A stretch of DNA of 62,715 nucleotides from Verrucomicrobiota bacterium (GTDB lineage Bacteria; Verrucomicrobiota; Verrucomicrobiia; Opitutales; UBA2995). Positions within the stretch are counted from its first letter, which is position 1, and the number at the start of each line of letters is the position of its first letter. A program made the translations under genes and the position numbers. Shown in pieces: positions 1 to 62,715 of the stretch. The DNA is taken from NCBI GenBank assembly GCA_027622555.1, contig JAQBYJ010000021.1:1-62715 (forward strand), given 5' to 3'. The notes under the pieces were generated by a model. That model did not search any database, had not been told where the DNA came from, and worked only from the letters and a program-made list of their open reading frames with translations.

Positions 1-15
1 ACCGGTAGGCCTCGA

Positions 16-66
16 TGGGTGCAGGGCTCGGATTTGAACCAAGGACCTTCAGGTTATGAGCCCGCA
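16..66 (-). other. 3' half of initiator tRNA (fMet, CAT), probable integration attachment site
   Basis: Read on the minus strand this stretch gives an anticodon loop CTCATAA preceded by GGG and followed by CCT, a T-arm with loop TTCAAAT closed by CTTGG/CCGAG, and a 3' acceptor strand CCCTGCA followed by C and CCA. These match the 3' half of a bacterial initiator tRNA. Sequence to the right (toward position 100) does not form a D-arm or a 5' acceptor strand, so this is not an intact gene. A tyrosine integrase gene begins about 100 bases away, as expected when an element has inserted in a tRNA gene and left the displaced 3' half at one edge. An intact copy that should mark the other edge is not visible in the window. 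Confidence 0.7.
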
Positions 67-161
67 GGCCACCCTTTAAATAAAAGGAAATAAGTTTTTT
101 CGTGCAACACTTCGTGCAATAGATGCTTGATTATGCCCTTAAAATGCACTCAAATGCATGA

Positions 162-1454
162 ATGAGCAACGGACAGAAGAGAACGAGAACAACACCCAAG
201 AAAACGGCGGCAATCTCGCTAACCATTCGGGAACACCACGAAATCAAGAACGGGCGCGGCTATGCGTCCTATTTGGTTCAGGGGTGGAAGGAGAACGGGA
301 AATGGCAGCGGAAAAAATTCAAGGAGCGGAAAGACGCGGAAAGGTTTGTCGCTCTCAAACATGTCGAACTGGAGAACCAGGGGCGGGCTCAAAGAATGCT
401 TTTGTCCCCTCTCACCGAAGAGCAGCATCTTCAAGCTATTGAGGCTTTCGATAAACTGGGAGAAACTTACAGCTTAGCCCAAGCGGTTGAGTATTTTCTG
501 GAAAACCACCGTGCCCCGGAATTTACAATCCGTTTCTCTGATGCCGTTGTCTCCTACCTTGGAGAGCGCGAGAGGGACGGGCTTAGGGATAGATCCATGG
601 TTCAATCCAAGAGCGTTTTACGCCAATTCACCACTTTTGCGAATGACTGCCTCGTTCATCAGGTAACCCCTCAGTTGGTTGAAAGCTTCCTTCGCGGTCT
701 AAGGGCTAAGGATGGAGTTTCACCGGCAAAGCGGAAAACCTGGAATAACTATCGAAACAGCCTGAACCATTTTTTCGCATGGGCGGGGGAATCAGACCTC
801 TCGACCCAAAGACCGTGGATTTTCAACAATCCGGCAAGCCAGGTTCGCATTTATTCGGCCAAGCAGGTTGACGAACAGCGGGACGAAATATCCACAACAA
901 GCCCTGAAGACGTTCAAAACCTGTTTTCGGCTTTAATGCGGTGGCGTGGTGGCGTTCTGGTCAAGTGCTTTGCTTTGGCCTATTTTGCTGGAATTCGCCC
1001 GGATGGGGAAATGAAACGGCTAGCCGCCCGGAGCAGTGAATTGATCAACCTCAAGACAGGGGTAATCAAAATCCCGGCCAACGTTTCCAAAACCAAGGAA
1101 TCGCGGCAGGTGAACATTTCACCGAACCTCAGAAAGTGGCTCGTTGCCTTTGATGCCGCCCCGGTGATTCCGACCAACTTTGACCGCTTGATGAAGCAAG
1201 CACGGGCGCACTATGGCCTTCAGCACGATGAGACCCGCCATAGCTTCATTTCTTACCATGTTGGCTTATTCAGGTCAGTTGGGGACGTTGCCTTACAGGC
1301 CGGCAATTCGGAGAGCATAGTCAAAAAGCATTACCTCAATCTCCACCCCAAGGAAGAGGCCGAACACTTCTTTTCGATTGTGCCCGACATGGAGAACGCC
1401 AAAGCGGTAAGAAACCACACAGAAGACAAACCGAAACTAAAGGCCGTTGGATGA
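162..1454 (+). CDS. int: Tyrosine recombinase/integrase
   Basis: A 430-residue site-specific recombinase of the phage integrase family, expected to integrate and excise the element between 16 and about 5500. The N-terminal part is basic, followed by a SAM-like core-binding domain (about residues 120-220, with a YRNSLNHFFAWA segment). The catalytic domain shows AGIRPDGE (first Arg, about residue 280), a Lys in the SKTKESRQ strand, DETRHSFISYH (second Arg box, with Asp where the first His of HxxR usually lies) and KHYLN containing the nucleophile Tyr near residue 375. The gene sits directly beside the tRNA-fMet fragment and overlaps the next gene by four bases (ATGA). The family assignment is secure; the specific attachment site is inferred from position. 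Confidence 0.93.
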   Translation: MSNGQKRTRTTPKKTAAISLTIREHHEIKNGRGYASYLVQGWKENGKWQRKKFKERKDAERFVALKHVELENQGRAQRMLLSPLTEEQHLQAIEAFDKLGETYSLAQAVEYFLENHRAPEFTIRFSDAVVSYLGERERDGLRDRSMVQSKSVLRQFTTFANDCLVHQVTPQLVESFLRGLRAKDGVSPAKRKTWNNYRNSLNHFFAWAGESDLSTQRPWIFNNPASQVRIYSAKQVDEQRDEISTTSPEDVQNLFSALMRWRGGVLVKCFALAYFAGIRPDGEMKRLAARSSELINLKTGVIKIPANVSKTKESRQVNISPNLRKWLVAFDAAPVIPTNFDRLMKQARAHYGLQHDETRHSFISYHVGLFRSVGDVALQAGNSESIVKKHYLNLHPKEEAEHFFSIVPDMENAKAVRNHTEDKPKLKAVG

Positions 1455-2005
1455 AAAAAGAGGACCAGATGAAAAGAGCAGCGTTTTACACCAAAATAAT
1501 GTCAATAGTTCATACAAAGGACGAACAAGAAGCATTGGATAACATAAGGCAATTTGTATCCAACCAGAAGGATTTAAAGCAACTCGCGTTAGAAGGTTTG
1601 GAAATGGCCTGGAATAAAGATCCCAAAATCAATTGGACTCGCTCACATGAGATTGCCCTAAATCTTTTCCCGCTAATTGAGGCAGGTAGGAATGCAGAAG
1701 ATTTTAAACCATTGGAATGGCTTCGCTTGGGTCTTCTTTTAGGCCTCACCTTAGGGAATAGCCATGGAGTTACCGATGGAAGCAAAATAGCTTACAGGTA
1801 CTGGTTACGCACTATTCAAGAAACAGGGAAAGAGCCAACTGCCGGACAAATGGTTAGTCATTTAAAAGACAATGGCATTCCTTACAACGGCAGCTTCCCG
1901 CAAACTTACTCTCGGTGGAAGAAAGCGTGGAAAAAAGCACCACTATCGCCGGATGAGGTGGAATCCAAGTTGAGTCGTATATCGGTAGATTTAACATTGG
2001 ACTAA
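1451..2005 (+). CDS. Hypothetical protein of the integrated element
   Basis: A 184-residue soluble protein that I do not recognise. It overlaps the integrase stop codon by four bases, so the two are probably co-translated. No signal peptide or membrane segment is visible. The second half has a compact Lys/Trp-rich segment (YSRWKKAWKKA, near residue 155) that could form a helical DNA-binding or protein-binding module, but this is only an impression. An alternative start is the internal Met at residue 7. Its place between integrase and the HTH gene suggests a regulator or accessory protein of the element. Confidence 0.6.
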   Translation: MKKEDQMKRAAFYTKIMSIVHTKDEQEALDNIRQFVSNQKDLKQLALEGLEMAWNKDPKINWTRSHEIALNLFPLIEAGRNAEDFKPLEWLRLGLLLGLTLGNSHGVTDGSKIAYRYWLRTIQETGKEPTAGQMVSHLKDNGIPYNGSFPQTYSRWKKAWKKAPLSPDEVESKLSRISVDLTLD

Positions 2006-2057
2006 TGTTAATCTGTTAGGCTGGCCTCAGCATAATTGCTTCCTCTTGTGTGAGTTC

Positions 2058-2279
2058 ATGCAAATTGGTACTCTAAACAAGCAACTCGTGGGAATCCGTT
2101 CCTGCTTAGAAATAGTATTCCCTGATCCAGATAGCCGCCCTTCGTTTCGGACGTTCAACGAATGGAAGGCGCGTGGTTATCTCCCCTACCATCGTGTAGG
2201 ACGAAGAATTTTCATGGATCCGGAACAAGTCCGAGCGGCACTTGATAAACAATTCCAAATACAACCGTCAAAAAACTAA
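2058..2279 (+). CDS. AlpA/excisionase-like helix-turn-helix protein
   Basis: A small protein of about 73 residues with the layout of MerR/AlpA/Xis-like DNA-binding domains: a helix with SFRTFNEWKARG, then YHRVGRRIFMDPEQV (the short wing that normally reads the minor groove) and a final helix. This fold is used by phage and satellite excisionases and by AlpA activators. I chose the ATG at 2058; an upstream in-frame start at 2046 would add four residues. It lies between the integrase pair and the replication gene, where Xis/AlpA genes are commonly found in Gram-negative satellites. Whether it acts in excision or as an activator cannot be decided from sequence. Confidence 0.65.
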   Translation: MQIGTLNKQLVGIRSCLEIVFPDPDSRPSFRTFNEWKARGYLPYHRVGRRIFMDPEQVRAALDKQFQIQPSKN

Positions 2280-2340
2280 CCGCCCGGAGCTTTTCAGCAC
2301 ACGGGCGGCATAAAGTATTCTGATGGTATAGGAAACTTTA

Positions 2341-2754
2341 GTGGTCAGTGTTAGAAGAGCAAGGGCTTTCAGAATTATGAAAGCAACGGATTATCACTTG
2401 TGGAAAGCAATTCCAGCTTCTCCAACGAATTTATTTCACAGATACCTAACAGGGAAAACAGCACTTGAGGAAATAAAGAAAGCTCTTCCAGATTGGTTAC
2501 GAGATTTCGACCGAGATAGAGCAGAAGAAGAAGGTCCAGATTATTTTACGATGGCGCGAGTCAGCTCGTATATTGACCATGAAACTAATCCTATCGTTTC
2601 CTTTATTACCCATTACGAAGGTTTCTTCACTTTAGACCAGATCAAACACAACGGAAAACTTGCAGGCTTTCGTGAGGCAATCGCTTATGCCAATAACCTG
2701 ATGGAAGTATGCCGGAAAGCGCACGGCTTCAAGAGGGGAGGGGTAACGGAATGA
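2341..2754 (+). CDS. Hypothetical protein of the integrated element
   Basis: A soluble protein of up to 137 residues that I do not recognise. The GTG at 2341 has an AGGA about eight bases upstream; an ATG at 2377 would give 125 residues beginning MKATDYHLW and is equally plausible. The protein is charged, with an acidic stretch (DRDRAEEEGPDYF) in the middle and no signal peptide or membrane helix. Its stop codon overlaps the ATG of the primase-helicase gene (ATGA at 2751-2754), suggesting translational coupling and a role in replication or its control. Confidence 0.55.
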   Translation: MVSVRRARAFRIMKATDYHLWKAIPASPTNLFHRYLTGKTALEEIKKALPDWLRDFDRDRAEEEGPDYFTMARVSSYIDHETNPIVSFITHYEGFFTLDQIKHNGKLAGFREAIAYANNLMEVCRKAHGFKRGGVTE

Positions 2755-4808
2755 CACTGCCGTTTGATCACGTGCCACCCGAATGGGTGGAAACCCTTTC
2801 ACCAGCTCTTCAAGCCGGAATAAAAAAACTTCTGCCTTGGGTTAAGCAGAAGCTATTCACCCTTGGCGATGATGGGTTCAATAACCATTTGATGGGGTGC
2901 GCTAGAGCACTTGGGCAACACTTCAACCAGGAAGAGCTGAGAGAAATATTAACGGCATGTGGAGATGCATACACTCGCCCGGTTGAAACCAGGGAAATTG
3001 AAAGAGTAATTGCCAAGGCTTATGATGATAGCCCGCCGGGTAACCTGAAGAAGTGGCCTAAATTTGACCCTGAGTTGGTTAAAGACATTTGCGAAAAGTC
3101 CGAAGTAAAAAGCGTGATTGAGCTAATGGAAAAATTTCCATCTGAAAAGGCAGACATCAAAGAAATTTTGAAAGGGTTATTCCCCCATGATCCACTCGTT
3201 TGTTTTGACGAAAGCCCTCATAAGTGCAGCACAAAGAAGCTATCGGAGCACTTAAAAAACGACCCTACGAAATTCCAGTTCATTGTACCAAACCCAATGA
3301 GTAAACCAACAGGGTTGACCCAAGAGGGAGAGGAATCGGTGCGATGTCTCGATAACACAGGACCCCGTAAATACCTTGTGATCGAATCTGACAAGATACC
3401 AATGGATGACCAGGCGGCGGTATTGAATTACTTGGCAGAGTTTGCACCTCTAGCCATGGTCATTAGATCAGGCGGGAAAAGCCTCCATGGTTGGTTTGAT
3501 TGCGAAGGACAAAGCGAGGGGGATGTATACCAATTAATGCGCCGTGGGGTGATGCTTGGATCTGATAAACAAATGTTCTCTAAATGCCAGTTGGCTAGAA
3601 CACCAGGAGCAATCCGTGACAATGGGAAAAGGCAAAGCGTTGTTGTCTATAGACGCTTTGATGCCCATTTCGATAAATGGCGAATTGATGAACTTCCAGA
3701 AATTGAGGACACGCAAAATGAGGAATACTCTGAAATCGAACAGGACGAAAATAGCAGAAAAGATTTCGAGCTTATCCATATTTCTGAAATTGATTTTTCC
3801 ACCAAATCAAATGACCTCATAGAGGGGCTTTTACTCAAGGGAGATATCTCGGTAATTCTAGCCGCCCCGGGTGTGGGAAAGTCATTCTTTACCCTAAACT
3901 TAGCAGCATGTATTGCCATGGGACGAGATTGGCGTGATAGGGAAGTTGAACAGGGAGCTGTAATCTATGCCTGCCTAGAAGGCGTGACAGGATTTAAAAG
4001 AAGGATTCATGCATTTCGAAAGGCGGGGCTTCTAACCAACGATTGCCCTTTCTACTTACTCGAAACGCAGTTGGATCTATTGAACCCCGACCACGGGGAA
4101 AAATTGATCGAGGCTATTGAAGATTTGGTTAAGGCAATCGGTGAGCCCGTAAAGCTGATTGTGGTCGATACCCTTAGCAGAAGCATGCCAGGGGCGAACG
4201 AGAACGCGGTTGAGGATATGACAAAGATGCTCGCAACGGTTCAACGCATACAGACAAAAACAGCCGCCCATGCCGCCCTAGTCCACCATACGGGGAAGGA
4301 TAAGTCCAGGGGAGCCCGTGGGCACTCCTCCCTTCTTGGAGCTATCGGAACAGAGATCACTTTGTCCCAGGATACCGCCAGCAAAATCATTACCGCTACG
4401 GTATCGAAGCAAAAGGATTTCGAGTGCGCGGGTAAATTCCCGTTCAAGCTACAGGTGGTTCAGCTCGGATTTGATGACAAAGGACGGGAAATCACTTCCT
4501 GCTTAGTTCAACATTTGAACGAATCCGAAGCACCACAGAAAAAGAAGGGACGGCCATCAGAGCACGAACCGGAAGAGCTTCTTGAATTGCTGCCCGTGGG
4601 GTCAATTGGCGATTGGCGGACGGCAGCAGAGGAAGAGCTAAATATTAAAAAAAACTCATTCTTCCGTTACAAAAACCTGTTAACCGAAGGAACGCACTTC
4701 GAATTTGAAGATGGAAAGGGGGGAATTCGAAAATGTAAGGGGCTTGGACAGCCCTTTCCCAATGATCCACTAAGTCCCAAAATAGAAGATACCCGCGACA
4801 CCGCATAA
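2751..4808 (+). CDS. Primase-like / RepA-type RecA-fold helicase fusion replication protein
   Basis: A 685-residue replication protein. Residues 1 to about 330 resemble phage and plasmid primase regions: a PriCT-like helical start (PPEWVETLSPALQ), and a segment with YLVIESD and IRSGGKSLHGWF, typical of archaeo-eukaryotic-primase-like proteins. Residues 345-600 are a RepA/AAA_25 hexameric ATPase with Walker A AAPGVGKS at 371-378, Walker B LIVVDT with Asp near 473, and the HHTGKDKSRGARG loop with SSLLGA that marks this helicase family. The C-terminus is a short helical tail. Together these would prime and unwind an autonomous replicon. The start at 2751 follows a purine-rich GGAGGGG and overlaps the preceding stop. 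Its 3' end and downstream flank hold iteron-like repeats. Confidence 0.85.
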   Translation: MTLPFDHVPPEWVETLSPALQAGIKKLLPWVKQKLFTLGDDGFNNHLMGCARALGQHFNQEELREILTACGDAYTRPVETREIERVIAKAYDDSPPGNLKKWPKFDPELVKDICEKSEVKSVIELMEKFPSEKADIKEILKGLFPHDPLVCFDESPHKCSTKKLSEHLKNDPTKFQFIVPNPMSKPTGLTQEGEESVRCLDNTGPRKYLVIESDKIPMDDQAAVLNYLAEFAPLAMVIRSGGKSLHGWFDCEGQSEGDVYQLMRRGVMLGSDKQMFSKCQLARTPGAIRDNGKRQSVVVYRRFDAHFDKWRIDELPEIEDTQNEEYSEIEQDENSRKDFELIHISEIDFSTKSNDLIEGLLLKGDISVILAAPGVGKSFFTLNLAACIAMGRDWRDREVEQGAVIYACLEGVTGFKRRIHAFRKAGLLTNDCPFYLLETQLDLLNPDHGEKLIEAIEDLVKAIGEPVKLIVVDTLSRSMPGANENAVEDMTKMLATVQRIQTKTAAHAALVHHTGKDKSRGARGHSSLLGAIGTEITLSQDTASKIITATVSKQKDFECAGKFPFKLQVVQLGFDDKGREITSCLVQHLNESEAPQKKKGRPSEHEPEELLELLPVGSIGDWRTAAEEELNIKKNSFFRYKNLLTEGTHFEFEDGKGGIRKCKGLGQPFPNDPLSPKIEDTRDTA

Positions 4809-4837
4809 ATAAAGGAAAGTCTCATAAGTCCCAAAAT
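4761..4837. repeat. Iteron-like repeats downstream of the replication gene, candidate origin
   Basis: The 13-base word TAAGTCCCAAAAT occurs twice in direct orientation (4771-4783, inside the 3' end of the replication gene, and 4825-4837), and AATGATCCA occurs at 4761 and again near 4835. A related GTCTCATAAGTC unit recurs at 4819 and near 4873. Repeats next to a primase-helicase gene are typical of replication origins in phage satellites and plasmids. The repeats are directly visible; the origin function is inferred. Confidence 0.5.
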
Positions 4838-4875
4838 GATCCAAAACACATTATGAATCCGCCCGTCTCATGTCT

Positions 4876-4910
4876 CATAAGTCTCACAACCCTTTAGGGT
4901 GAGACTTATG
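4876..4910. promoter_or_regulatory. 12-bp perfect inverted repeat covering the terS start region
   Basis: CATAAGTCTCAC (4876-4887) and GTGAGACTTATG (4899-4910) are exact reverse complements separated by an 11-base loop. The right arm contains the ATG at 4908, and the likely ribosome-binding AGGGTGAG (4896-4903) falls in the loop and right arm. In RNA this would hide the start site of the terminase-like gene; in DNA it could be an operator, a packaging site or part of the origin. It lacks a T-tract, so a terminator is unlikely. Confidence 0.55.
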
Positions 4911-5459
4911 GGACGAAATTTTGAACCCGAAAGAAAAAAAACAATGCCACCACCAAAGAAAATTAAGTCAGGACTTAAAAAGCTCCCCTCCCCCACGGGC
5001 AGCAAAAAGCTTTCCGCGATAAAACTCAGGTGCCTTGAGTTTATCGAGCATTACCTTCAAACCTTCAACGCAACCGAAGCCGCCAGGCAGATGGGCTACA
5101 AGGGTAATTCTGCTTCATCCCAAGGCTATGAGTTTTTCCACCATCCCTTCACCAAGGCAGAGTTTTCAAAACGCTATGAACAGCTTTCACTCGAAAACAA
5201 GGATGCACATAAAGAAATCATTTCGATGATTTGGCGCGAGGCGAATTTCTTCGGAGAGGGGTCCACACATTCAGCAAGGGTAAGAGCACAATCCCTGCTT
5301 TCCAAAATATTTGGGTTGGAGACCATTCAAATAAAGGCAGACGTGGAACACAGGTCGGGTGTTATGCTTGTTCCTGTCGATAACCGCCCCATGGATGAAA
5401 TTGAAAAAGATTTGATTGCCCGTCAAAGGGAGTTGAAACGCCTTTCACAGGAAGATTGA
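4908..5459 (+). CDS. Phage terminase small subunit-like protein
   Basis: A 183-residue protein with the architecture of Terminase_2-type small subunits. A basic Pro/Lys-rich head precedes the DNA-binding segment FIEHYLQTFNATEAARQMGY (about residues 44-63), whose FxxxYL..NAT.AA...GY pattern is the family signature, followed by SSQGYEFF. Later come an ARVRAQSLLSKIFGL helix and a GVMLVPV strand before a charged helical tail. TerS recognises packaging sites and recruits the large terminase, yet no large terminase, portal or capsid gene is near. Possible starts are GTG 4899, ATG 4908 and ATG 4944; 4908 is preferred because AGGGTGAG precedes it. A lone TerS beside int, an AlpA-like gene and primase is a phage-satellite hallmark. 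Confidence 0.75.
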   Translation: MGRNFEPERKKTMPPPKKIKSGLKKLPSPTGSKKLSAIKLRCLEFIEHYLQTFNATEAARQMGYKGNSASSQGYEFFHHPFTKAEFSKRYEQLSLENKDAHKEIISMIWREANFFGEGSTHSARVRAQSLLSKIFGLETIQIKADVEHRSGVMLVPVDNRPMDEIEKDLIARQRELKRLSQED

Positions 5460-5579
5460 AGGATTGAGCTCACCCAGGAGTATGTAAAATGCAGCTTGAT
5501 GGAATTCTCCCGGAAGTTTACCCTGTTCCAAATTAAAGACGTTGGAAATTAGCCAACCTAACCCTTACATTTTTCATCA

Positions 5580-5714
5580 ATGAAAAAAATAATCCTCCTT
5601 CTTGCCGCTGTATTTTTCTCACAAGGAAATGCCCAAGTGGTTGTAAACGGAACTGACCTAAACGAAGAGGTCGACATATTTGAACAACCCCCACCTCTGC
5701 GGCTGCGCCGCTAA
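5580..5714 (+). pseudogene. Truncated secreted-protein fragment (44 codons)
   Basis: A 44-codon reading frame begins with a clear signal peptide (MKKIILLLAAVFFSQGNAQ), continues with about 16 polar residues (VVVNGTDLNEEVDIFE) and then ends abruptly in a Pro/Leu/Arg run unlike a natural domain. It looks like the 5' end of a secreted-protein gene cut off by a rearrangement near 5690-5715. It lies just beyond the terminase-like gene and may mark the right limit of the integrated element. The 120 bases between 5460 and 5579 show no gene. Confidence 0.45.
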
Positions 5715-5784
5715 AAAGCAAATTCCTATCAATGGGCGGGGGAGACCCAGATCGCGGGGAGGTAGCGGGAGAAGGCGACGTGGA

Positions 5785-5896
5785 TCACTCACGCCTACGC
5801 GTGCGCCTGGCTAAGAGTAGCAAGCCCAGCGCGCCGATAAACCACAAAAAAACCGATCCGATATCGAGCCGGTTGAATTGAAGGTTTAGGAGGCGA
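5785..5896 (-). pseudogene. Remnant resembling the C-terminus of a GlsB/YeaQ/YmgE-type membrane protein
   Basis: On the minus strand, directly after the LpoB stop, an open stretch without a start codon reads FNRLDIGSVFLWFIGALGLL followed by an Arg-rich end and a TGA at 5785-5787. The pattern of a Gly/Ser-led hydrophobic helix with IGA and a basic tail is that of the last segment of GlsB/YeaQ (transglycosylase-associated) proteins. The first two membrane helices are missing. Recognition is by pattern only. Confidence 0.35.
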
Positions 5897-5900
5897 CGAA

Positions 5901-6500
5901 TCAGAACCCTACCGACGGGCGTTTGCCCTGTTTGGTGATTAGCACCTCATCTTCCCACATAGCCAGACCATCTTTCACTGTTGTGAGAGAGAGTTGGAAC
6001 GTATATGTTACTTGTCGTGTGTTGCCGGAGCGGGCTCGGTCTTCGAGGAGTTTTCCAGAAAGCGTGTAGTAGGGAAGCGTCGTCGTCTGCTTCTTACCGG
6101 CAAGCATCGCGGCCATCTCACCGGCGTCTTTCGCTAAGGGATCTTCGGCGGCACCGCCAAGGCCCATAGTTGTCGTTGTGACTACTTTGCCCGACTGGTT
6201 GAGGGCGATACGAATTTTCTTCGTCAACGAATCGGTGTCGATCTGGGTCTGCGTGTTATTGACGATGCGCGAGATCGCCATGATCGAGGGCTGGGTCGGC
6301 GACCGCTCGAGGACGCCACTAGCGAGAAGCGAGGCGACCATCGTTTCAGCCGCTTGGTTCCAGTCTTGGATATTGATCTGGTCGAGGGACACCACAGTTT
6401 CTTTACCTTTGGAGTCGACGTATTTCGTCGCGCAACCGGAGACGAGGAACAGGGCTGGCGCGAGGGCCGCCGTGGCGATAAGGGAGCGGATATTTTTCAT
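5901..6500 (-). CDS. lpoB: Penicillin-binding protein activator LpoB-like lipoprotein
   Basis: A 199-residue lipoprotein with lipobox LVSGC (Cys near residue 23). The body matches the LpoB/YcfM family: INIQDWNQAAETMVASLL corresponds to the conserved INxxDLNxAAxxMVxSLL, followed by SRIVNNTQTQIDTDSLTKKIRIALNQSG and YYTLSGKLLE. In enterobacteria LpoB is an outer-membrane lipoprotein that activates PBP1b peptidoglycan synthase; a similar envelope role is inferred here. It is followed upstream on the same strand by a YcfL-like lipoprotein gene, the same neighbour as in E. coli. A Ser/Gly-rich insertion (about residues 115-145) differs from the E. coli protein. Confidence 0.85.
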   Translation of the reverse strand: MKNIRSLIATAALAPALFLVSGCATKYVDSKGKETVVSLDQINIQDWNQAAETMVASLLASGVLERSPTQPSIMAISRIVNNTQTQIDTDSLTKKIRIALNQSGKVVTTTTMGLGGAAEDPLAKDAGEMAAMLAGKKQTTTLPYYTLSGKLLEDRARSGNTRQVTYTFQLSLTTVKDGLAMWEDEVLITKQGKRPSVGF

Positions 6501-6560
6501 AGAGTTTAAAGCGGAAACGGAAGGAAGTGAGCGGTGAGTGGAGGGAGCAATCGGGGCCGT

Positions 6561-6977
6561 TTAGTTGGCCTCGGCGAGTTTCAATTTAAAGTCGACGGCC
6601 TTGGGCGAGATCGCGACCGCGGACACCATCTGTGTCTCACCACCGGCGAAGGACAACGATTGCCAAGACTGGACGACCGAGTTTGTCGCCATGCCATCTT
6701 GGTCGATCCACTCAAACTTATAGCTGACACGCCGGGTGTTATTCTTGACGTTTTCCAGTGTGACTTGGACTTTCTTTAGGTTGCCCGAGACAATCGATTC
6801 GTTGACCGAGACGATCCTGATCGGGCCGCCGAGGGAGGCATCAGTGATGATGCGTTTATCGGCGATCATGTCAGGCTTAGCCTGAGGGTTGGCGCGCTCG
6901 ACGGTATTGACGTTAGTCGCGCAGCCCAAGGCAAGCAAGAGGCAGCTCATCACGGCGAGGAGAGGAATAATTTTCAT
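6561..6977 (-). CDS. ycfL: YcfL-like (DUF1425) lipoprotein
   Basis: A 138-residue lipoprotein with lipobox LALGC (Cys near residue 19). The C-terminal part (VQVTLENVKNNTRRVSYKFE, then WIDQDGMAT and a Trp-Gln-Ser segment) forms the immunoglobulin-like beta-sandwich typical of YcfL/DUF1425, which is often encoded next to lpoB. Its molecular role is unknown; the conserved linkage suggests it works with LpoB in envelope growth. The gene is 60 bases upstream of lpoB on the same strand and likely in one transcript with it and the COG3014-like remnant. Confidence 0.8.
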   Translation of the reverse strand: MKIIPLLAVMSCLLLALGCATNVNTVERANPQAKPDMIADKRIITDASLGGPIRIVSVNESIVSGNLKKVQVTLENVKNNTRRVSYKFEWIDQDGMATNSVVQSWQSLSFAGGETQMVSAVAISPKAVDFKLKLAEAN

Positions 6978-7081
6978 AGTGACGACAGGTGTGACCGAGA
7001 AGAAGAGAAAAGGTTCTCCGTCGCCAAAAGACGACGACGAATTTGGCTTTGATCGATCCCTCGCACGGCAGAATTAGAGCG

Positions 7082-7714
7082 TTATGGTTTGAGCGCAAAT
7101 TGATCGACAAGGATCGGAGCGATGGAGTTGGTGCTGATTACGTAGACCACATTGATGCTACCAGGCACGAGCTTGACCGTCTGCGTCTGGGTGCCAGCGG
7201 CAAGCGTGAGCGACCGATCGGCGGGGGTGTCGAGACGCATGTAGTGGAACTCCTTTGGCAAGCTGCGCCATGTGCGCGTATCGGCGATGTTGATAGCCGC
7301 TTGGCCAGCGGCGGTGATCGCTTTGGCTGCAAGCTGGCCCCACACGCCGAACTGTTCCTTGGCCTCCTTCTGGATCGCGACGTCGACCGTTGCCTTTAGG
7401 GCTGTGGAGATGAGGGTCTTAGTTAGAATTGACGGCCACTCGTTTTTAAAATCGAGGGAAATGACGCTATCCATGCTGCTTAGTATTGAGCTGGTGATGT
7501 TCCGCCCATCAGCAATAACTGTAAGTGAGGGCGTGAAATCCGACTGGTATTTGATCTTAGGGAACGCCGCGCCGACATAGGAGACTTTGTCTGTGACGGC
7601 GTAGGTAGGGAAGAGCCAAAGGGGACACACCTTGGATCTCGACAAAATCAGATTGTCCGGGAGTTTCAATATTCCAGAACTGAAGGATCTGACCTTGGCC
7701 GACAGGGTCAGCGG
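7082..7714 (-). pseudogene. 5'-truncated COG3014-like envelope protein gene
   Basis: The open frame runs from 7714 to 7082 with no convincing start; the first usable codon is a TTG at 7669. What remains (about 200 residues) looks like the C-terminal half of COG3014-like envelope proteins, which co-occur with LpoB and YcfL: a SVISLDFKNEWPSILTKTLI segment, an amphipathic Ala-rich helix (TALKATVDVAIQKEAKEQFG), and a beta-rich end. Homologues are usually more than 400 residues with a lipobox; here the N-terminal half and signal are missing. The cut lies around 7715, and 7715-7936 contains no gene. The remnant may still be transcribed but is unlikely to be exported. Confidence 0.6.
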
Positions 7715-7936
7715 TCAATTATCAATTTATTTGGCTCACAATCTAATTACGACTGCGGGAAGAAATCAGGAATTCGATGGATTTGTTGACCATTGATCTG
7801 GTTGGTATTCTCGGCGTCTGGAATCTGGATTTCCACACACGTTGGCTGGCGGTGAAAAAGAAACACGAAATTAATTTACCAGCAAAGAACCATAGAGGGG
7901 GTGACTAAACCGGAAAAACCTGCTCTGCTTTAGCCG

Positions 7937-8335
7937 ATGATCCAGGAAGACGACCCTTGCCCTATTCTTCAACCCTACGAGGATGAATACTCGGCGCGAC
8001 TTGCCAGAATAAATAAGCTGGCCGATTTCCTTGATTCAAAATTTGTCATTCCCGGAACCAGCATACGGTTTGGATGGGACGGGATCATCGGCTTGATTCC
8101 CGTTGTCGGAGATACCCTGACTCTGTTACCCCAACTTTATTTGCTCTATGAAGCCTATAGAACCAAGGTCGGTGCCTGGACTATTCTCAAGATGCTGGCC
8201 AACGTCGGAATCGACTGGCTGATCGGCGCGATCCCAGTGGTGGGGGACATATTTGACGTCGCTTTCAGAAGCAACCTGTACAATGTACGCCTCGTCGCCC
8301 AACGCATCCGCGAAAAACAGGCGTTGGATATATGA
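7937..8335 (+). CDS. DUF4112 family membrane protein
   Basis: A 132-residue protein with the DUF4112 signature: FVIPGTSIRFGWDGIIGLIP, then VVGDTLTLLP, a central hydrophobic segment and a repeat of the motif (WLIGAIPVVGDIFDVAFRSN). The two IPVVGD motifs flank hairpin-like membrane segments. Members are widespread small membrane proteins of unknown function. It stands alone, with 150 bases to the next gene on the same strand. Confidence 0.85.
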   Translation: MIQEDDPCPILQPYEDEYSARLARINKLADFLDSKFVIPGTSIRFGWDGIIGLIPVVGDTLTLLPQLYLLYEAYRTKVGAWTILKMLANVGIDWLIGAIPVVGDIFDVAFRSNLYNVRLVAQRIREKQALDI

Positions 8336-8490
8336 CTAGCGGGTCGAAGCTCTTCTCACAGAAGATCCAGTCTGTTGCCTGTTTAGGTTTACCAGGCGAG
8401 GCAATCTCCGTTTGAAATTTGAGCGGCTTGAAAGAGAACCTTGGCTTTCATCCGCTTTCGCCTAGGATGGGATAGAACGTTAAGAAATTT

Positions 8491-9228
8491 ATGGAGCAAA
8501 CACCCAATGAAAGTATCGCGTTGCTCATCGACGCAGACAACGCACCCGCCGGGAAAATCGAGTTCATACTCAGCGAGCTGGCCAGCCATGGTAAGGTGAA
8601 CATCCGCCGTGCCTATGGCAATTGGAAGAAACAGGGGTTGTCGGGCTGGGAAAAAGTGCTTCATGACCACGCGATTCAACCGAGTCAGCATTTCGACCTT
8701 ATCAAGGGTAAGAATGCCAGTGACATGGGCCTGGTGATCGAAGCCATGGATATTCTCTATACCAAAGCGGTGGATACGTTTTGCCTGGTTTCTTCGGACT
8801 GCGACTTCACGCCCCTGGTGTTACGATTGCGGACCGACGGAAAACAAGTGATCGGTTTTGGCGGGCAGAAAACACCCGAACCCTTTATCAATGGCTGCAC
8901 GAAATTTCTCTATCTGGAGGAGGTCGAAAAGAGCCCGAGCACTCAGAATAAAAAGAAGGCCTCCGCCAAACCGTTTAAAGCCAACACCAAGCTGATGCAC
9001 ACCCTGCGCAATGCGGTACAGGCCACGGGAGATGAAGATGGCTGGGCTCCACTGGGTCCGGTTGGGGCGCATATCTCAAACCAGGGACCTTTCGACCACC
9101 GCACTTATGGCTTTTCCAAGCTCAGCGATTTATTCGCAGCCATCGATCAGTTTGAAGTGGAGAAACTCCAGAACGGAAACCGACTCACCGTCCGCGTCCG
9201 TTACAAGGAGTCCGCCAAAGCGGATTAA
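8491..9228 (+). CDS. NYN-domain ribonuclease-like protein with OST-HTH/LOTUS domain
   Basis: A 245-residue protein of the LabA/DUF88 group. Residues 8-140 form a NYN (PIN-like) domain: ALLIDADNAP carries the first acidic pair, KGKNASDMGLVIEAMD the second, and LVSSDCDFTPLV the third, together the metal-binding set of a putative RNase. A Lys-rich linker (about residues 150-165) leads to a C-terminal OST-HTH/LOTUS domain (LRNAVQATGDEDGWAPLGPVG and YGFSKLSDLFAAI), a module thought to bind RNA or proteins. This pairing is common in bacteria and suggests RNA processing or decay. The substrate is unknown. Confidence 0.88.
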   Translation: MEQTPNESIALLIDADNAPAGKIEFILSELASHGKVNIRRAYGNWKKQGLSGWEKVLHDHAIQPSQHFDLIKGKNASDMGLVIEAMDILYTKAVDTFCLVSSDCDFTPLVLRLRTDGKQVIGFGGQKTPEPFINGCTKFLYLEEVEKSPSTQNKKKASAKPFKANTKLMHTLRNAVQATGDEDGWAPLGPVGAHISNQGPFDHRTYGFSKLSDLFAAIDQFEVEKLQNGNRLTVRVRYKESAKAD

Positions 9229-9377
9229 CCCCTGGACAGCTGATCCTGAAGGGCGGCAAAAAGGTGGGAGGCGAAAAGGTGCCGGACCTGGCGGTTTTAT
9301 ATTTTTCGATTCAGGATTTACCAAGGCACAATATGGATCCTTGTGCATGCTTGATCTGGTGAAAATCATTCCTGGGT

Positions 9378-9415
9378 AACCGATGGGGTCACTATGGGAA
9401 ACCGATGGGTCACTA
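9378..9415. repeat. Short tandem repeat AACCGATGGG(G)TCACTA
   Basis: AACCGATGGGGTCACTA (9378-9394) is followed after five bases by AACCGATGGGTCACTA (9400-9415). The pair sits in a stretch of about 390 bases (9229-9620) with no convincing gene and next to a degenerate gene fragment. It may be the trace of an insertion-sequence end or a small duplication; the sequence does not settle this. Confidence 0.4.
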
Positions 9416-9621
9416 GTCAATTGTCAAGTTCTCCGCCGGGCACTTCAGCCTGCATTGCTGGTATGGACCGGACGGATCGGTAACCCTTTTGCCTTTGCAA
9501 AACGTTTGAGTTCTTCTCGTTGGATTGTTTATCCGATCCTAATCGGACAACGATTTCAAAAAAAGAGGTCAGCGTATTTGAAGTAAATTCATCCTGATTA
9601 CGCAGGTAAGCGTGGCGAAGG

Positions 9622-9840
9622 TCACTTTTTATTTAATGGTAATACCAAACGATCGCCAAAAAATGTGTTCCATTCGAATGGAGTAAAATTTAAACTTCCG
9701 TTGTCCGGGTAAAAGGTTAATTCGCCAAAAATTATTTTACCGTCAATATTGTAGACATCGACACGGACAAATGGAAATCCAACGCTCAATTTGCAGGCAA
9801 TTTCCTTCATTTTTTCAAAGTTATCTAAAAAGGTTGAGAT
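9622..9840 (-). pseudogene. C-terminal remnant of a TupA-like ATP-grasp protein
   Basis: The minus-strand frame encodes KLSVGFPFVRVDVYNIDGKI, then FGELTFYP and a WNTFFGD/LPLNKK end. This matches the C-terminal strand-loop-helix of TupA-like ATP-grasp proteins, in which GFPFVRVD(F/L)Y...G.(I/V).FGELT is highly conserved. Only about the last 70 residues are present and the ATP-binding region is gone, so it is a broken gene. These proteins are usually found in surface-polysaccharide clusters, none of which is nearby. Confidence 0.6.
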
Positions 9841-9975
9841 CCTCCAAGCTATCTATGGAAAGGTGGAAGGGTGAGGTTTTGTAGAACAGCTTGTAGAACA
9901 ATCTGTAGAACTTCTAAAAACCGAATCCTAAAAACTCCATAAGTCCTTGTTGAAAATTGACTTATGTTTTAGCAA

Positions 9976-10062
9976 TGGTGCCCAGGGCGGGACTTGAACC
10001 CGCACGCCCTCACAGGCAATGGATTTTAAGTCCACAGCGTCTACCGATTTCGCCACCTGGGC
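9976..10062 (-). tRNA. tRNA-Leu (anticodon TAA)
   Basis: An 87-base class II tRNA on the minus strand. The acceptor stem is GCCCAGG/CCTGGGC followed by A and an encoded CCA. The D-arm (GGCGAAATCGGTAGACGC) carries the tRNA-Leu signature, the anticodon loop CTTAAAA gives TAA, the long variable arm (TTGCCTGTGAGGGC) is present and the T-loop is TTCAAGT. All stems pair. It reads UUA leucine codons. Confidence 0.97.
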
Positions 10063-10202
10063 CCATTAGAAGAAAGGGAAGTTAGTAAGCAGCTTACTCA
10101 GTGCAAGCCTTGATTCTTCTATGCAAACTTTCCTTGATTGTGAATCCGGTGGCTTCCTATAAATTCTTTTAAACTGTGAAACCTACGTAGATTGAGTAGC
10201 AG

Positions 10203-10835
10203 TTATTTTAGGAATTTGATGAGGACAAAACCTCCTATTAACAGAACTACGAATACGATAGCCAGAAAATCGAAGTATTTTTCGATAATTATTTTTACCT
10301 TGGGTCCGAAATAATAAAGTAATCCGGCGACCACAAAAAAGCGGAAAGATCTGCCTATGACAGAGGACAAAAGAAAGCTGCCGAAAGAAAATTCGAAAGA
10401 ACCGGAAGCAATGGTGAATACTTTGTAGGGAATCGGAGTAATAGCGGCCGCCAGGTTGCCCCAGAATCCGTATTCGTCATACCATTCCTTGACCTTGGCC
10501 ATAACTGCTTCGCCGTGGTAGGCGTGTACCAGCGGTTCGCCAATTAATTCATAACCCCAGTAACCGATGCCGTATCCTATTACTCCGCCTACGATGGATC
10601 CAGCTGTGCATATGAGGGCGAATCGAAATGCTTTGGTCGGAGCTCCAACACAGAGCGCGAGAAGAAGAACGTCGGGGGGGATGGGGAAAAAAGATGATTC
10701 GGCCAACGCGATAAAAAATAATGCCCATTTGCCACCAGGCCGGTCAGCCCAACTTATGGTCCATTGATATAGACGACGGATGACGTGGGGTCGTTTTTCA
10801 GTAACTGTCTCTGCTGCCGGTGTATCCGAATTCAT
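10203..10835 (-). CDS. YqaA/DedA-family (VTT domain) inner membrane protein
   Basis: A 210-residue protein with four or five membrane segments. The conserved VTT features are visible: ALFFIALAESSFFPIPPDVL (re-entrant loop with E..FFPIPPD), GSIVGGVIGYGIGYWG (Gly-rich GxxxGxxxGYxxG), and ITPIPYKVFTIASG. This pattern marks the YqaA branch of the SNARE-associated/DedA superfamily, linked to lipid scrambling or undecaprenyl-phosphate handling. I start it at the ATG at 10835; the longer open frame upstream (to 11219) is low-complexity and overlaps nadD. It is divergent from nadD. Confidence 0.85.
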   Translation of the reverse strand: MNSDTPAAETVTEKRPHVIRRLYQWTISWADRPGGKWALFFIALAESSFFPIPPDVLLLALCVGAPTKAFRFALICTAGSIVGGVIGYGIGYWGYELIGEPLVHAYHGEAVMAKVKEWYDEYGFWGNLAAAITPIPYKVFTIASGSFEFSFGSFLLSSVIGRSFRFFVVAGLLYYFGPKVKIIIEKYFDFLAIVFVVLLIGGFVLIKFLK

Positions 10836-10987
10836 GAAGGGCGAAGTGCAATTGAATTGATTTAATAGGTCAAGTCTTCGGTGGACAGCTGAGGTGGCAT
10901 GACCTTTATCTTTACAGGTTGCATTTCGAAAACAGTTTTGAATTTCCTTTTCTTTGTGAGGAAAGTCGTAATTCGTTTCATATTCAG

Positions 10988-10993
10988 TATAAT
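10988..10993 (+). promoter_or_regulatory. Possible -10 box (TATAAT) for nadD
   Basis: A perfect TATAAT lies ten bases before the nadD ATG at 11003. No good -35 is visible 17 bases upstream. If used, transcription would start within a few bases of the ATG, giving a leaderless or nearly leaderless message, in keeping with the lack of a Shine-Dalgarno sequence there. Weak evidence. Confidence 0.3.
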
Positions 10994-11002
10994 GACATCT
11001 TA

Positions 11003-11605
11003 ATGAAATCACCGAAAAAATCTGTAGCCATTCTTGGCGGAGCCTTTGACCCCGTGCACTTGGGGCATTTGTCCTTAGCTGAAGATGTCTACCGGATGTT
11101 TGCCATGGATGAGGTCTGGTTTGTTCCGACTGCACAATCTCCATTGAAGGGCCATCCGGCGGTCCTGGATGCCAAGGGACGATTAATGCTACTGGAAGCG
11201 GCCTTGGAATCTTATCCATTTATCAAAATCGATCGAAGCGAAATTGAGAGGGGTGGGGTAAGTTACACGATTGATTCAGTGCGTCATTTTAAGGCTAAAT
11301 TCCCCGATATTGATTTCCATTGGATCATCGGAGGAGATCAGGGTGCTCAGTTGGCCAAATGGAAAGACATCCAAGAACTTGGCCAGCTTGTGCAATTTAT
11401 TGTTGTGTCTCGACCAGGATACGAGATTGACACGAATAAGATTTCTGCCATCTCAGGGTTGCAATTTTCAGAGGTGAGGTCTCGTTTACTCGATGTCGCC
11501 TCCACTGAGATTCGTGAGCGAATTGCCGCAGGAAGGCCGGTTAGTGATCTATTGCCTTCAAACGTGAACGCTATTATCGTGGAGAATAACTTATATAAAG
11601 AGTAA
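11003..11605 (+). CDS. nadD: Nicotinate-nucleotide adenylyltransferase
   Basis: A 200-residue NMN/NaMN adenylyltransferase, which makes deamido-NAD in NAD biosynthesis. The nucleotidyltransferase motif GGAFDPVHLGHL (GxFxPxHxGH, about residues 12-23) is intact, as are FVPTAQSPLKG, WIIGGDQGAQLAKW and the C-terminal S(S/T)TEIRERI (here STEIRERI). Length and motifs are normal. The start at 11003 aligns with the family; an earlier in-frame start at 10919 would add an unlikely Phe/Cys-rich head. The gene runs into rsfS eight bases later, the usual nadD-rsfS pairing. Confidence 0.95.
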   Translation: MKSPKKSVAILGGAFDPVHLGHLSLAEDVYRMFAMDEVWFVPTAQSPLKGHPAVLDAKGRLMLLEAALESYPFIKIDRSEIERGGVSYTIDSVRHFKAKFPDIDFHWIIGGDQGAQLAKWKDIQELGQLVQFIVVSRPGYEIDTNKISAISGLQFSEVRSRLLDVASTEIRERIAAGRPVSDLLPSNVNAIIVENNLYKE

Positions 11606-11613
11606 CCATTTTT

Positions 11614-12000
11614 ATGGATTTAGAGAAACTTCCTCAATCGTTGGATAAAGTTTTAAAATCAGTCGTCCGTGCTTTGGACGACCGGAAGGCCAAGGACTTG
11701 AAAGTGCTTTATGTGGGCGAAATATCCTCAATAACAGACTTCTTTATTTTAGCATCCGGAAATTCGGAAACTCATCTGAGGGCTTTATTGAGTACTGTAT
11801 CCCGCGAATTTAAGGATTTGAAGGTCAGGACGATTGGAAGCGAATCTGGCCCAGGAAGCGGATGGGCGGTGGTTGATGCCTTTGATGTAATGGTTCACCT
11901 GTTCGTAGATGAGCAAAGAGAATTCTACAAACTCGATGAGCTTTGGAAAGATGCCAAAACCATAGACCTGGAAACGCTTTTGGCTACTGAGGCACGATAA
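11614..12000 (+). CDS. rsfS: Ribosome silencing factor RsfS
   Basis: A 128-residue RsfS/Iojap protein that binds uL14 and blocks subunit joining when translation must be down-regulated. Diagnostic segments are DLKVLYVGEISSITDFFILASG (residues about 28-49), the SG.S..H...L pattern and VVDAFDVMVHLF...REFYKLDELW near the end. It lies directly downstream of nadD, the common arrangement. No Shine-Dalgarno sequence is visible ahead of the ATG, suggesting coupled translation. Confidence 0.95.
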   Translation: MDLEKLPQSLDKVLKSVVRALDDRKAKDLKVLYVGEISSITDFFILASGNSETHLRALLSTVSREFKDLKVRTIGSESGPGSGWAVVDAFDVMVHLFVDEQREFYKLDELWKDAKTIDLETLLATEAR

Positions 12001-12002
12001 AA

Positions 12003-13031
12003 TCAGAAGGTATACAGCAATGAGCTACTAAAGAGCGTTTCCTCTTGAGGTACGTTTTGAGGTATAAGATTTTCAAAACTGTATTCATAACCCAACCGAA
12101 AGCTTAAGCCTTTGGTTATTTTTCCATCCAAATTCAGGTCTAGGCTATAACCCCAGTCCTCGGAGTTTTCCGGGTTCAAATAGGTTTCTGCTTCCTGAAT
12201 GAGATGGTAGGCTTCGCTGAGTGCCAATATAGAATCCTCAAATACACTGGTTACGAGGTTGGTTCCACCGATCGCTTTATTACCTGAGCTGAGATCTTCC
12301 CAACGGAATCTGACTTCTCCCCCCATCGAATATTGAAAAGCTGGCGATACTTTATTTTTCCAGCCGATCCCTGCTCCTTGCTCGAGTTGGTGATTTATTT
12401 CCCGAATAGGGTCTCTTTTGTATAGGGTGGATGCCTGGATAAACATATTGCGCTGTTGCTGACGCCTGAATCGAAAATCACCTGAATAGCGGTCTTCGCT
12501 AACATCCTTATCTGATTCACTATAACGATAGTCCGTATCGAAACGGTATTCGTTCTTCCCTTCCTCCCACTTACTATTGTAAAAGAACCTCAGGTCTGTT
12601 TGGTCACGTCTACTGGACTTATCTGTAAATGATAACCCAAGCTCCGCGTTCATTTTCTTTAAGCTTTGGATTAGTTTCATTGGGGTATATCCGATGTATT
12701 CAGGGATTATGGTTGCCATTGAATAACCTTCGCCAGTCCCATCCACTTCTTCTCCAGTAGGGTTTTCGCCTGGAGAGATTTGCGCAAAAGTTCGTTTATT
12801 CCTCGGGTTTGACCGAGGAGGTACAGTTTCTTCCAGGGGTAGTTCTGCCAGGGCGGATTTCGCAATCTCCAGGTCTCCGAGAATCGGGTGCCTGATCGTC
12901 AAGTGGTCATCTGACTCCATGATTAGTTCGCCCAGTAATCGGTCACCGTTTTTCAAAAACAGTTCGATTCCGAAAGCGGCATTTGCGTAGACAAGTATCA
13001 GTAAAAAGAAGCAGGGGAATCTCAGGTTCAT
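12003..13031 (-). CDS. DUF481 (YdiY-like) outer membrane beta-barrel protein
   Basis: About 342 residues with a signal peptide (MNLRFPCFFLLILVYANAAF), then a short domain typical of verrucomicrobial and planctomycete DUF481 proteins (LKNGDRLLGELIMESDDHLT, EIAKSALAEL) and an acidic linker. The C-terminal 230 residues are alternating amphipathic strands rich in Tyr/Arg/Glu ending in LLYTF, as in outer-membrane barrels. The function of DUF481 proteins is unknown; some respond to salt or acid. An upstream ATG at 13052 adds seven residues before the signal peptide. Its stop codon is convergent with rsfS, only two bases away. Confidence 0.8.
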   Translation of the reverse strand: MNLRFPCFFLLILVYANAAFGIELFLKNGDRLLGELIMESDDHLTIRHPILGDLEIAKSALAELPLEETVPPRSNPRNKRTFAQISPGENPTGEEVDGTGEGYSMATIIPEYIGYTPMKLIQSLKKMNAELGLSFTDKSSRRDQTDLRFFYNSKWEEGKNEYRFDTDYRYSESDKDVSEDRYSGDFRFRRQQQRNMFIQASTLYKRDPIREINHQLEQGAGIGWKNKVSPAFQYSMGGEVRFRWEDLSSGNKAIGGTNLVTSVFEDSILALSEAYHLIQEAETYLNPENSEDWGYSLDLNLDGKITKGLSFRLGYEYSFENLIPQNVPQEETLFSSSLLYTF

Positions 13032-13269
13032 GTTGGAGAATAGGTTGTGCACAATGGTTCCGCTTTTGCCTAGGAAAAAAATAATCTTTAAAAGATTTCT
13101 GATGAGTAAAGCATCGAGGGAGCTCTTTCCCTTCCAGTTTAGCGCTGTGTCTAACTATTCTGGACGAAAATTGCATTTCCTTCGTTGACTTCACAATGGG
13201 TCGTAACGTTATTAGCATGCTAATTTGATAACCTTAACCCCTGTGCCGGGTCCCCATAGCATTTTCAAA

Positions 13270-13860
13270 ATGAATCTTTCAAATTTCCTTTCTTCTGTCT
13301 CCGTCGCTTTGGCATCACTTTTATTGTGGTCTTGCTCGGATGAGCCATCCGTTCAAAAATACCAGGTACTCAAGACACCAGTAGCCGTCGAGCTTCCTTC
13401 TGCTTCCAATCCAGGAACGGTCCCAAACACAGGGTTACCTTTAACCTGGGTTGTTCCCGCTGGCTGGGAAGAGGGAACAACGTCCTCTATGCGCTTGGCC
13501 AGTTTCAATGTTCCACTCTCTGATGGAGGAGTTGGGGACTTTTCACTCGTGCAACTTGGTGGGGGCGCCGGAGGGATCATGGCTAATATCAATCGCTGGC
13601 GGGGACAAATCGGTCTTGGTGACGCCGCTCCTGAAGAAATAGGTAAGAACGCGCACATGCACACAACAGGACAGGGGATGGAGTATTTACACATCACACT
13701 GATCAACGACGACAACTCCGGTAGCGCTATCATTGCAGGAATCTTTGAGCGGCCCGGATTTACTTTATTTGCCAAACTTTCCGCAACAAAAGCAGGAGTG
13801 TTGGAGGCTCAGAACTCATTTGAAGCGTTCTGCAATTCAATCGTTTTCAATGACGTTTAG
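13270..13860 (+). CDS. Conserved verrucomicrobial-type lipoprotein of unknown function
   Basis: A 196-residue predicted lipoprotein: a hydrophobic leader ending LLLWSC (Cys near residue 22), a linker, then a domain with LTWVVPAGWEE, MRLASF and a C-terminal FVDALL-like ending replaced here by FEAFCNSIVF. The middle holds GDFSLVQLGGGAGGIMANINRW, which resembles the periplasmic domain seen next to ResB/CcsA genes in Verrucomicrobia. Its stop overlaps the start region of the resB-like gene, so a link to cytochrome c maturation or a respiratory complex is inferred. The exact role is unknown. Confidence 0.7.
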   Translation: MNLSNFLSSVSVALASLLLWSCSDEPSVQKYQVLKTPVAVELPSASNPGTVPNTGLPLTWVVPAGWEEGTTSSMRLASFNVPLSDGGVGDFSLVQLGGGAGGIMANINRWRGQIGLGDAAPEEIGKNAHMHTTGQGMEYLHITLINDDNSGSAIIAGIFERPGFTLFAKLSATKAGVLEAQNSFEAFCNSIVFNDV

Positions 13861-13873
13861 TTCGAGCAAGACG

Positions 13874-15022
13874 ATGAGCGAATCTAAGCCCAAATCTCCG
13901 ATTCTGAAGGTCCTCCACTTTCTTTCCAAGCCGGATGTATTTTTCTTCACCGCAATTTGGTTAATCATACTGTTGGTTTACGGGACAATTGACCAGAAAT
14001 ACAACGGCCTTTTCATGGCGCAGCAGAAATACTTTTCCTCCTGGTTTGTGTGGGGTATTTTTCCGGGAGGTCGATTGGCGATGTCGATCGTTTTTGTAAA
14101 TCTCGCTTGTAAACTCATCTTCAACAGTCCGATTCGGTTTAACCGCATAGGTACTCTTGTTACTCACAGCGGCATGTTGCTCCTGTTGCTGGGTGGGTTT
14201 TTTACGGCCTATTTCTCCAACGAAGGTAGTATGCCGATTCCTGAAGGGAAGACTGGTAATTACTACCAGGATTATCATCAGCTGGAATTTGCTGTAATTG
14301 ATAAATCACACGCTGACTACGATGCCGTCACGGTATTCAATCATGAGTATATTAAGGAAGGTGCAGTTATCTCAGATCCCGATCTTCCGTTCACCATTTC
14401 TGTGGAAACCTTTCATCGAAACATCGACATCATTCGTCGTGAACCAGAAGTGACCAATGGCGTGTTTGGGTTTGCCCAACGATTTCAGTTTGTTCCTAAA
14501 AAATTGGAAAACGAGTTTGCTCAAAATATGGCGGGCATGGTTCTCAAGATTGAAGGTTTGGGTGAGGGGAGCGACGGCACTTATATGGTTTTTCAATTTA
14601 TGGAAATTCCACAGACGGTTCGAGTTGATGGAAAAGAGTATGTGATCGAATTGAGAAATAAACGCTACCAACTTCCATTTTCCATCGAACTTTTGGATTT
14701 TAAAAAAAAGGTTCATCCCGGAACCCAAATGGCATCCCATTACAGCTCGTTGGTAAATGTGATTACCGATGGCTTCAAACGTGAGGTGCTTATCTCGATG
14801 AATGAGCCATTGAGAACTCTAAACTACACATTCTACCAGGCATCCTTTATCGAAGGTGTTGCCGATGAGACGACGGTGCTGGCGGTCGTGCAAAATGCAG
14901 GAAGAAATTTCCCTTATATTTCCAGTTGTATAATGGCTGCCGGATTATTCCTGCATTTGCTTATTCAAGTGCCGAAATTAATAGTGAGATCAAAACGGAA
15001 AGTGGAGGTCACCCCAGCATGA
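13874..15022 (+). CDS. resB: ResB-like cytochrome c biogenesis protein
   Basis: A 382-residue System II heme-delivery partner. Membrane segments are near residues 22-42, 60-85 and 95-115, then a large periplasmic domain, and a final helix near the C-terminus. RFNRIGTLVTHSGMLLLLLGG holds the His expected of ResB/Ccs1 proteins, and PIPEGKTG and NEPLRTLNYTFYQASF are typical of the family in this phylum. ATG 13874 is preferred; ATG 13850 overlaps the preceding gene's end and adds eight residues. It overlaps ccsA by four bases (ATGA), so the pair forms one unit for ligating heme to c-type cytochromes such as the one in the 55.6 kb dehydrogenase. Confidence 0.8.
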   Translation: MSESKPKSPILKVLHFLSKPDVFFFTAIWLIILLVYGTIDQKYNGLFMAQQKYFSSWFVWGIFPGGRLAMSIVFVNLACKLIFNSPIRFNRIGTLVTHSGMLLLLLGGFFTAYFSNEGSMPIPEGKTGNYYQDYHQLEFAVIDKSHADYDAVTVFNHEYIKEGAVISDPDLPFTISVETFHRNIDIIRREPEVTNGVFGFAQRFQFVPKKLENEFAQNMAGMVLKIEGLGEGSDGTYMVFQFMEIPQTVRVDGKEYVIELRNKRYQLPFSIELLDFKKKVHPGTQMASHYSSLVNVITDGFKREVLISMNEPLRTLNYTFYQASFIEGVADETTVLAVVQNAGRNFPYISSCIMAAGLFLHLLIQVPKLIVRSKRKVEVTPA

Positions 15023-16890
15023 AGCAGTTTATTGGAAGTCTCATTTTTCTAGTATCGAGCATTTTCATAAGCGCTGAGATTTACGAGTCTCCTGTTCGCG
15101 CCGGTGCCTTTGAATCACTGGTGGTCCAAGATCAAGGCCGGCTAAAACCATTTGATACCTTTGCAAGGTCTCAATTGTTGCTTTTCCGCGGAAGTTCATC
15201 GATCAATCGGCAAAGCGCCACAGATTGGTTGCTGGAGCTCTTGATTGTTCCTGAAAAGGCCTTTGAGCGGAAGGTTTTCAAAGTAGTTGAAAAGGAAGCG
15301 ATTCTGGCTCTGGGAATCGGATTGGATCCGGACTACCTGTATTCCTTTAACGAGTTGAGAAACGGCATTGGTGAGCGGTTGGATTCCTTGAAACTTCTTA
15401 TTGAAAAGAAGCCCGAGGAGCGTTTACGGGCAGAGACACAATTGTTGACCTTGTACAGCAAGGTTTCTAAATACCATGCTCTCAGTCGCACTCTGACTGG
15501 CTTGCTTGCAGATATCAGAATTGAAAATGAGGAGTTGGCCAAAGCCATTGGATTGGAGGCACGAAAAGCTTACACCTATCGGGAGTTTATGCAGTCGCGT
15601 GTATTATTGGCTAAGGAGCTCCAAAGTTTGCAGGGGCGTACTGAAGGCGATGCGATTTCAGAAAAAGAAAGCGCGATGGTTGATTTGGTGCAACAACTTC
15701 AAGTTAAGATGGTTGACCAGGGCTCAGACTTAATCCGCATGATCAAGCCATTGCAAAACCAGAAGGAGGGCGATTGGTTTTCTCCCTGGGGAATTATGGA
15801 TGGGCGAAATTTTTCTGAATGGGAGATTGCCCGGATAAAAGAACTTGAAGCTATTGTCGGTGCATTTTCAGTCGATGCCTTTGCAGATGTATCTGCACAA
15901 GTAGCGCTTGCCAATAGTTCGCTCAATGTGCCGGTGCATTATAAAGCGGAACTGTTTTACAATAAATCACGCCTGTTCCTATTTAGCACGGTTCTTTATT
16001 CTTTTGCGTTTCTGATTCTGCTTTTGGGCTACATGCTCAACAGTACGCTCGTGCAACGAATAGCCTTTGCCAGTCTTGTTTTAGGCTTGTTTCTGCAAAT
16101 TTCCGCAATTCTTTTGCGCGTTTATATTCTGGAAAGACCCCCGGTATCTACGCTTTACGAATCTATTATTTTTGTATCAGCGATATTGGTACTCTTTGCC
16201 TGCGTCATCGAATTTATCAGGAAGGACACGATTGGGTTGATCGTTGGTTCTATTGCTGGAATTGTCTTAAACTATATTGCATCGCGATACGCATTGGATG
16301 GAGATACCGCGGTAATGTTGGTTGCTGTATTAGACTCGCGGTTCTGGCTTCTTACGCACGTTCAAACCATAACCATTGGTTATGCTATCTCTTTACTGGC
16401 AGGACTTGTCGCGCATGTTTATCTGGTAATACGTATTAAAGATCCGACTGATCAGAAGCTGCATACAGACATTTTTAAAGTTTCTTATGGGGTTGGTTTA
16501 GTTGCGGTCTTCTTCACTACCTTTGGGACCATTTTAGGTGGAATTTGGGGTGACCAATCCTGGGGGCGTTTCTGGGGCTGGGATCCTAAGGAAAATGGTG
16601 CCTTGCTTATTGTGATGTGGTTGTTAGTTCTGGTCCATGGTCGATTATCAGGTCATTTGAAAGAGCTTAGCTTTTCAGTTGCTATGGCTTTGACCCCCAT
16701 CACGGTCGCCGTGGCCTGGTTTGGTGTGAACCTTTTGCAGGTTGGATTACACAGTTACGGATTTGATGATGGAACCGCCAAGAAGCTTCTCTGGTTCTGT
16801 ATTGCTGAGGTTGTTTTCGCTTTCGGAGCAGGTATGATCATTCATTTTAGAAACAAAACTCCGATAACTTCCCCAAAGGCTTCCAGTTAG
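15019..16890 (+). CDS. ccsA: CcsA-type cytochrome c heme lyase with long N-terminal periplasmic domain
   Basis: A 623-residue protein. After a signal/anchor segment there is a hydrophilic domain of about 290 residues (starting [20 protein letters not shown]), then a membrane portion with about eight helices. The heme-handling WWD motif is clear ([20 protein letters not shown]), with the flanking His residues in [10 protein letters not shown] and VGLHSYGF, and [12 protein letters not shown]. CcsA with ResB forms the System II cytochrome c synthase that attaches heme to CXXCH sites outside the cytoplasmic membrane. The long extracytoplasmic head is seen in some Bacteroidetes, Planctomycetes and Verrucomicrobia and is absent from the short chloroplast-type CcsA. 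Confidence 0.9.
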
Positions 16891-16961
16891 GAATTCCAGT
16901 TCTTCTATCCTGGAGTTTCACATTTTCTTGCCAAAATTCTAGTGGAGGGAAGTGTCAGAGC

Positions 16962-18443
16962 ATGAGATTCCACTCGTTCTCCATTTTAGCTTTGATCATT
17001 TGTTGCACGGTTCCGATCTTTCAAGGATGTGTTCCTAGGATCGATCCGAAGGCTGGTCAGGGAATCCTTGTAGGGGAAGTGACGGATAGTAGTGCCCTGG
17101 TTCAAGTGCGTCTGACTGTTGGTGAAAACTTGCTTGATGGAGATCTTGAAGGAACCGCAGGAGTTGTTGAATTTATTCTTTTAAATGCGACCGATGGTTC
17201 TGAAATAAATCGAGCGACCGCTAAAGCGTCTGCCTACCGGGATTTTATTGCCCGTGTTTTTTTTGAAAAACTTTCACCAGGGACTCAATATGAAATTCAT
17301 ACGCGACTCGGAGTGGACGAAGATCATCTGATTACTGGCCCTGTGGCGTCTTTCAAAACACTACCTGGTAAGGAGAGATCAGAAGCTGTCCGGTTCGTGG
17401 TCGTGACAGGTATGAATTATGCGAAATTTCACGGAGACAATCGTATCGATCGGGACATCCATTTATTACTTAACGCAACGGAGTTGGCTGCACCTTACGA
17501 GGGTGCTGATAAACATCTGGGATATCCTGCCCTGGAAACCATTTTGAAAATGAAACCAGATTTTTTTGTAGGGACGGGCGACAATGTTTACTATGATACT
17601 CCCAAAGAACCTCGTGCTGAAACGCTCACAGAAATGAGGCAGAAGTGGCACGAACAATTTGTTCAGCCTCGGTACCATAGTCTGTTTGCCAAAGTCCCAA
17701 CTTATTGGGAAGTGGACGACCACGATTACCGAATAGATGATGGTGACAACTCCGGTGACTATAGGCCATCGCCTGCCGAAGCGCGGCGCATATTTCTCGA
17801 GCAACTTCCCATTGCTCCCATGGAAGCCACAGACATTAAAACGTATCGTACGCACCGGGTGAGTAAAGAGCTGCAAATCTGGTTTGTTGAAAACCGCATG
17901 TATCGAAGCCCAAATGCGATGGAAGATGGGCCAGGGAAAACGATTTGGGGCGCGGAGCAAAAGGCATGGCTCAAGAAAACGCTTTTGGAAAGTGATGCTA
18001 CTTTCAAACTCATGGTATCACCTACACCCATGATCGGTCCGGATTCTTTGCACAAGACGGACAATCATGCAGATATCGGAGGATTTCAGCACGAGCGGGA
18101 TGAGTTTTTTGAATGGCTGGGAAATTCAGGTGTCGGTTCCAGCAATTTTTATATCATCTGTGGAGACAGGCATTGGCAGTATCATTCCATTTCTCCGGAA
18201 GGAATACAGGAGTTTGCCAGCGGTGCTTTGACCGATACCAATTCGCGTTTGGGTGTGAATCCGGGCGATGAAAATTCCACTGACCCGAAAGGTCTGATCA
18301 ATCAGGTTTATACACAGAATCCAAATTCTGGAGGATTTCTTTTGGTTAAGGTTTCACCAGGATCTGGAAACAAAAGGGCAACGCTTACTTTTGATTTTCA
18401 CGATGAGAAGGGCGTGAAACTCTACTCTCAATCTAAACAATAA
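16962..18443 (+). CDS. PhoD-like alkaline phosphatase/phosphodiesterase lipoprotein
   Basis: A 493-residue secreted metallophosphoesterase. The leader ends IFQGC, a lipobox. Residues 35-140 form the N-terminal beta-domain of PhoD-like enzymes. The catalytic part has GTGDNVYYD (metal Asp and Asn), [12 protein letters not shown] (the family DDHD/E motif) and [11 protein letters not shown] (GDxH). A QLPIAP segment and [11 protein letters not shown] are also typical. Substrate could be phosphate mono- or diesters. Seven bases separate it from the following sulfatase, so they are likely co-transcribed. Confidence 0.87.
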
Positions 18444-18449
18444 GTCGAG

Positions 18450-19856
18450 ATGACCAGAATAATTAAATCGGCATTGATTCTCCTGTTAACGACCTTCGTT
18501 CCGTTTGCGAAGGGCGTAGTTCCTGAAAACCTGAATGTGCTTTTTATAGCCATCGATGACTTGAACACACGATTGGGGTGTTACGGTTTCGATCACGTTT
18601 CTTCACCTCAAATTGATAAGCTGGCGCAAGAGGGAGTACGCTTCGATCGGGCGTACTGTCAGTATCCTTCCTGTGGGCCCAGTCGAACATCCGTGTTGAC
18701 CGGTCTGCGACCGCAGACGACAGGCATGATCAATAATAGCATGTCGTTTCGTGAGTTGGCCCCTGATGCCGTGACTTTGCCACAACTGTTTAAAAGCAAT
18801 GGTTACCACACCGCCCGGGTTGGAAAAATATTTCATCAACGGGTGCCCTTGGATATCGGAACGAGTGGTGCGGATGATCCGGCATCGTGGCATGAAGTGG
18901 TGAATCCGAAAGGCCGCGACGTAGATGAGAAAGACCTGATGACCATTTATACCAATAAATTGGCTATTACCGATACGATGGGTTTTCTTAAGGCGGATGG
19001 CGAAGACTCGGAGCAGACGGATGGAAAGGTGGTTGATGAGACAATTCGGATGTTGGAAGAGCGCAAAGGGGAACCCTTTTTTATCGCTGCCGGACTTTAT
19101 AGACCACACACTCCTTATATTGCGCCCAAGAAATACTTCGAGCTATACGACCTGGCAACAACAGAGGTGCCTTACTTGCCACCTGGGTATCGTGATACGG
19201 TGCCACCTGGTGCTTTAAGCTCCACTGCTGATTGGCCTAATTTCGGAACTACTGAAGATGAAGCACGTGATTGTATTTTGGCTTATGATGCCTGTATATC
19301 TTTCGTTGATACACAAGTTGGGCGTTTGCTGACTGCAGTGGATCGACTCGGATTACGCGACAATACTATCGTCGTGTTGTGGGGAGATCATGGTTATCAT
19401 CTTGGAGAACATGGCCTCTGGCGAAAAAACAGTCTATATGAGGAATCGGCTCGCGCTCCATTGATATTTCGAGTTCCCGGAATAGAGCCCGCGGAAAATG
19501 GTTCTCCAGCTATCGTGGAGTTTGTAGATATTTATCCGACGATTGCCGATCTTGCAGGGCTTGTTCCTCCGGTTGAGCTTGAAGGCATTAGTCTAAAACC
19601 ATTGTTGGAAAATCCGAATGCCAGCTGGGATCGTCCTGCTTTTATTCAGACCTTATTTGTAGACGTCCCCGGCTATAGTGTTAGGACCGATCGGTGGCGT
19701 TACGTGGAGTGGGGGACCTCAGGTGACAAAGGTATCGAACTGTATGATCAGTTCGAAGACCCGAAGGAAATGAAAAATCTGGCAGGATCCATAGCTCATG
19801 CTACTACTATAAATCAATTGAAGCAGCTGATAAATCGGAACTGGCCAAGTAACTAA
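18450..19856 (+). CDS. Iduronate-2-sulfatase-like S1 family sulfatase
   Basis: A 468-residue secreted sulfatase with a signal peptide (through about residue 22). NVLFIAIDDLNTRLGCYG gives the two metal Asp residues (36, 37) and the ..L.CYG signature of iduronate-2-sulfatases. The active-site motif is C75-GPSR-79, requiring oxidation of Cys75 to formylglycine. GKIFHQRVP, FIAAGLYRPHTPY and WGDHGYHLGEH(G)LWRKN are further IDS-type motifs. It would remove sulfate from a uronic-acid-containing or related polysaccharide. No sulfatase-maturing enzyme is encoded in the window. Confidence 0.9.
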   Translation: MTRIIKSALILLLTTFVPFAKGVVPENLNVLFIAIDDLNTRLGCYGFDHVSSPQIDKLAQEGVRFDRAYCQYPSCGPSRTSVLTGLRPQTTGMINNSMSFRELAPDAVTLPQLFKSNGYHTARVGKIFHQRVPLDIGTSGADDPASWHEVVNPKGRDVDEKDLMTIYTNKLAITDTMGFLKADGEDSEQTDGKVVDETIRMLEERKGEPFFIAAGLYRPHTPYIAPKKYFELYDLATTEVPYLPPGYRDTVPPGALSSTADWPNFGTTEDEARDCILAYDACISFVDTQVGRLLTAVDRLGLRDNTIVVLWGDHGYHLGEHGLWRKNSLYEESARAPLIFRVPGIEPAENGSPAIVEFVDIYPTIADLAGLVPPVELEGISLKPLLENPNASWDRPAFIQTLFVDVPGYSVRTDRWRYVEWGTSGDKGIELYDQFEDPKEMKNLAGSIAHATTINQLKQLINRNWPSN

Positions 19857-19877
19857 GAACATTAAACATATTTCACT

Positions 19878-20339
19878 ATGAGTGCAGAAGAAAAAATTAA
19901 AGAACTCGGATTGGAACTTCCACCACGTCCGCCAAAGGGCGGAGTTTACAAGTCGGTGGTTATCGTGAATGGCTTGGCCTACTTTTCGGGCCATGGACCC
20001 TACAAAAGCGACGGGACGATGTATGTGGGAAGAGTTGGCGATCAGGTGGACCAGGAGTTTGCTTATGCGGCGGCGCGACAAACAGGCTTGGCAATTCTTT
20101 CCACCTTACAGGCGGAACTGGGATCTCTGAATCGGGTTAAGCGTGTGGTTAAATTGTTGGGGCTGGTGAACAGTGCTCCTGATTTTTATAGTCACCCCGC
20201 GGTCATCAACGGCTGCAGCGAACTCTTTGCCGAAGTATTTGGCGAGGAGGCCGGTGTGGGTACCAGGAGCGCGTTTGGTGTAGCTGCCTTACCTGGAAAT
20301 ATTTCCGTGGAGATAGAAGGCATTTTCGAAATCGAATAA
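19878..20339 (+). CDS. RidA/YjgF family protein
   Basis: A 153-residue member of the Rid superfamily, trimeric enzymes that include deaminases of reactive enamine/imine intermediates. Features are VIVNGLAYFSGHGPY, AYAAARQTGLAILSTL, VKRVVKLLGLVNSAPDF and SAFGVAALPGNISVEIE. The end lacks the classical RidA Arg in a GA.VEI..xA-R setting at a position I can recognise, so it may belong to a less characterised subfamily (the LPPxPPKGGVYK start is typical of that group). It lies 21 bases after the sulfatase gene. Confidence 0.88.
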   Translation: MSAEEKIKELGLELPPRPPKGGVYKSVVIVNGLAYFSGHGPYKSDGTMYVGRVGDQVDQEFAYAAARQTGLAILSTLQAELGSLNRVKRVVKLLGLVNSAPDFYSHPAVINGCSELFAEVFGEEAGVGTRSAFGVAALPGNISVEIEGIFEIE

Positions 20340-20354
20340 CCGGAACGATTCAAA

Positions 20355-20570
20355 CTACTCGGGTTCGTATTGAAATACGGCGTCGAGCGGTTCAACGAAG
20401 GTCGCAGCTATTTTAAATGCCAATTCGAGGGTAGGTGAGTATTTCGCCTGCTCTATGGCAAAAATGGTTTGTCGCGTTACGCCCACCTTATCGGCCAATT
20501 GTTGCTGGGTCATTTCTCCATTTTTAAACCTAAGAGCCCGGATATTGTTTTTGATGTGAATCTTTGGCAT
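20355..20570 (-). CDS. XRE-family (YgzD-like) transcriptional regulator
   Basis: A 71-residue Cro/CI-type HTH protein: [40 protein letters not shown] with the recognition helix TRQTIFAIE, and a short FQYEP end. Such minimal regulators are typically encoded with a small membrane protein that they control. Here the membrane-protein gene lies two bases upstream on the same strand. They probably form one autoregulated transcript. Confidence 0.92.
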
Positions 20571-20572
20571 CC

Positions 20573-21073
20573 TTAGAATCCTCTGCGGTAATAGAATAAC
20601 TGCACAGCCGATTTTGTGATCTCCGCAAGTACCAAGGTAAAGAGCATGATGTGGATGATCAGAAACGGCGAGGCATATTCACTGAATTTAATCACCAGCT
20701 CTGCGCCTTTTTCTCCTATTTCCGGGTGTTCGAAGATCGTTTTCCCCAGAGAGGAAATCACCACTTGCCAAAGTGCTGCAATGAGTCCCGTGAACAGGAC
20801 AAAGTATCCGTAACGGTATCCGCGTGTTTCGTAGAGTTTGTCGCGTTCGTCCCCTTCCTGCTTTTTGGCGAATCCTGAGAGCACTGAGATCAGGACAATT
20901 TCAATTACGATGGCCCAGAAAACGACCTTCATATAAAGCCAGGTAGCTTGTTGTCCGTCCATGTCATCCGTCATTACCTTAATGAAATAATAGCCGAACA
21001 AGGCGACGGTTATGATGAGATTCACCCAAAGAACCTTTTCTTTGAATGAGAGAGTTTTTAAGTCGAATGTCAT
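20573..21073 (-). CDS. Four-helix membrane protein paired with XRE regulator
   Basis: A 166-residue protein with four predicted membrane helices (about residues 15-33, 50-68, 86-106 and 135-155) and a charged loop [20 protein letters not shown] between helices two and three. That acidic/basic loop is characteristic of DUF2178/DUF3796-like partners of YgzD-type regulators. The function is unknown. It is divergent from the trhP-like gene across a 180-base AT-rich spacer. Confidence 0.8.
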
Positions 21074-21100
21074 TTTATTGAGTATGGTATAGTTAACGCG

Positions 21101-21164
21101 ATGTAAAAAATAATTAACATTACAAGCGATCTTAAAACCAACTTATGTCAAATATATTTTACAT
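21101..21164. promoter_or_regulatory. Divergent spacer with widely spaced ATGTAAAA/TTTTACAT arms
   Basis: In the AT-rich gap between the XRE pair and the trhP-like gene, ATGTAAAA (21101-21108) and TTTTACAT (21157-21164) are exact inverted copies 48 bases apart. They could be half-sites for the XRE regulator. The spacing is large and the words are AT-rich, so chance is possible. Confidence 0.25.
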
Positions 21165-21252
21165 GGAAAATTGAGGTTTGAGCCACTTCATTTGGTTCAG
21201 CTTGACTCTGATGGTGCTTTGCGCCCTTTCTCTAGCGCTTTTTTAATCATTG

Positions 21253-22503
21253 ATGATCACCGAAATTCCATTGCCAGAAACCGAGTTACTGGCCCCAGCT
21301 GGTTGTTTTCCGTCCTTACAGGCTGGAATCGCATCCGGTGCCGATGCTGTTTATTTTGGTTTGGCCCAATTAAATATGCGCGCACGAGCCCGGCGCTCTT
21401 TTGGGTTGGAGGATTTGCCGGAGATGATGAATCGTTGCCGGGAAGGTGGAGTAAAAGCCTGCCTTACTTTGAATACCCTTCTTTACGATCACGACCTCAA
21501 ATTGGTTTATAAGCTTCTTGAAGTGGCTGCGGAAAATAAGGTGGATGCGGTGATCGCTTCCGACATGGCCTGTATCATGCGTGCGCGTGAATTGGGATTG
21601 GAAGTTCACCTTTCTACTCAATTATCGGTTTCCAATATCGAGTCATTTAAATTCTACACTCAGTTCTGTGACCGTATTGTTTTAGCCCGTGAGCTGACTC
21701 TGAAAATGATCCGCAAGCTCTATGAGCAGATTGTTGCCGCAGATCTTCGTGGACCCAGTGGTCGTCCGGCTGAAATAGAAGCCTTTGCTCACGGTGCGCT
21801 TTGTGTCGCTGTATCCGGACGTTGTGGCATGTCCCTTCATACCGATAACGCCTCTGCCAATCGCGGTGCTTGTGTTCAAAATTGCCGCAAAGAATATGAT
21901 GTGGTCGACAAGGAGACGGGCAAGAAGTTGACGATCGATAACAATTTCGTGATGTCGCCCAATGACATTTCAACCATCGAGTTTTTGGATCAACTACTAC
22001 AATCAGGTATCAAGGTGTTGAAGATCGAAGGACGAGGTCGTTCACCTGAATACGTACATACTGTTATCAGTTCCTATCGGAAAGCGATTGATGCAGTTCA
22101 TGCCGGGACCTATTCGGCGGAGTTTGTTGCCGTGTTGTTGGACGATCTGAAATCCGTCTACAACCGTGGACTTTCTGAAGGTTACTACTTGGGACGTGAC
22201 CAGGGTTGGTCGGCGACTTACGGTTCAAAAGCAACCAAGCAAAAGGTGCAGGTTGGTAGAGTAAGCCATTACTACAACAAACTCAACGTAGCAGAAATTA
22301 CTTCAAGTGGTAAGGTGGCAGTCGGCGATGAATACGTCATCATTGGGGAAACTACCGGCGTCGTTGAGGGTACAGTGGACGAAATTCATCTGGAAGATGG
22401 AAAAGTAGATTCCGTCAAAGCCAAAGATGTATTTTCGATTCGGGTACCTAAAAAAGTTCGAAAAAACGACAAGGTCTATTTGATGATCCCGGTAGCTGGT
22501 TGA
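21253..22503 (+). CDS. trhP: U32-family protein, TrhP-like tRNA U34 hydroxylation protein
   Basis: A 416-residue U32 peptidase-family protein. [27 protein letters not shown] is the family start, [19 protein letters not shown] the U32 signature, and [16 protein letters not shown] supplies further Cys residues expected to hold an iron-sulfur cluster. [16 protein letters not shown] and [15 protein letters not shown] follow. In E. coli TrhP (YegQ) makes 5-hydroxyuridine at tRNA position 34, the first step toward cmo5U. The assignment to TrhP rather than RlhA or UbiU/V rests on length and on cmoA/cmoB being 7 kb downstream. ATG 21253 is used; a TTG precedes it. Confidence 0.8.
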
Positions 22504-22528
22504 GCTATTAAATCGATAGGTATTTGTC

Positions 22529-22753
22529 ATGCTCCGCATAATCCACAAACAACCTGAGTGTATCGGGTGTGATCTCTGTTGTGATGTAGCCCCTAATTAC
22601 TGGTTCATGAATGACGAAGGTTTGGCGGAGCTTCATTCCGTGATTAGAACGGTCGGAACACTTCAATTTGGCGAAGGTTGGGAAGAAGACCGCAAAGCCT
22701 TGAAAGAAGCTGAAGAGAATTGTCCGGTACACATTATTCGCATTGAAGAATGA
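22529..22753 (+). CDS. Small [4Fe-4S] ferredoxin
   Basis: A 74-residue ferredoxin-like protein. Three ligands lie in CIGCDLC (Cys11, 14, 17, followed by another Cys at 18) and the fourth in NCPVH (Cys65), enough for one [4Fe-4S] cluster. A Trp-rich middle segment (FGEGWEED) separates them. It begins 26 bases after the trhP-like gene and probably shares its transcript. A role as electron donor to the TrhP-like protein, or to QueE/QueG further on, is inferred from position only. Confidence 0.85.
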   Translation: MLRIIHKQPECIGCDLCCDVAPNYWFMNDEGLAELHSVIRTVGTLQFGEGWEEDRKALKEAEENCPVHIIRIEE

Positions 22754-22793
22754 GGTAGTCATTTTATTAAACTGTCTTTAACTACTTTTCATC

Positions 22794-23510
22794 ATGCCTG
22801 AAGTTCCAACTCACCTTTTAGGATTATTTATTTTCATAACCATAACCGTGTTCTTTCTATTTCGGTTTGCCTTGATACGGGGTGTCGCAGTTCTTGGAGA
22901 ACGTAAACCAGGCAGAGCCATGTTGCTGTCTTTTCTGTTGGGACTTTGGCTCATGGGTACAGCGATGATGGCGGAAAAGGGGTCACTGCAAGATTTCAGT
23001 CAGTTTCCGCCCATGATTTTGGTGTTAGTTTTTATGGCGCTCACACTCACTTTCACTTTGGCGTTTTCGAGAGTTGGCTTATTGGTGATCGAGGGAGCTG
23101 GACTGGTTTGGTTGGTCGGCTTTCAGAGCTTTCGCATCGCTGTAGAGTATTTTTTGCATCAGATGTATCTGGAAGGAATTGTTCCCGTTCAAATGACTTA
23201 TTCAGGTCAGAATTTTGATATTCTTGCAGGATTGAGTGCGGTGATAATGGCCTTTCAAATTAAAAAGAAAATGGTGGGCCCAAAAGCGATCTTGATCTGG
23301 AATATCCTGGGACTTGCTCTGTTGCTTAATATCATTGTCGTGGCAGTACTTTCGATGCCAACTCCGTTTAGGTATTTTCAAAATGAACCGGCTAATACCT
23401 TTGTCACCCATCTGCCATTCGTGTGGTTACCCGTGTTTCATGTTCAAGCCGCTTTGTTCGGTCATCTGCTTGTTTTTCGGGCATTGAAGCGTGGTGTGAC
23501 TGTCACTTAA
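22794..23510 (+). CDS. Polytopic membrane protein of unknown function
   Basis: A 238-residue protein with about seven membrane helices (near residues 8-27, 43-60, 75-92, 97-115, 135-152, 165-188 and 205-230). The line PTPFRYFQNEPANTFVTHLP and the following WLPVFHVQAALFGHLL recur, as I recall, in Bacteroidetes and Verrucomicrobia proteins without a known role. It is not a YhhQ/QueT-type queuosine-precursor transporter by any motif I can see. It starts 40 bases after the ferredoxin and ends three bases before tgt, so it is embedded in the wobble-modification operon. Confidence 0.7.
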   Translation: MPEVPTHLLGLFIFITITVFFLFRFALIRGVAVLGERKPGRAMLLSFLLGLWLMGTAMMAEKGSLQDFSQFPPMILVLVFMALTLTFTLAFSRVGLLVIEGAGLVWLVGFQSFRIAVEYFLHQMYLEGIVPVQMTYSGQNFDILAGLSAVIMAFQIKKKMVGPKAILIWNILGLALLLNIIVVAVLSMPTPFRYFQNEPANTFVTHLPFVWLPVFHVQAALFGHLLVFRALKRGVTVT

Positions 23511-23512
23511 AC

Positions 23513-24652
23513 ATGTCACCGAAAAGTTATACCTTACTCGGGCAAGATGGTGATGCCCGGCGCGGGGTGTTCCACTCCTTTCATGGCGATGTGCAAACAC
23601 CGTTCTTCATGCCTATTGCTACGGTCGGAGCGATCAAAGGCGGTGTGGAGGCCATGGAAGTTCGGGGGCTTGGATTTGAATTAATCCTCTCGAATACCTA
23701 TCACCTGCATGTGCGGCCAGGAGAAGAACGCATCAAATCCTTCGGTGGCCTGGCTAAGTTCATGGGATGGGATGGACCGATACTGACCGATTCTGGGGGC
23801 TTTCAAGCGTGGTCTTTGGCCAAGATGAATCAAATCTCTGAAGAAGGGATCACATTCCGTTCTCATGTGGATGGTAACAAAATTTCGCTCACGCCCGAAG
23901 GAGTTGTGGATATTCAACATGCGCTTGGAATAGATGTGGCTATGGCGTTGGACGAGTGCACCGACTACCCATGCACGCATGAGGTGGCCAAGGCATCGAT
24001 GGAACGAAGTTTGCGCTGGGCCGACCGTTGTAAGAAACGCTGGCTGGATACGGGTGCTAATGAGTCGATGTATTTATTTGGAATCGGGCAGGGGTCTTTC
24101 TATGAAGATTTAAGGACTGAATCGGCAAAGATACTGGCTGACCTCGATTTGCCTGGATACGCAATAGGTGGTGTGGTGGTTGATTTTACTCGAACCCCCG
24201 AGGCCATTCTTCCCTCTATTCCACATCTGCCTAAAGATCGTCCGCGTTACTTGATGGGGGTGGGAACGCCGCTTGATATTCTGAATGCAGTGGAGCTCGG
24301 GGTTGATATGTTTGATTGTGTTTTGCCTACTCGAAATGGGCGTCATGGAAAAATATTCACTACCTTCGGCGAAGTCAATTTAACGGCTCCCATGTGGAAA
24401 GATTCGGAGTTACCGATGGATGCGCAGAACAATCACCCCATCAGTCGAAACTACAGTCGCGGCTATTTACGTCATCTCTTCCATGTCAAAGAGTCTTTGA
24501 GTGGACGTTTGGCTACCTTGCATAATCTGTCCTTCTACGGCAATCTGATGAAAGGTATTCGGTCGAGTATCGAGGCAGGGCGTTTTGCCGCATTCAAAAA
24601 CGATTTTATCGAGAAGTATACTGCAGGAACTGGTTCTAATGGATACGGCTGA
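23513..24652 (+). CDS. tgt: tRNA-guanine transglycosylase with altered zinc site
   Basis: A 379-residue TGT, the enzyme that swaps guanine 34 of GUN tRNAs for preQ1. TDSGGFQ (Asp93), DECT (about 147-150) and FDCVLPTRNGRHG (nucleophile Asp268) are present, as is the NYSRGYLRHL segment after the zinc region. The zinc ligands are not: the usual CxCxxC just before NYSR reads N306-N-H308-P-I-S311, although His337 (TLHNL) remains. GIGQGS and GGVVVD also depart from the usual GIVQGG and GGLAVGE. ATG 23513 gives a normal-length product; the longer open frame upstream overlaps the previous gene. It overlaps queA by 14 bases. Confidence 0.9.
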   Translation: MSPKSYTLLGQDGDARRGVFHSFHGDVQTPFFMPIATVGAIKGGVEAMEVRGLGFELILSNTYHLHVRPGEERIKSFGGLAKFMGWDGPILTDSGGFQAWSLAKMNQISEEGITFRSHVDGNKISLTPEGVVDIQHALGIDVAMALDECTDYPCTHEVAKASMERSLRWADRCKKRWLDTGANESMYLFGIGQGSFYEDLRTESAKILADLDLPGYAIGGVVVDFTRTPEAILPSIPHLPKDRPRYLMGVGTPLDILNAVELGVDMFDCVLPTRNGRHGKIFTTFGEVNLTAPMWKDSELPMDAQNNHPISRNYSRGYLRHLFHVKESLSGRLATLHNLSFYGNLMKGIRSSIEAGRFAAFKNDFIEKYTAGTGSNGYG

Positions 24653-25667
24653 TTTTGATTTCGAGTTGCCATCTGAGTTGATTGCCCAAAACCCGGTTGT
24701 GCCTCGTGACCACTCCCGGATGTTGGTTATGGATCGACGGAACCAATCGCTGGAACATAAGCACTTCTTTGATCTTCCGGGAGAATTACAAGAGGGGGAT
24801 GTTCTGGTTCTTAATGATACGAAGGTGGTTCCTGCTCGATTGTTTGGGACGATCCCGGAGGTTGGAACCGGCTCAGTGGAAGTATTACTTTTAAACGAAG
24901 CGGTAGAAGGTAATCAGCGTGTGATGGCTAAACCGGGGAAAAAGTTTCGCTTAGGTTGTACGGTTTTATTTGATGAAAAATTAAAGGCGGTTGTTGAAGG
25001 AATTGAGGAAGACGGGAGTCGATTGTTGAACTTCAATTGTTCTCCGGCAGAATTACAGCTTCATCTGGATCGTATTGGCCATGCTCCCTTCCCCCCCTAT
25101 ATCAAAGAATCGACTGCTACCCGTGAGCAATACCAGACCGTTTACGCCCGGGATCCGGGGAGCAGCGCGGCACCGACGGCCGGACTACATTTTACTTCGG
25201 ACGTTTTTGCACAGCTTAAAAATAAAAGAATCTCTGTGGAGAAAGTAACTCTGCATGTAGGCCGCGGTACGTTTCAGGATGTCAAGGTCGACCATCTCGA
25301 GGAGCATATCATGCACTCTGAGCATTTTGAATTAACGCCCGAAGTTGCCAATCGATTGAACGAAGCGAAACGGAATGGAAGAAGGATTATCGCGGTTGGA
25401 ACCACGTCTGTTCGTGTCCTGGAAAGTTGCTGCTCTGATGAAGGCGTGTTGTTGCCTCAAGTATCCACCACTGTCATTTTCATTTACCCGGGTTATGCAT
25501 GGAAGTTTGTAGATGCTTTGGTAACCAACTTCCATCTTCCAAAAAGTACTCTGATCATGCTGGTGAGCAGCTTCGCCGGAAAAGAATTTATTCTAAATGC
25601 TTACCAGAAAGCGATTGAGGAAAAGTATCGTTTCTTCTCCTTTGGGGATTGTATGCTCATTAAATAA
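24639..25667 (+). CDS. queA: S-adenosylmethionine:tRNA ribosyltransferase-isomerase
   Basis: A 342-residue QueA, which transfers and isomerises the ribose of SAM onto preQ1-modified tRNA to give epoxyqueuosine. The sequence runs through DFDFELPSELIAQNPVVPRD, VLNDTKVVPARLFG, VYARDPGSSAAPTAGLHFT, LHVGRGTFQDVKVDHLEEH, VGTTSVRVLE and TNFHLPKSTLIMLVSSFAG, all family landmarks in order. The start overlaps tgt, indicating translational coupling. Length and motifs are normal. Confidence 0.97.
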   Translation: MDTADFDFELPSELIAQNPVVPRDHSRMLVMDRRNQSLEHKHFFDLPGELQEGDVLVLNDTKVVPARLFGTIPEVGTGSVEVLLLNEAVEGNQRVMAKPGKKFRLGCTVLFDEKLKAVVEGIEEDGSRLLNFNCSPAELQLHLDRIGHAPFPPYIKESTATREQYQTVYARDPGSSAAPTAGLHFTSDVFAQLKNKRISVEKVTLHVGRGTFQDVKVDHLEEHIMHSEHFELTPEVANRLNEAKRNGRRIIAVGTTSVRVLESCCSDEGVLLPQVSTTVIFIYPGYAWKFVDALVTNFHLPKSTLIMLVSSFAGKEFILNAYQKAIEEKYRFFSFGDCMLIK

Positions 25668-25686
25668 TTACCTAAGTTCCCATCGT

Positions 25687-26028
25687 ATGAATATCGACTT
25701 GTTTGATAACCCGAATTCCAATCGCGATTATACGATTCAGCATGTGGCCGAAGAGTTTACCTCCGTTTGTCCGGTGACTGGACAACCCGATTTTGGAAAG
25801 GTGATCCTGACTTATACGGCCGATGCCAAGTGCATTGAGTTAAAAAGCTATAAGCTCTATCTTCAAGGTTACCGTAATCAGGGGATTTTTTATGAAGCGG
25901 TTACCAACAAGATTCTCGACGACCTGGTTGAACTTTGTGCTCCGCGTTGGATGAAGGTCGAGACAGTCTGGACCACCCGCGGTGGTATTCACTCAAACAT
26001 CACGGCTGAGTATAAGCGGGAAGGGTAG
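25687..26028 (+). CDS. queF: NADPH-dependent 7-cyano-7-deazaguanine reductase (preQ1 synthase)
   Basis: A 113-residue type I (unimodular) QueF that reduces preQ0 to preQ1. The catalytic Cys28 and Asp35 are in SVCPVTGQPDFG, the QueF signature is ELKSYKLYLQGYRNQGIFYE, and VETVWTTRGGIHSNI closes the fold. ELKSYK replaces the more common ESKSLK, a mild change. It follows queA by 19 bases and ends the rightward tgt-queA-queF unit. Confidence 0.95.
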   Translation: MNIDLFDNPNSNRDYTIQHVAEEFTSVCPVTGQPDFGKVILTYTADAKCIELKSYKLYLQGYRNQGIFYEAVTNKILDDLVELCAPRWMKVETVWTTRGGIHSNITAEYKREG

Positions 26029-26105
26029 GATCGCGACCGACAAAGTATGTCGCTGATATTTTCTTTCGAGAGCAAGCTCCACTCTTACAAAAAACTCTCC
26101 GAAAA

Positions 26106-26798
26106 TCAACTGTAGGAAGGCAGCTTGCTGCCGAATCGTTTTTTAATGCCCACTTGCCTTTCTTTCGCCGTAGCTGCTTCATCGACGCCATAAAGCTTAT
26201 GTAATTGATAGCCGGCACGGTAGGCAAATTTTCGGTTCTTAACCGCCTGGTTAATCATCTCGAGGGTTTGTCCATCCTCCCGCCGGGACCATTCAGGATG
26301 CAGCCAGATGGGTTTCCCCGAAAAGTAAGTTCCTAGTTCCTGCTCCCAGTCTGAAACAGCGTCGGGAGTATCCACGATAACCTTAAACTCGTTCGCCAAC
26401 ACCAGGCAGGAGTGAATGGGTTTTTTCCATACCTTGGGGCTGACCGTGATCCAGTCGAAACTTCCTCGAATTTCGAAGCAACCTGCAGTTTCCAGATGTA
26501 TGGGAAACCCCGCTTCGTGAAGGGCATTTGTCAGGCCGGTTAAATCATGAATGCAGGGCTCCCCTCCGGTAATCACGACTAGTTCAGGGTTATGGAATTT
26601 TGCCTGTTCGACCAGTGAATCGATTGACCGTTTGTCGATGGAGTCAGGAACAAAGTCCGGATGCCAGGTTCCGGCGGAATCACACCAGGGGCAATGGACC
26701 GGGCAACCAAACAAGCGAATGAAAAAAGCGGGCTTGCCCATATGGCAACCTTCACCCTGCCAGGTGTAGAAAGTCTCGTATATCGGTAGTTTTTTCAT
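26106..26798 (-). CDS. queE: 7-carboxy-7-deazaguanine synthase, radical SAM
   Basis: A 230-residue radical SAM enzyme converting 6-carboxytetrahydropterin to 7-carboxy-7-deazaguanine. YETFYTWQGEGCHMGKP and the CxxxCxxC cluster motif C32-PVH-C36-PW-C39 are clear, with VVITGGEPCIH for SAM and HLETAGCF downstream. The start overlaps the queD stop by four bases (ATGA on the minus strand). The last residues (GSKLPSYS) are written by a GGCAGCTTGCTGCC palindrome at 26119-26132 of the REP-like type, so the native C-terminus may have been altered by that element. Confidence 0.94.
   Translation of the reverse strand: MKKLPIYETFYTWQGEGCHMGKPAFFIRLFGCPVHCPWCDSAGTWHPDFVPDSIDKRSIDSLVEQAKFHNPELVVITGGEPCIHDLTGLTNALHEAGFPIHLETAGCFEIRGSFDWITVSPKVWKKPIHSCLVLANEFKVIVDTPDAVSDWEQELGTYFSGKPIWLHPEWSRREDGQTLEMINQAVKNRKFAYRAGYQLHKLYGVDEAATAKERQVGIKKRFGSKLPSYS
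26119..26132. repeat. REP-like palindrome overlapping the queE 3' end
   Basis: GGCAGC and GCTGCC are exact inverted arms around TT, preceded by TGTAGGAA. This TGTAGGA(x)...stem arrangement resembles intergenic REP elements and a related TGTAGGAGCCAGC copy lies near 60075. The palindrome is inside the last codons of queE. The 77-base gap 26029-26105 beside it separates convergent queF and queE and has no gene. Confidence 0.45.
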
Positions 26799-27223
26799 GG
26801 GTAATACTTGGCGGCGTTGCGCGAATCTTCGGCCACTTCCACCGAAAGCAGTGTTACGCGGTCACCGTGGTGAGTCTTTAGTTGAACGGATATCAGATCG
26901 AACGCGTGTTTGGCCAGGCCTTCCGCTGAGCAGCTTTCCACTTGATAAGGTTTAAACTGCCCGGGAAATTGTTCCAAAAGCCGCTCCGATTCGGTGTCGC
27001 CCTTATTGTAAACATAGGCGTGGTCCAGATTCTCATTCAGCCAGTGGCGGATAAATTTGAGTTCTCCGAAATCAACCACGAACCCCTTTTCGTCGAGAGC
27101 GTCGCAGCCGAAGGTGAACTTGAAGGTCCAATTATGTCCGTGAATAAATCCGCAATGTCCGTCATGCGAATGCTGCCGATGGGCGAAAGGAATATCCGAA
27201 TACGTTTTTGAGCAGGTGTACAT
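26795..27223 (-). CDS. queD: 6-carboxy-5,6,7,8-tetrahydropterin synthase
   Basis: A 142-residue QueD/PTPS-like enzyme that turns dihydroneopterin triphosphate into 6-carboxytetrahydropterin. FAHRQHSHDGHCGFIHGHNW supplies the zinc histidines (His15, His28, His30) and catalytic Cys24. DFGELKFIRHWLNENLDHAYV and SAEGLAKHAFD with VEVAEDS complete the pattern. ATG 27223 is used; an upstream TTG adds one residue. It is translated ahead of queE with a four-base overlap. Between it and queC (27224-27329) there is a 106-base gap with no gene. Confidence 0.95.
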   Translation of the reverse strand: MYTCSKTYSDIPFAHRQHSHDGHCGFIHGHNWTFKFTFGCDALDEKGFVVDFGELKFIRHWLNENLDHAYVYNKGDTESERLLEQFPGQFKPYQVESCSAEGLAKHAFDLISVQLKTHHGDRVTLLSVEVAEDSRNAAKYYP

Positions 27224-27329
27224 CAATCAAACGGGTTCAAAGGTTTCAGGTTCAGTGGTTTCCGGTTTGAAGAAGCGGCGTAACGGCCCGAATCGTAGGA
27301 TTTTCGTCGATTGAATTGGTTCATGGCTC

Positions 27330-28031
27330 TTAAAGTTTCCATTCCTGTGCTATCATCGTCTCAATCGTTGGTGCCTCAACGGTGTAAATGGTGGAGTCCC
27401 CGATTCCGGCCAGATAGAATGCTTCCCGTCTTTCGATACAGGTACCGCATTGGCCGCAATGGGTTTCATTACCTTCATAACAGGACCAGGTTTTCTCAAA
27501 AGGAACATGAAGTTCTGCGCCACGTTTTACTACATCGGCTTTTGAGTAGTCCACGAACGGGCGATTCAGGAAAATCTCCTGCCAGTCAGCCAGACGGATA
27601 GCCTTGTCGAGGGCTGAGGCGAACGCTTCACGGCAATCCGGATAAACTGCATGATCGCCGGAATGAGCCGCATAGGAGACTGAATCCGCTTTTAGGGATA
27701 CGGCCCAAGCAGTAGCCAGTGAAAGTAAGATCATGTTGCGATTGGGTACCACGGTGGATTTCATGTTGTCCTCTTCGTAGTGGCCATGGGGAATTTTCAT
27801 TTCCGTATCCGTCAAACTGGAATTTCCAAACAGCTCTGTGATTGATCTGAGATCCACCGTCCTGTGCTTGACGCCTAAGGCTTTGGTAATGACCTCGGCC
27901 TGGATGAGCTCTTTGCTGTGCTTTTGCCCGTAATCGACGGCTAGGGTTGCAACAGTGGCCCCTTGGTCGAGCAGATGGTAAAGGAGGACGGTTGAATCCA
28001 TTCCTCCAGAATAAACTAGAACAGTTTTCAT
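27330..28031 (-). CDS. queC: 7-cyano-7-deazaguanine (preQ0) synthase
   Basis: A 233-residue ATP-dependent QueC that converts 7-carboxy-7-deazaguanine to preQ0. The pyrophosphatase loop is VYSGGMDSTVLL at the N-terminus; VPNRNMILLSLATAWA and AAHSGDHAVYPDCR bind substrate; the C-terminal zinc motif is C-YEGNETH-C-GQ-C-GT-C. The start at 28031 aligns with the family, the upstream open frame being intergenic. With queD and queE it forms a leftward unit running against tgt-queA-queF. Confidence 0.96.
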   Translation of the reverse strand: MKTVLVYSGGMDSTVLLYHLLDQGATVATLAVDYGQKHSKELIQAEVITKALGVKHRTVDLRSITELFGNSSLTDTEMKIPHGHYEEDNMKSTVVPNRNMILLSLATAWAVSLKADSVSYAAHSGDHAVYPDCREAFASALDKAIRLADWQEIFLNRPFVDYSKADVVKRGAELHVPFEKTWSCYEGNETHCGQCGTCIERREAFYLAGIGDSTIYTVEAPTIETMIAQEWKL

Positions 28032-28168
28032 GAAATTCAGTTGTTCATTGCTTAATTGCAACACCTGGGAATTTTTAGCAGGCTCGGGGAAAAATGGCCC
28101 AGAAGCGTACTTTGGCAACCCTATATTTTACATTGAGCTGGGTAGCTGGGTATGCAGGCTGACTCTTC

Positions 28169-29194
28169 GTGCCATCCACCCTAACACTGACGGAACAATG
28201 CAGGACCAAAGCCCTGGAACTTGGCTTTGATGTTTGTGGATTCTCGTCGATTGATGTGGAGCTCCGTAAAGCGTATTATCTGAATTGGATCGCAGAGAAA
28301 CAACACGGCACAATGCGTTGGATGGAGCGGAATAATGAGCGCCGTCTTCAACCCAGGAATATCCTTCCTGAAGCACGATCCATTTTGATGGTCGGTTTAA
28401 ACTACTATCAGGACGATCCTCCCATGCGCGGGCGAATCGCAAAGTACGCCCTCGGCAAAGATTACCATAAGCTGATGTATAAGCGGCTGAAACAATTATG
28501 CTCATGGATGCGTGATCAGGGCGGAGATCAAAAACCTTACGTCGACACAGGACCCATGCTGGAAAAACCAATCGCCGCTCAAGCAGGTCTGGGCTGGATG
28601 GGTAAGAGCACCTTACTTCTGCACCGCAATCATGGCACATTTCTTTTTTTGGGGTCGATAATAACTACCTTGGATTTGGATCCCGATCCGGTGGAGCAGG
28701 ATCATTGTGGTTCCTGTACCCGTTGTTTGGATGTTTGCCCTACCAATGCATTTCCGGCTCCGTATCAATTGGATGCTACTCGCTGTATTTCTTACCTGAC
28801 GATTGAGCATCATGGTCCAATTCCTATGGAGTTTCGTGACGCAATTGGGGATCGCATTTACGGCTGTGATGATTGTCTGGATGTTTGCCCCTGGAATCGT
28901 TGGGCGCAGATTACGCGGGAAATAAAATTTCATTTCAAAGGATTGCCTGACTTGGCGGAAACTCTGGATTGGGACGAAGCAGCTTTTATTGAACGGTTTC
29001 AAGGAACTCCCATTGCTCGTTTAAAACTACCTCGGTGGAAAAGGAACGTATGTATAGTTCTTGGTAACATTGGGGCGGCTGAAGATTTGTCAGCACTTCA
29101 GAAAGAGGCGGACGGCGAAGATGAAATGATTGCCGAACACGCAAGCTGGGCTATTCATAAAATCCAATCCCGAGAAGGAGCCATTCATGAGTAA
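28169..29194 (+). CDS. queG: Epoxyqueuosine reductase
   Basis: A 341-residue cobalamin- and Fe-S-dependent QueG, which makes the final queuosine in tRNA. ILMVGLNYYQDD, KYALGKDYHKLMYKRLK, VDTGPMLEKPIAAQAGLGWMGK and the paired cluster motifs CGSCTRCLDVCP and CDDCLDVCPWN are all present, followed by the HEAT-like tail (NVCIVLGNIGA). It starts at a GTG. It overlaps cmoA by eight bases, tying the last step of queuosine to the cmo5U pathway in a single transcript. Confidence 0.96.
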   Translation: MPSTLTLTEQCRTKALELGFDVCGFSSIDVELRKAYYLNWIAEKQHGTMRWMERNNERRLQPRNILPEARSILMVGLNYYQDDPPMRGRIAKYALGKDYHKLMYKRLKQLCSWMRDQGGDQKPYVDTGPMLEKPIAAQAGLGWMGKSTLLLHRNHGTFLFLGSIITTLDLDPDPVEQDHCGSCTRCLDVCPTNAFPAPYQLDATRCISYLTIEHHGPIPMEFRDAIGDRIYGCDDCLDVCPWNRWAQITREIKFHFKGLPDLAETLDWDEAAFIERFQGTPIARLKLPRWKRNVCIVLGNIGAAEDLSALQKEADGEDEMIAEHASWAIHKIQSREGAIHE

Positions 29195-29912
29195 GGACGA
29201 AATATTTTCGGAATTTGATGAAAGTCCAAGCGGCTTTGCCTTCGATGAAAAAGTGGCACAGGTATTTCAGGATATGATCCAGCGATCTGTGCCAGGTTAT
29301 GAGATGTCGCTTTCAATGATCACATTAATTGCCAGAAAATATGCCAAGGAAGAAACGAGCCTCTATGATCTGGGCTGTTCTCTCGGTGCTTCCAGCTTGG
29401 CCCTCCTGGCTGGGGTTAAAGATAAAAATATTCAATTAGTCGGCGTCGATAATTCCGAGCCAATGATAAGCCGATGTGCGGCGAATCTTGCTCAGGCAAA
29501 TTACAATGAATGGGATCTGCGCTGTGAGGATATACTCGATACCAAAATTGTGAATGCTTCAATCGTCATCCTGAATTTCACCTTACAGTTTATTCCTTTA
29601 GACCGGAGACTTGCTCTACTTGAAACTGTTTATGCCGGATTGAATCCAGGCGGGGTGTTACTCGTGTCCGAAAAAATTGCTTTCGATGAGGCCGGTATCC
29701 AGGATTCTATGTCAGAACTCCACCTTGGTTTCAAACGTGCACACGGTTACAGCGAACTTGAGATTAGCCAAAAAAGAAGTGCATTGGAGGACGTCCTGGT
29801 TCCTGAATCAATTGAGGATCATAAGGCACGTTTTGAGCAAGCAGGCTTCTCGTGGTCTGCCCGGTGGTTTCAATGTTTTAATTTTGCTTCGTTGATCGCG
29901 TTTAAGGAATGA
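29187..29912 (+). CDS. cmoA: Carboxy-S-adenosyl-L-methionine synthase
   Basis: A 241-residue CmoA, which uses prephenate and SAM to make carboxy-SAM, the donor for cmo5U34. FDEKVAQVFQDMIQRSVPGY, LYDLGCSLGASSLALL (SAM loop), VDNSEPMISRC, ILNFTLQFIPL and SELHLGFKRAHGYSELEI follow the family order. The ATG overlaps the end of queG and is preceded by GAAGGAG, one of the better ribosome-binding sites in the window. Confidence 0.95.
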   Translation: MSKDEIFSEFDESPSGFAFDEKVAQVFQDMIQRSVPGYEMSLSMITLIARKYAKEETSLYDLGCSLGASSLALLAGVKDKNIQLVGVDNSEPMISRCAANLAQANYNEWDLRCEDILDTKIVNASIVILNFTLQFIPLDRRLALLETVYAGLNPGGVLLVSEKIAFDEAGIQDSMSELHLGFKRAHGYSELEISQKRSALEDVLVPESIEDHKARFEQAGFSWSARWFQCFNFASLIAFKE

Positions 29913-29936
29913 GCGAATATTTTTCCCACACGAATC

Positions 29937-29958
29937 GGCAGAGCTGGAAGCTCTTGCC
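29937..29958. repeat. REP-like imperfect palindrome between cmoA and cmoB
   Basis: GGCAGAGCTGGAAGCTCTTGCC forms a GGCA-GAGCT/AGCTC-TTGCC hairpin around GGA. It is followed by further GC-rich short inverted segments up to about 30045. The 146 bases between cmoA and cmoB carry no gene. Confidence 0.4.
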
Positions 29959-30058
29959 CTACCTGGAATACCAATTGAGGGTAGGGCCACTGCGCGTGCC
30001 TTGGCGAAGCTTCTCAGCGAAGACTGGTCCCCGCAGTGCCGCTTAATCTTGTCTGGAT

Positions 30059-31033
30059 GTGAACAGGATCGATTATAGTCCCCTCTATCAACAACTAGAA
30101 GGCTCACCGTTTGCTTCATGGATTTCCGATTTGAGACGGTTTGTGAATTCTAATATCGAGGATTCAAATGATGGTCATTTGCCGACATGGTTAGCGGCGT
30201 TGAACGCCTTGCCGAAGTTCGATTGCGAACGATCAGATATTTGCGAAGGGGTTCGCTTCGACGGCGATTGTAATGTTCCTGCTGCTGAGTCCGCCTTGCG
30301 GCAATTCCACCCCTGGCGAAAAGGCCCTTTGAAACTTGGTGAAGTGGAGATCGATACCGAATGGCGGTCCGATTGGAAGTGGGACCGTTTGAAAGGCCAT
30401 ATTGAACCATTGGAAGGTCGGACGGTTCTCGATATCGGGTGCGGAAATGGCTACTACCTTTGGCGGATGTTGGGTGCAGGCGCAAAACTCGCCGTGGGGA
30501 TAGATCCCTATCTACTTTTTGTGATGCAGTTCTGGGCGACAAAACAGTTTGCTCCCCAGAAATTGCCTGCCTGGGTTCTTCCTATGGGTTGGGAGGATCT
30601 TCCGCCTGAGTTACCGTTTTTCGATACTGTCTTTTCGATGGGTGTACTTTATCATCGTCGGAATCCAGACCAATTCCTACAGCAGTTAAAAAACTATGTG
30701 CGACCTGGCGGCGAACTTGTGTTGGAGACCTTAGTGATCGAAGGAAATGAAGGGGAGGTACTTGTTCCCCAAGGTCGTTATGCTAAAATGCGCAACGTGT
30801 GGTATATTCCCTCTGTCTCAACTTTAGAAGCTGCATTAAAGGACGCCGGTTGGTTGAACGTTCGTTGTATCGACGTGACTCCTACGAAACCCGAAGAACA
30901 ACGAACCACTGACTGGATGACCTTCGAATCATTAAAGGACTTTTTGGATCCAAAGGATCCGACTCGGACAGTCGAAGGTTACCCTGCGCCTATACGTGCA
31001 GTCATTGTTGCGAATAAAGAACCCAGGAGCTAG
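30059..31033 (+). CDS. cmoB: tRNA U34 carboxymethyltransferase
   Basis: A 324-residue CmoB, transferring the carboxymethyl group of carboxy-SAM to 5-hydroxyuridine 34. The family marks are FHPWRKGPLKLGEVEIDTEWRSDWKWDR (split over residues about 80-110), VLDIGCGNGYYLWRMLGAGA, FDTVFSMGVLYHRRNPDQFL and VPQGRYAKMRNVWYIPS. It begins at GTG 30059; no closer ATG start exists. Together with trhP-like and cmoA it completes the cmo5U34 pathway within 10 kb. Confidence 0.95.
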   Translation: MNRIDYSPLYQQLEGSPFASWISDLRRFVNSNIEDSNDGHLPTWLAALNALPKFDCERSDICEGVRFDGDCNVPAAESALRQFHPWRKGPLKLGEVEIDTEWRSDWKWDRLKGHIEPLEGRTVLDIGCGNGYYLWRMLGAGAKLAVGIDPYLLFVMQFWATKQFAPQKLPAWVLPMGWEDLPPELPFFDTVFSMGVLYHRRNPDQFLQQLKNYVRPGGELVLETLVIEGNEGEVLVPQGRYAKMRNVWYIPSVSTLEAALKDAGWLNVRCIDVTPTKPEEQRTTDWMTFESLKDFLDPKDPTRTVEGYPAPIRAVIVANKEPRS

Positions 31034-31054
31034 CACCGAGGCATTTAAAGTTAG

Positions 31055-31080
31055 GGCGGTTTGGCCCAAACCGCCGTTTT
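31055..31080 (+). terminator. Rho-independent-type terminator after cmoB
   Basis: GGCGGTTTGG (31055-31064) and CCAAACCGCC (31066-31075) form a perfect inverted repeat, realistically an eight-base GC-rich stem with a small loop, followed by GTTTT. It lies 22 bases after the cmoB stop and would end the queG-cmoA-cmoB transcript. Confidence 0.65.
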
Positions 31081-31131
31081 CGATACGGCTCGGTCGACCG
31101 GACCGGCCGCAACTCTGGCGACAGGCACCCC

Positions 31132-31152
31132 GGACGCCTCGGCGAGGCGTCC
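31132..31152. repeat. REP-like palindrome GGACGCCTC/GAGGCGTCC
   Basis: A perfect nine-base stem with loop GGC between cmoB and the giant surface-protein gene. The surrounding GC-rich text (GGTCGACCGGACCGG just upstream) is also palindromic. It is similar in style to other intergenic palindromes in the window. Confidence 0.5.
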
Positions 31153-31232
31153 CTACCTAAGCCAAAGCAAGCTTCGAGATATCAGACCCAAAGCGAATAA
31201 ACCTGGGTAACAACCCTAGGTTCTATTTGCTC

Positions 31233-34200
31233 TTAAGGAGCGACCAAACGCAGATTGGTTGCACCATAGTCCAATTCGAGTGTAAGCCCCCCCTGATCCA
31301 ATCCATTCTTGGTTGTGAAGTCTCCACTGACCGAGCCGAAGGTCATGATTTCGAATTCGTTTCCTGAGGTAGGTGTGAAACCACCTGATACACTTACGTC
31401 GAGCGTTCCATCGAGAGTGAATGCGGAGCTAGAGATGAGTCTTCCAAATTCGCTGGCCAAGGTTCCGCCCAGTTCGAAAGCCAGTGTTCCGCTGTTGGAT
31501 TGTGTAAAAGGTTCCGAAACAGATACCACGCTGCCCGCCTTTATGGCTATGCTGCCAGCGTTGGTAAACTGTGTGGGATTGATCGTCAGGGTACCTCCGT
31601 CGGTGTCGGCGGAGATGAGGCCCTCGTTGATGATATGGCTGCCAAGGCCCTGGAAAATCGGTCGGCTGATAGTTCCAGTCTTGCCCCTTACCACCATGCC
31701 GGGACCGAGGGTCAGAATGGCGTTGCCCTCCGCGCTCAGGGAACCGGAGTTACCCTCGAACACGACGCTGGCATTGTCGAAAGTCTGCACCCCGGTAAAT
31801 GCAATGCCCCCGTTATTGTCGATCCGCACGATGCCGTTGAGGGATAGCCCGTTACGGATGAGCAGGCGGGAGCCGCCCGTGGTCAAATCCAGATCGCCGT
31901 TGACGCTCACGCCGTCGAGCGTGCCTGCTGTGGTGGAGAACAATAACCGACCCTCGTCCGTCTGGGTCACCGTCCCGCCCATGATCGTCCCGCCGATGAG
32001 GGTCCACGTTCCGGTCGTGGCGTCCAGGGTCAGCGTATCGCCGGTGAGGTCCAAGTCCCCGCTCACCTGGACCGTGCCACCCGTGCGCTGGAACGTCCCC
32101 AGCGAGGGCAGAGTGAAAGTTCCATTGAGATTAACCGTCGCAGTGTCGGCCTGAATCGTTCCGGTGTTTGTGAAGGTTCCGGCCAGTGTCAGCATGCCGC
32201 CCGTGGCCTTCACCAGGCCCGAGTTGCTCCAAGTGTTACCGATGAGGCTGAGGCTGATGTTGCCGCCGTTCTTAACCTCGACGGTGCCAGTGTTGGTAAA
32301 CTGTGTCGGATTGATCCTCAAAGTACCTCCGTCCATGTCGGCGGAGATGAGTCCCTGGTTGATGAGATGGCTGCTGAGGCCCTGGAAAACGGGCCGGCCG
32401 ATATCGGCGGTCTTGCCGCTTATCACCATGGCGGGACCGAGGGTCAGGGTGGCGTTGCCCTCCGCGCTCAGGGAACCGGAGCTACCCTCGAACACGACAC
32501 TGGCATTGTCGAAAGTTTGCACCCCGGTAAATCCGATGCCCCCGTTGTTGTCTATCCGTACGGTGCCGTTGAGGGTCAGCCCGTTGCTGATGAGCACGCG
32601 GGCGCTTCCCGTGGTCAGGTCCAAGTCGCCGTTGACGCTCACGCCGTCGAGCACGCTTTGAAAGTTGGAGAACAACAACCGTCCCTCGTCTGTCTGCGTC
32701 ACCGTTCCACCGAGGATCGTTCCGCCGTTGAGGGTCAGGTTTTGATTGAGTTCTGCGATGCCGGAGAGTGCCAGGGTAGCTCCACTGATTTCCAGGCTTC
32801 CATTTAGAATCAGGTTTTCAGTCACTTCCAAGCTGCTTCCTGCTGAAATTGCCAGAGCTCCATAAATCGTGAGATTTCTTAGTTGAGTAACTCCTGAAGG
32901 AAGGGTGATCGCGACATTGTCAAAACTCGGCAAAATCACGTCGTCATTCGGAACCGGAATTGCCCCCTCGCTCCAGTTTATAGGGTCGTTCCACTCGCCA
33001 TTATTGGTGGAGATCCAGAAGGCTGCGTCTGCCACACGGAAGGTCCAGAAGACATCCTCAGCTAGATTATTTCCGGCGAGATCCGTGGCGGCGGTGGTGA
33101 TTACAGCCTGATACAAATCATCTGGAAGGGGTGCGAAATTCAGGGAGACCGACGACTGATCCGGGCGATATAGAATTTCACGGTACTGTGTTCCGTGTTC
33201 CCCGTCATCCGGCGTGTCGAGCAGACCGTCTGGTCCGGCTGAGGACAGTGTGAGTGAAGTGGAGGTCAACGTCTCCGGATCCATGGGTTCGTTGAAAAAT
33301 GCTTGGATGCGGAGCAATGTCCTGGCCCCACCGGTTGGCGTCGTCGCAGTGACTCTCGGTGCGGTGATATCTGGCCCGAGGGGAACCACCTGTTCATCGG
33401 ACCAGGTGAAGTTGCCTCCCGTATCCACGGCACGGGCACTCAGAAGGAAGGAATCCTTCTCTTCACTCAGGATTGGTGCAACGAATCTAAATTCAAAGGG
33501 AAACGCGCTGTCCGTAAACGCCTTCACACCATCGAGATAAAATTCGACGTTGCGCACCTGCACATCGTCTCCGACCAGCGCTGTCACGCGCGCCCGTTGT
33601 CCGCTCTCTGCTTCGCCCTCGCCGAAACTGCTGGAGAGTGTGATGCTTGGCGGCACGCCATTCGCATCGTAGGGCAGGTAGTTGATGATCTGCATGCCTT
33701 CGCTGTCATCTGCCACATAGGCCAATCCGTTGAAGATGGAAACGGCATGGGCTTTACCCTGCGTCGGGAAGGTGGTGACGAACACTTCGGTTTGCGCCGG
33801 ATCGGTCAGATCGTAGAGGGAAATATCATGCGCTCCGTCATTGGTGCTGTTTGGACCAACAGCGGCGAGCCCCAGGCCAGAACCATTCGCCACGATCTGT
33901 CTCCAGCCGAATTGGGTGGTGTTACCCTGAGTGATCAAAACCGGTTCAGCCGGGTTGCTGACGTCGAGGGTATTGTAGCCTGTTCTGTGCAGGGTGTATG
34001 CCACGCCGCCACCCACGAAGAGTCGCGTGTTTTGCGATGCATCGAACGGAGAGGAGGCAGAGCCAACCACTGCGAACACGTCCCCAAGAACAGAAATGAC
34101 ATGCAGTCGATCACCGGTCAGGGCGTAGAGATAATCGCCTTCGAGAGCCAGGTCTTGCACTGGATCGCTCACACTCAACTGGTCAAGGATACTTCCGCTG

Positions 34201-36971
34201 GACAAATGCACGACAACGATCTGACCGGAGCTGAGCCCGACATAGCCGATGCCTGCTCCGACGGCGATGGCCTGCGTGCCAGGCAGATTAACCCGCTGGG
34301 TGATTCGTGCATTCGCTGAGTTCGAAATGTTGATTACTGTCAGACCCTCATCGCCGTCTGCGACGGCCACGAGATTGCCGGAAAAGGCGACACGTTGCGA
34401 GGTGCCCGGAGTGTCGAGCTGCGCGAGTATGGTCGGTTGACTGAAGTCAGTGATGTCCACGATGGAGACTCCGCTGGCGCCCTCAGTCAATACCGCGAGA
34501 TTGTTTCCGGTGGCAATATCAATGGCCTTGCCCGCCGTCTTGAGGGTGCCAATGACTCCTGTTTGGACAGGTAATCCGTCCAACGGATTGGTGCCCTGCT
34601 CAACCTCCGCGCCATCGGGTATTCCGTCGTCATCAGAGTCGGCATTTCTCGAATCGGTACCATAAACCTCCTCGACCAGATCGGAAAGGCCGTCCTCGTC
34701 CGAGTCGACTGCGTCCGCTGGGAGTGGAAACAGGTTGAAACGGGGCAAGTTGTAGGGAAGGTTGGGACTCAAGTAAGGTGAGATGATTGCTATCCCTTTG
34801 GTAATCGGGTCGTAGAAGACTACGTCCAGCAACTCTCCATCAGCAGGTACGAATAGGGTATACTGACCATAGGGCTGTGTCTCTCCACGTAGAACTACAT
34901 CGCCGCTCGGTCTTGCGATATTGGCCGCATACAACACTGGGTAAGCTGGAGCATTGCCAAGTTTCAAATCATCCAGTTCAATCCCGGTCTTGTTGGCTTC
35001 GAGAAGAAGAGCTTCTTCTTTTTTGATAATGAGATTTCTCAAGTATTCGCCAGCGTTTCCACCGGCCATCGTATCAGCCAGTTGATGGAGAGCGTTTTCT
35101 TGGGCCACCAATTCCGGAGTTAATGGCGACTGATTGGACAAAACTGGGCGAAGCAAATCCTTAATCTGTTCGAAAATATTGGCGAGTTCCTCCTCAATAG
35201 TAGGTTCATTTAGCGCTGCTTGTATCACAGCGGATGCCTTAGCGGGATTAGTTTGCGGAGTTGTGGATTCCACGTGGCATACTTCACAATATTCTAAATC
35301 CATTTCAAATTGTTCTACGCAAGCCTCATCCTTAGCATCCACTATATTCCCATATTTTAATTTGCATTCAACCCACTGATCAGACCTATTATCTGTACCC
35401 GTATTTTCAGGATGGAGAGTTTTTTCCCTCGCGTCACAGATTTTCGTAGCCTCATTGTATGCTTGATATGCATAGAAATTGCACACATCATGGCTGCCTC
35501 TAGCAAAAGAAAGGCAATCAGAGATATCTGCCCAATAGCAAACCGGTGGCTCTGGAGGCGGCGGCGGAAAAAACTCTCTCCAGGCTTCACCTATCCAACC
35601 GTGCCAACCCGGTTGAAGAATGCCCACGCCGGGATCGGTACAGGCAAGTGTTCCATCAGCGCTTACGGTCATGCCTCCCGCGGCTTCCCAAATCCCTTTA
35701 TCATGATTGAAGGACATCAAAGTGCCCTTGGTTCCCGGCGGTGACAGCTCGCCAGTAGTTGGGTCGGGTAGATTTGGGAAACAAACGGGTGCGGGTTGAT
35801 CGAAATTACTCGGACCATCGGTCTGAACAGTGATCACCAGCGGGAGATCTAATCCCTGTGGCAATGGGCCCGGCAATCGATCTGGCGCGACCGGTGCGAT
35901 TCCTATCATCCCGCCGCGTGTACCGTCGTCGCTGAGTAGCGAATTGGCTGGCACCATGATGGATACCCCGGCCAAGGCTGGATTGTCTGCCACCACGTCC
36001 GGAGGCAATTCGATCATCGTATCCTCCGTCATGCTCGTCGCCTGTAAAGTTCCCACTGTGATCAGCGGCAGGTAAACCGTTCCAGTGCCACCGACCGGAG
36101 TGTCCATCACTCCTGCCACTGCCTCCCACGCCTTCCCCACGAAAGGATAGTATGCCTGATCTGGATACCGGATGCCCGCGGCTTCATCCACCACCGTCCG
36201 ACCGTCGATGTGGACAAAGAATCGTCCTGGGGGAACGGGACTGAGGGTGAAACTTCCCGTCTCATCCGTGACTGTGCGATGTGTCTCCTCCAAGCCATCG
36301 ATAGTAATTGTCACTCCGGCCAGCGGTGTATCCACCGGCTCGCCTCCCTCGGTTGCCGGTGCCAACTCCGATGCAAAGACCTGTCCCGTCACTCCGGTGC
36401 CTGGCAGTGGACTCAAGCTCAGGGTATTGAAGGCGATGACGGCTTGTCCTCCCGGATCGCCATCACCATCGGCATCGACGAATGCGCCCGCGTGGTCCTT
36501 TACTGTGTCGCCGTCGAAGGTTACCACCACCTGTGCGCTGCCCGGCAGTGGTTCCAGATAAAACAGCGTTGCCTTCATTCCGTCGCTGGACAGTTCGGCG
36601 CGGGAAAGAATTTTACTGCCGCCGAATTCGGCATAAAACATATCCTGATCGAGGATCGTCTCGCTGGATAGGGGGGCGCTGAAATGGATAATGGTTTCGC
36701 GCGTGACGGCTACACCCCGCTCTCGATTTGCCGGAGATAAATTACCGAGCGTGACCAGAGGCGCCTCAAGATTCAGCCTGAAGTAGCGAGCTTGGCCACT
36801 GATGTTTAGACTCATCACCAGTTCACCAGCTTCTTCGAGTGCAGTCTGGCTTAGGCTCTGCCAATTGGTGAAAGCACCCAGGGTCAGGCTTTCCTCAAGG
36901 TAATAACCTGCGGCATCCTCCGACCAGACAACACGGGAGGCAGAAATTCGCCTCCAATTTCCAATTGGCAA
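31233..36971 (-). CDS. Giant multidomain surface protein, C-terminal part without its own secretion signal
   Basis: A 1912-codon frame. Domains in order: a verrucomicrobial ...YYLEESLTL..WQSLSQ.. module (residues about 15-70), Ig-like and Cna-B/carboxypeptidase-regulatory-like modules (75-300), a Cys-containing region (450-570), a thrombospondin type 3/calcium-binding stretch (DSDEDGLSD, DSDDDGIPDG; about 755-800), an LVIVP-like beta-propeller (about 805-1105), an Ig domain, an SbsA-type Ig-like domain (about 1205-1310) and a long beta-helix-like region of G/N/L/T strands to the end. No signal peptide and no ribosome-binding site precede the first Met, and the frame overlaps the upstream signal-bearing frame by 88 bases in another phase. 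It is therefore probably the continuation of a broken gene. Confidence 0.75.
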   Translation of the reverse strand: MPIGNWRRISASRVVWSEDAAGYYLEESLTLGAFTNWQSLSQTALEEAGELVMSLNISGQARYFRLNLEAPLVTLGNLSPANRERGVAVTRETIIHFSAPLSSETILDQDMFYAEFGGSKILSRAELSSDGMKATLFYLEPLPGSAQVVVTFDGDTVKDHAGAFVDADGDGDPGGQAVIAFNTLSLSPLPGTGVTGQVFASELAPATEGGEPVDTPLAGVTITIDGLEETHRTVTDETGSFTLSPVPPGRFFVHIDGRTVVDEAAGIRYPDQAYYPFVGKAWEAVAGVMDTPVGGTGTVYLPLITVGTLQATSMTEDTMIELPPDVVADNPALAGVSIMVPANSLLSDDGTRGGMIGIAPVAPDRLPGPLPQGLDLPLVITVQTDGPSNFDQPAPVCFPNLPDPTTGELSPPGTKGTLMSFNHDKGIWEAAGGMTVSADGTLACTDPGVGILQPGWHGWIGEAWREFFPPPPPEPPVCYWADISDCLSFARGSHDVCNFYAYQAYNEATKICDAREKTLHPENTGTDNRSDQWVECKLKYGNIVDAKDEACVEQFEMDLEYCEVCHVESTTPQTNPAKASAVIQAALNEPTIEEELANIFEQIKDLLRPVLSNQSPLTPELVAQENALHQLADTMAGGNAGEYLRNLIIKKEEALLLEANKTGIELDDLKLGNAPAYPVLYAANIARPSGDVVLRGETQPYGQYTLFVPADGELLDVVFYDPITKGIAIISPYLSPNLPYNLPRFNLFPLPADAVDSDEDGLSDLVEEVYGTDSRNADSDDDGIPDGAEVEQGTNPLDGLPVQTGVIGTLKTAGKAIDIATGNNLAVLTEGASGVSIVDITDFSQPTILAQLDTPGTSQRVAFSGNLVAVADGDEGLTVINISNSANARITQRVNLPGTQAIAVGAGIGYVGLSSGQIVVVHLSSGSILDQLSVSDPVQDLALEGDYLYALTGDRLHVISVLGDVFAVVGSASSPFDASQNTRLFVGGGVAYTLHRTGYNTLDVSNPAEPVLITQGNTTQFGWRQIVANGSGLGLAAVGPNSTNDGAHDISLYDLTDPAQTEVFVTTFPTQGKAHAVSIFNGLAYVADDSEGMQIINYLPYDANGVPPSITLSSSFGEGEAESGQRARVTALVGDDVQVRNVEFYLDGVKAFTDSAFPFEFRFVAPILSEEKDSFLLSARAVDTGGNFTWSDEQVVPLGPDITAPRVTATTPTGGARTLLRIQAFFNEPMDPETLTSTSLTLSSAGPDGLLDTPDDGEHGTQYREILYRPDQSSVSLNFAPLPDDLYQAVITTAATDLAGNNLAEDVFWTFRVADAAFWISTNNGEWNDPINWSEGAIPVPNDDVILPSFDNVAITLPSGVTQLRNLTIYGALAISAGSSLEVTENLILNGSLEISGATLALSGIAELNQNLTLNGGTILGGTVTQTDEGRLLFSNFQSVLDGVSVNGDLDLTTGSARVLISNGLTLNGTVRIDNNGGIGFTGVQTFDNASVVFEGSSGSLSAEGNATLTLGPAMVISGKTADIGRPVFQGLSSHLINQGLISADMDGGTLRINPTQFTNTGTVEVKNGGNISLSLIGNTWSNSGLVKATGGMLTLAGTFTNTGTIQADTATVNLNGTFTLPSLGTFQRTGGTVQVSGDLDLTGDTLTLDATTGTWTLIGGTIMGGTVTQTDEGRLLFSTTAGTLDGVSVNGDLDLTTGGSRLLIRNGLSLNGIVRIDNNGGIAFTGVQTFDNASVVFEGNSGSLSAEGNAILTLGPGMVVRGKTGTISRPIFQGLGSHIINEGLISADTDGGTLTINPTQFTNAGSIAIKAGSVVSVSEPFTQSNSGTLAFELGGTLASEFGRLISSSAFTLDGTLDVSVSGGFTPTSGNEFEIMTFGSVSGDFTTKNGLDQGGLTLELDYGATNLRLVAP
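31561..31995. repeat. Copy A of a 435-bp internal direct repeat
   Basis: This stretch aligns without gaps to 32293-32727 (offset 732 bases, 244 codons) and encodes a duplicated beta-helix-like unit (NGDLDLTTG, VRIDNNGGI.FTGVQTFDNA, SLSAEGNA.LTLGP). Many runs over 15 bases are identical, so the duplication is fairly recent. Confidence 0.85.
32293..32727. repeat. Copy B of a 435-bp internal direct repeat
   Basis: Gap-free counterpart of 31561-31995 inside the giant surface-protein gene. The near-identical pair could recombine to change protein length by 244 residues. Confidence 0.85.
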
Positions 36972-38536
36972 CGAACGCCTCCGATTGGTTGGTTTGAGTT
37001 ATCGAACACTACACCTGAAAATGAAGTCGGCACCGTGCTATCACTGGCTGCACCAAATAAGACAAAGGTGGCCGGAGGTCCGGTGTTTCCATCAAAGGTT
37101 GCCTGGATTACATTGTTACCGGTATTGGGGCCGTATTTAAACGAGACTCCTGCGTGGCCCGTTATTGAGGTGACTGCTATTGTTTCATCTTCACCATTCA
37201 CTTTTCCTCCTCCGGAAATAACCGTGAAAATAACTGGAATATCTTTCACTCCATTGCAGGTATCGTTGACCCAGACTCTCAGGAGATCGATGGCGTTGGT
37301 ATCTGCTGCACCGCGTTGATCATTCCCTGATCCAATGTTTATTTGTTCTGCAGGGCGTGGGTTAGCCGAGGCACAAAAGTAAGCAGTACCTGCGACGTCC
37401 TTACTTGTGACCTGAATTCGATTATTTCCACAACCGGCATCTGATCCCATTCTCCAGTAGGCGAATGCTTCACCATCCTCATTTGTCCTTAATTGAATCG
37501 TTTGTTTAGCTTCTGAGAAATCAACTGGATTTGTGCTTAACAAACCGTTACTGCGAATCACTTTGTAATCCACCCATTTGTAGGCGACAGGCGCCCCATT
37601 CGGATACTGAACTTTTACTTTTACGGCTTGGGGTAATCCCGTATGAATAATCCCGGTCTGGCCATTTCCCGTGAAGGCAGAAATCGTAGGTCCTTGGGGT
37701 ACGATCCGGTAAAGTGTTTTCGTTTTAGTAACGGAATTACCCAACATATCTTTGGCTGTCACGGATACTACGTTTTTACCTACTTCAAGAGGTATACCTC
37801 CTTTTTCAAAAGTTCCATTTTGGCCAATGCCTACTATGACCTCTGCTGATTCTCCATTTACTTTTACATCCAGGCCTTGGTAGCCGCTCAAAACATCGCC
37901 AATACGCCCAGCAATGTCGGCCATTGCAGTTATCAGCTCCTCATTGTCAGCGGGAAAATCAATAAACAGATCTGGCGGAACAGAATCGTGGGTTACGTCG
38001 ATGGATTGAGGATGGCTTGCGTCACCATTCGAATTAATCGCGGTGATAAATAGCTTGTTGATTGAATTTTTATTTAATTCTACCTCGACTTCAAAGTTTC
38101 CGTTGGCGTCCGTATTTACTATTATCGGACTTTTTCCCCCTTCGATTAGCACCTGGCTTCCAGGCCATGTAGAACCCAACATGCGGTAAGTAGGCATGGA
38201 AGTAGATTCAGATTCAGAATCCAATTCAGGCGTTATATCTGGAACGGGTAAGTCTATCCGTTTCAGGACCGCATCTCTGAGAAGATAAATATCAGTAAGG
38301 TCCGTTTTCCCGTCCTGATTGAGGTCCGAATAGGGTTTAAGGCTGTCGGTTAATTCGATCTCTCCTTTATATAACGCGATCAGCTGGGTAAGGTCATAAA
38401 CCGTGGGCTGACCATCGGCGTCGATATCGCCCAATTGGTAAGGGGCCTGAGCCTGCAACAAAGGGACCAGGAGTCCAAAAACACTCAGGTATTTTAGGAG
38501 TGGTTTACGAAGTAAGGAGGTAATAACGGTAAACAA
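36884..38536 (-). CDS. Secreted dockerin and Ig-like domain protein, 5' part of broken surface-protein gene
   Basis: A 550-codon frame with a signal peptide (to about residue 31), then a dockerin type I-like pair of calcium loops (LGDIDADGQPTVYDLTQLI and DLNQDGKTDLTDIYLLRDAV, residues 35-90). Ig-like modules follow (SPIIVNTDANGNFEVEVEL; DVKVNGESAEV...LEVGKNVVSVTA) and two Big-1-like segments (IQVTSKDVAGTAYF; GAADTNAIDLLRVWVND). It then enters a carboxypeptidase-regulatory-like start (FSGVVFDNSNQPIGGV) that stops making sense after about residue 525, where the other frame takes over. The break lies around 36900-36985 beside a duplicated GGAGGCG word. With the downstream frame it would make a cell-surface or extracellular-matrix protein of roughly 2400 residues. 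Confidence 0.75.
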   Translation of the reverse strand: MFTVITSLLRKPLLKYLSVFGLLVPLLQAQAPYQLGDIDADGQPTVYDLTQLIALYKGEIELTDSLKPYSDLNQDGKTDLTDIYLLRDAVLKRIDLPVPDITPELDSESESTSMPTYRMLGSTWPGSQVLIEGGKSPIIVNTDANGNFEVEVELNKNSINKLFITAINSNGDASHPQSIDVTHDSVPPDLFIDFPADNEELITAMADIAGRIGDVLSGYQGLDVKVNGESAEVIVGIGQNGTFEKGGIPLEVGKNVVSVTAKDMLGNSVTKTKTLYRIVPQGPTISAFTGNGQTGIIHTGLPQAVKVKVQYPNGAPVAYKWVDYKVIRSNGLLSTNPVDFSEAKQTIQLRTNEDGEAFAYWRMGSDAGCGNNRIQVTSKDVAGTAYFCASANPRPAEQINIGSGNDQRGAADTNAIDLLRVWVNDTCNGVKDIPVIFTVISGGGKVNGEDETIAVTSITGHAGVSFKYGPNTGNNVIQATFDGNTGPPATFVLFGAASDSTVPTSFSGVVFDNSNQPIGGVRCQLEIGGEFLPPVLSGRRMPQVITLRKA

Positions 38537-38708
38537 TGAAGATTGGCGGGTTCAGAACCACTTAGACTTGTGTCCGAACACTGCTATATATTCAAGGTTT
38601 AACAGTAATTTTGTTTAATAATTAAGGGAAACCACTAATGAGGTTTAGTAATTCCTCTCCTTTCAAAAAACAGAGGGTTATCGATTCATTGAAAATTTGT
38701 TTTTTGGA

Positions 38709-40202
38709 CTACCAGGCCAATCGTTTGTCGTCGGCGCTCAAAATTCCTGGTTGACGCAAATTTTTACCTGTGGTTTTCGTGAGTTTGTCGCCCAGGTCAT
38801 CTCGGTATTTGTCGGCTGCCGCTGATAGTTGTTTAAATATTTCCGGGTGTTGATCTTTCACATCGGTAGTTTCGCCAGGATCATTGTCTAAATCATACAG
38901 GGCTAGCTCTGTTATGAAATTTTCATAATCGACAGGGAATCCGCCTTTTCCACCGGGCCTTCCGTTCAAGCTGCTCGATAGGTGCGGAAAGACGAGTTTC
39001 CAATGTTCACTTCGAACCGCCTGTAATTCACCTCTTCCATATTGAGGGAAAAAATTGTGCGGTGATTTGTTATTGGATTGTTCAAACATGAGACCTCGGA
39101 TGTCTAGACCATCGATTTTGTGAGCAGGAAGTTTTCCAGCAATAAGTTTTGCGATTGTGGGGAAAATATCGATGGTTGAAGCTAGAAGATCGCAGTGAGT
39201 GTTGGCAGGAATCTTCCCAGGCCAATTCATTATAGTTGGAACTCGTGTGCCACCATCGAACGAGGTGTGCTTTTGACCACGGTAAATACCGGCTGATCCG
39301 GCATGATCTCCATAGGACAACCAGGGACCATTATCAGTGGTGAAGATCACCAAGGTATTGTTCCGGATATTATGGTTTTCTAAAGCATTTATAATTTCTC
39401 CTATAGACCAATCGAGTTCCATTACGACATCACCGAAAAGGCCTGCACCGCTTTTTCCGAGAAACCTATCGCTGGCGAAAATGGGCACATGCACCATGGA
39501 GTACGGCATATAGAGGAAGAAGGGTTGTTTGTGGTTTCGATTAATAAATGATAGGGCTGACTCAGTTGCCCGGCGTGTAAGCAGTGCCTGATCGGCTGGC
39601 TGCAGATCGGGGTTTATAACTTCTTCATCCTTCACAAATGGCAGTGGTTTATAGACTTTAAAACGCTCAGGATCGTTGGGAGGCAGGTGTGCATACCTGG
39701 GGTGTTGAGGCCACATATCGTTGGAATAGGGGATCCCCTCGTATTCATCAAATCCCTGGTTGGTCGGCAGGAATTTCGGATTGTGACCCAAATGCCATTT
39801 TCCAAACGCCGCAGTTGCGTAGCCTTTTTGTTTAACAAGCTCAGCAATGGTCATTTCATTTGGGTTAAGTCCTACCTCTGCTTTGGGGCTGTAAGCTCCC
39901 GTAATTCCGAGACGTGTATTCAGGACTCCTGTAAGCAAAGCCGCTCGGGAGGCTGAACATACGGGGGCGCTTACATGGAAATCTGAGAAACAACGCCCTG
40001 TTTGAGCAAGTTTATCGAGGTTTGGAGTAGGGTAGTCTCTTGCACCAAAAGGACCGATGTCAGCGTAACCCATATCATCTACGAAAATTAGAATAATATT
40101 TGGAAGTCCTTCTCCATTAACCATTATTGTGCCTGTATTCAGGAAAACAGACACCAGAAGTAATCCAAGTTGAGATCGCACAATTGCAGTGAATTTTTTC
40201 AT
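38709..40202 (-). CDS. Arylsulfatase-type S1 sulfatase
   Basis: A 497-residue secreted sulfatase with an N-terminal leader. IILIFVDDMGYADIGPFGA provides the metal aspartates (42, 43); the active-site motif is C82-SAS-R86, a CxAxR type needing formylglycine conversion. GKWHLGHNPKFLPTNQGFDEY, TTDNGPWLSYGDHAGSAG and RGQKHTSFDGGTRVP are standard arylsulfatase blocks. It probably removes sulfate esters from a marine-type polysaccharide. The gene stands alone, divergent from the PQQ-like propeller gene. Confidence 0.93.
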   Translation of the reverse strand: MKKFTAIVRSQLGLLLVSVFLNTGTIMVNGEGLPNIILIFVDDMGYADIGPFGARDYPTPNLDKLAQTGRCFSDFHVSAPVCSASRAALLTGVLNTRLGITGAYSPKAEVGLNPNEMTIAELVKQKGYATAAFGKWHLGHNPKFLPTNQGFDEYEGIPYSNDMWPQHPRYAHLPPNDPERFKVYKPLPFVKDEEVINPDLQPADQALLTRRATESALSFINRNHKQPFFLYMPYSMVHVPIFASDRFLGKSGAGLFGDVVMELDWSIGEIINALENHNIRNNTLVIFTTDNGPWLSYGDHAGSAGIYRGQKHTSFDGGTRVPTIMNWPGKIPANTHCDLLASTIDIFPTIAKLIAGKLPAHKIDGLDIRGLMFEQSNNKSPHNFFPQYGRGELQAVRSEHWKLVFPHLSSSLNGRPGGKGGFPVDYENFITELALYDLDNDPGETTDVKDQHPEIFKQLSAAADKYRDDLGDKLTKTTGKNLRQPGILSADDKRLAW

Positions 40203-40338
40203 ACTGATCGACCTTATTGAGGCACTTGAAGTTTTTCAACCAGCGACTGAATTATTTCATATAACTTGGATTTTTACAAATAACGGTCATGGAATCTGAA
40301 GATTGCATTTCCAATGGTGGCTACCTAAGAAAGGTGCC

Positions 40339-41556
40339 ATGAAAAGGTGGTTCTCACTTTTATTTATACTCATTTTAGCTGTTTCTTCCGCAAATGCACA
40401 ATGGAACCAGTGGCGTGGGGCTGCGGATGGGCAGGGGGAAGTTTCTGGTAAAGGTGCTGTAACCGAATGGTCTGAAAACAAGAATATTATTTGGAAATCG
40501 CCTGTTACAGGACGTGGAAGTTCTTCCCCTATTATTTCAGGCGGGAAGATTTTTCTGACGACGGCTGATGAAAAGCGAAACAAGACGTATTTGCTTTGTT
40601 ATGATCAGAAAACCGGCAAAAAGCTTTGGGAGAAATTAGTCTTTTGGGGGGAGCTGCTAAATAATGTTCATAAGAATAATACGCATGCATCTCCTTCCGT
40701 CGCCACAGATGGTGAAACAGTGACTGTTTTATTTGGCTTTAAGAAAGCGATATGGTTGGCGGCTTATACAATTGATGGAAAAGGTCTTTGGGAAAAAGAA
40801 GTTGCCAAAGTAAAATCCAATTTTGGATTTGGATCGAGTCCCCTGGTTTACAAGAAGAGCGTCATTGTCCTCTGTGACATGGAACCCAACCCTGTCCTGG
40901 TTGCTTACAATCTTTTGGACGGTAAAGAACTTTGGAAATCCTTCCGGGACGGACCAGACGATGCTGATTTTCACAGTTATTCTACCCCACGGATATTTAA
41001 TATACAGGGTAAGGATCAGTTGGTGACTGTTGGGTTAGGTAGAGTAAAATTCTATGATCCAGACTCAGGGAAAATGCTTTGGGATGTAGAGGCCGGTTCC
41101 GATGCTACCGTGGGTACTCCGTTGTTGGATAGACGCTATTTGTATCTAGGAGGTGGATGGCCCCAAATGGGATGTTCAGCCATCGACCTGCGCCGTCGGG
41201 AGGTCATTTGGAAGAATCGTTTTGATGCGTACATAGTCTCTTTGGTTTTTCATGAGGACTATCTCTATGGAAGTACTAACAAGGGGGAGTTCGCCTGTAT
41301 GGATGCGAAGTCGGGAATGATTCTCTGGCGTGAACGTTTTCGAACCGAGGTACAAGCTTCGCCTTTTATCGCGGGAGGTTTATTGTATCTCATATTGCGC
41401 GACGGCACCACCAAGGTGATCAAACCCGACTCTACGAAGTATATTGAAGTATCCGAGAATCATTTACCTGGGATAACAGATGCTACTCCAGCCATAGTGG
41501 ATGGACTGATGTATTATCGGTCAGAAAATATGCTCTATTGTATCGGAGAAGGTTGA
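40339..41556 (+). CDS. Secreted PQQ-like beta-propeller (WD-like) protein
   Basis: A 405-residue protein with a signal peptide ending near AQW. It starts WNQWRGAADGQGEVSGKG, the opening typical of the planctomycete/verrucomicrobial PQQ-like propeller family, and then repeats Trp-docking blades (GKKLWEKL, GKGLWEKE, GKELWKSF, GKMLWDVE, MILWRERF). No cofactor-binding residues of true quinoproteins are recognisable, so it is more likely a structural or binding propeller. An upstream in-frame ATG at 40303 precedes the real leader. Confidence 0.88.
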   Translation: MKRWFSLLFILILAVSSANAQWNQWRGAADGQGEVSGKGAVTEWSENKNIIWKSPVTGRGSSSPIISGGKIFLTTADEKRNKTYLLCYDQKTGKKLWEKLVFWGELLNNVHKNNTHASPSVATDGETVTVLFGFKKAIWLAAYTIDGKGLWEKEVAKVKSNFGFGSSPLVYKKSVIVLCDMEPNPVLVAYNLLDGKELWKSFRDGPDDADFHSYSTPRIFNIQGKDQLVTVGLGRVKFYDPDSGKMLWDVEAGSDATVGTPLLDRRYLYLGGGWPQMGCSAIDLRRREVIWKNRFDAYIVSLVFHEDYLYGSTNKGEFACMDAKSGMILWRERFRTEVQASPFIAGGLLYLILRDGTTKVIKPDSTKYIEVSENHLPGITDATPAIVDGLMYYRSENMLYCIGEG

Positions 41557-41664
41557 TTTCCGGATCTTTGGATTCCTTGCCTTTCGATAATAAGAAAATA
41601 GTATCTGGTTGAGGTTTTGTTGACTGGACAGAATAAAAATCCTACCTAGGTTTCCCCAGATCCT

Positions 41665-43944
41665 GTGAAAATTCCCTGCCCAAATTCCCTGGTGTTTTAT
41701 GACTTTAAAGCATCGCTCTTTAATCGAATCAATTGGCTTCTTGCTGCTTTGTTAGTGACTGGAAGTCATGCTTATTCTCAGTCCTCCTCCCAAGGAAGTT
41801 CTGAGAAAAGACGGATTGCGGTAACAGCCATATCCGAGAATATTGTGATTGATGGCAAACTCGATGAAGCTGTTTGGAAATCGACTTCTACAATTGGAGA
41901 CTTGATTCAGAGACAGCCCAACCCGGGGACAACCCCTAGCGAACGAACAGATGTCACTTTATTGAGAAATGCTGATTACCTTTATATCGGTGTTGTCGCT
42001 TACGATTCTGAACCCGATAAAATTATTCGTGCGCAAATGTCTCGAGATGCGAGTGTGAGCTCAGATGATCGATTGGAAATCCTTCTGGATACCTTCCGGG
42101 ATCAACAAAGTGCATTTTATTTCGCCACTAATCCGAATGGCGCTTTAGTGGATGGTTTGGTGTTTGGGACTCAGGATTTGAATACGGATTGGAATGCCAT
42201 TTGGGATTTGCGGACACAGATAACGGAAGAGGGTTGGACGGCTGAAATTGCCATTCCCTTTAAAAGTCTCAGTTTTCCTGGAAACAGCTCTGAGTGGGGT
42301 TTCAATATTTCCCGTACTATTTATCGCAAGCTTGAGGAAGACATGTGGTCAGGGTCCCGCCTGGAAAATCGATTTCTAAAGGTATCTGAAGCCGGTGAAA
42401 TTTCGAACATGACAGGAATCAATCAAGGAATTGGTTTGGATGTCCGACCCTTTCTGGCCTCAAGCCTGTTGCACACTAAATCTACTGGAAATAACGATGT
42501 CGATTTTGAGCCAGGTTTAGATGTGTTTTGGAATATAACTCCAAGTTTAAAACTCACAGGGACCATTAATACGGACTTTGGAGAAACCGAAGTCGATGCC
42601 CGTCAAATTAACCTAACCCGTTTCTCTCTTTTCTTCCCGGAAAAACGTTCGTTCTTTCTGGAGGATGTGGGGGTGTTCGATTTTGCCAGCACGGGTCCTC
42701 AACAGCCCGGTGGGGCACCTCCCGGACGAGTGGATGTATTTCCCTTTTTTAGCAGAAGAATCGGATTGCTGAACGGCAACGAAGTCCCACTGGAAGTAGG
42801 AGTTAAGTTGACGGGTAAAGTGGGGAATACCGATGTCGGAATATTGGGAGTTCAAACAGGTAGTAACGATTCCGTTGACGCCAAAGAATTTTTCGTAGGC
42901 CGGGTGAAACAAAGGATATTTGAAGAGTCTTATGTAGGTGGAATATTTACCTATGGAAACCCAAATCAAGGTGAGTCTGGAAATACCTATGGAGCCGATA
43001 TTCGATTGGCCACTTCGGATCTTTTTGGAGACAAGAAGAATTTCATTTTTGATGCTTTTGCGTTAAACTCTGACAACAGTTCGAAGTCCGATCCGGAAGC
43101 GGATGGAACGGGAGAGTCTTTTGGGTTTTCTGCACGTTATCCAAATGACCAAGTGGACGGCATGCTGGTGTTTAGGGAAATTGGTAAGAACTTCGATCCT
43201 GGTATCGGTTTTGCGCAACGGAGTAATGTTCGAATGTATCGAGTAGCCGGAAGCTACAATCCTCGCCCAAGAGACTTCCTCGATATTCAGCAAATGTTTC
43301 ACGACATTTACTATACCTATTACGAGAATCTTGAGAAAGGTATGAAGGAGACGACGGAGCTCTATATAACGCCGCTCGACTGGCACTTTAACTCAGGAGA
43401 TTCTGTCCACGCATTGATAGATTACCAAAGACTATATGAACGGCTTTTCGAACCGTTTGAAATTTCTCCAGGAGTATTTTTGCCAGTCGGGGAGTATAGG
43501 ACTAACCGCTCTAATATTGTAATCGCCACAGCAAGCAAACGTGCGGTGTCCGCATTTATTAATGTTGGATACGGAGATTTCTGGTCTGGTACATCTGAAA
43601 ATATAAGTGCGCGGGTTACTTACAAGTTACCTCCTCACTTTACTACTACGATAAATGTGAACCAAACCTTTGCTCATTTACCGCAGGGTAATTTCATAGC
43701 ACGTATTTATACAGGCACATTTAATTACGCCGTTTCACCCCAACTGACTTTTTCCAACCTGGTGCAGTTTGACAATCGCTCGAGAAATCTCGGTTGGCAG
43801 AGCCGAATCCGTTGGACGCCCAAGCCTGGCAACGACTTATTTATTTCTTTTAACCAGGGGTGGATCAACGAACCTGGCAGCCTGCGGTTTAATGTAAGCG
43901 ATACCAAGATTGCGACCAAACTTCAGTATACCTTCCGTTTCTGA
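41665..43944 (+). CDS. DUF5916 outer membrane protein with CBM9-like N-terminal domain
   Basis: A 759-residue protein. After a leader (through about residue 38) comes a CBM9/DOMON-like domain (VIDGKLDEAVWKST; DYLYIGVVAYDSEPDKI; SSDDRLEILLDTF) and then the DUF5916 barrel region with RQINLTRFSLFFPEKRSFFLEDVGVFDF, its best-known signature, and a C-terminal Phe (YTFRF) fit for BAM recognition. Such proteins may import or bind large substrates. It starts at GTG 41665. It is co-oriented with the upstream propeller gene. Confidence 0.88.
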   Translation: MKIPCPNSLVFYDFKASLFNRINWLLAALLVTGSHAYSQSSSQGSSEKRRIAVTAISENIVIDGKLDEAVWKSTSTIGDLIQRQPNPGTTPSERTDVTLLRNADYLYIGVVAYDSEPDKIIRAQMSRDASVSSDDRLEILLDTFRDQQSAFYFATNPNGALVDGLVFGTQDLNTDWNAIWDLRTQITEEGWTAEIAIPFKSLSFPGNSSEWGFNISRTIYRKLEEDMWSGSRLENRFLKVSEAGEISNMTGINQGIGLDVRPFLASSLLHTKSTGNNDVDFEPGLDVFWNITPSLKLTGTINTDFGETEVDARQINLTRFSLFFPEKRSFFLEDVGVFDFASTGPQQPGGAPPGRVDVFPFFSRRIGLLNGNEVPLEVGVKLTGKVGNTDVGILGVQTGSNDSVDAKEFFVGRVKQRIFEESYVGGIFTYGNPNQGESGNTYGADIRLATSDLFGDKKNFIFDAFALNSDNSSKSDPEADGTGESFGFSARYPNDQVDGMLVFREIGKNFDPGIGFAQRSNVRMYRVAGSYNPRPRDFLDIQQMFHDIYYTYYENLEKGMKETTELYITPLDWHFNSGDSVHALIDYQRLYERLFEPFEISPGVFLPVGEYRTNRSNIVIATASKRAVSAFINVGYGDFWSGTSENISARVTYKLPPHFTTTINVNQTFAHLPQGNFIARIYTGTFNYAVSPQLTFSNLVQFDNRSRNLGWQSRIRWTPKPGNDLFISFNQGWINEPGSLRFNVSDTKIATKLQYTFRF

Positions 43945-43968
43945 GCTTGGAATTCAGAGGTGGTCTTT

Positions 43969-44002
43969 TAAATGGATAGTCCTAATGGCCGCTCTCCATT
44001 TA
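43969..44002. terminator. Possible bidirectional terminator hairpin
   Basis: TAAATGGA (43969-43976) and TCCATTTA (43995-44002) are exact inverted arms around an 18-base loop, placed between two convergent genes and overlapping the oxidoreductase stop. The stem is AT-rich, so the call is weak. Confidence 0.3.
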
Positions 44003-45190
44003 TAGACTTAACCAGCAGCCATTGTTTCGACTGCTTTCGACCGCTTTCTCGATGAATTGAATTCCCGCGAGGCCATCCTCAACCGTAGCGTATTTTGAGC
44101 CGTCGGTTGCGGTGTAAGCATTTGTCTGGTACGCCCGGACATCGTTTTCAAAACAACGATGTAGGCGGGCAAACGCATCGTGAAACCCTTCACTGTGACC
44201 CCAGGGAATGGTGTTTTCATCCAAAAGTTCCTGAGGAAGTTTTTCTAGGAAATCATCTGGTTTCAGATTTGGATCTCGATAATAAACGCGGTCGGGTTTT
44301 CCCAGTGGGTATACCTGCAGTTTCTCCGACTCTTCCTGGGCCCAGCGCAATGAACCTTTTTCTCCATTCACTTCTATGCGAAGATCGTTTTTGTGGCCGA
44401 TGGCGATCTGTGTTGCGCGCACCAATCCTTTTCCACCGTTGCTCAATCTACAATAGGCAGTGAAATGATCATCGAGATTGTCGTCCGGGTTTTCATTCCA
44501 CTTAAAAAACGACTCCAGATGAGCGCTGAGCTCCTTGACTTCGAGACCTGTAATGTAACGTAGCTGCATGAGAGCGTGGGTACCGATATCACCACCACAG
44601 TTTGAAATACCCGAGATGTTTTTATTCAGACGCCAGGTGGTTTTTTTGATATCCGGATCGCTTGCGCGCATGGCCATCCATGATTGATGATAAGAGCTAT
44701 CCACCCAACGAATGTCTCCCAGCAATCCACTTTGAACGATGTGTCGTGCCAACCGTGTGGTCCAATGCCCCAGGTAGGTATGGGCAACACAGAAAGGGAT
44801 GATCTTTTCATTTACCAACCTGCACAGCGTTTGGGATTCTTCCAGGTTGAGTGTGAGTGGCTTCTCGCAAAACACCGGAATGCCTGCTTCGATAAATTTC
44901 TTTGCAGGATCAAAATGTGCGTGGTTGGGAGTCTGAATTAAAACATAATCAATTCGTTCACCTTGCGGTTTTCCAAGCTCCTGCTCCAGCATGGCGTCGT
45001 AACTTTCATACCCTGTGATGGGGTACGGCCACTCCTCAGCAGATCGCAGTGCGTTCTCCGGATTCGACGAAAGTGCCGCCGCAGTCACTCGACGTGTGCC
45101 ATCCATGAAAATGGCGCGTTGATGCGCGTTGGTGATGAAGCCTTTGCTTCCTCCGATCAGGCCGACATTAAGAGGTCTTTTGTTTCCCAT
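44000..45190 (-). CDS. Gfo/Idh/MocA family oxidoreductase
   Basis: A 396-residue NAD(P)-dependent sugar oxidoreductase. The dinucleotide loop is VGLIGGSKGFI, and the catalytic-Lys motif FCEKPLTLNLEES is intact, with IPFCVAHTYLGHW and GGDIGTHALMQLRYITG in the substrate half. No signal peptide is seen, so it is cytoplasmic. ATG 45190 is chosen; the open frame extends 14 codons further upstream without family-like sequence. Its neighbour on the same strand is a secreted esterase. The substrate is unknown but is probably a sugar or cyclitol acid. Confidence 0.92.
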   Translation of the reverse strand: MGNKRPLNVGLIGGSKGFITNAHQRAIFMDGTRRVTAAALSSNPENALRSAEEWPYPITGYESYDAMLEQELGKPQGERIDYVLIQTPNHAHFDPAKKFIEAGIPVFCEKPLTLNLEESQTLCRLVNEKIIPFCVAHTYLGHWTTRLARHIVQSGLLGDIRWVDSSYHQSWMAMRASDPDIKKTTWRLNKNISGISNCGGDIGTHALMQLRYITGLEVKELSAHLESFFKWNENPDDNLDDHFTAYCRLSNGGKGLVRATQIAIGHKNDLRIEVNGEKGSLRWAQEESEKLQVYPLGKPDRVYYRDPNLKPDDFLEKLPQELLDENTIPWGHSEGFHDAFARLHRCFENDVRAYQTNAYTATDGSKYATVEDGLAGIQFIEKAVESSRNNGCWLSL

Positions 45191-45246
45191 AATTTGCTCC
45201 GGATATTGACCAAGTTTGCTTAGCCGTATCAAGAGGAATAGAAAAT

Positions 45247-46470
45247 CTATTGTTCGTAGTGCTTAAATGGGATGAGTGGAATATCGTTATCCTCGCGAAG
45301 TTTTTTGAATTTCGCCAATTCATCCCAGTCTTTTTTTCCGTCGTATTTGGTGTCTTGAATGTCGCTTCTATTCGAGCTGATTGACTTGTGAGGCATTTCG
45401 ACCACGGGTTCCCTGTTGAGGAATCCTATATCGATCAGAAACTCGTTTACATTGTGGGTGGTGTATTCCAGGTGAGGAGAGTTGTTATACCAACTGTGAA
45501 CCTCGCCTTTATAGACGTAACTTTGGCACTTTAATCCAAGTTCTTTTGTGCGAATGATCCATCTAATGTCCGAAACGTAAAACGCGTCCCTTGTCCCAAA
45601 CAGGATGATGCTCGGTGGCGAATCTTTGGTCAGATTTTCGATGGCCGATACCACATGCAGTCCTTCCCGGTAGTCTTCTGGGTCTTTGCCGAGGAAGAGG
45701 CATTCTTCCTCAATTTGTCTCGGGTGGGTTGGTTCAAAGAAATCGACGAATGGGTTAAATAGAAGCATGGCTTTTACGCCGATATCGATGTCGAGATTGT
45801 CCTCTTCGCCGACAAAACCAAGCTGCGCAAATTTCTGGGCATCTACTGTCGCAACGGCAGAAGCCATACATCCTCCGGCGGAACCTCCGCCAACCACTAT
45901 TTCATTCGGATCGATACCAAACTCCTGAGCTCTTTCCTTAATCCAACGAATGGCGCTGATCCCGTCCTCTACTGCCGAGACAGGAATCGTCTGATCCAGA
46001 TCTCGTATTCGGTATTCGGGACGAAAACAAACGGCTCCACGTTGAGTGAAGTAATTGGCTTGGTGGTAGAATTGTCCGGCATTTCCTTGGGTAAAACCGC
46101 CACCGTGCCAGAAAACAAGGGCAGGGCGTTTGTCGGTGGCTTGCCAGGTGTCAGGATAATCCACAAAGATATGAAGATTCCTTTTCTCGGTGGTCTTAAA
46201 AACGAAGGACCTGGTATCTTCGTCGCTCAGCCCAGGAGCTACGTATTTTTTTTGGTTCAGAGTTCGTTGCAAAACGGGTTTTCCAATTTGTTCGTAAAAT
46301 GTGGCAATCCCCTCCGCCCGTTCATTCTGCGATAGGTTGTTTATCCAATTTCTCACTTCCTTGCGTGAAGGATTTTTCCCAAAGGGAAGCTCAACTTCGG
46401 CCGGAAGGAATGTTGGGGGAAAGCCAATCGTCAGAATTAGCAGTGTATGAAGCAGGCAACGTTTTTTCAT
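45247..46470 (-). CDS. BD-FAE-like alpha/beta-hydrolase (secreted esterase)
   Basis: A 407-residue protein with a signal peptide (KKRCLLHTLLILTIGFPPTF). The oxyanion motif is FWHGGGFTQGN, the nucleophile Ser sits in VVGGGSAGGCMAS, and the acid and His are expected in LFGTRDAFY and KGEVHSWYN. Such enzymes remove acetyl or feruloyl groups from plant or algal glycans. An upstream ATG at 46491 would add seven residues. It lies 56 bases from the Gfo/Idh gene and likely shares its transcript. Confidence 0.85.
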   Translation of the reverse strand: MKKRCLLHTLLILTIGFPPTFLPAEVELPFGKNPSRKEVRNWINNLSQNERAEGIATFYEQIGKPVLQRTLNQKKYVAPGLSDEDTRSFVFKTTEKRNLHIFVDYPDTWQATDKRPALVFWHGGGFTQGNAGQFYHQANYFTQRGAVCFRPEYRIRDLDQTIPVSAVEDGISAIRWIKERAQEFGIDPNEIVVGGGSAGGCMASAVATVDAQKFAQLGFVGEEDNLDIDIGVKAMLLFNPFVDFFEPTHPRQIEEECLFLGKDPEDYREGLHVVSAIENLTKDSPPSIILFGTRDAFYVSDIRWIIRTKELGLKCQSYVYKGEVHSWYNNSPHLEYTTHNVNEFLIDIGFLNREPVVEMPHKSISSNRSDIQDTKYDGKKDWDELAKFKKLREDNDIPLIPFKHYEQ

Positions 46471-46618
46471 GTCGTCATTGTATTTACTCAAGAGTTATGG
46501 CCGTCTGCAATCAACTATTGTTCGAGTTTCGTTGAAAGAATTTTTTTGAGTCGTCTACAATACCTTAGGCTTCATGCTTTAGAGAAAATAAGAACCAGTT
46601 TCCTTATGTTTCCATTTT

Positions 46619-47170
46619 ATGACCCTCATTAAAAAGACCGGATTTTTTATTTCCTTTTTGATCTTTTGTGGGGTCTCTCTTTGGATCTCCAATCGGTATG
46701 ATTCTACCGGTCTGGAAAGAGTGGAGGAGGGAAATTCCCCTCTGAAGAAAACTGCAGGATCAAGATTGAATTCATCGGTGATAGAAGAAACACCAGATTT
46801 GGTTTCGTCCTCTGCTATCGAGGCTTTTGAAGAATGGATGGAGAGATTCTTCAATGAAAATGAAACTGTGAATGCTTCAATGGTAGAGGAGGGTGTAGCA
46901 GTTGCTTCTGTTCGGCGATCTGAAATGAAGGAGCTTATTAGAATCGCTCCGGCAACAGCACTTGCTTTGACAGTTCCTTATGAATTCAGGCGAGAGCTTC
47001 CAAAGGAGGTAATAAATCAACTTGAAACGGTCATCAATACTCATGCTAGCTTTGACCTACTCGTTTATTGTCCGGAGCCCGGGCAAGAGGGCCGAGGATT
47101 GGAGCGCTTGGTTTCACTCAAAGGGCAGTCCTATCAAGTTTTCACTTTCGGCCGAGGACTCAATGTGACG
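46619..47170 (+). pseudogene. 5' fragment of a large verrucomicrobial surface protein
   Basis: About 185 codons resembling the start of large verrucomicrobial secreted proteins: leader (FFISFLIFCGVSLWI), then SSAIEAFEEWMERFFNENE, EEGVAVASVRRSEMKELI and ATALALTVPYEFRRELPKEV, VYCPEPGQ. In intact relatives this helical head is followed by very long repeat regions. Here it stops making sense near 47170, and a fragment in another frame takes over at 47193. A deletion probably removed the middle. Confidence 0.6.
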
Positions 47171-47192
47171 GCGAAGAATCAACTGCCCATCT

Positions 47193-47531
47193 GTGGCATC
47201 GCGAGGTCACGGGCGGGGCGTAGTTTGGTTCGAGGCTCCGATGTGGAAAGAGCATGGGATTCACCCCACGCTGAAAGAGCCCCATAGTCTGTTGGTTACG
47301 GATATGGATGGGGACGGAGATCTAGACGCTGCGACCTGTGCTTTTGGAGACAAGGAAGCTTGGTGGTTCGAAAACGACGGGCACGGTCAGTTCAAGAACC
47401 ATTTGGTCACGACCAATCAAGAGGCTTATGACATTAGGGCCTTTGATATGGATCTGGATGGAGATTTGGATCTGCTGATTGGCGGGCGCGCTTCAAACAA
47501 TGTTGTTTGGTGTGAGAATCCTCGCTTATAA
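47193..47531 (+). pseudogene. 3' fragment of an FG-GAP/VCBS-repeat protein
   Basis: About 110 codons with two FG-GAP-type repeats: SLLVTDMDGDGDLDAATCAF, WWFENDGHGQFKNH, then FDMDLDGDLDLLIGG and NVVWCENPRL, the usual blade-end sequence. It lacks a leader and a proper start. It lies directly downstream of the 5' fragment above but in a different frame and from a different part of the gene or another gene. Confidence 0.6.
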
Positions 47532-47640
47532 GGATTATTCGGGGCTCTGTGCCTACCAGTAATCTCTCTGATGTTAGTGTCTTGTTGCTCGAAACTTGAT
47601 TAGGAAGACAACTAGTAAAGGTCCAAGAATTCCCGGCTAG

Positions 47641-47835
47641 CTTTTCCAAACCTCCTTGTACTGAGGCTTGATGAGCGCCTCCGTCTCCGGCGCACTAGGG
47701 CATTCCATAGTCTTCCAATCGAAGGTGAGCCACCCGCCTTGCGCGCGGCTTCGGTGACCAGACGCGTCTCTTCCACCGTGCGGCAGGTGAGTTCGCCGGT
47801 TTTGATGGTTGGAGAAAATGGATACCGTTTTTGAA
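47641..47835 (-). pseudogene. Mosaic of lactonase and Gfo/Idh oxidoreductase scraps
   Basis: On the minus strand three pieces follow each other. First, about 45 bases nearly identical to the truncated lactonase at 50041-50110 (encoding TVSIFS, then KTGELT after a two-base deletion). Second, CRTVEETRLVTEAARKAGG, which is the Gfo/Idh segment after the catalytic KP. Third, in another frame, LTFDWKTMECPSAPETEALI ending KEVWKS, which resembles the C-terminus of the same oxidoreductase family. No single protein can be made. Between 47532 and 47640 there is no gene. Confidence 0.5.
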
Positions 47836-47872
47836 AACACAGTTGCTGACGTCGTTTGCTCCGTCCGTTCGA

Positions 47873-48589
47873 TCATCGAGGTCGTATGCGCTGCGCGGCT
47901 TCTTTTATCTGGGCTATGCGGGAGTTAAAAGAAGGGTGGGTTGAGAAATATTCAGGGATATCCGATTCCTTCAATGGCTTCAGTCGCTCAAATATTCGAA
48001 TGGCTCCCTTCGGATCACGACCGGCTGCCATAGCGAGCCGTATTCCGAAGTCGTCCGCCTCGTATTCGTTGTCGCGCGAATACTCCGTCTTAAGGAATTT
48101 CAGAGTGGCCTGCTTGGCGGCAGCCCCGAGGAGGCCACCGGCCCGAAGCCATTTGCTGATCACTTGAATGGAATGCTCGGCTATCATGCGGTCAAACGCA
48201 TGCCCTTTCACTACGTGGCCCATTTCATGAGCGATAATAAAGGCGAGTTCGTCTTCATTGCGCCCGCAGTGATTCACGAGGGCATCCGTCAGAAATATAA
48301 ATCCGCCCGGCAGCACAAAGGCATTCACATCGCTTGATCGTATGACCGTGCAGGTGAAGCGGTGAGGCGTATTGATCCATGCGGCCAGGCGCTTATAAAG
48401 CGCATCTATAAATTCGATTTCGACCCTTTCACTTTCGGCTGTGATTTCTTTGGCCATCTGATGGCCCAGCTTATATTCCGAGGCGATGCTCTCTTCTTCG
48501 GTTCCGAGTAAGGAATCATAGAGCCAGCGGGACTTTTTATAAGTCTCCCCGACCTTTTTTCCAAGCCCCTTAAAAAATGCGTCCATCAT
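47873..48589 (-). CDS. M48-family metallopeptidase without membrane segments
   Basis: A 238-residue zinc peptidase. The HExxH motif is in FIIAHEMGHVVKGHAFD (about residues 120-136), the third ligand Glu is in NEYEADDFGIRLA, and NAFVLPGGFIFLTDALV is the usual strand before the active site. FSTHPSFNSRI near the end is also typical. There is no signal peptide or membrane helix, unlike HtpX or exported BepA/LoiP types, so it is probably cytoplasmic or secreted by another route. It lies between degenerate genes but appears intact. Confidence 0.85.
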   Translation of the reverse strand: MMDAFFKGLGKKVGETYKKSRWLYDSLLGTEEESIASEYKLGHQMAKEITAESERVEIEFIDALYKRLAAWINTPHRFTCTVIRSSDVNAFVLPGGFIFLTDALVNHCGRNEDELAFIIAHEMGHVVKGHAFDRMIAEHSIQVISKWLRAGGLLGAAAKQATLKFLKTEYSRDNEYEADDFGIRLAMAAGRDPKGAIRIFERLKPLKESDIPEYFSTHPSFNSRIAQIKEAAQRIRPR

Positions 48590-48730
48590 TGTATCTCAGA
48601 ACTAGCGACAAGGACCGGCAATGGCAAAAGGAATCAGCGGGGGCAGGTTTTGATTGTTGACTGAGATGCTCCTGTGATCCTGGGGTGCCTTCCAAATGAT
48701 TAAGCATAGCGGAGCCAGATATTTCCAATT

Positions 48731-49864
48731 CTACAGTAGTTCGTCCTCAAGGATAGATATGACTGTTTTGGCCATAGCCAATGTTTTGGCATCGATGTGT
48801 GGGTCTTCCGCAAAGAAGTGGTCGCTATTGGGCGCGATCAAAGTCCGGCTGCCGGGGATGAGAGTGTCTGCAAGCAGGGTCAAACCGTCGTTGGGGCCCT
48901 GGCTGACCAAGGCTTTGTAGTTATTCTTGGCGTATTTGCTGAGTTGTCCGGAAAAGGACAAACCCACATAATTGACAATTAGCAGTCCCGCAGGAAGTTG
49001 CAGTTGCTCAATCCGTTTACGGCAGGACTCAGCTCCCATGGAGGCCACGGCATCCTTTTTCCATCCTTTAATAAACAGTACCGCATTCATGAACCATGCC
49101 CTGGGAAAAGTATTGTAGTGCTCAAAAAGCGGGCTCCCTTGAAGGATACCTCCCAGGTTGATCCAAGCTCCGAAATGGACATTTCCGGTATTCCGAAACT
49201 CCTCCAGGGCAAGATGTATCGCCGGTCCTGCGGAACTCGCCCCCGCAATTATGCATTTTTTGTCCTGACTCGCCAGTCTCCTTAAGGTTTCAACGATCAA
49301 ATCCGCGTTCTCTTCCACCGATCCATTGGGGTCTATTTCGATCAACCGGTTGTCGATTCCCAGATCACTGAGAAGCTGCCTGGGTCGGGCCAGATCCGCA
49401 CCTGTCAAATGACCGCTCTTCACGTAATCCCACCCCGGCACGAAAAGCACCCGGTAACGGTTGTAATACTTTTCCAGGCGCTCCGAGTCCGGGTTTTCTA
49501 GGTAGAATTGGAATCGCCGCTGACAATCCAAACTGGCCGGATCTCTGCTCACAAGGCCTGCTAGATAGAGCGCTGCGAAATCGACCGATTCCTCTTCCGC
49601 GATCCGAAGCAGATATTCCCGGTCCGGCCAGCCCGTGGATGGCATTGTTCTGAACAAGGTATCGATTCGGGCGTTAAACTCAGGATTGCTTTTCTCGCCC
49701 TGAAGGTAATGGGACAAGTAGTAGGCCGCCTGGGGTGAATCCAGGGTAGTATGGACCGTTTCGCCATGAAGTTGCCCCCGCGCGTTGAAGCGCTGAACTG
49801 CCTGACAACCGCATGATAATACTGTAACCGCCATCGCAATAGTGATACCAAATCTGGTTAGCAT
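48731..49864 (-). CDS. Lipoprotein alpha/beta-hydrolase of unknown substrate
   Basis: A 377-residue protein with lipobox VLSCGC. The C-terminal two thirds form an alpha/beta-hydrolase fold: VLFVPGWDY (oxyanion region), CIIAGASSAGPAIHLAL (nucleophile Ser in GASSAG), QGPNDGLTLL (acid) and IAPNSDHFFAED (His). GYVKSGHLTGADLARPR and the N-terminal helices are not familiar. It could be a serine hydrolase acting on lipids or esters in the envelope. The first ATG of the frame at 49870 adds two residues. Confidence 0.75.
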   Translation of the reverse strand: MLTRFGITIAMAVTVLSCGCQAVQRFNARGQLHGETVHTTLDSPQAAYYLSHYLQGEKSNPEFNARIDTLFRTMPSTGWPDREYLLRIAEEESVDFAALYLAGLVSRDPASLDCQRRFQFYLENPDSERLEKYYNRYRVLFVPGWDYVKSGHLTGADLARPRQLLSDLGIDNRLIEIDPNGSVEENADLIVETLRRLASQDKKCIIAGASSAGPAIHLALEEFRNTGNVHFGAWINLGGILQGSPLFEHYNTFPRAWFMNAVLFIKGWKKDAVASMGAESCRKRIEQLQLPAGLLIVNYVGLSFSGQLSKYAKNNYKALVSQGPNDGLTLLADTLIPGSRTLIAPNSDHFFAEDPHIDAKTLAMAKTVISILEDELL

Positions 49865-50007
49865 TTCCAAACAAGAATAATGAAATTACTTTATATTCCA
49901 GGCGCGACAGAATATGTAATGTGAGGAACAGACGTCCGTAAGGTCTTGATGGTTGACTGTGATGCTGCTCTTTCCCTGACCTCATCAAACTTCGAGATCT
50001 TATTCGT

Positions 50008-50598
50008 CTACTCCTTGAAGAGGATGCAGTATACGCTGGGGAGGTTTACCAGGTTTTTAGTGGGGAAGGTAAGTTCGCCGGTTTCTTGATTGATGGAGAA
50101 AATGGATACCGTGTTGGAGGCTTCTCCGGATACGAACAACCACTTTCCCGTGGGATCGATGCGGGCGTTTCTTGGCCAGCTTCCATGGATGGGTTCTGTT
50201 TCGATTTCAGTGAGCTTTCCGGTTGTGGATTCCGTCTTGAAAGCGGTGATTGAATCGTGGCCCCAGTTTGCGGAATAGACAAATTTCCCGTTGGTTGAGA
50301 ATCTCATGTGGCGTGGTCCGCCGCCCGGTACGGATGGGGCAAGACTATGGGGAGTGAGCGACGATCCGTCTAAGTCGACCTTGTAGATGTGGATGTTATC
50401 GGTGCCGAGATCCGGGACCAGGGCGAATTTACCATCGGGCGAAAAGCCGGTCCAGTGCGGGTGAGGATCCATTTGGCGGCTATTCACTTTGGAGGGGACT
50501 TCGTGCATCAGAACTTGAGTTTGTTTTTCTATGGATCCGTTGTCAGCGATTTTGAATACGCCTACGGAACCTTTGAAATACTGCGCGGTGATCAGGAT
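50008..50598 (-). pseudogene. 5'-truncated lactonase family beta-propeller (6-phosphogluconolactonase-like)
   Basis: The frame is open from 50598 to 50008 but has no start for the missing N-terminal half. The remaining 195 codons have lactonase blades: QYFKGSVGVFKIADNGSIEK, DPHPHWTGFSPDGKFALVPD, GGGPRHMRFSTNGKFVYSAN, WPRNARIDPTGKWLFVSGEA and SNTVSIFSINQETGELT. Lactonase/Pgl propellers are about 350 residues, so at least three blades are lost. A second scrap of the same sequence is at about 47790-47835, implying a duplicated, decaying gene. The 137 bases at 49871-50007 hold no gene. Confidence 0.65.
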
Positions 50599-50699
50599 TT
50601 AGCAAGCTTGCGTTTTCCCGAGATTTGGATTCGGGGTACCATTTATCTGCGGGGAGTATCCGGTCTTTGGGCTCGAGCGAACAGCTCAATGCAACTTTC

Positions 50700-50810
50700 T
50701 TGTAACCGAGATTGGTAGGGCTAGTGCGTCCTCGCAGTGCCGTGTATTTCCAGGAGATTCGGGGGCGGTGCCTGCCTTCGCGCAAGGCACGGTGCCACGG
50801 GGACGTGTAG
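50700..50810. repeat. GC-rich REP-like palindromic spacer
   Basis: A 413-base gap (50599-51011) contains short inverted GC-rich segments, clearest as TGCCTT...AAGGCA at about 50777-50793, and GTGCC words on both sides. There is no other RNA or gene except an in-frame upstream extension of the beta-helix gene (50889-51011) whose DLIAELVDALNKRNIKL resembles a helix of alpha-L-fucosidase-like enzymes and may be a relic. Confidence 0.35.
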
Positions 50811-51011
50811 CGACTAACTGTATGTCTGTGGAAAAAGGGAAATCAATTGCAGTAAGGTCGTAACTCACCGAGTTTTGGATTCGGGAATTTGAGGAAGCAA
50901 GAGGACTTGATCGCCGAATTGGTGGATGCCCTGAACAAAAGAAATATCAAACTAAATTATCCTGTAAAAATAGGGTGGGCAACTGACCTGCGGCAGTTAG
51001 TATTTAGGACA

Positions 51012-53183
51012 ATGAAAGTAATTCGATTTATATACCTCCTTCTATCCGTTTTACTTCTGATAACTTGTAATCTTTCAGCTCAATCTTCTGAGAAGGCCGA
51101 CTTCTATGTTTCTGCCAACGGCTCCGATACTTGGTCGGGCACCACAGCAGAGCCCAACGGGCAGGGGAATGAAGGTCCTTTTGCGACCCTGGAACGAGCG
51201 CGTGACGCCGTTCGGGAATTGAAGAAAAGTAAACAGGCCGATGTCATTGTGCTTATTCGGGAGGGCACTTACCAGCTGGACAAAACGATAGTATTCGGTG
51301 TCGAAGACTCAGGTATGGGCAACTCGACCGTCACCTATGCCGCCTATTCGGGAGAGACTCCTGTCTTCAGTTCGGGCCGGGAAATCCAGGGATGGAAACA
51401 AGCACCGAGTGATTTAGCAGGTTTGCCCAAAGAGGCGCGAGGAAAGGTCTTGGTGGCTGAGGTATCCGGCAGCTTCAAAACTCTGTATGATGGGGAGGGT
51501 ATGCTACCGCGGGCCAAGTCGGAAGGTTTCATTACCCAGAAAGGAGGGAGCAGAACGGAAATGCATTTCCCAGCAGGCAGGTTGAAAAACTGGTCCAATA
51601 TTTCCGACGTGGAAATTATAGTTCGTCCGCATCATGCATGGATATCCAATGTTCTGCCACTGGAGTCGGTCGATGAGAGAGCAGGGATTGCCCGAACGTC
51701 CATTGAGGCAACCTATGCAATGAATGATCTCCATTTCCTGAAGACCACCGAAAATTGTTGGGTGGAAAATGTTCTGGAGGAGCTCGATGAACCGGGCGAG
51801 TGGGTGTTGAACACGAAAGAAGGAAAGCTTTACCTCTGGCCGCGAAACCAGACGCCTGTTCTGGCTCCCCAGTTACTGGAGCTGATTCGTGTGGAGGGGG
51901 ACATAGACAAGGAGGGACCGACTGACATTCCGGTGCGCAACCTCGTATTTCGTGGCCTGACTTTTATGCATGGCGAGCGGTATACATTGGCTGAGGGTGA
52001 CGCCGGTCTGCAGCATGACTGGGACATGCTCGATAAGGCGAATGCTTTGGTGCGTCTGCGCAGTACGGAGAACTGCACCATTGAGCAATGTCATTTTACC
52101 CACAGTGGCAGTGGCGCCATTCGTGTGGATTTACACGGGATGGAGAACACAATATCCAACAATCATATTGAACAGATGGGCGGTGGAGGAATCCTGCTCT
52201 GTGGATATGGTCCGGGTACCAAGGATGTGAACCGGAAGAACCTCGTTTATAACAATCATATCCACCACATTGGACTTATCTACATCCATTCGCCTGGAAT
52301 TTTCCTCTGGCAGAGTGGGGAAAACAGGGTAGCCAATAATCTGATCCATAACACGCCTTACTGCGGAATGATCGTTTCCGGATGCATGACCCATTTTTTT
52401 GAGAGAGGGGATAATCGGGAATTGGTGCGAACCATCCGTTGGCAGGAAGTCGGGGGCGGACGTTCCAGAAAAACGGATGCCGAGGCTCTCATATACAAGC
52501 ACTCCCATGACAATATGATCGAGTACAACGAAATTCATCATGTGATGGAGAAGATGGGAGACGGAAACGGAATTTATGTGCGTGGTGCTGGTGCGGGAAA
52601 CGTGCTTCGTAGAAACTACATTCATCACCTGGTCACACCGATGCACATGCAGGCTGCCCTGCGTACGGATGGGGGGCAGATGGATACGCTGATCACGGAA
52701 AACATCATCTACAAGTGTACTGCCCAAGGCATCATATTAAAACTGAACAACCGGGCAGAAAATAACTTCGTCATAGACGTCATCGCCCCGCCACGCGGAT
52801 ACTACCTGTCCCTCAGGGAAGGTCCCATGACGGATGCGGTCATCCAAAAGAACATTTTTTATTCTTCCACTGCTAATGTGACTTTCATCGATGAACTGGA
52901 ACCCGGGAAAGGAATAACAACCGAGGATAGCAGGGGAAGAGGACTGGCGCTGGCCAAGGATGCCAATACCGATTACAACATCTACTTTTGCGCGGAGGAC
53001 CCCCAACTCGGAAGTGAAATGCTGAAGAAGCAACAACAAGACGGCGTTGATGACAATAGTCTGGCATTCAATCCATTGTTTATGGACGTGGAGAATGGCG
53101 ATTTCCGGTTTAAACCCAACTCACCTGCACTTAAATTGGGTATTGTTCCAATCGATCTTTCACAGATTGGACTAAGAAAGTAA
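51012..53183 (+). CDS. Secreted right-handed parallel beta-helix enzyme (GH141/polysaccharide-lyase-like)
   Basis: A 723-residue secreted protein with leader (RFIYLLLSVLLLITCNLSAQ). It starts DFYVSANGSDTWSGT, GPFATLERARDAVRELK and IREGTYQLDKTIVFG, the N-terminal cap typical of GH141-type and related beta-helix glycan enzymes. Later coils have NTISNNHIEQMGGGGILLCG, NRVANNLIHNTPYCGMIV, NMIEYNEIHHVMEK, NGIYVRGAGAGNVLRRN and a carbohydrate-type end. The family is assigned by layout; catalytic residues cannot be fixed from sequence alone. ATG 51012 has no Shine-Dalgarno but fits the leader; an upstream in-frame start at 50889 is discounted. It opens a nine-gene co-oriented locus. Confidence 0.78.
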   Translation: MKVIRFIYLLLSVLLLITCNLSAQSSEKADFYVSANGSDTWSGTTAEPNGQGNEGPFATLERARDAVRELKKSKQADVIVLIREGTYQLDKTIVFGVEDSGMGNSTVTYAAYSGETPVFSSGREIQGWKQAPSDLAGLPKEARGKVLVAEVSGSFKTLYDGEGMLPRAKSEGFITQKGGSRTEMHFPAGRLKNWSNISDVEIIVRPHHAWISNVLPLESVDERAGIARTSIEATYAMNDLHFLKTTENCWVENVLEELDEPGEWVLNTKEGKLYLWPRNQTPVLAPQLLELIRVEGDIDKEGPTDIPVRNLVFRGLTFMHGERYTLAEGDAGLQHDWDMLDKANALVRLRSTENCTIEQCHFTHSGSGAIRVDLHGMENTISNNHIEQMGGGGILLCGYGPGTKDVNRKNLVYNNHIHHIGLIYIHSPGIFLWQSGENRVANNLIHNTPYCGMIVSGCMTHFFERGDNRELVRTIRWQEVGGGRSRKTDAEALIYKHSHDNMIEYNEIHHVMEKMGDGNGIYVRGAGAGNVLRRNYIHHLVTPMHMQAALRTDGGQMDTLITENIIYKCTAQGIILKLNNRAENNFVIDVIAPPRGYYLSLREGPMTDAVIQKNIFYSSTANVTFIDELEPGKGITTEDSRGRGLALAKDANTDYNIYFCAEDPQLGSEMLKKQQQDGVDDNSLAFNPLFMDVENGDFRFKPNSPALKLGIVPIDLSQIGLRK

Positions 53184-53189
53184 TCCAAT

Positions 53190-54554
53190 ATGAATAGTAT
53201 GAAAATGAAGAACCTTATATTTTTGATGGTATCGGCATTGTTTAGCTGGCTAACGGTTGCAGCGAAGCAGCCTAATATAGTTTTCATATTCGCGGACGAT
53301 TGGGGCTACGGAGATCTGAGTTTGCACGGGAGTGATTTTGTGCAAACTCCGAACATCGATCAAATGGCAGCGGAGGGGATTGATTTCCAAAACTTCACGG
53401 TGAACAGTCCGGTGTGTTCGCCAAGCCGGGTTGCAGTCATGACCGGAAAATTTCCGGCAAGATTTTCTATTCATCAACATTTTGCTGGCGTTCCTTCCAA
53501 CGCACAACGGGGGATGCCTGACTGGCTTGATCCTAAGGAACCTATGCTTCCACGCTTACTGAAAGAGGCCGGTTATAAGACGGGTCACTTCGGAAAATGG
53601 CACCTGGGCAATGCGACGGACTCTCCATCGGAAGATCTGTATGGGTATGATGCCTTTGCCACCTTTAACGGATCGGGAAAGAATGAGCTTCGTCCACAGG
53701 GCCTTGAATCCGTTGACCATGCCGAGAAGTTTATAAAGGAAAACAAGGATCATCCCTTCTTTGTGAACCTATGGCTGCACGAAACGCACCTCGCCCATTT
53801 CCCTCTGGAGAAATACTTGGAGAAATTCAAAAATCTGGATGAGCAGAAACGGATTTATGCTTCGGTGGTTGCTGAAGGAGATGAAGGGGTAGGGCGGATC
53901 CTCGGCTTGTTGAAGGCATTGAATCTGGATAATAACACCCTCGTGGTGTTTTCGTCTGACAATGGACCTGAGGCCACCCGCGGACCGGAACATAAATTTC
54001 ACAACAATTCAAAAGTTGGCCTCGGGGGTTATTATTCGGTGGGAGAGTCGGGCGGTCTGATTGGTCAGAAACGATCGCTTTATGCAGGAGGGGTTCGAGT
54101 GCCTTTCGTGGTCCGTTGGCCGGGCATTGTACCCTCCGGGAAAGTGGACAGGACCTCCGTCCTTACTGCAGTTGATCTGCTCCCGACCTTTCTTGAGGCT
54201 GCGGGAGTAGCCTTGCCAGAAGGTTTCGTGCCGGACGGTCAAAGTGCATTTTCGGCTTTTAAGGGGGAACCCATTAACCGGACAAAGCCCATTTTCTGGG
54301 AGTGGAGAGGTGGGATTTCAAAGGACTATACCTGGCCAACCCTGGGTGTTCGTGACGGCCGCTGGAAGCTACTGCTGAACGAGGAGTTAGACCGCATCGA
54401 GCTTTACGATATCGAATCTGATTGGGCTGAAAAAAGCAATCTGGCTAAAACTTTTCCTGAAGTTGCCGATAGGCTTATTAAGCAAATCCACACATGGAAG
54501 AAATTCCTTCCAGCTAAACCTTCGGATAACAGTCTTTCGCGGACACGCAAATAG
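53190..54554 (+). CDS. S1 family sulfatase
   Basis: A 454-residue secreted sulfatase with leader to about residue 25. IVFIFADDWGYGDLSLHGSD has the metal aspartates; the active site is C76-SPS-R80, a classic CxPxR. FGKWHLGN, NLWLHETHLAHFP, VVFSSDNGPEATRGPEH and QKRSLYAGGVRVPFVVRWPG are standard blocks. It begins six bases after the beta-helix gene stop and is probably co-translated with it, so the two are likely to act on the same sulfated glycan. Confidence 0.94.
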   Translation: MNSMKMKNLIFLMVSALFSWLTVAAKQPNIVFIFADDWGYGDLSLHGSDFVQTPNIDQMAAEGIDFQNFTVNSPVCSPSRVAVMTGKFPARFSIHQHFAGVPSNAQRGMPDWLDPKEPMLPRLLKEAGYKTGHFGKWHLGNATDSPSEDLYGYDAFATFNGSGKNELRPQGLESVDHAEKFIKENKDHPFFVNLWLHETHLAHFPLEKYLEKFKNLDEQKRIYASVVAEGDEGVGRILGLLKALNLDNNTLVVFSSDNGPEATRGPEHKFHNNSKVGLGGYYSVGESGGLIGQKRSLYAGGVRVPFVVRWPGIVPSGKVDRTSVLTAVDLLPTFLEAAGVALPEGFVPDGQSAFSAFKGEPINRTKPIFWEWRGGISKDYTWPTLGVRDGRWKLLLNEELDRIELYDIESDWAEKSNLAKTFPEVADRLIKQIHTWKKFLPAKPSDNSLSRTRK

Positions 54555-54627
54555 AGTATGATCGGTCACCGAATTCCAGTAAATGCCCCTATCTTGGTTT
54601 ATCTGAAATCCAAAACTCTACTGCAAA

Positions 54628-55548
54628 ATGTCTAGCCGCCTTATCCAAAATGTATTCTTTCTTTGCTTCTGTTTATTGATGACCGCCTGTGCTCCAAAGC
54701 AGAGCGCTAAGGATGTTGCGACGGCAGAAAATTTTGCCAAAGAAAATATTCTCGCCTGGGCATTTACAAATTTCGATATCGAGCGATCCGCTGAGGAGCG
54801 TGCTCAATTGCTGAGACGAGTGGGTTTTAAAAAAGCGGGTTATATCGTTTCCAATGCGAATGCAAAGGATGCTTTTGATGCTCATGTCTTGGCCTACAAG
54901 AAGTACGACATCTCAATTATTTCGGTATGGTGGCAGTCCTCGAATGAGGACCTCATGGAAGATCCCAAAACCCGGATGGTATTGGTGGGTTTGGACAAAC
55001 ATAATCTAAAGCCCGACATTTGGTTTTCCCTGGGCAAAGATCTGGTTGAAGCCATTCCCGAAGATCAGCGGCTCGACAGGGCGGTTGCCATTCTCCGGCC
55101 CTTAGCGATTGAAGCGCGACGTCGCGGTGTTCGATTTGCGCTCTACAATCACATGGAATGGTTTGGTGAAACGGACAACCAGATAGCCATCATTGAGAGA
55201 CTTCGTTCCGAAGGAAATATGGATCATGTGGGTATGGTTTATAACATGCACCACGGACATGACCGCATAGATAATTTTAAGACGGTTTTCCAAAAAATGC
55301 AGCCCTACCTGTTTGCGTTCAATCTGAATGGCATGCGAGTAGAAGGTCCAAAGATTATCCTGATTGGTGAAGGCGATCGTGAACAGGCGATGATCAAGAC
55401 GGTTATCGATTCAGGGTTCAAGGGTCCCATCGGAATCCTTCACCATTTTGCCAAGCAAGATGCTGAACCCGTCTATGTGGCAAATCTGAAAGGTTTGAAA
55501 TCGATATTAGAAGCACTCGGACATGAAGAAGTTGCTGCCACCTATTGA
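54628..55548 (+). CDS. Lipoprotein sugar-phosphate isomerase/epimerase-like TIM barrel
   Basis: A 306-residue protein with lipobox MTACAP (Cys near residue 21) and an AP_endonuc_2/xylose-isomerase-like barrel: FDIERSAEERAQLLRRVGFK, ISIISVWWQ, LRPLAIEARRRGVRFALYNH, HVGMVYNMHHGHDRIDNF and FAFNLNGMR. Metal ligands Glu/His of the fold are recognisable in NHMEWFG and NMHHGH. In this phylum such exported isomerases accompany sulfatases and PQQ dehydrogenases. Whether it isomerises a free sugar outside the cytoplasm is inferred. Confidence 0.78.
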   Translation: MSSRLIQNVFFLCFCLLMTACAPKQSAKDVATAENFAKENILAWAFTNFDIERSAEERAQLLRRVGFKKAGYIVSNANAKDAFDAHVLAYKKYDISIISVWWQSSNEDLMEDPKTRMVLVGLDKHNLKPDIWFSLGKDLVEAIPEDQRLDRAVAILRPLAIEARRRGVRFALYNHMEWFGETDNQIAIIERLRSEGNMDHVGMVYNMHHGHDRIDNFKTVFQKMQPYLFAFNLNGMRVEGPKIILIGEGDREQAMIKTVIDSGFKGPIGILHHFAKQDAEPVYVANLKGLKSILEALGHEEVAATY

Positions 55549-55579
55549 GGCGATCTGCCTTTTCCATATTCTGAGTAAA

Positions 55580-57658
55580 ATGAAATTACTCTCATCGTTT
55601 TTATTTGGTTTTCTGCCTCTTTGTATTTTGGCCCAACAAGGGTCCGGCTACCGTGATTGGGGCACGGCTGGAGGAGATACCGGAATCACTCGCTACTCCA
55701 GTCTCGATCAGGTCAATACGACCAACGTGTCTCAATTGGAGGTGGCCTGGACTTATCGATCGGGCGACGCTCAAGGACGATCCACGATACAATGCAATCC
55801 CATCGTCGTCGATGGTGTCCTTTATGCAACAACCCCGAACCTTGATCTGGTCGCCTTGGATGCTTCGACTGGAGTCGAACGGTGGAGATTTAGTGATTCT
55901 GGTGAGGTTGAAAAAGGTCCGGATACGAACCAGGGTCAGTACTTTGGCCTGAACCGTGGAGTCGCCTACTGGAAGGATGGCGATGATAGACGTATTTTGT
56001 ACAGTCGCGGTCATCACATTCTGGCAGTGAAGGCGGATACGGGAAAATTGATTTCATCCTTTGGAGAAGACGGTCGGGTAGATATGCGTTATGGTTTATC
56101 TAAACCGCCTCAGTTCGTGGGTATAGCGAATCCGGCAGCCGGCGTTATCTATAAAGATCTCTTCATTGTCGGCTCGCGTGGAAATACAGCGGGGCATGTC
56201 CGCGCCTACAATGTACGCAGTGGAAACATGGAATGGATCTTTAATACGATTCCTCACCCGGGTGAACGATTTGAAGACACGTGGCCAGAGGGTGCATGGG
56301 CTAAAGTTTATGGGGCCAATGTTTGGAGTGGATTAAGTGTCGATGTGGAAAACGGACTTGTCTTTTGTTCTACCTCCAGCCCCAAACCAGACCTTTTTGG
56401 GTGGCAGTATCCAGGAAAAAATGACTTAGCGAACTCAGTTGTCGCACTCAATGCAGCTACGGGTGAATACGTCTGGCATTTTCAGGAGATCAAACATGGT
56501 ATTTGGGATTTGGATCTGCCCGCTCCGCCAATGCTCGTCACCGTAGAACGCGATGGTTTGCAAGTCGATGCCGTGGCGCAGGTAAGCAAGACAGGCAATA
56601 CCTACCTGCTGGATCGGTTGACAGGCAGGTCACTCTTTCCACTCGTCGAGCGCCCGGCTCCCGCATCCGATATTTCCATCGAGCAAGCATGGCCTACTCA
56701 AACGGTGCCTCTGCTTCCACCGCCATTTACTCGACAGGAAGTTACTTACGACCAGCTTACGACCCTCTCTCCGGAAGCTCGCGCCGACGCGGTTGAGCAA
56801 TTTATTGAAAGCCGCAGTGGTTGGTTTATGCCTATCAGCCCCAAAGGCACTATTCTATACGGCGTGTTAGGAGGAGCCGAGTGGCCGGGTGCCGCGTTTG
56901 ATCCAAATTCAGATCTGCTCTATGTTGCGGGCAACAACCTGCCTTTGATCATTCGTCTCGATCCAGTGACGGGAAAAGCTGCCAAAGGTGCGGTTGCTTT
57001 CGGAGCAACCTGCACGATGTGTCATGCCATTGAACGCTTGAGTGGCGCAGCCCGGCGATACGAACCTGAAGCGCTTGCGGATCTGCTCAAGGCGGGTCGC
57101 GGTATTATGCCTTCCTTTGCCCATCTTGGAGACAAGGTAATCGCCGATCTTGTGGATTTTCTTCTCATTGATCCCCAAGAAGAAAACAAGGAGCCGGTAG
57201 ATCCGGATTTCGTTCCACAAGACTATACCTTTAGTGGATTCAATAAATTCGTGGATAAAGAGGGATACCCAGCCGTCAAACCCCCGTGGGGTGTGCTGAG
57301 CGCCATCGATCTCAATAGAGGAGAAATTGTCTGGCAAACTCCGATTGGTGAATACGAAGAACTCACTCGGCGTGGCATCCCGGCTACTGGAACGCCGCTC
57401 TTTGGAGGCCCAACCGTAACTGCAGGTGGCCTCGTTTTCATTGGCGGGTCGACGGATGAAAAATTTAGAGCTCTTGATAGTGAAACGGGCGAGATCTTGT
57501 GGGAAACCAAACTCCCTTTCGGAGCTTATGCAAATCCCTCCATCTACGAAATTGACGGTCGTCAGTATGTCGTCATCGCATCCGGAGGCGGTGGAAAAAA
57601 CGGTACTCCCTCGGGTGATGCTTATGTCGCCTTTGCATTGCCCGAATCTACGCACTAA
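55580..57658 (+). CDS. PQQ-dependent dehydrogenase with cytochrome c domain inserted in the propeller
   Basis: A 692-residue quinoprotein with leader to about AQ. It begins WGTAGGDTGITRYSSLDQVN, has VAWTYRSGD, TPNLDLVALDASTGVERW, NPAAGVIYKDLFIVGSRG, the HPGERFEDTWPEGAWAKVYG block and KHGIWDLDLPAPP, which are glucose/quinate-dehydrogenase-like landmarks. A c-type heme module is inserted near residues 468-535 (C478-TM-C481-H482, with Met in GIMPSF), before the last blades (GGLVFIGGSTDEKFRALDSETGEILW). ResB/CcsA at 13.9-16.9 kb could mature this heme. No PQQ synthesis gene is in the window. It starts 31 bases after the isomerase. Confidence 0.9.
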   Translation: MKLLSSFLFGFLPLCILAQQGSGYRDWGTAGGDTGITRYSSLDQVNTTNVSQLEVAWTYRSGDAQGRSTIQCNPIVVDGVLYATTPNLDLVALDASTGVERWRFSDSGEVEKGPDTNQGQYFGLNRGVAYWKDGDDRRILYSRGHHILAVKADTGKLISSFGEDGRVDMRYGLSKPPQFVGIANPAAGVIYKDLFIVGSRGNTAGHVRAYNVRSGNMEWIFNTIPHPGERFEDTWPEGAWAKVYGANVWSGLSVDVENGLVFCSTSSPKPDLFGWQYPGKNDLANSVVALNAATGEYVWHFQEIKHGIWDLDLPAPPMLVTVERDGLQVDAVAQVSKTGNTYLLDRLTGRSLFPLVERPAPASDISIEQAWPTQTVPLLPPPFTRQEVTYDQLTTLSPEARADAVEQFIESRSGWFMPISPKGTILYGVLGGAEWPGAAFDPNSDLLYVAGNNLPLIIRLDPVTGKAAKGAVAFGATCTMCHAIERLSGAARRYEPEALADLLKAGRGIMPSFAHLGDKVIADLVDFLLIDPQEENKEPVDPDFVPQDYTFSGFNKFVDKEGYPAVKPPWGVLSAIDLNRGEIVWQTPIGEYEELTRRGIPATGTPLFGGPTVTAGGLVFIGGSTDEKFRALDSETGEILWETKLPFGAYANPSIYEIDGRQYVVIASGGGGKNGTPSGDAYVAFALPESTH

Positions 57659-57680
57659 TGGTCTAAATCATGCGCCGTAG

Positions 57681-57751
57681 GGCCAGTTGCTCGCAACTCG
57701 GCCTCTGTGACCCACAACGTTCCCGGACAAGGCGTCGATGCAAGCATCGAG
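57681..57751. repeat. REP-like pair of hairpins
   Basis: In the 248-base gap 57659-57906, GGCCAGTTGC and GCAACTCGGCC (57681-57703) form one hairpin and TCGATGC AA GCATCGA (57735-57750) a second, followed by GCCCTACG. Paired hairpins with a conserved flank are typical of REP/BIME elements. No gene is in the gap. Confidence 0.45.
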
Positions 57752-57906
57752 CCCTACGCTCCCTGTAGAATGAATTACCTAAATCATGCATCCGGTAAAA
57801 ACAGGATGGGCATCCAGTATAGATCTGCTAGCATATCGAGTTGGCAATCTTTTCTCTGCCACTAGGTAGAGTATTTACCCCATAAACCTATCAACCAAAT
57901 AATAAA

Positions 57907-58221
57907 ATGATTAGAATCTGTGTTACTTACCGAAGAAGCGAAGGAAGCACCTTTGATGTGGATTACTACCAACATGTGCATTTCAAACTCGTCCACGAGT
58001 TGCTTGATCCGCTCGGCCTCGTGTCTGCGGAAATGGATGTGGGAATTCCTGGAGTGGGTGGTACCGAAGCTCCATTTCACGCCATTGGTTATCTGGTGTT
58101 CAAAAATATGGATGATTGCACCGCCGCGTTTGAAAAGGAAGGAGCCCGATTGGTGGCTGATGTTATTAATTGCACCAACATCGAGCCTGTTATTCAAATC
58201 AGTAATTATTTGAGCGTGTAG
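57907..58221 (+). CDS. EthD-domain (Dabb-like fold) protein
   Basis: A 104-residue protein of the EthD family: MIRICVTYRRSEGSTFDVDY start, YYQHVHFKLVHELLDPLGL, a GIPGVGGTEAPFHAIGYLVF strand-loop and FEKEGARLVADVINCTNI end. EthD proteins are dimeric ferredoxin-like-fold enzymes or helpers in ring and ether degradation, and short ones act as reductase-like partners. Cytoplasmic, since no signal peptide is present. It is between the PQQ dehydrogenase and the PQQ-like propeller, so a role in the same catabolic route is inferred. Confidence 0.85.
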   Translation: MIRICVTYRRSEGSTFDVDYYQHVHFKLVHELLDPLGLVSAEMDVGIPGVGGTEAPFHAIGYLVFKNMDDCTAAFEKEGARLVADVINCTNIEPVIQISNYLSV

Positions 58222-58266
58222 GGTGATCTCGAGATAACTTTCAAAATCCTACACCAGCGATTCCCC

Positions 58267-59922
58267 ATGATAATTTTTCCCCTGAATAGATTACTTAATT
58301 GCGTTTATTATTCCTCATTCCTGATCTGCTTTTGCATTTTCTCACCCTTAACGGTTGAAGCTAAAGAAATACGGATTAAATCGCCGCATTCAAGCTCTTG
58401 GCCTCAAGCGGCTGGACCTCATGGAAGTTGGAGCACACAAACCGATGCGGAAATCCCGACTTCCTTTAACGTAGCAGAGGATAAAAATATTCTCTGGAGA
58501 AAGGCACTCGATGAATCGGGACAAAGCGGAATCGCTGTATGGAAGGATCGATTATTCCTGACTATCATGGAACCGTTCGATAGCGATAAACCGGATCCCT
58601 ACAAAACAGGGACAATCCAGGCGCTCTGTATAAACGCGAATAACGGTGACGTGATTTGGCAGTATGAAATCAAGGCCGCCAATCCTAGCGGTTATATGTA
58701 TGGGTTCAGCGATTCCACTTCCCCGACACCCATTACGGATGGCGAGCATGTCTGGTTTACCAATGCGGGAGGAAAACTCGTGTGCCTGAACTGGAACGGG
58801 GAGCTTGTGTGGGAGAGGACTTGGAGATTAGCGACGGAGGTACTGAAGCCAGAGAAGCCGTTTCCATTTAACAAGCAGCATGAGCCCTTTATGGTGAATG
58901 ACGTCCTGGTTAATATGGAAGCCTACGATAACGTAGACGGCAAAAGGGAACTGGGCTGGCACTATTTGTATGGGCTGGATAAGATGACGGGTGAAGTGAA
59001 ATGGATATCCGAAGACGCGGTAACCCACTACAATACTCCGGGCTATTCGCTGGACGCTCTGGGCAAACCGACGGCTTTGATTGGAAGGGGAGGGTATCAC
59101 GACGTACCCGAAGGGCCGAAGGGATACTCCATGATAGACTTGGCGGATGGTAAACGGGTTTGGCAGACCGAACTCTCCGGCGAAAATGATACTGCGCTTT
59201 ACAACTCAAATTTCACCAAGGATTTCGCAGTGTGGTTTTCCGAGACAGAAAGTGAGATCACGGTTCTTAATTCTCAGAATGGGGAGATTCTTAAAACGAT
59301 AGATCTTCGAACCAAAGTGGATTTGAGAACCTATGACCAAGCCCTGGGACGACGAGTCTTGCGACCAGATTTCGATCTCAGCCAAACACCCAACCCAAAT
59401 GTGTTTCCGGCGTGGTATACGAACATCATCGTCGGAGACCATCTCTACTTTATGTGTTCTAAGGATGATACCAAGCAGCCGCTGATGAAGCGTTGGATGA
59501 AGCTCTCGCCTCAGTTTTCTTTCGCCCGCGTGGATCTAAAGACTGACAAAGTGGAATACCTTGAAGTGCCGGCTCATTATAACGATCGCGGAGAGTATCT
59601 TTGGAAAGAAGAGTTGAAAACCACGGCCTTGAATTCGCGTGGAATTGATACGATCTCTGATCCACGATCAAAACGTGATGGCTGGTATTGGTGCTTTAAC
59701 GGAAATCCAATTCTGGTGAACGATATCCTTTTCTTCACCACGATGATTGGAAATTGCTACACCTTCCGGACGGGCACAGATAGGTTTGATGATAGCGCCT
59801 TTATCGATGTTAATTCACTCGGTGTGCGTAGTGAAAGCTGGTCCTTGAACACACCCTCGTTTGCCAATGGAAAACTTTATCACCGCACTGCAAAAGAACT
59901 GATATGCATTGGGAACAATTAA
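58267..59922 (+). CDS. Secreted PQQ-like beta-propeller protein
   Basis: A 551-residue protein with a leader (to about residue 32). The opening SSSWPQAAGPHGSWSTQTDA, IPTSFNVAEDKNILWRKAL is the family start, and Trp-docking blades follow (GDVIWQYE, GELVWERT, GEVKWISE, GKRVWQTE). The end is typical (SFANGKLYHRTAKELICIG). It is related in layout to the 40.3 kb protein and probably a non-catalytic propeller. It begins 45 bases after the EthD gene and is followed by a 279-base gap that contains only a REP-like repeat. Confidence 0.87.
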   Translation: MIIFPLNRLLNCVYYSSFLICFCIFSPLTVEAKEIRIKSPHSSSWPQAAGPHGSWSTQTDAEIPTSFNVAEDKNILWRKALDESGQSGIAVWKDRLFLTIMEPFDSDKPDPYKTGTIQALCINANNGDVIWQYEIKAANPSGYMYGFSDSTSPTPITDGEHVWFTNAGGKLVCLNWNGELVWERTWRLATEVLKPEKPFPFNKQHEPFMVNDVLVNMEAYDNVDGKRELGWHYLYGLDKMTGEVKWISEDAVTHYNTPGYSLDALGKPTALIGRGGYHDVPEGPKGYSMIDLADGKRVWQTELSGENDTALYNSNFTKDFAVWFSETESEITVLNSQNGEILKTIDLRTKVDLRTYDQALGRRVLRPDFDLSQTPNPNVFPAWYTNIIVGDHLYFMCSKDDTKQPLMKRWMKLSPQFSFARVDLKTDKVEYLEVPAHYNDRGEYLWKEELKTTALNSRGIDTISDPRSKRDGWYWCFNGNPILVNDILFFTTMIGNCYTFRTGTDRFDDSAFIDVNSLGVRSESWSLNTPSFANGKLYHRTAKELICIGNN

Positions 59923-60074
59923 TATTCATTGTCGGTATAGCTTCCGCCTCAACCGTCCTTGTAAATGGACGGACTGAAAATGCGCCAAATCCCTATACAA
60001 GGAATCCAGCAGAAATCCTTGGTATTCGATTCGCGACCAAGGTCACTCCTACAGCATCTTTCGCATGTCAAAAT

Positions 60075-60125
60075 GTAGGAGCCAGCTTGTATTCCTTGAG
60101 CTTGTCGAAGTGGCTGGCGATCTCC
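60075..60125. repeat. REP-like palindrome TGTAGGAGCCAGC...GCTGGCGATCTCC
   Basis: GGAGCCAGC and GCTGGC(GAT)CTCC-type arms face each other across an AT-rich centre (TTGTATTCCTTGAGCTTGTCG). The TGTAGGA start resembles the element in queE. The 279-base gap 59923-60201 has no gene other than a short unlikely ORF over this repeat. Confidence 0.4.
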
Positions 60126-60201
60126 AAGATTTCAACCTTTCCCTTCAGGCACCGACCCCGACGCATCGAGGAATAACAAGTTTAATGAGAAAGAAATTTG
60201 A

Positions 60202-61398
60202 ATGAGAAAACTTACTGCAGCTACACTATGTTTTATATTTGTTAGCAGCGCATTCGCCGCTCGCGTGGGTCCTTGGGACCTGGATACGCTGTATGAGGTC
60301 CCCGAATGGGAGGAAACAGAGAAAGCGGCACAGGAAGGAATGACCGGTGTCCTTTACGAATCCATTCCGGTGAATGGAAATCGCGTGCAAGTATTTGCCT
60401 ACTACAGCTCGCCGATTGGGAAGGCTCCAGAAGGTGGATGGCCTGCTGTAGTGTGTGTGCACGGTGGCGGTGGAACAGCTTTTAACGAATGGGTAGCCAA
60501 ATGGAATGATCATGGATACGCCGCGTTCAGTATGGATCTGGAAGGGCATTATCCAATTCGTGAAAAGGGGGAAGCGCGGGGTACACGTTTATCAACCGAA
60601 AATCCGGGCCTCAGTCGTGTCGGTATTTTCGGTGACTATGAGAGCCCTATAGAGCAGCAATGGTATTATCATGCGGTAGCGCAAGTGATACTGGCTCATT
60701 CGCTGATTCGTTCCTTTCCCGAAGTTAACAAGGACAAAATTGGCATCACTGGAATCAGTTGGGGAGGAACACTCACGAGCACGATCATGGGTGTAGATAA
60801 CCGATACAAATTTGCGATTCCCGTTTATGGTTGTGGATTCTTGCCGGATTCCGATGGAAATCAGGGTGTAGCGATCAAGCCCGGGAAATACACGGAAGTC
60901 GTAAACCAGTATTTTGATGGATCTGCCTATTTTCAAAATGTCAAGATACCCACACTCTGGGTGAATGGGACCAACGACACCCACTTCCCTATGCCCTCTA
61001 CTCAGAAGTCAGCGCGGGCTGTTCAAGGCCCAGCGACATTACGTTATGAATTAAGAATGAAGCACGGGCACGGACCCGGATGGGAGCCGGAGGAAATTTA
61101 TGCCTACGCTGATAGCATAGTGAAACAAGAGGCTCCGTTCATTCTGTTTGGAAAACCTGAAATAGGTGGCAAACGTGCCTCTGTTTCTTACACCTCCACC
61201 GTGAATGTGGCAGAAGCCAAATTTTATTATACCTTGGATAGTTCTGCCTGGCCGGAACGATTATGGGAGGAAGCCCCCGCAACCCTCTCCGGGTCAAAGA
61301 TGACAGCATCGGTTCCAAAAGGAGTGACCGTACTTTATTTTTCCGCCACAGATGAACGAGGACTGATGGTCAGTTCGGAGTTTGTTCTGACTGAGTAA
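60202..61398 (+). CDS. Secreted acetylxylan-esterase/dienelactone-hydrolase-like protein
   Basis: A 398-residue alpha/beta-hydrolase with a leader (FIFVSSAFAA). GGWPAVVCVHGGGGTAFNEW provides the oxyanion region, KIGITGISWGGTLTSTIM the nucleophile Ser, LWVNGTNDTHFPMP the acid and MKHGHGPGWEPE the His. A C-terminal Ig/fibronectin-like segment (ASVSYTSTVNVAEAKFYYTL) follows. The general type deacetylates or cleaves esters of glycans. It is 19 bases ahead of the GHL15-like gene. Confidence 0.85.
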   Translation: MRKLTAATLCFIFVSSAFAARVGPWDLDTLYEVPEWEETEKAAQEGMTGVLYESIPVNGNRVQVFAYYSSPIGKAPEGGWPAVVCVHGGGGTAFNEWVAKWNDHGYAAFSMDLEGHYPIREKGEARGTRLSTENPGLSRVGIFGDYESPIEQQWYYHAVAQVILAHSLIRSFPEVNKDKIGITGISWGGTLTSTIMGVDNRYKFAIPVYGCGFLPDSDGNQGVAIKPGKYTEVVNQYFDGSAYFQNVKIPTLWVNGTNDTHFPMPSTQKSARAVQGPATLRYELRMKHGHGPGWEPEEIYAYADSIVKQEAPFILFGKPEIGGKRASVSYTSTVNVAEAKFYYTLDSSAWPERLWEEAPATLSGSKMTASVPKGVTVLYFSATDERGLMVSSEFVLTE

Positions 61399-61416
61399 AT
61401 TTCAATCGATCCCATA

Positions 61417-62553
61417 ATGAGGAAATCAATTGTAGCTATTATAATGCCGGTCCTTGCCATGTCGGTGATGACTTTCGGAAATCAATCCGACTTGTTTCCA
61501 AAATATTCATGGGACACGGTTCCGGTTTATATTCATTTTGGAGACAACGCGGGACTGACGGATGAGGAGGTTGAGTTTGTAGCATCGCACACGAACTTTG
61601 TTTGCCTCGAAAAAGCGCATGGCATGAATGTTCATGGATCCACTGAAAAAGGCATCTTGCACGATACTGTTCGGCTGAAAGCTGCAAACCCGGATCTGAA
61701 ACTCATCTATTATTGGAATACGTTTTTGGATTATTCCATGTTCGATGCGCACCAGGTTTATGAACAACATCCGGAATGGTGGCTCAAGACCGTGGACGGA
61801 TCATTGGACAAAAAGAACGGGAGTATCAAACGCTACGACCTGTCGAATCCCGCGGTTCGGGAATGGTGGACCGAAGAGGTGAAGAAGGCCGTTGTGGATG
61901 GTCCCTGCGATGGAGTGTTTGCTGACGCGTTTCCGCAGATAGCCTCTCCTGCGAATATCAAGCTCTGGGGGCAGGAAAAATATGACGCCATCCAGGCCGG
62001 ATTGATCGAGACTCTCAAACTGACACGCCAGAAAATCGGCGCGGACCATATCATCATGTTCAATGGTATCCGAAACACGGAATCGCTGAATTTAGGAAGG
62101 GAGTATTTACCTTACACCGATGCTGCGACCATAGAACACTTTGGTCATTTTCAGAGTACATCCAAAGAGAACATGGCTCAGGATATCGAGGATATGATCG
62201 CCGCTGGTAAAAAAGCCAAGATGGTCATCATGAAAGGCTGGCCAGGCTTCGATTTTACACAGCGAGAAATCCGTGACGTACCTTACGATGTCCTTCTCGC
62301 TCAGGCTCGAGAGAATATAATGTTTCCCTTGGCCTGTTTTCTCATAGCCGCCCAGGAGCATTCCTATTTCTGTTATACTTGGGGCTATCGGGAGAATCAT
62401 GGTTCCCTTGATTGGTATGACGAATTTGACAAGCCGCTTGGAGCGCCCAAAGAGGATGCCAAGAAAAGCGGTTGGATTTATACGCGTTCTTTTGAACATG
62501 CGGAGGTCTGGGTGGATCTCGAAAATAAATCGGCCAGGATCAAGTGGGATTAA
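61417..62553 (+). CDS. Putative glycoside hydrolase, GHL15-like TIM barrel
   Basis: A 378-residue secreted protein with leader to about residue 22. The fold-type sequence is KYSWDTVPVYIHFGDNAGLT, AANPDLKLIYYWNTFLDYS, NPAVREWWTEEVKKAV, DGVFADAFPQI, and NTESLNLGREYLPYTDAATI with HFGHF. The DGVFADAF Asp and AATIEHFG Glu are likely acid/base or nucleophile, in line with hypothetical glycosyl hydrolase family 15 (GHL15). Substrate unknown. It is the last gene of the locus; the remaining 162 bases to the end of the window show no gene. Confidence 0.75.
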   Translation: MRKSIVAIIMPVLAMSVMTFGNQSDLFPKYSWDTVPVYIHFGDNAGLTDEEVEFVASHTNFVCLEKAHGMNVHGSTEKGILHDTVRLKAANPDLKLIYYWNTFLDYSMFDAHQVYEQHPEWWLKTVDGSLDKKNGSIKRYDLSNPAVREWWTEEVKKAVVDGPCDGVFADAFPQIASPANIKLWGQEKYDAIQAGLIETLKLTRQKIGADHIIMFNGIRNTESLNLGREYLPYTDAATIEHFGHFQSTSKENMAQDIEDMIAAGKKAKMVIMKGWPGFDFTQREIRDVPYDVLLAQARENIMFPLACFLIAAQEHSYFCYTWGYRENHGSLDWYDEFDKPLGAPKEDAKKSGWIYTRSFEHAEVWVDLENKSARIKWD

Positions 62554-62715
62554 GCACTGCGTTTTCCAAAGTGATTTTTCAAACGAATCAAAATGCCATT
62601 GATTAATTAGCATGAGCATGGATGATTAGCCGTCGTGGTTGATACCTTCCTGAATTCGTGAGATAAAATTGAATAAAAAGATGGAACCTGTTGGGGTTCA
62701 GTGGCTAAAGTAGCC

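Follow-up and report, generated by a model that had tools for sequence, protein, structure and literature searches.

What is the block of genes that opens this Verrucomicrobiota contig, and could it belong to a parasite of phages? The window, by which we mean the whole stretch of 62,715 bp that was analysed, is an entire contig (C21) of a 6.02-Mb assembly in 238 contigs. Base 1 of the window is the contig end, and the first 5.46 kb contain six genes: an integrase, a gene that we call u184, a small HTH gene, a second gene called u137, a primase-helicase and a terminase small subunit (TerS). The first-pass annotation described these genes as co-oriented and joined throughout by ATGA overlaps. 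Co-orientation was confirmed for all six (forward strand). ATGA overlaps were found only between the integrase gene and u184 (1451-1454) and between u137 and the helicase gene (2751-2754); the three remaining junctions are gaps of 40, 61 and 135 bp. As the annotation had stated, no gene for a large terminase (TerL), portal or capsid was recognised in the block by Pfam and PHROGs profile searches of the proteins tested, some of which had no match of any kind. We consider it fairly probable that this block forms the left, conserved portion of an island resembling a phage satellite.

The block starts with an attL-type core. Read on the reverse strand, positions 1-62 comprise the 3' 47 nt of a tRNA-Met(CAT) gene (16-62) and 15 bp of the terminator downstream of it (1-15). 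These 62 bp are 100% identical to positions 30430-30491 of another contig of the same genome, C1, and there was no further copy in the genome. The C1 copy falls at the only initiator-like tRNA-Met detected in the genome; we use this term for its similarity to known initiator tRNAs. It is flanked by an acyltransferase-like gene on one side and by rpsB-tsf on the other. Because this gene order is kept in other members of the genus, we regard the C1 site as native and empty. The same genome therefore has an empty tRNA-Met site on C1 and an attL-type junction on C21, without a right end.

The tyrosine integrase (162-1454; 430 aa) lies beside the tRNA-Met fragment, as originally noted, and matched phrog_1 (E 5e-20) and, above cut-off, Phage_int_SAM_1. 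The overlapping gene u184 (1451-2005) belongs to no family, and its AlphaFold model is all-helical at low confidence (pLDDT 58). The small HTH gene (2046-2279; start codon uncertain) had been called AlpA-like. The gene itself is kept in ten family loci and is 67% identical over 61 aa to that of a complete relative, L100 (see below). Its identity as an AlpA/Xis-like protein is that of a candidate: matches to HTH_17, phrog_66 and excisionase/AlpA-type models were weak, and none passed a Pfam cut-off, the best HTH_17 value among nine relatives being E = 0.0023. In the variable slot that follows, u137 (2341-2754) had no family match and no detectable similarity to the gene in the equivalent slot of L100. 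PADLOC found nothing among the window genes without a family or the cargo of L100, and Foldseek found nothing at E < 0.001 with the AlphaFold models of u184 and TerS, both of which were poor (pLDDT 58 and 46).

The primase-helicase (2751-4808; 685 aa) matched AAA_25 (E 1e-36), phrog_2597 (DNA primase), phrog_906 and the PDB entry for RepA, 1g8y (E 9.5e-10), bearing out the proposed fusion of a primase-like domain to a RepA helicase. The matches to RepA and AAA_25 lie in the C-terminal half, which contains GVGKS. The N-terminal half contains the motifs IESD and SGGKSLH, which we take, by comparison with motifs of archaeo-eukaryotic primases (AEP), to mark a putative AEP-like domain. Alignment with L100 led us to revise the start codons of the helicase and TerS genes to 2751 and 4944, respectively; the ATGA junction likewise places the helicase start at 2751.

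The assignment of TerS (4944-5459; 171 aa) appears solid from its profile matches. Tested as a longer ORF from 4899, it scored 40 bits against Terminase_2 (PF03592; cut-off 26.1; E 7.8e-10), matched phrog_5334 (1e-14), and matched the PDB TerS profiles 3zqp, 4zc3 and 2cmp with E values of 1.5e-5 (3zqp) to 3e-5. The L100 protein, 48% identical, scored 38.3 bits, likewise above the cut-off. The Terminase_2-type subunit of the first reading therefore stands, and membership of an unrelated HTH family, which would have told against it, was not what the searches returned. Ahead of the TerS gene, at 4765-4914, a repeat search found three 18-nt direct repeats (starting at 4765, 4819 and 4872). It also found an inverted repeat between the helicase and TerS genes, whose 16-nt arms (4872-4887 and 4899-4914) enclose an 11-nt loop. 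L100 has an inverted repeat of the same shape in the same place (arms of 15-16 nt in the two elements, loop of 11 nt). The two differ in sequence, and none of 60 shuffles gave one as good. The repeats are a candidate replication origin or TerS-binding site.

The decisive evidence comes from comparison with relatives. Among 383 other genomes of the class that were searched, one, a Verrucomicrobiales MAG (G250), had a near-full-length, single-frame relative of the primase-helicase. The element concerned, L100 (the loci L089 and L100 are on one contig and belong to the same element), has the same six-gene order as the window: integrase, variable gene, HTH gene, variable gene, primase-helicase and TerS. 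Conservation of gene order in a related genome, one of the checks proposed at the outset, was thus observed. Identity to the window is about 60-61% for the integrase, 67% for the HTH protein, 42% for the primase-helicase and 48% for TerS. L100 spans 9,573 bp between exact 56-bp direct repeats, the right copy of which lies inside an intact tRNA-Met gene. Downstream of TerS it carries a 686-aa gene that matched no family, a gene of 171 aa, and two small genes, one lipoprotein-like and the other XRE-like; the L100 proteins that were tested gave no match to a head, portal or large-terminase family. A satellite-like element is therefore probable and well supported: the six-gene block occurs elsewhere precisely bounded at tRNA-Met (9.6 kb), without a recognisable large terminase, portal or capsid gene.

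The block is one of a wider family of integrative elements within a single class of Verrucomicrobiota, whose integrase mostly targets tRNA-Met(CAT). Relatives found by integrase searches were from Verrucomicrobiota wherever the record was named, and among 388 genomes drawn from the phylum they were confined to that class. A tRNA-Met fragment lies 132-134 bp upstream of the integrase gene in the window and in L100, L150, L152, L151, L148, L149, L102 and L099, and 78 bp upstream in L153; L101 uses tRNA-Glu. Bounding att repeats were seen in L100, L150 (4,945 bp), L153 (6,722 bp) and L101 (8,352 bp) and in the genomes G280 and G304, and the left att alone in the window. The core of the family consists of the integrase, a variable gene, the small HTH gene and primase/helicase genes, to which the window and L100 add TerS; what the small elements have in common is the integrase, the HTH gene and a gene for replication, either a primase/helicase or another. 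We detected TerS in the window and L100 only, and a TerS profile search gave no match in eight other records or genomes. The 4.9-kb relative L150, without TerS, is as precisely bounded as L100.

On either side of the HTH gene, in the slots next to the integrase and the primase, members mostly have unrelated genes, with one homologous pair (L102/L153). The genes at 1451-2005 and 2341-2754 occupy these slots and so are not specific candidates for interference factors, as had been suggested. Cargo of the relatives includes the 686-aa gene, RelE/HigA-type genes and restriction-modification-like genes, and suggests a vehicle for defence genes. The restriction-modification-like genes are on a bounded 20.8-kb island at tRNA-Met in G280. 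In G304 (contig C8; loci L148, L155, L163 and L164), an integrase of the family accompanies an island of 54.8 kb that is flanked by copies of the tRNA-Met core; no HTH or primase homologue was detected in its first 35 kb. Because related integrases also serve these larger islands, the integrase is not specific to satellites. When viral contigs were scanned with the primase-helicase and with TerS, no full relative came up. Relatives with exact borders elsewhere in the Verrucomicrobiota point to a lineage of phage parasites.

Most of the known satellites are from Proteobacteria and Firmicutes. Newer types have been described in Cyanobacteria and Actinobacteria (PMC11389934). We found no description of a phage satellite of Verrucomicrobiota in the open-access literature searched, and the annotation knew of none either. 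It had also equated the gene set with that of PICIs and SaPIs. We found the layout to be closer to that of PICMIs, with TerS added. PICMIs, from Vibrionaceae, are small and consist of int, a gene overlapping it by ATGA (iolg), alpA, single unrelated genes between alpA and prim, and the primase; int, alpA and iolg are required for excision and prim for replication (PMC10803314). The C21 element has the same arrangement, its u184 and u137 slots corresponding in position to iolg and up1 (PMC10803314). Both kinds of element lack capsid and capsid-remodelling genes and hold unrelated genes in their variable slots. PICMIs are defined by int, AlpA (PF05930/PF12728) and a DUF3987/DUF5906 primase, inserted at fis (PMC10803314). 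In contrast, the C21 and L100 elements are inserted at tRNA-Met and carry TerS, which PICMI115 lacks, and the C21 element has an AAA_25/RepA-type primase-helicase fusion and an HTH protein that is not clearly AlpA (HTH_17 below cut-off), placing it outside that definition.

PICIs, including SaPIs, resemble the C21 and L100 elements in having a left-end integrase, a regulator, a replication module and, in some, terS, and resemble L100 in having accessory genes at the right end (PMC6092414). The window has the integrase, the replication module and a TerS above cut-off, with the weakly matching HTH protein as regulator. The family differs from PICIs in having no recognisable capsid-redirection gene, a smaller core and hosts of a different phylum. 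P4-like satellites share with the C21 element int, an AlpA/Vis-like regulator and a primase-helicase, whereas psu, delta and sid were not recognised in the C21 element, which carries TerS (PMC6092414). The best reading is a PICI/PICMI-like satellite family, and we do not claim formal membership of either group. More tentatively, at slightly less than even chances, it would be a distinct lineage of phage satellites in Verrucomicrobiota, in which a TerS of its own and a pac-like repeat are added to the minimal layout seen in PICMIs. The integrase clade on which it is built would be specific for tRNA-Met and would also mobilise defence islands and larger ones.

In SaPIs and some other PICIs, the element's own TerS directs preferential packaging (PMC6092414). 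Given this role and the genetics of PICMI excision and replication, helper-triggered excision, replication and TerS-directed packaging are the most likely life cycle; for the C21 and L100 elements, helper, packaging and transfer are inferred by analogy. A helper phage would trigger the small HTH protein; together with the integrase, and possibly u184, this protein would excise the element. The primase-helicase would replicate it, perhaps from the repeats at 4765-4914, and TerS would present its DNA to the large terminase of the helper for packaging in helper capsids. A search for a co-resident prophage with a matching TerL had been proposed. Searching the genome with phrog_2 turned up no credible TerL, the sole match lying in an apparent RecD helicase, so a helper could be a virulent phage or one that is absent. 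A bounded, TerS-bearing family, if real, would extend phage parasitism to another phylum and would point to helper phages of Verrucomicrobiota not yet known. It also offers a search signature: tRNA-Met integrase, small HTH gene, AEP/RepA primase-helicase, inverted repeat and TerS.

One alternative concerns the C21 copy and not the family, and is compatible with the satellite explanation. The element may belong at the C1 tRNA-Met, the C21 copy being a chimeric contig or dead remnant, with an assembly error or old rearrangement at about 5.5-5.7 kb, where it joins the tRNA-Leu region; we give this close to an even chance, on the lower side. The site on C1 is native and empty, and the core matches it exactly, down to the 15 bp of terminator; there is neither an attR in the window nor another core copy in the genome. 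In addition, a dispersed repeat of 47-53 bp, with many copies and present at several contig ends, lies at 5681-5733. Against this, the 62-bp overlap with C1 is longer than the dispersed repeat, no contig was found to have the expected right end, and all six genes are intact. The junction to non-element sequence (5460-5580) contained no detectable att core or TerL remnant. Host genes start within a few kb: the C21 copy abuts an LpoB operon and other chromosomal genes, with LpoB, DUF1425, DUF4112 and NYN/OST-HTH genes at 5.9-9.2 kb, and synteny with the complete genome G004 shows the contig to be chromosomal from a tRNA-Leu gene rightwards. None of the five other genomes of the genus was found to have the LpoB gene. 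We rejected a single large island at tRNA-Met, given this synteny and the absence of a second core from the whole 62.7 kb. The C21 copy may be truncated (with rearrangement), mixed in the population or chimerically assembled. Because the right border is missing, the minimal size of 5.4 kb originally put forward for this copy is unproven. The case for a TerS-bearing family is independent of it because L100 is complete.

The satellite reading must also be weighed against an integrative, self-replicating island that is no phage parasite, moving by conjugative mobilisation, competence or generalised transduction, with TerS a captured accessory or serving a local role. This is unlikely, in our judgment. 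It would account for the absence of TerS from most relatives, the use of related integrases by the 20.8-kb and 54.8-kb islands, and an HTH protein that is not clearly AlpA. It accords less well with a satellite set of integrase, small HTH, primase/helicase and TerS without structural genes, with the retention of TerS (48% identity) together with the inverted repeat in two different host families, and with the element genes tested, among which no relaxase was seen. We rate as very improbable an origin from a temperate phage whose late genes were lost, the block being its early, left-hand region. In favour of this, Akkermansia phages have distantly related integrases (27%) and a viral-catalogue contig (L088/L115) has the integrase and HTH gene in common. 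Against it, L100 is complete and bounded, and there cargo, not TerL, comes after TerS; no TerL trace was found 3' of the window TerS; and the eight L088/L115 proteins that were tested included no head or packaging family.

Several further loci were recorded. The L088/L115 contig (IMG/VR 3300048589_000786; 19.5 kb; filed as viral) is about 57-58% (integrase) and 51% (HTH) identical to the C21 family; it also encodes DnaC- and DnaB-like proteins and contains one very large ORF. The repeat at window 5681-5733 (AACCCCCACCTCTGCGGCTGCGCCGCTAAAAAGCAAATTCCTATCAA) is present in more than 25 copies, including one tandem pair; it occurs on other contigs of the same genome (C150, C153, C157, C180, C195 and C16) and also in G005 and G006. 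Several copies are at contig ends, and some are read into ORFs (MLFSGAAAEVGVV...). The varied contexts and the tandem pair suggest a dispersed palindromic repeat, and on these grounds we rejected an integron attC. The NYN/OST-HTH gene (8427-9250) has 88% DNA identity to a G006 gene (C250) that has different surroundings, compared with about 70% for the nearby chromosome, which could reflect recent transfer or strong constraint. In G007 (C78, 2047-3408; L046), a related integrase (35%) lies at the 3' end of tRNA-Leu(TAA), the same tRNA as at window 9976-10062, and this tRNA is a second integration hotspot in the genus. On contig C158 of the window's own genome, G000 (5750-9181; L154), a second related integrase (35%) lies just downstream of tRNA-Leu(GAG); after it, as judged by eye, come an ankyrin-like gene and an AbrB/PIN-like toxin-antitoxin pair. 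Finally, G349 (C1; L098) has three primase-helicase matches near 4499505, 4535225 and 4570945, beside phage-like genes and spaced by exactly 35,720 bp, which look like three copies of a prophage in tandem or a duplication made in assembly.
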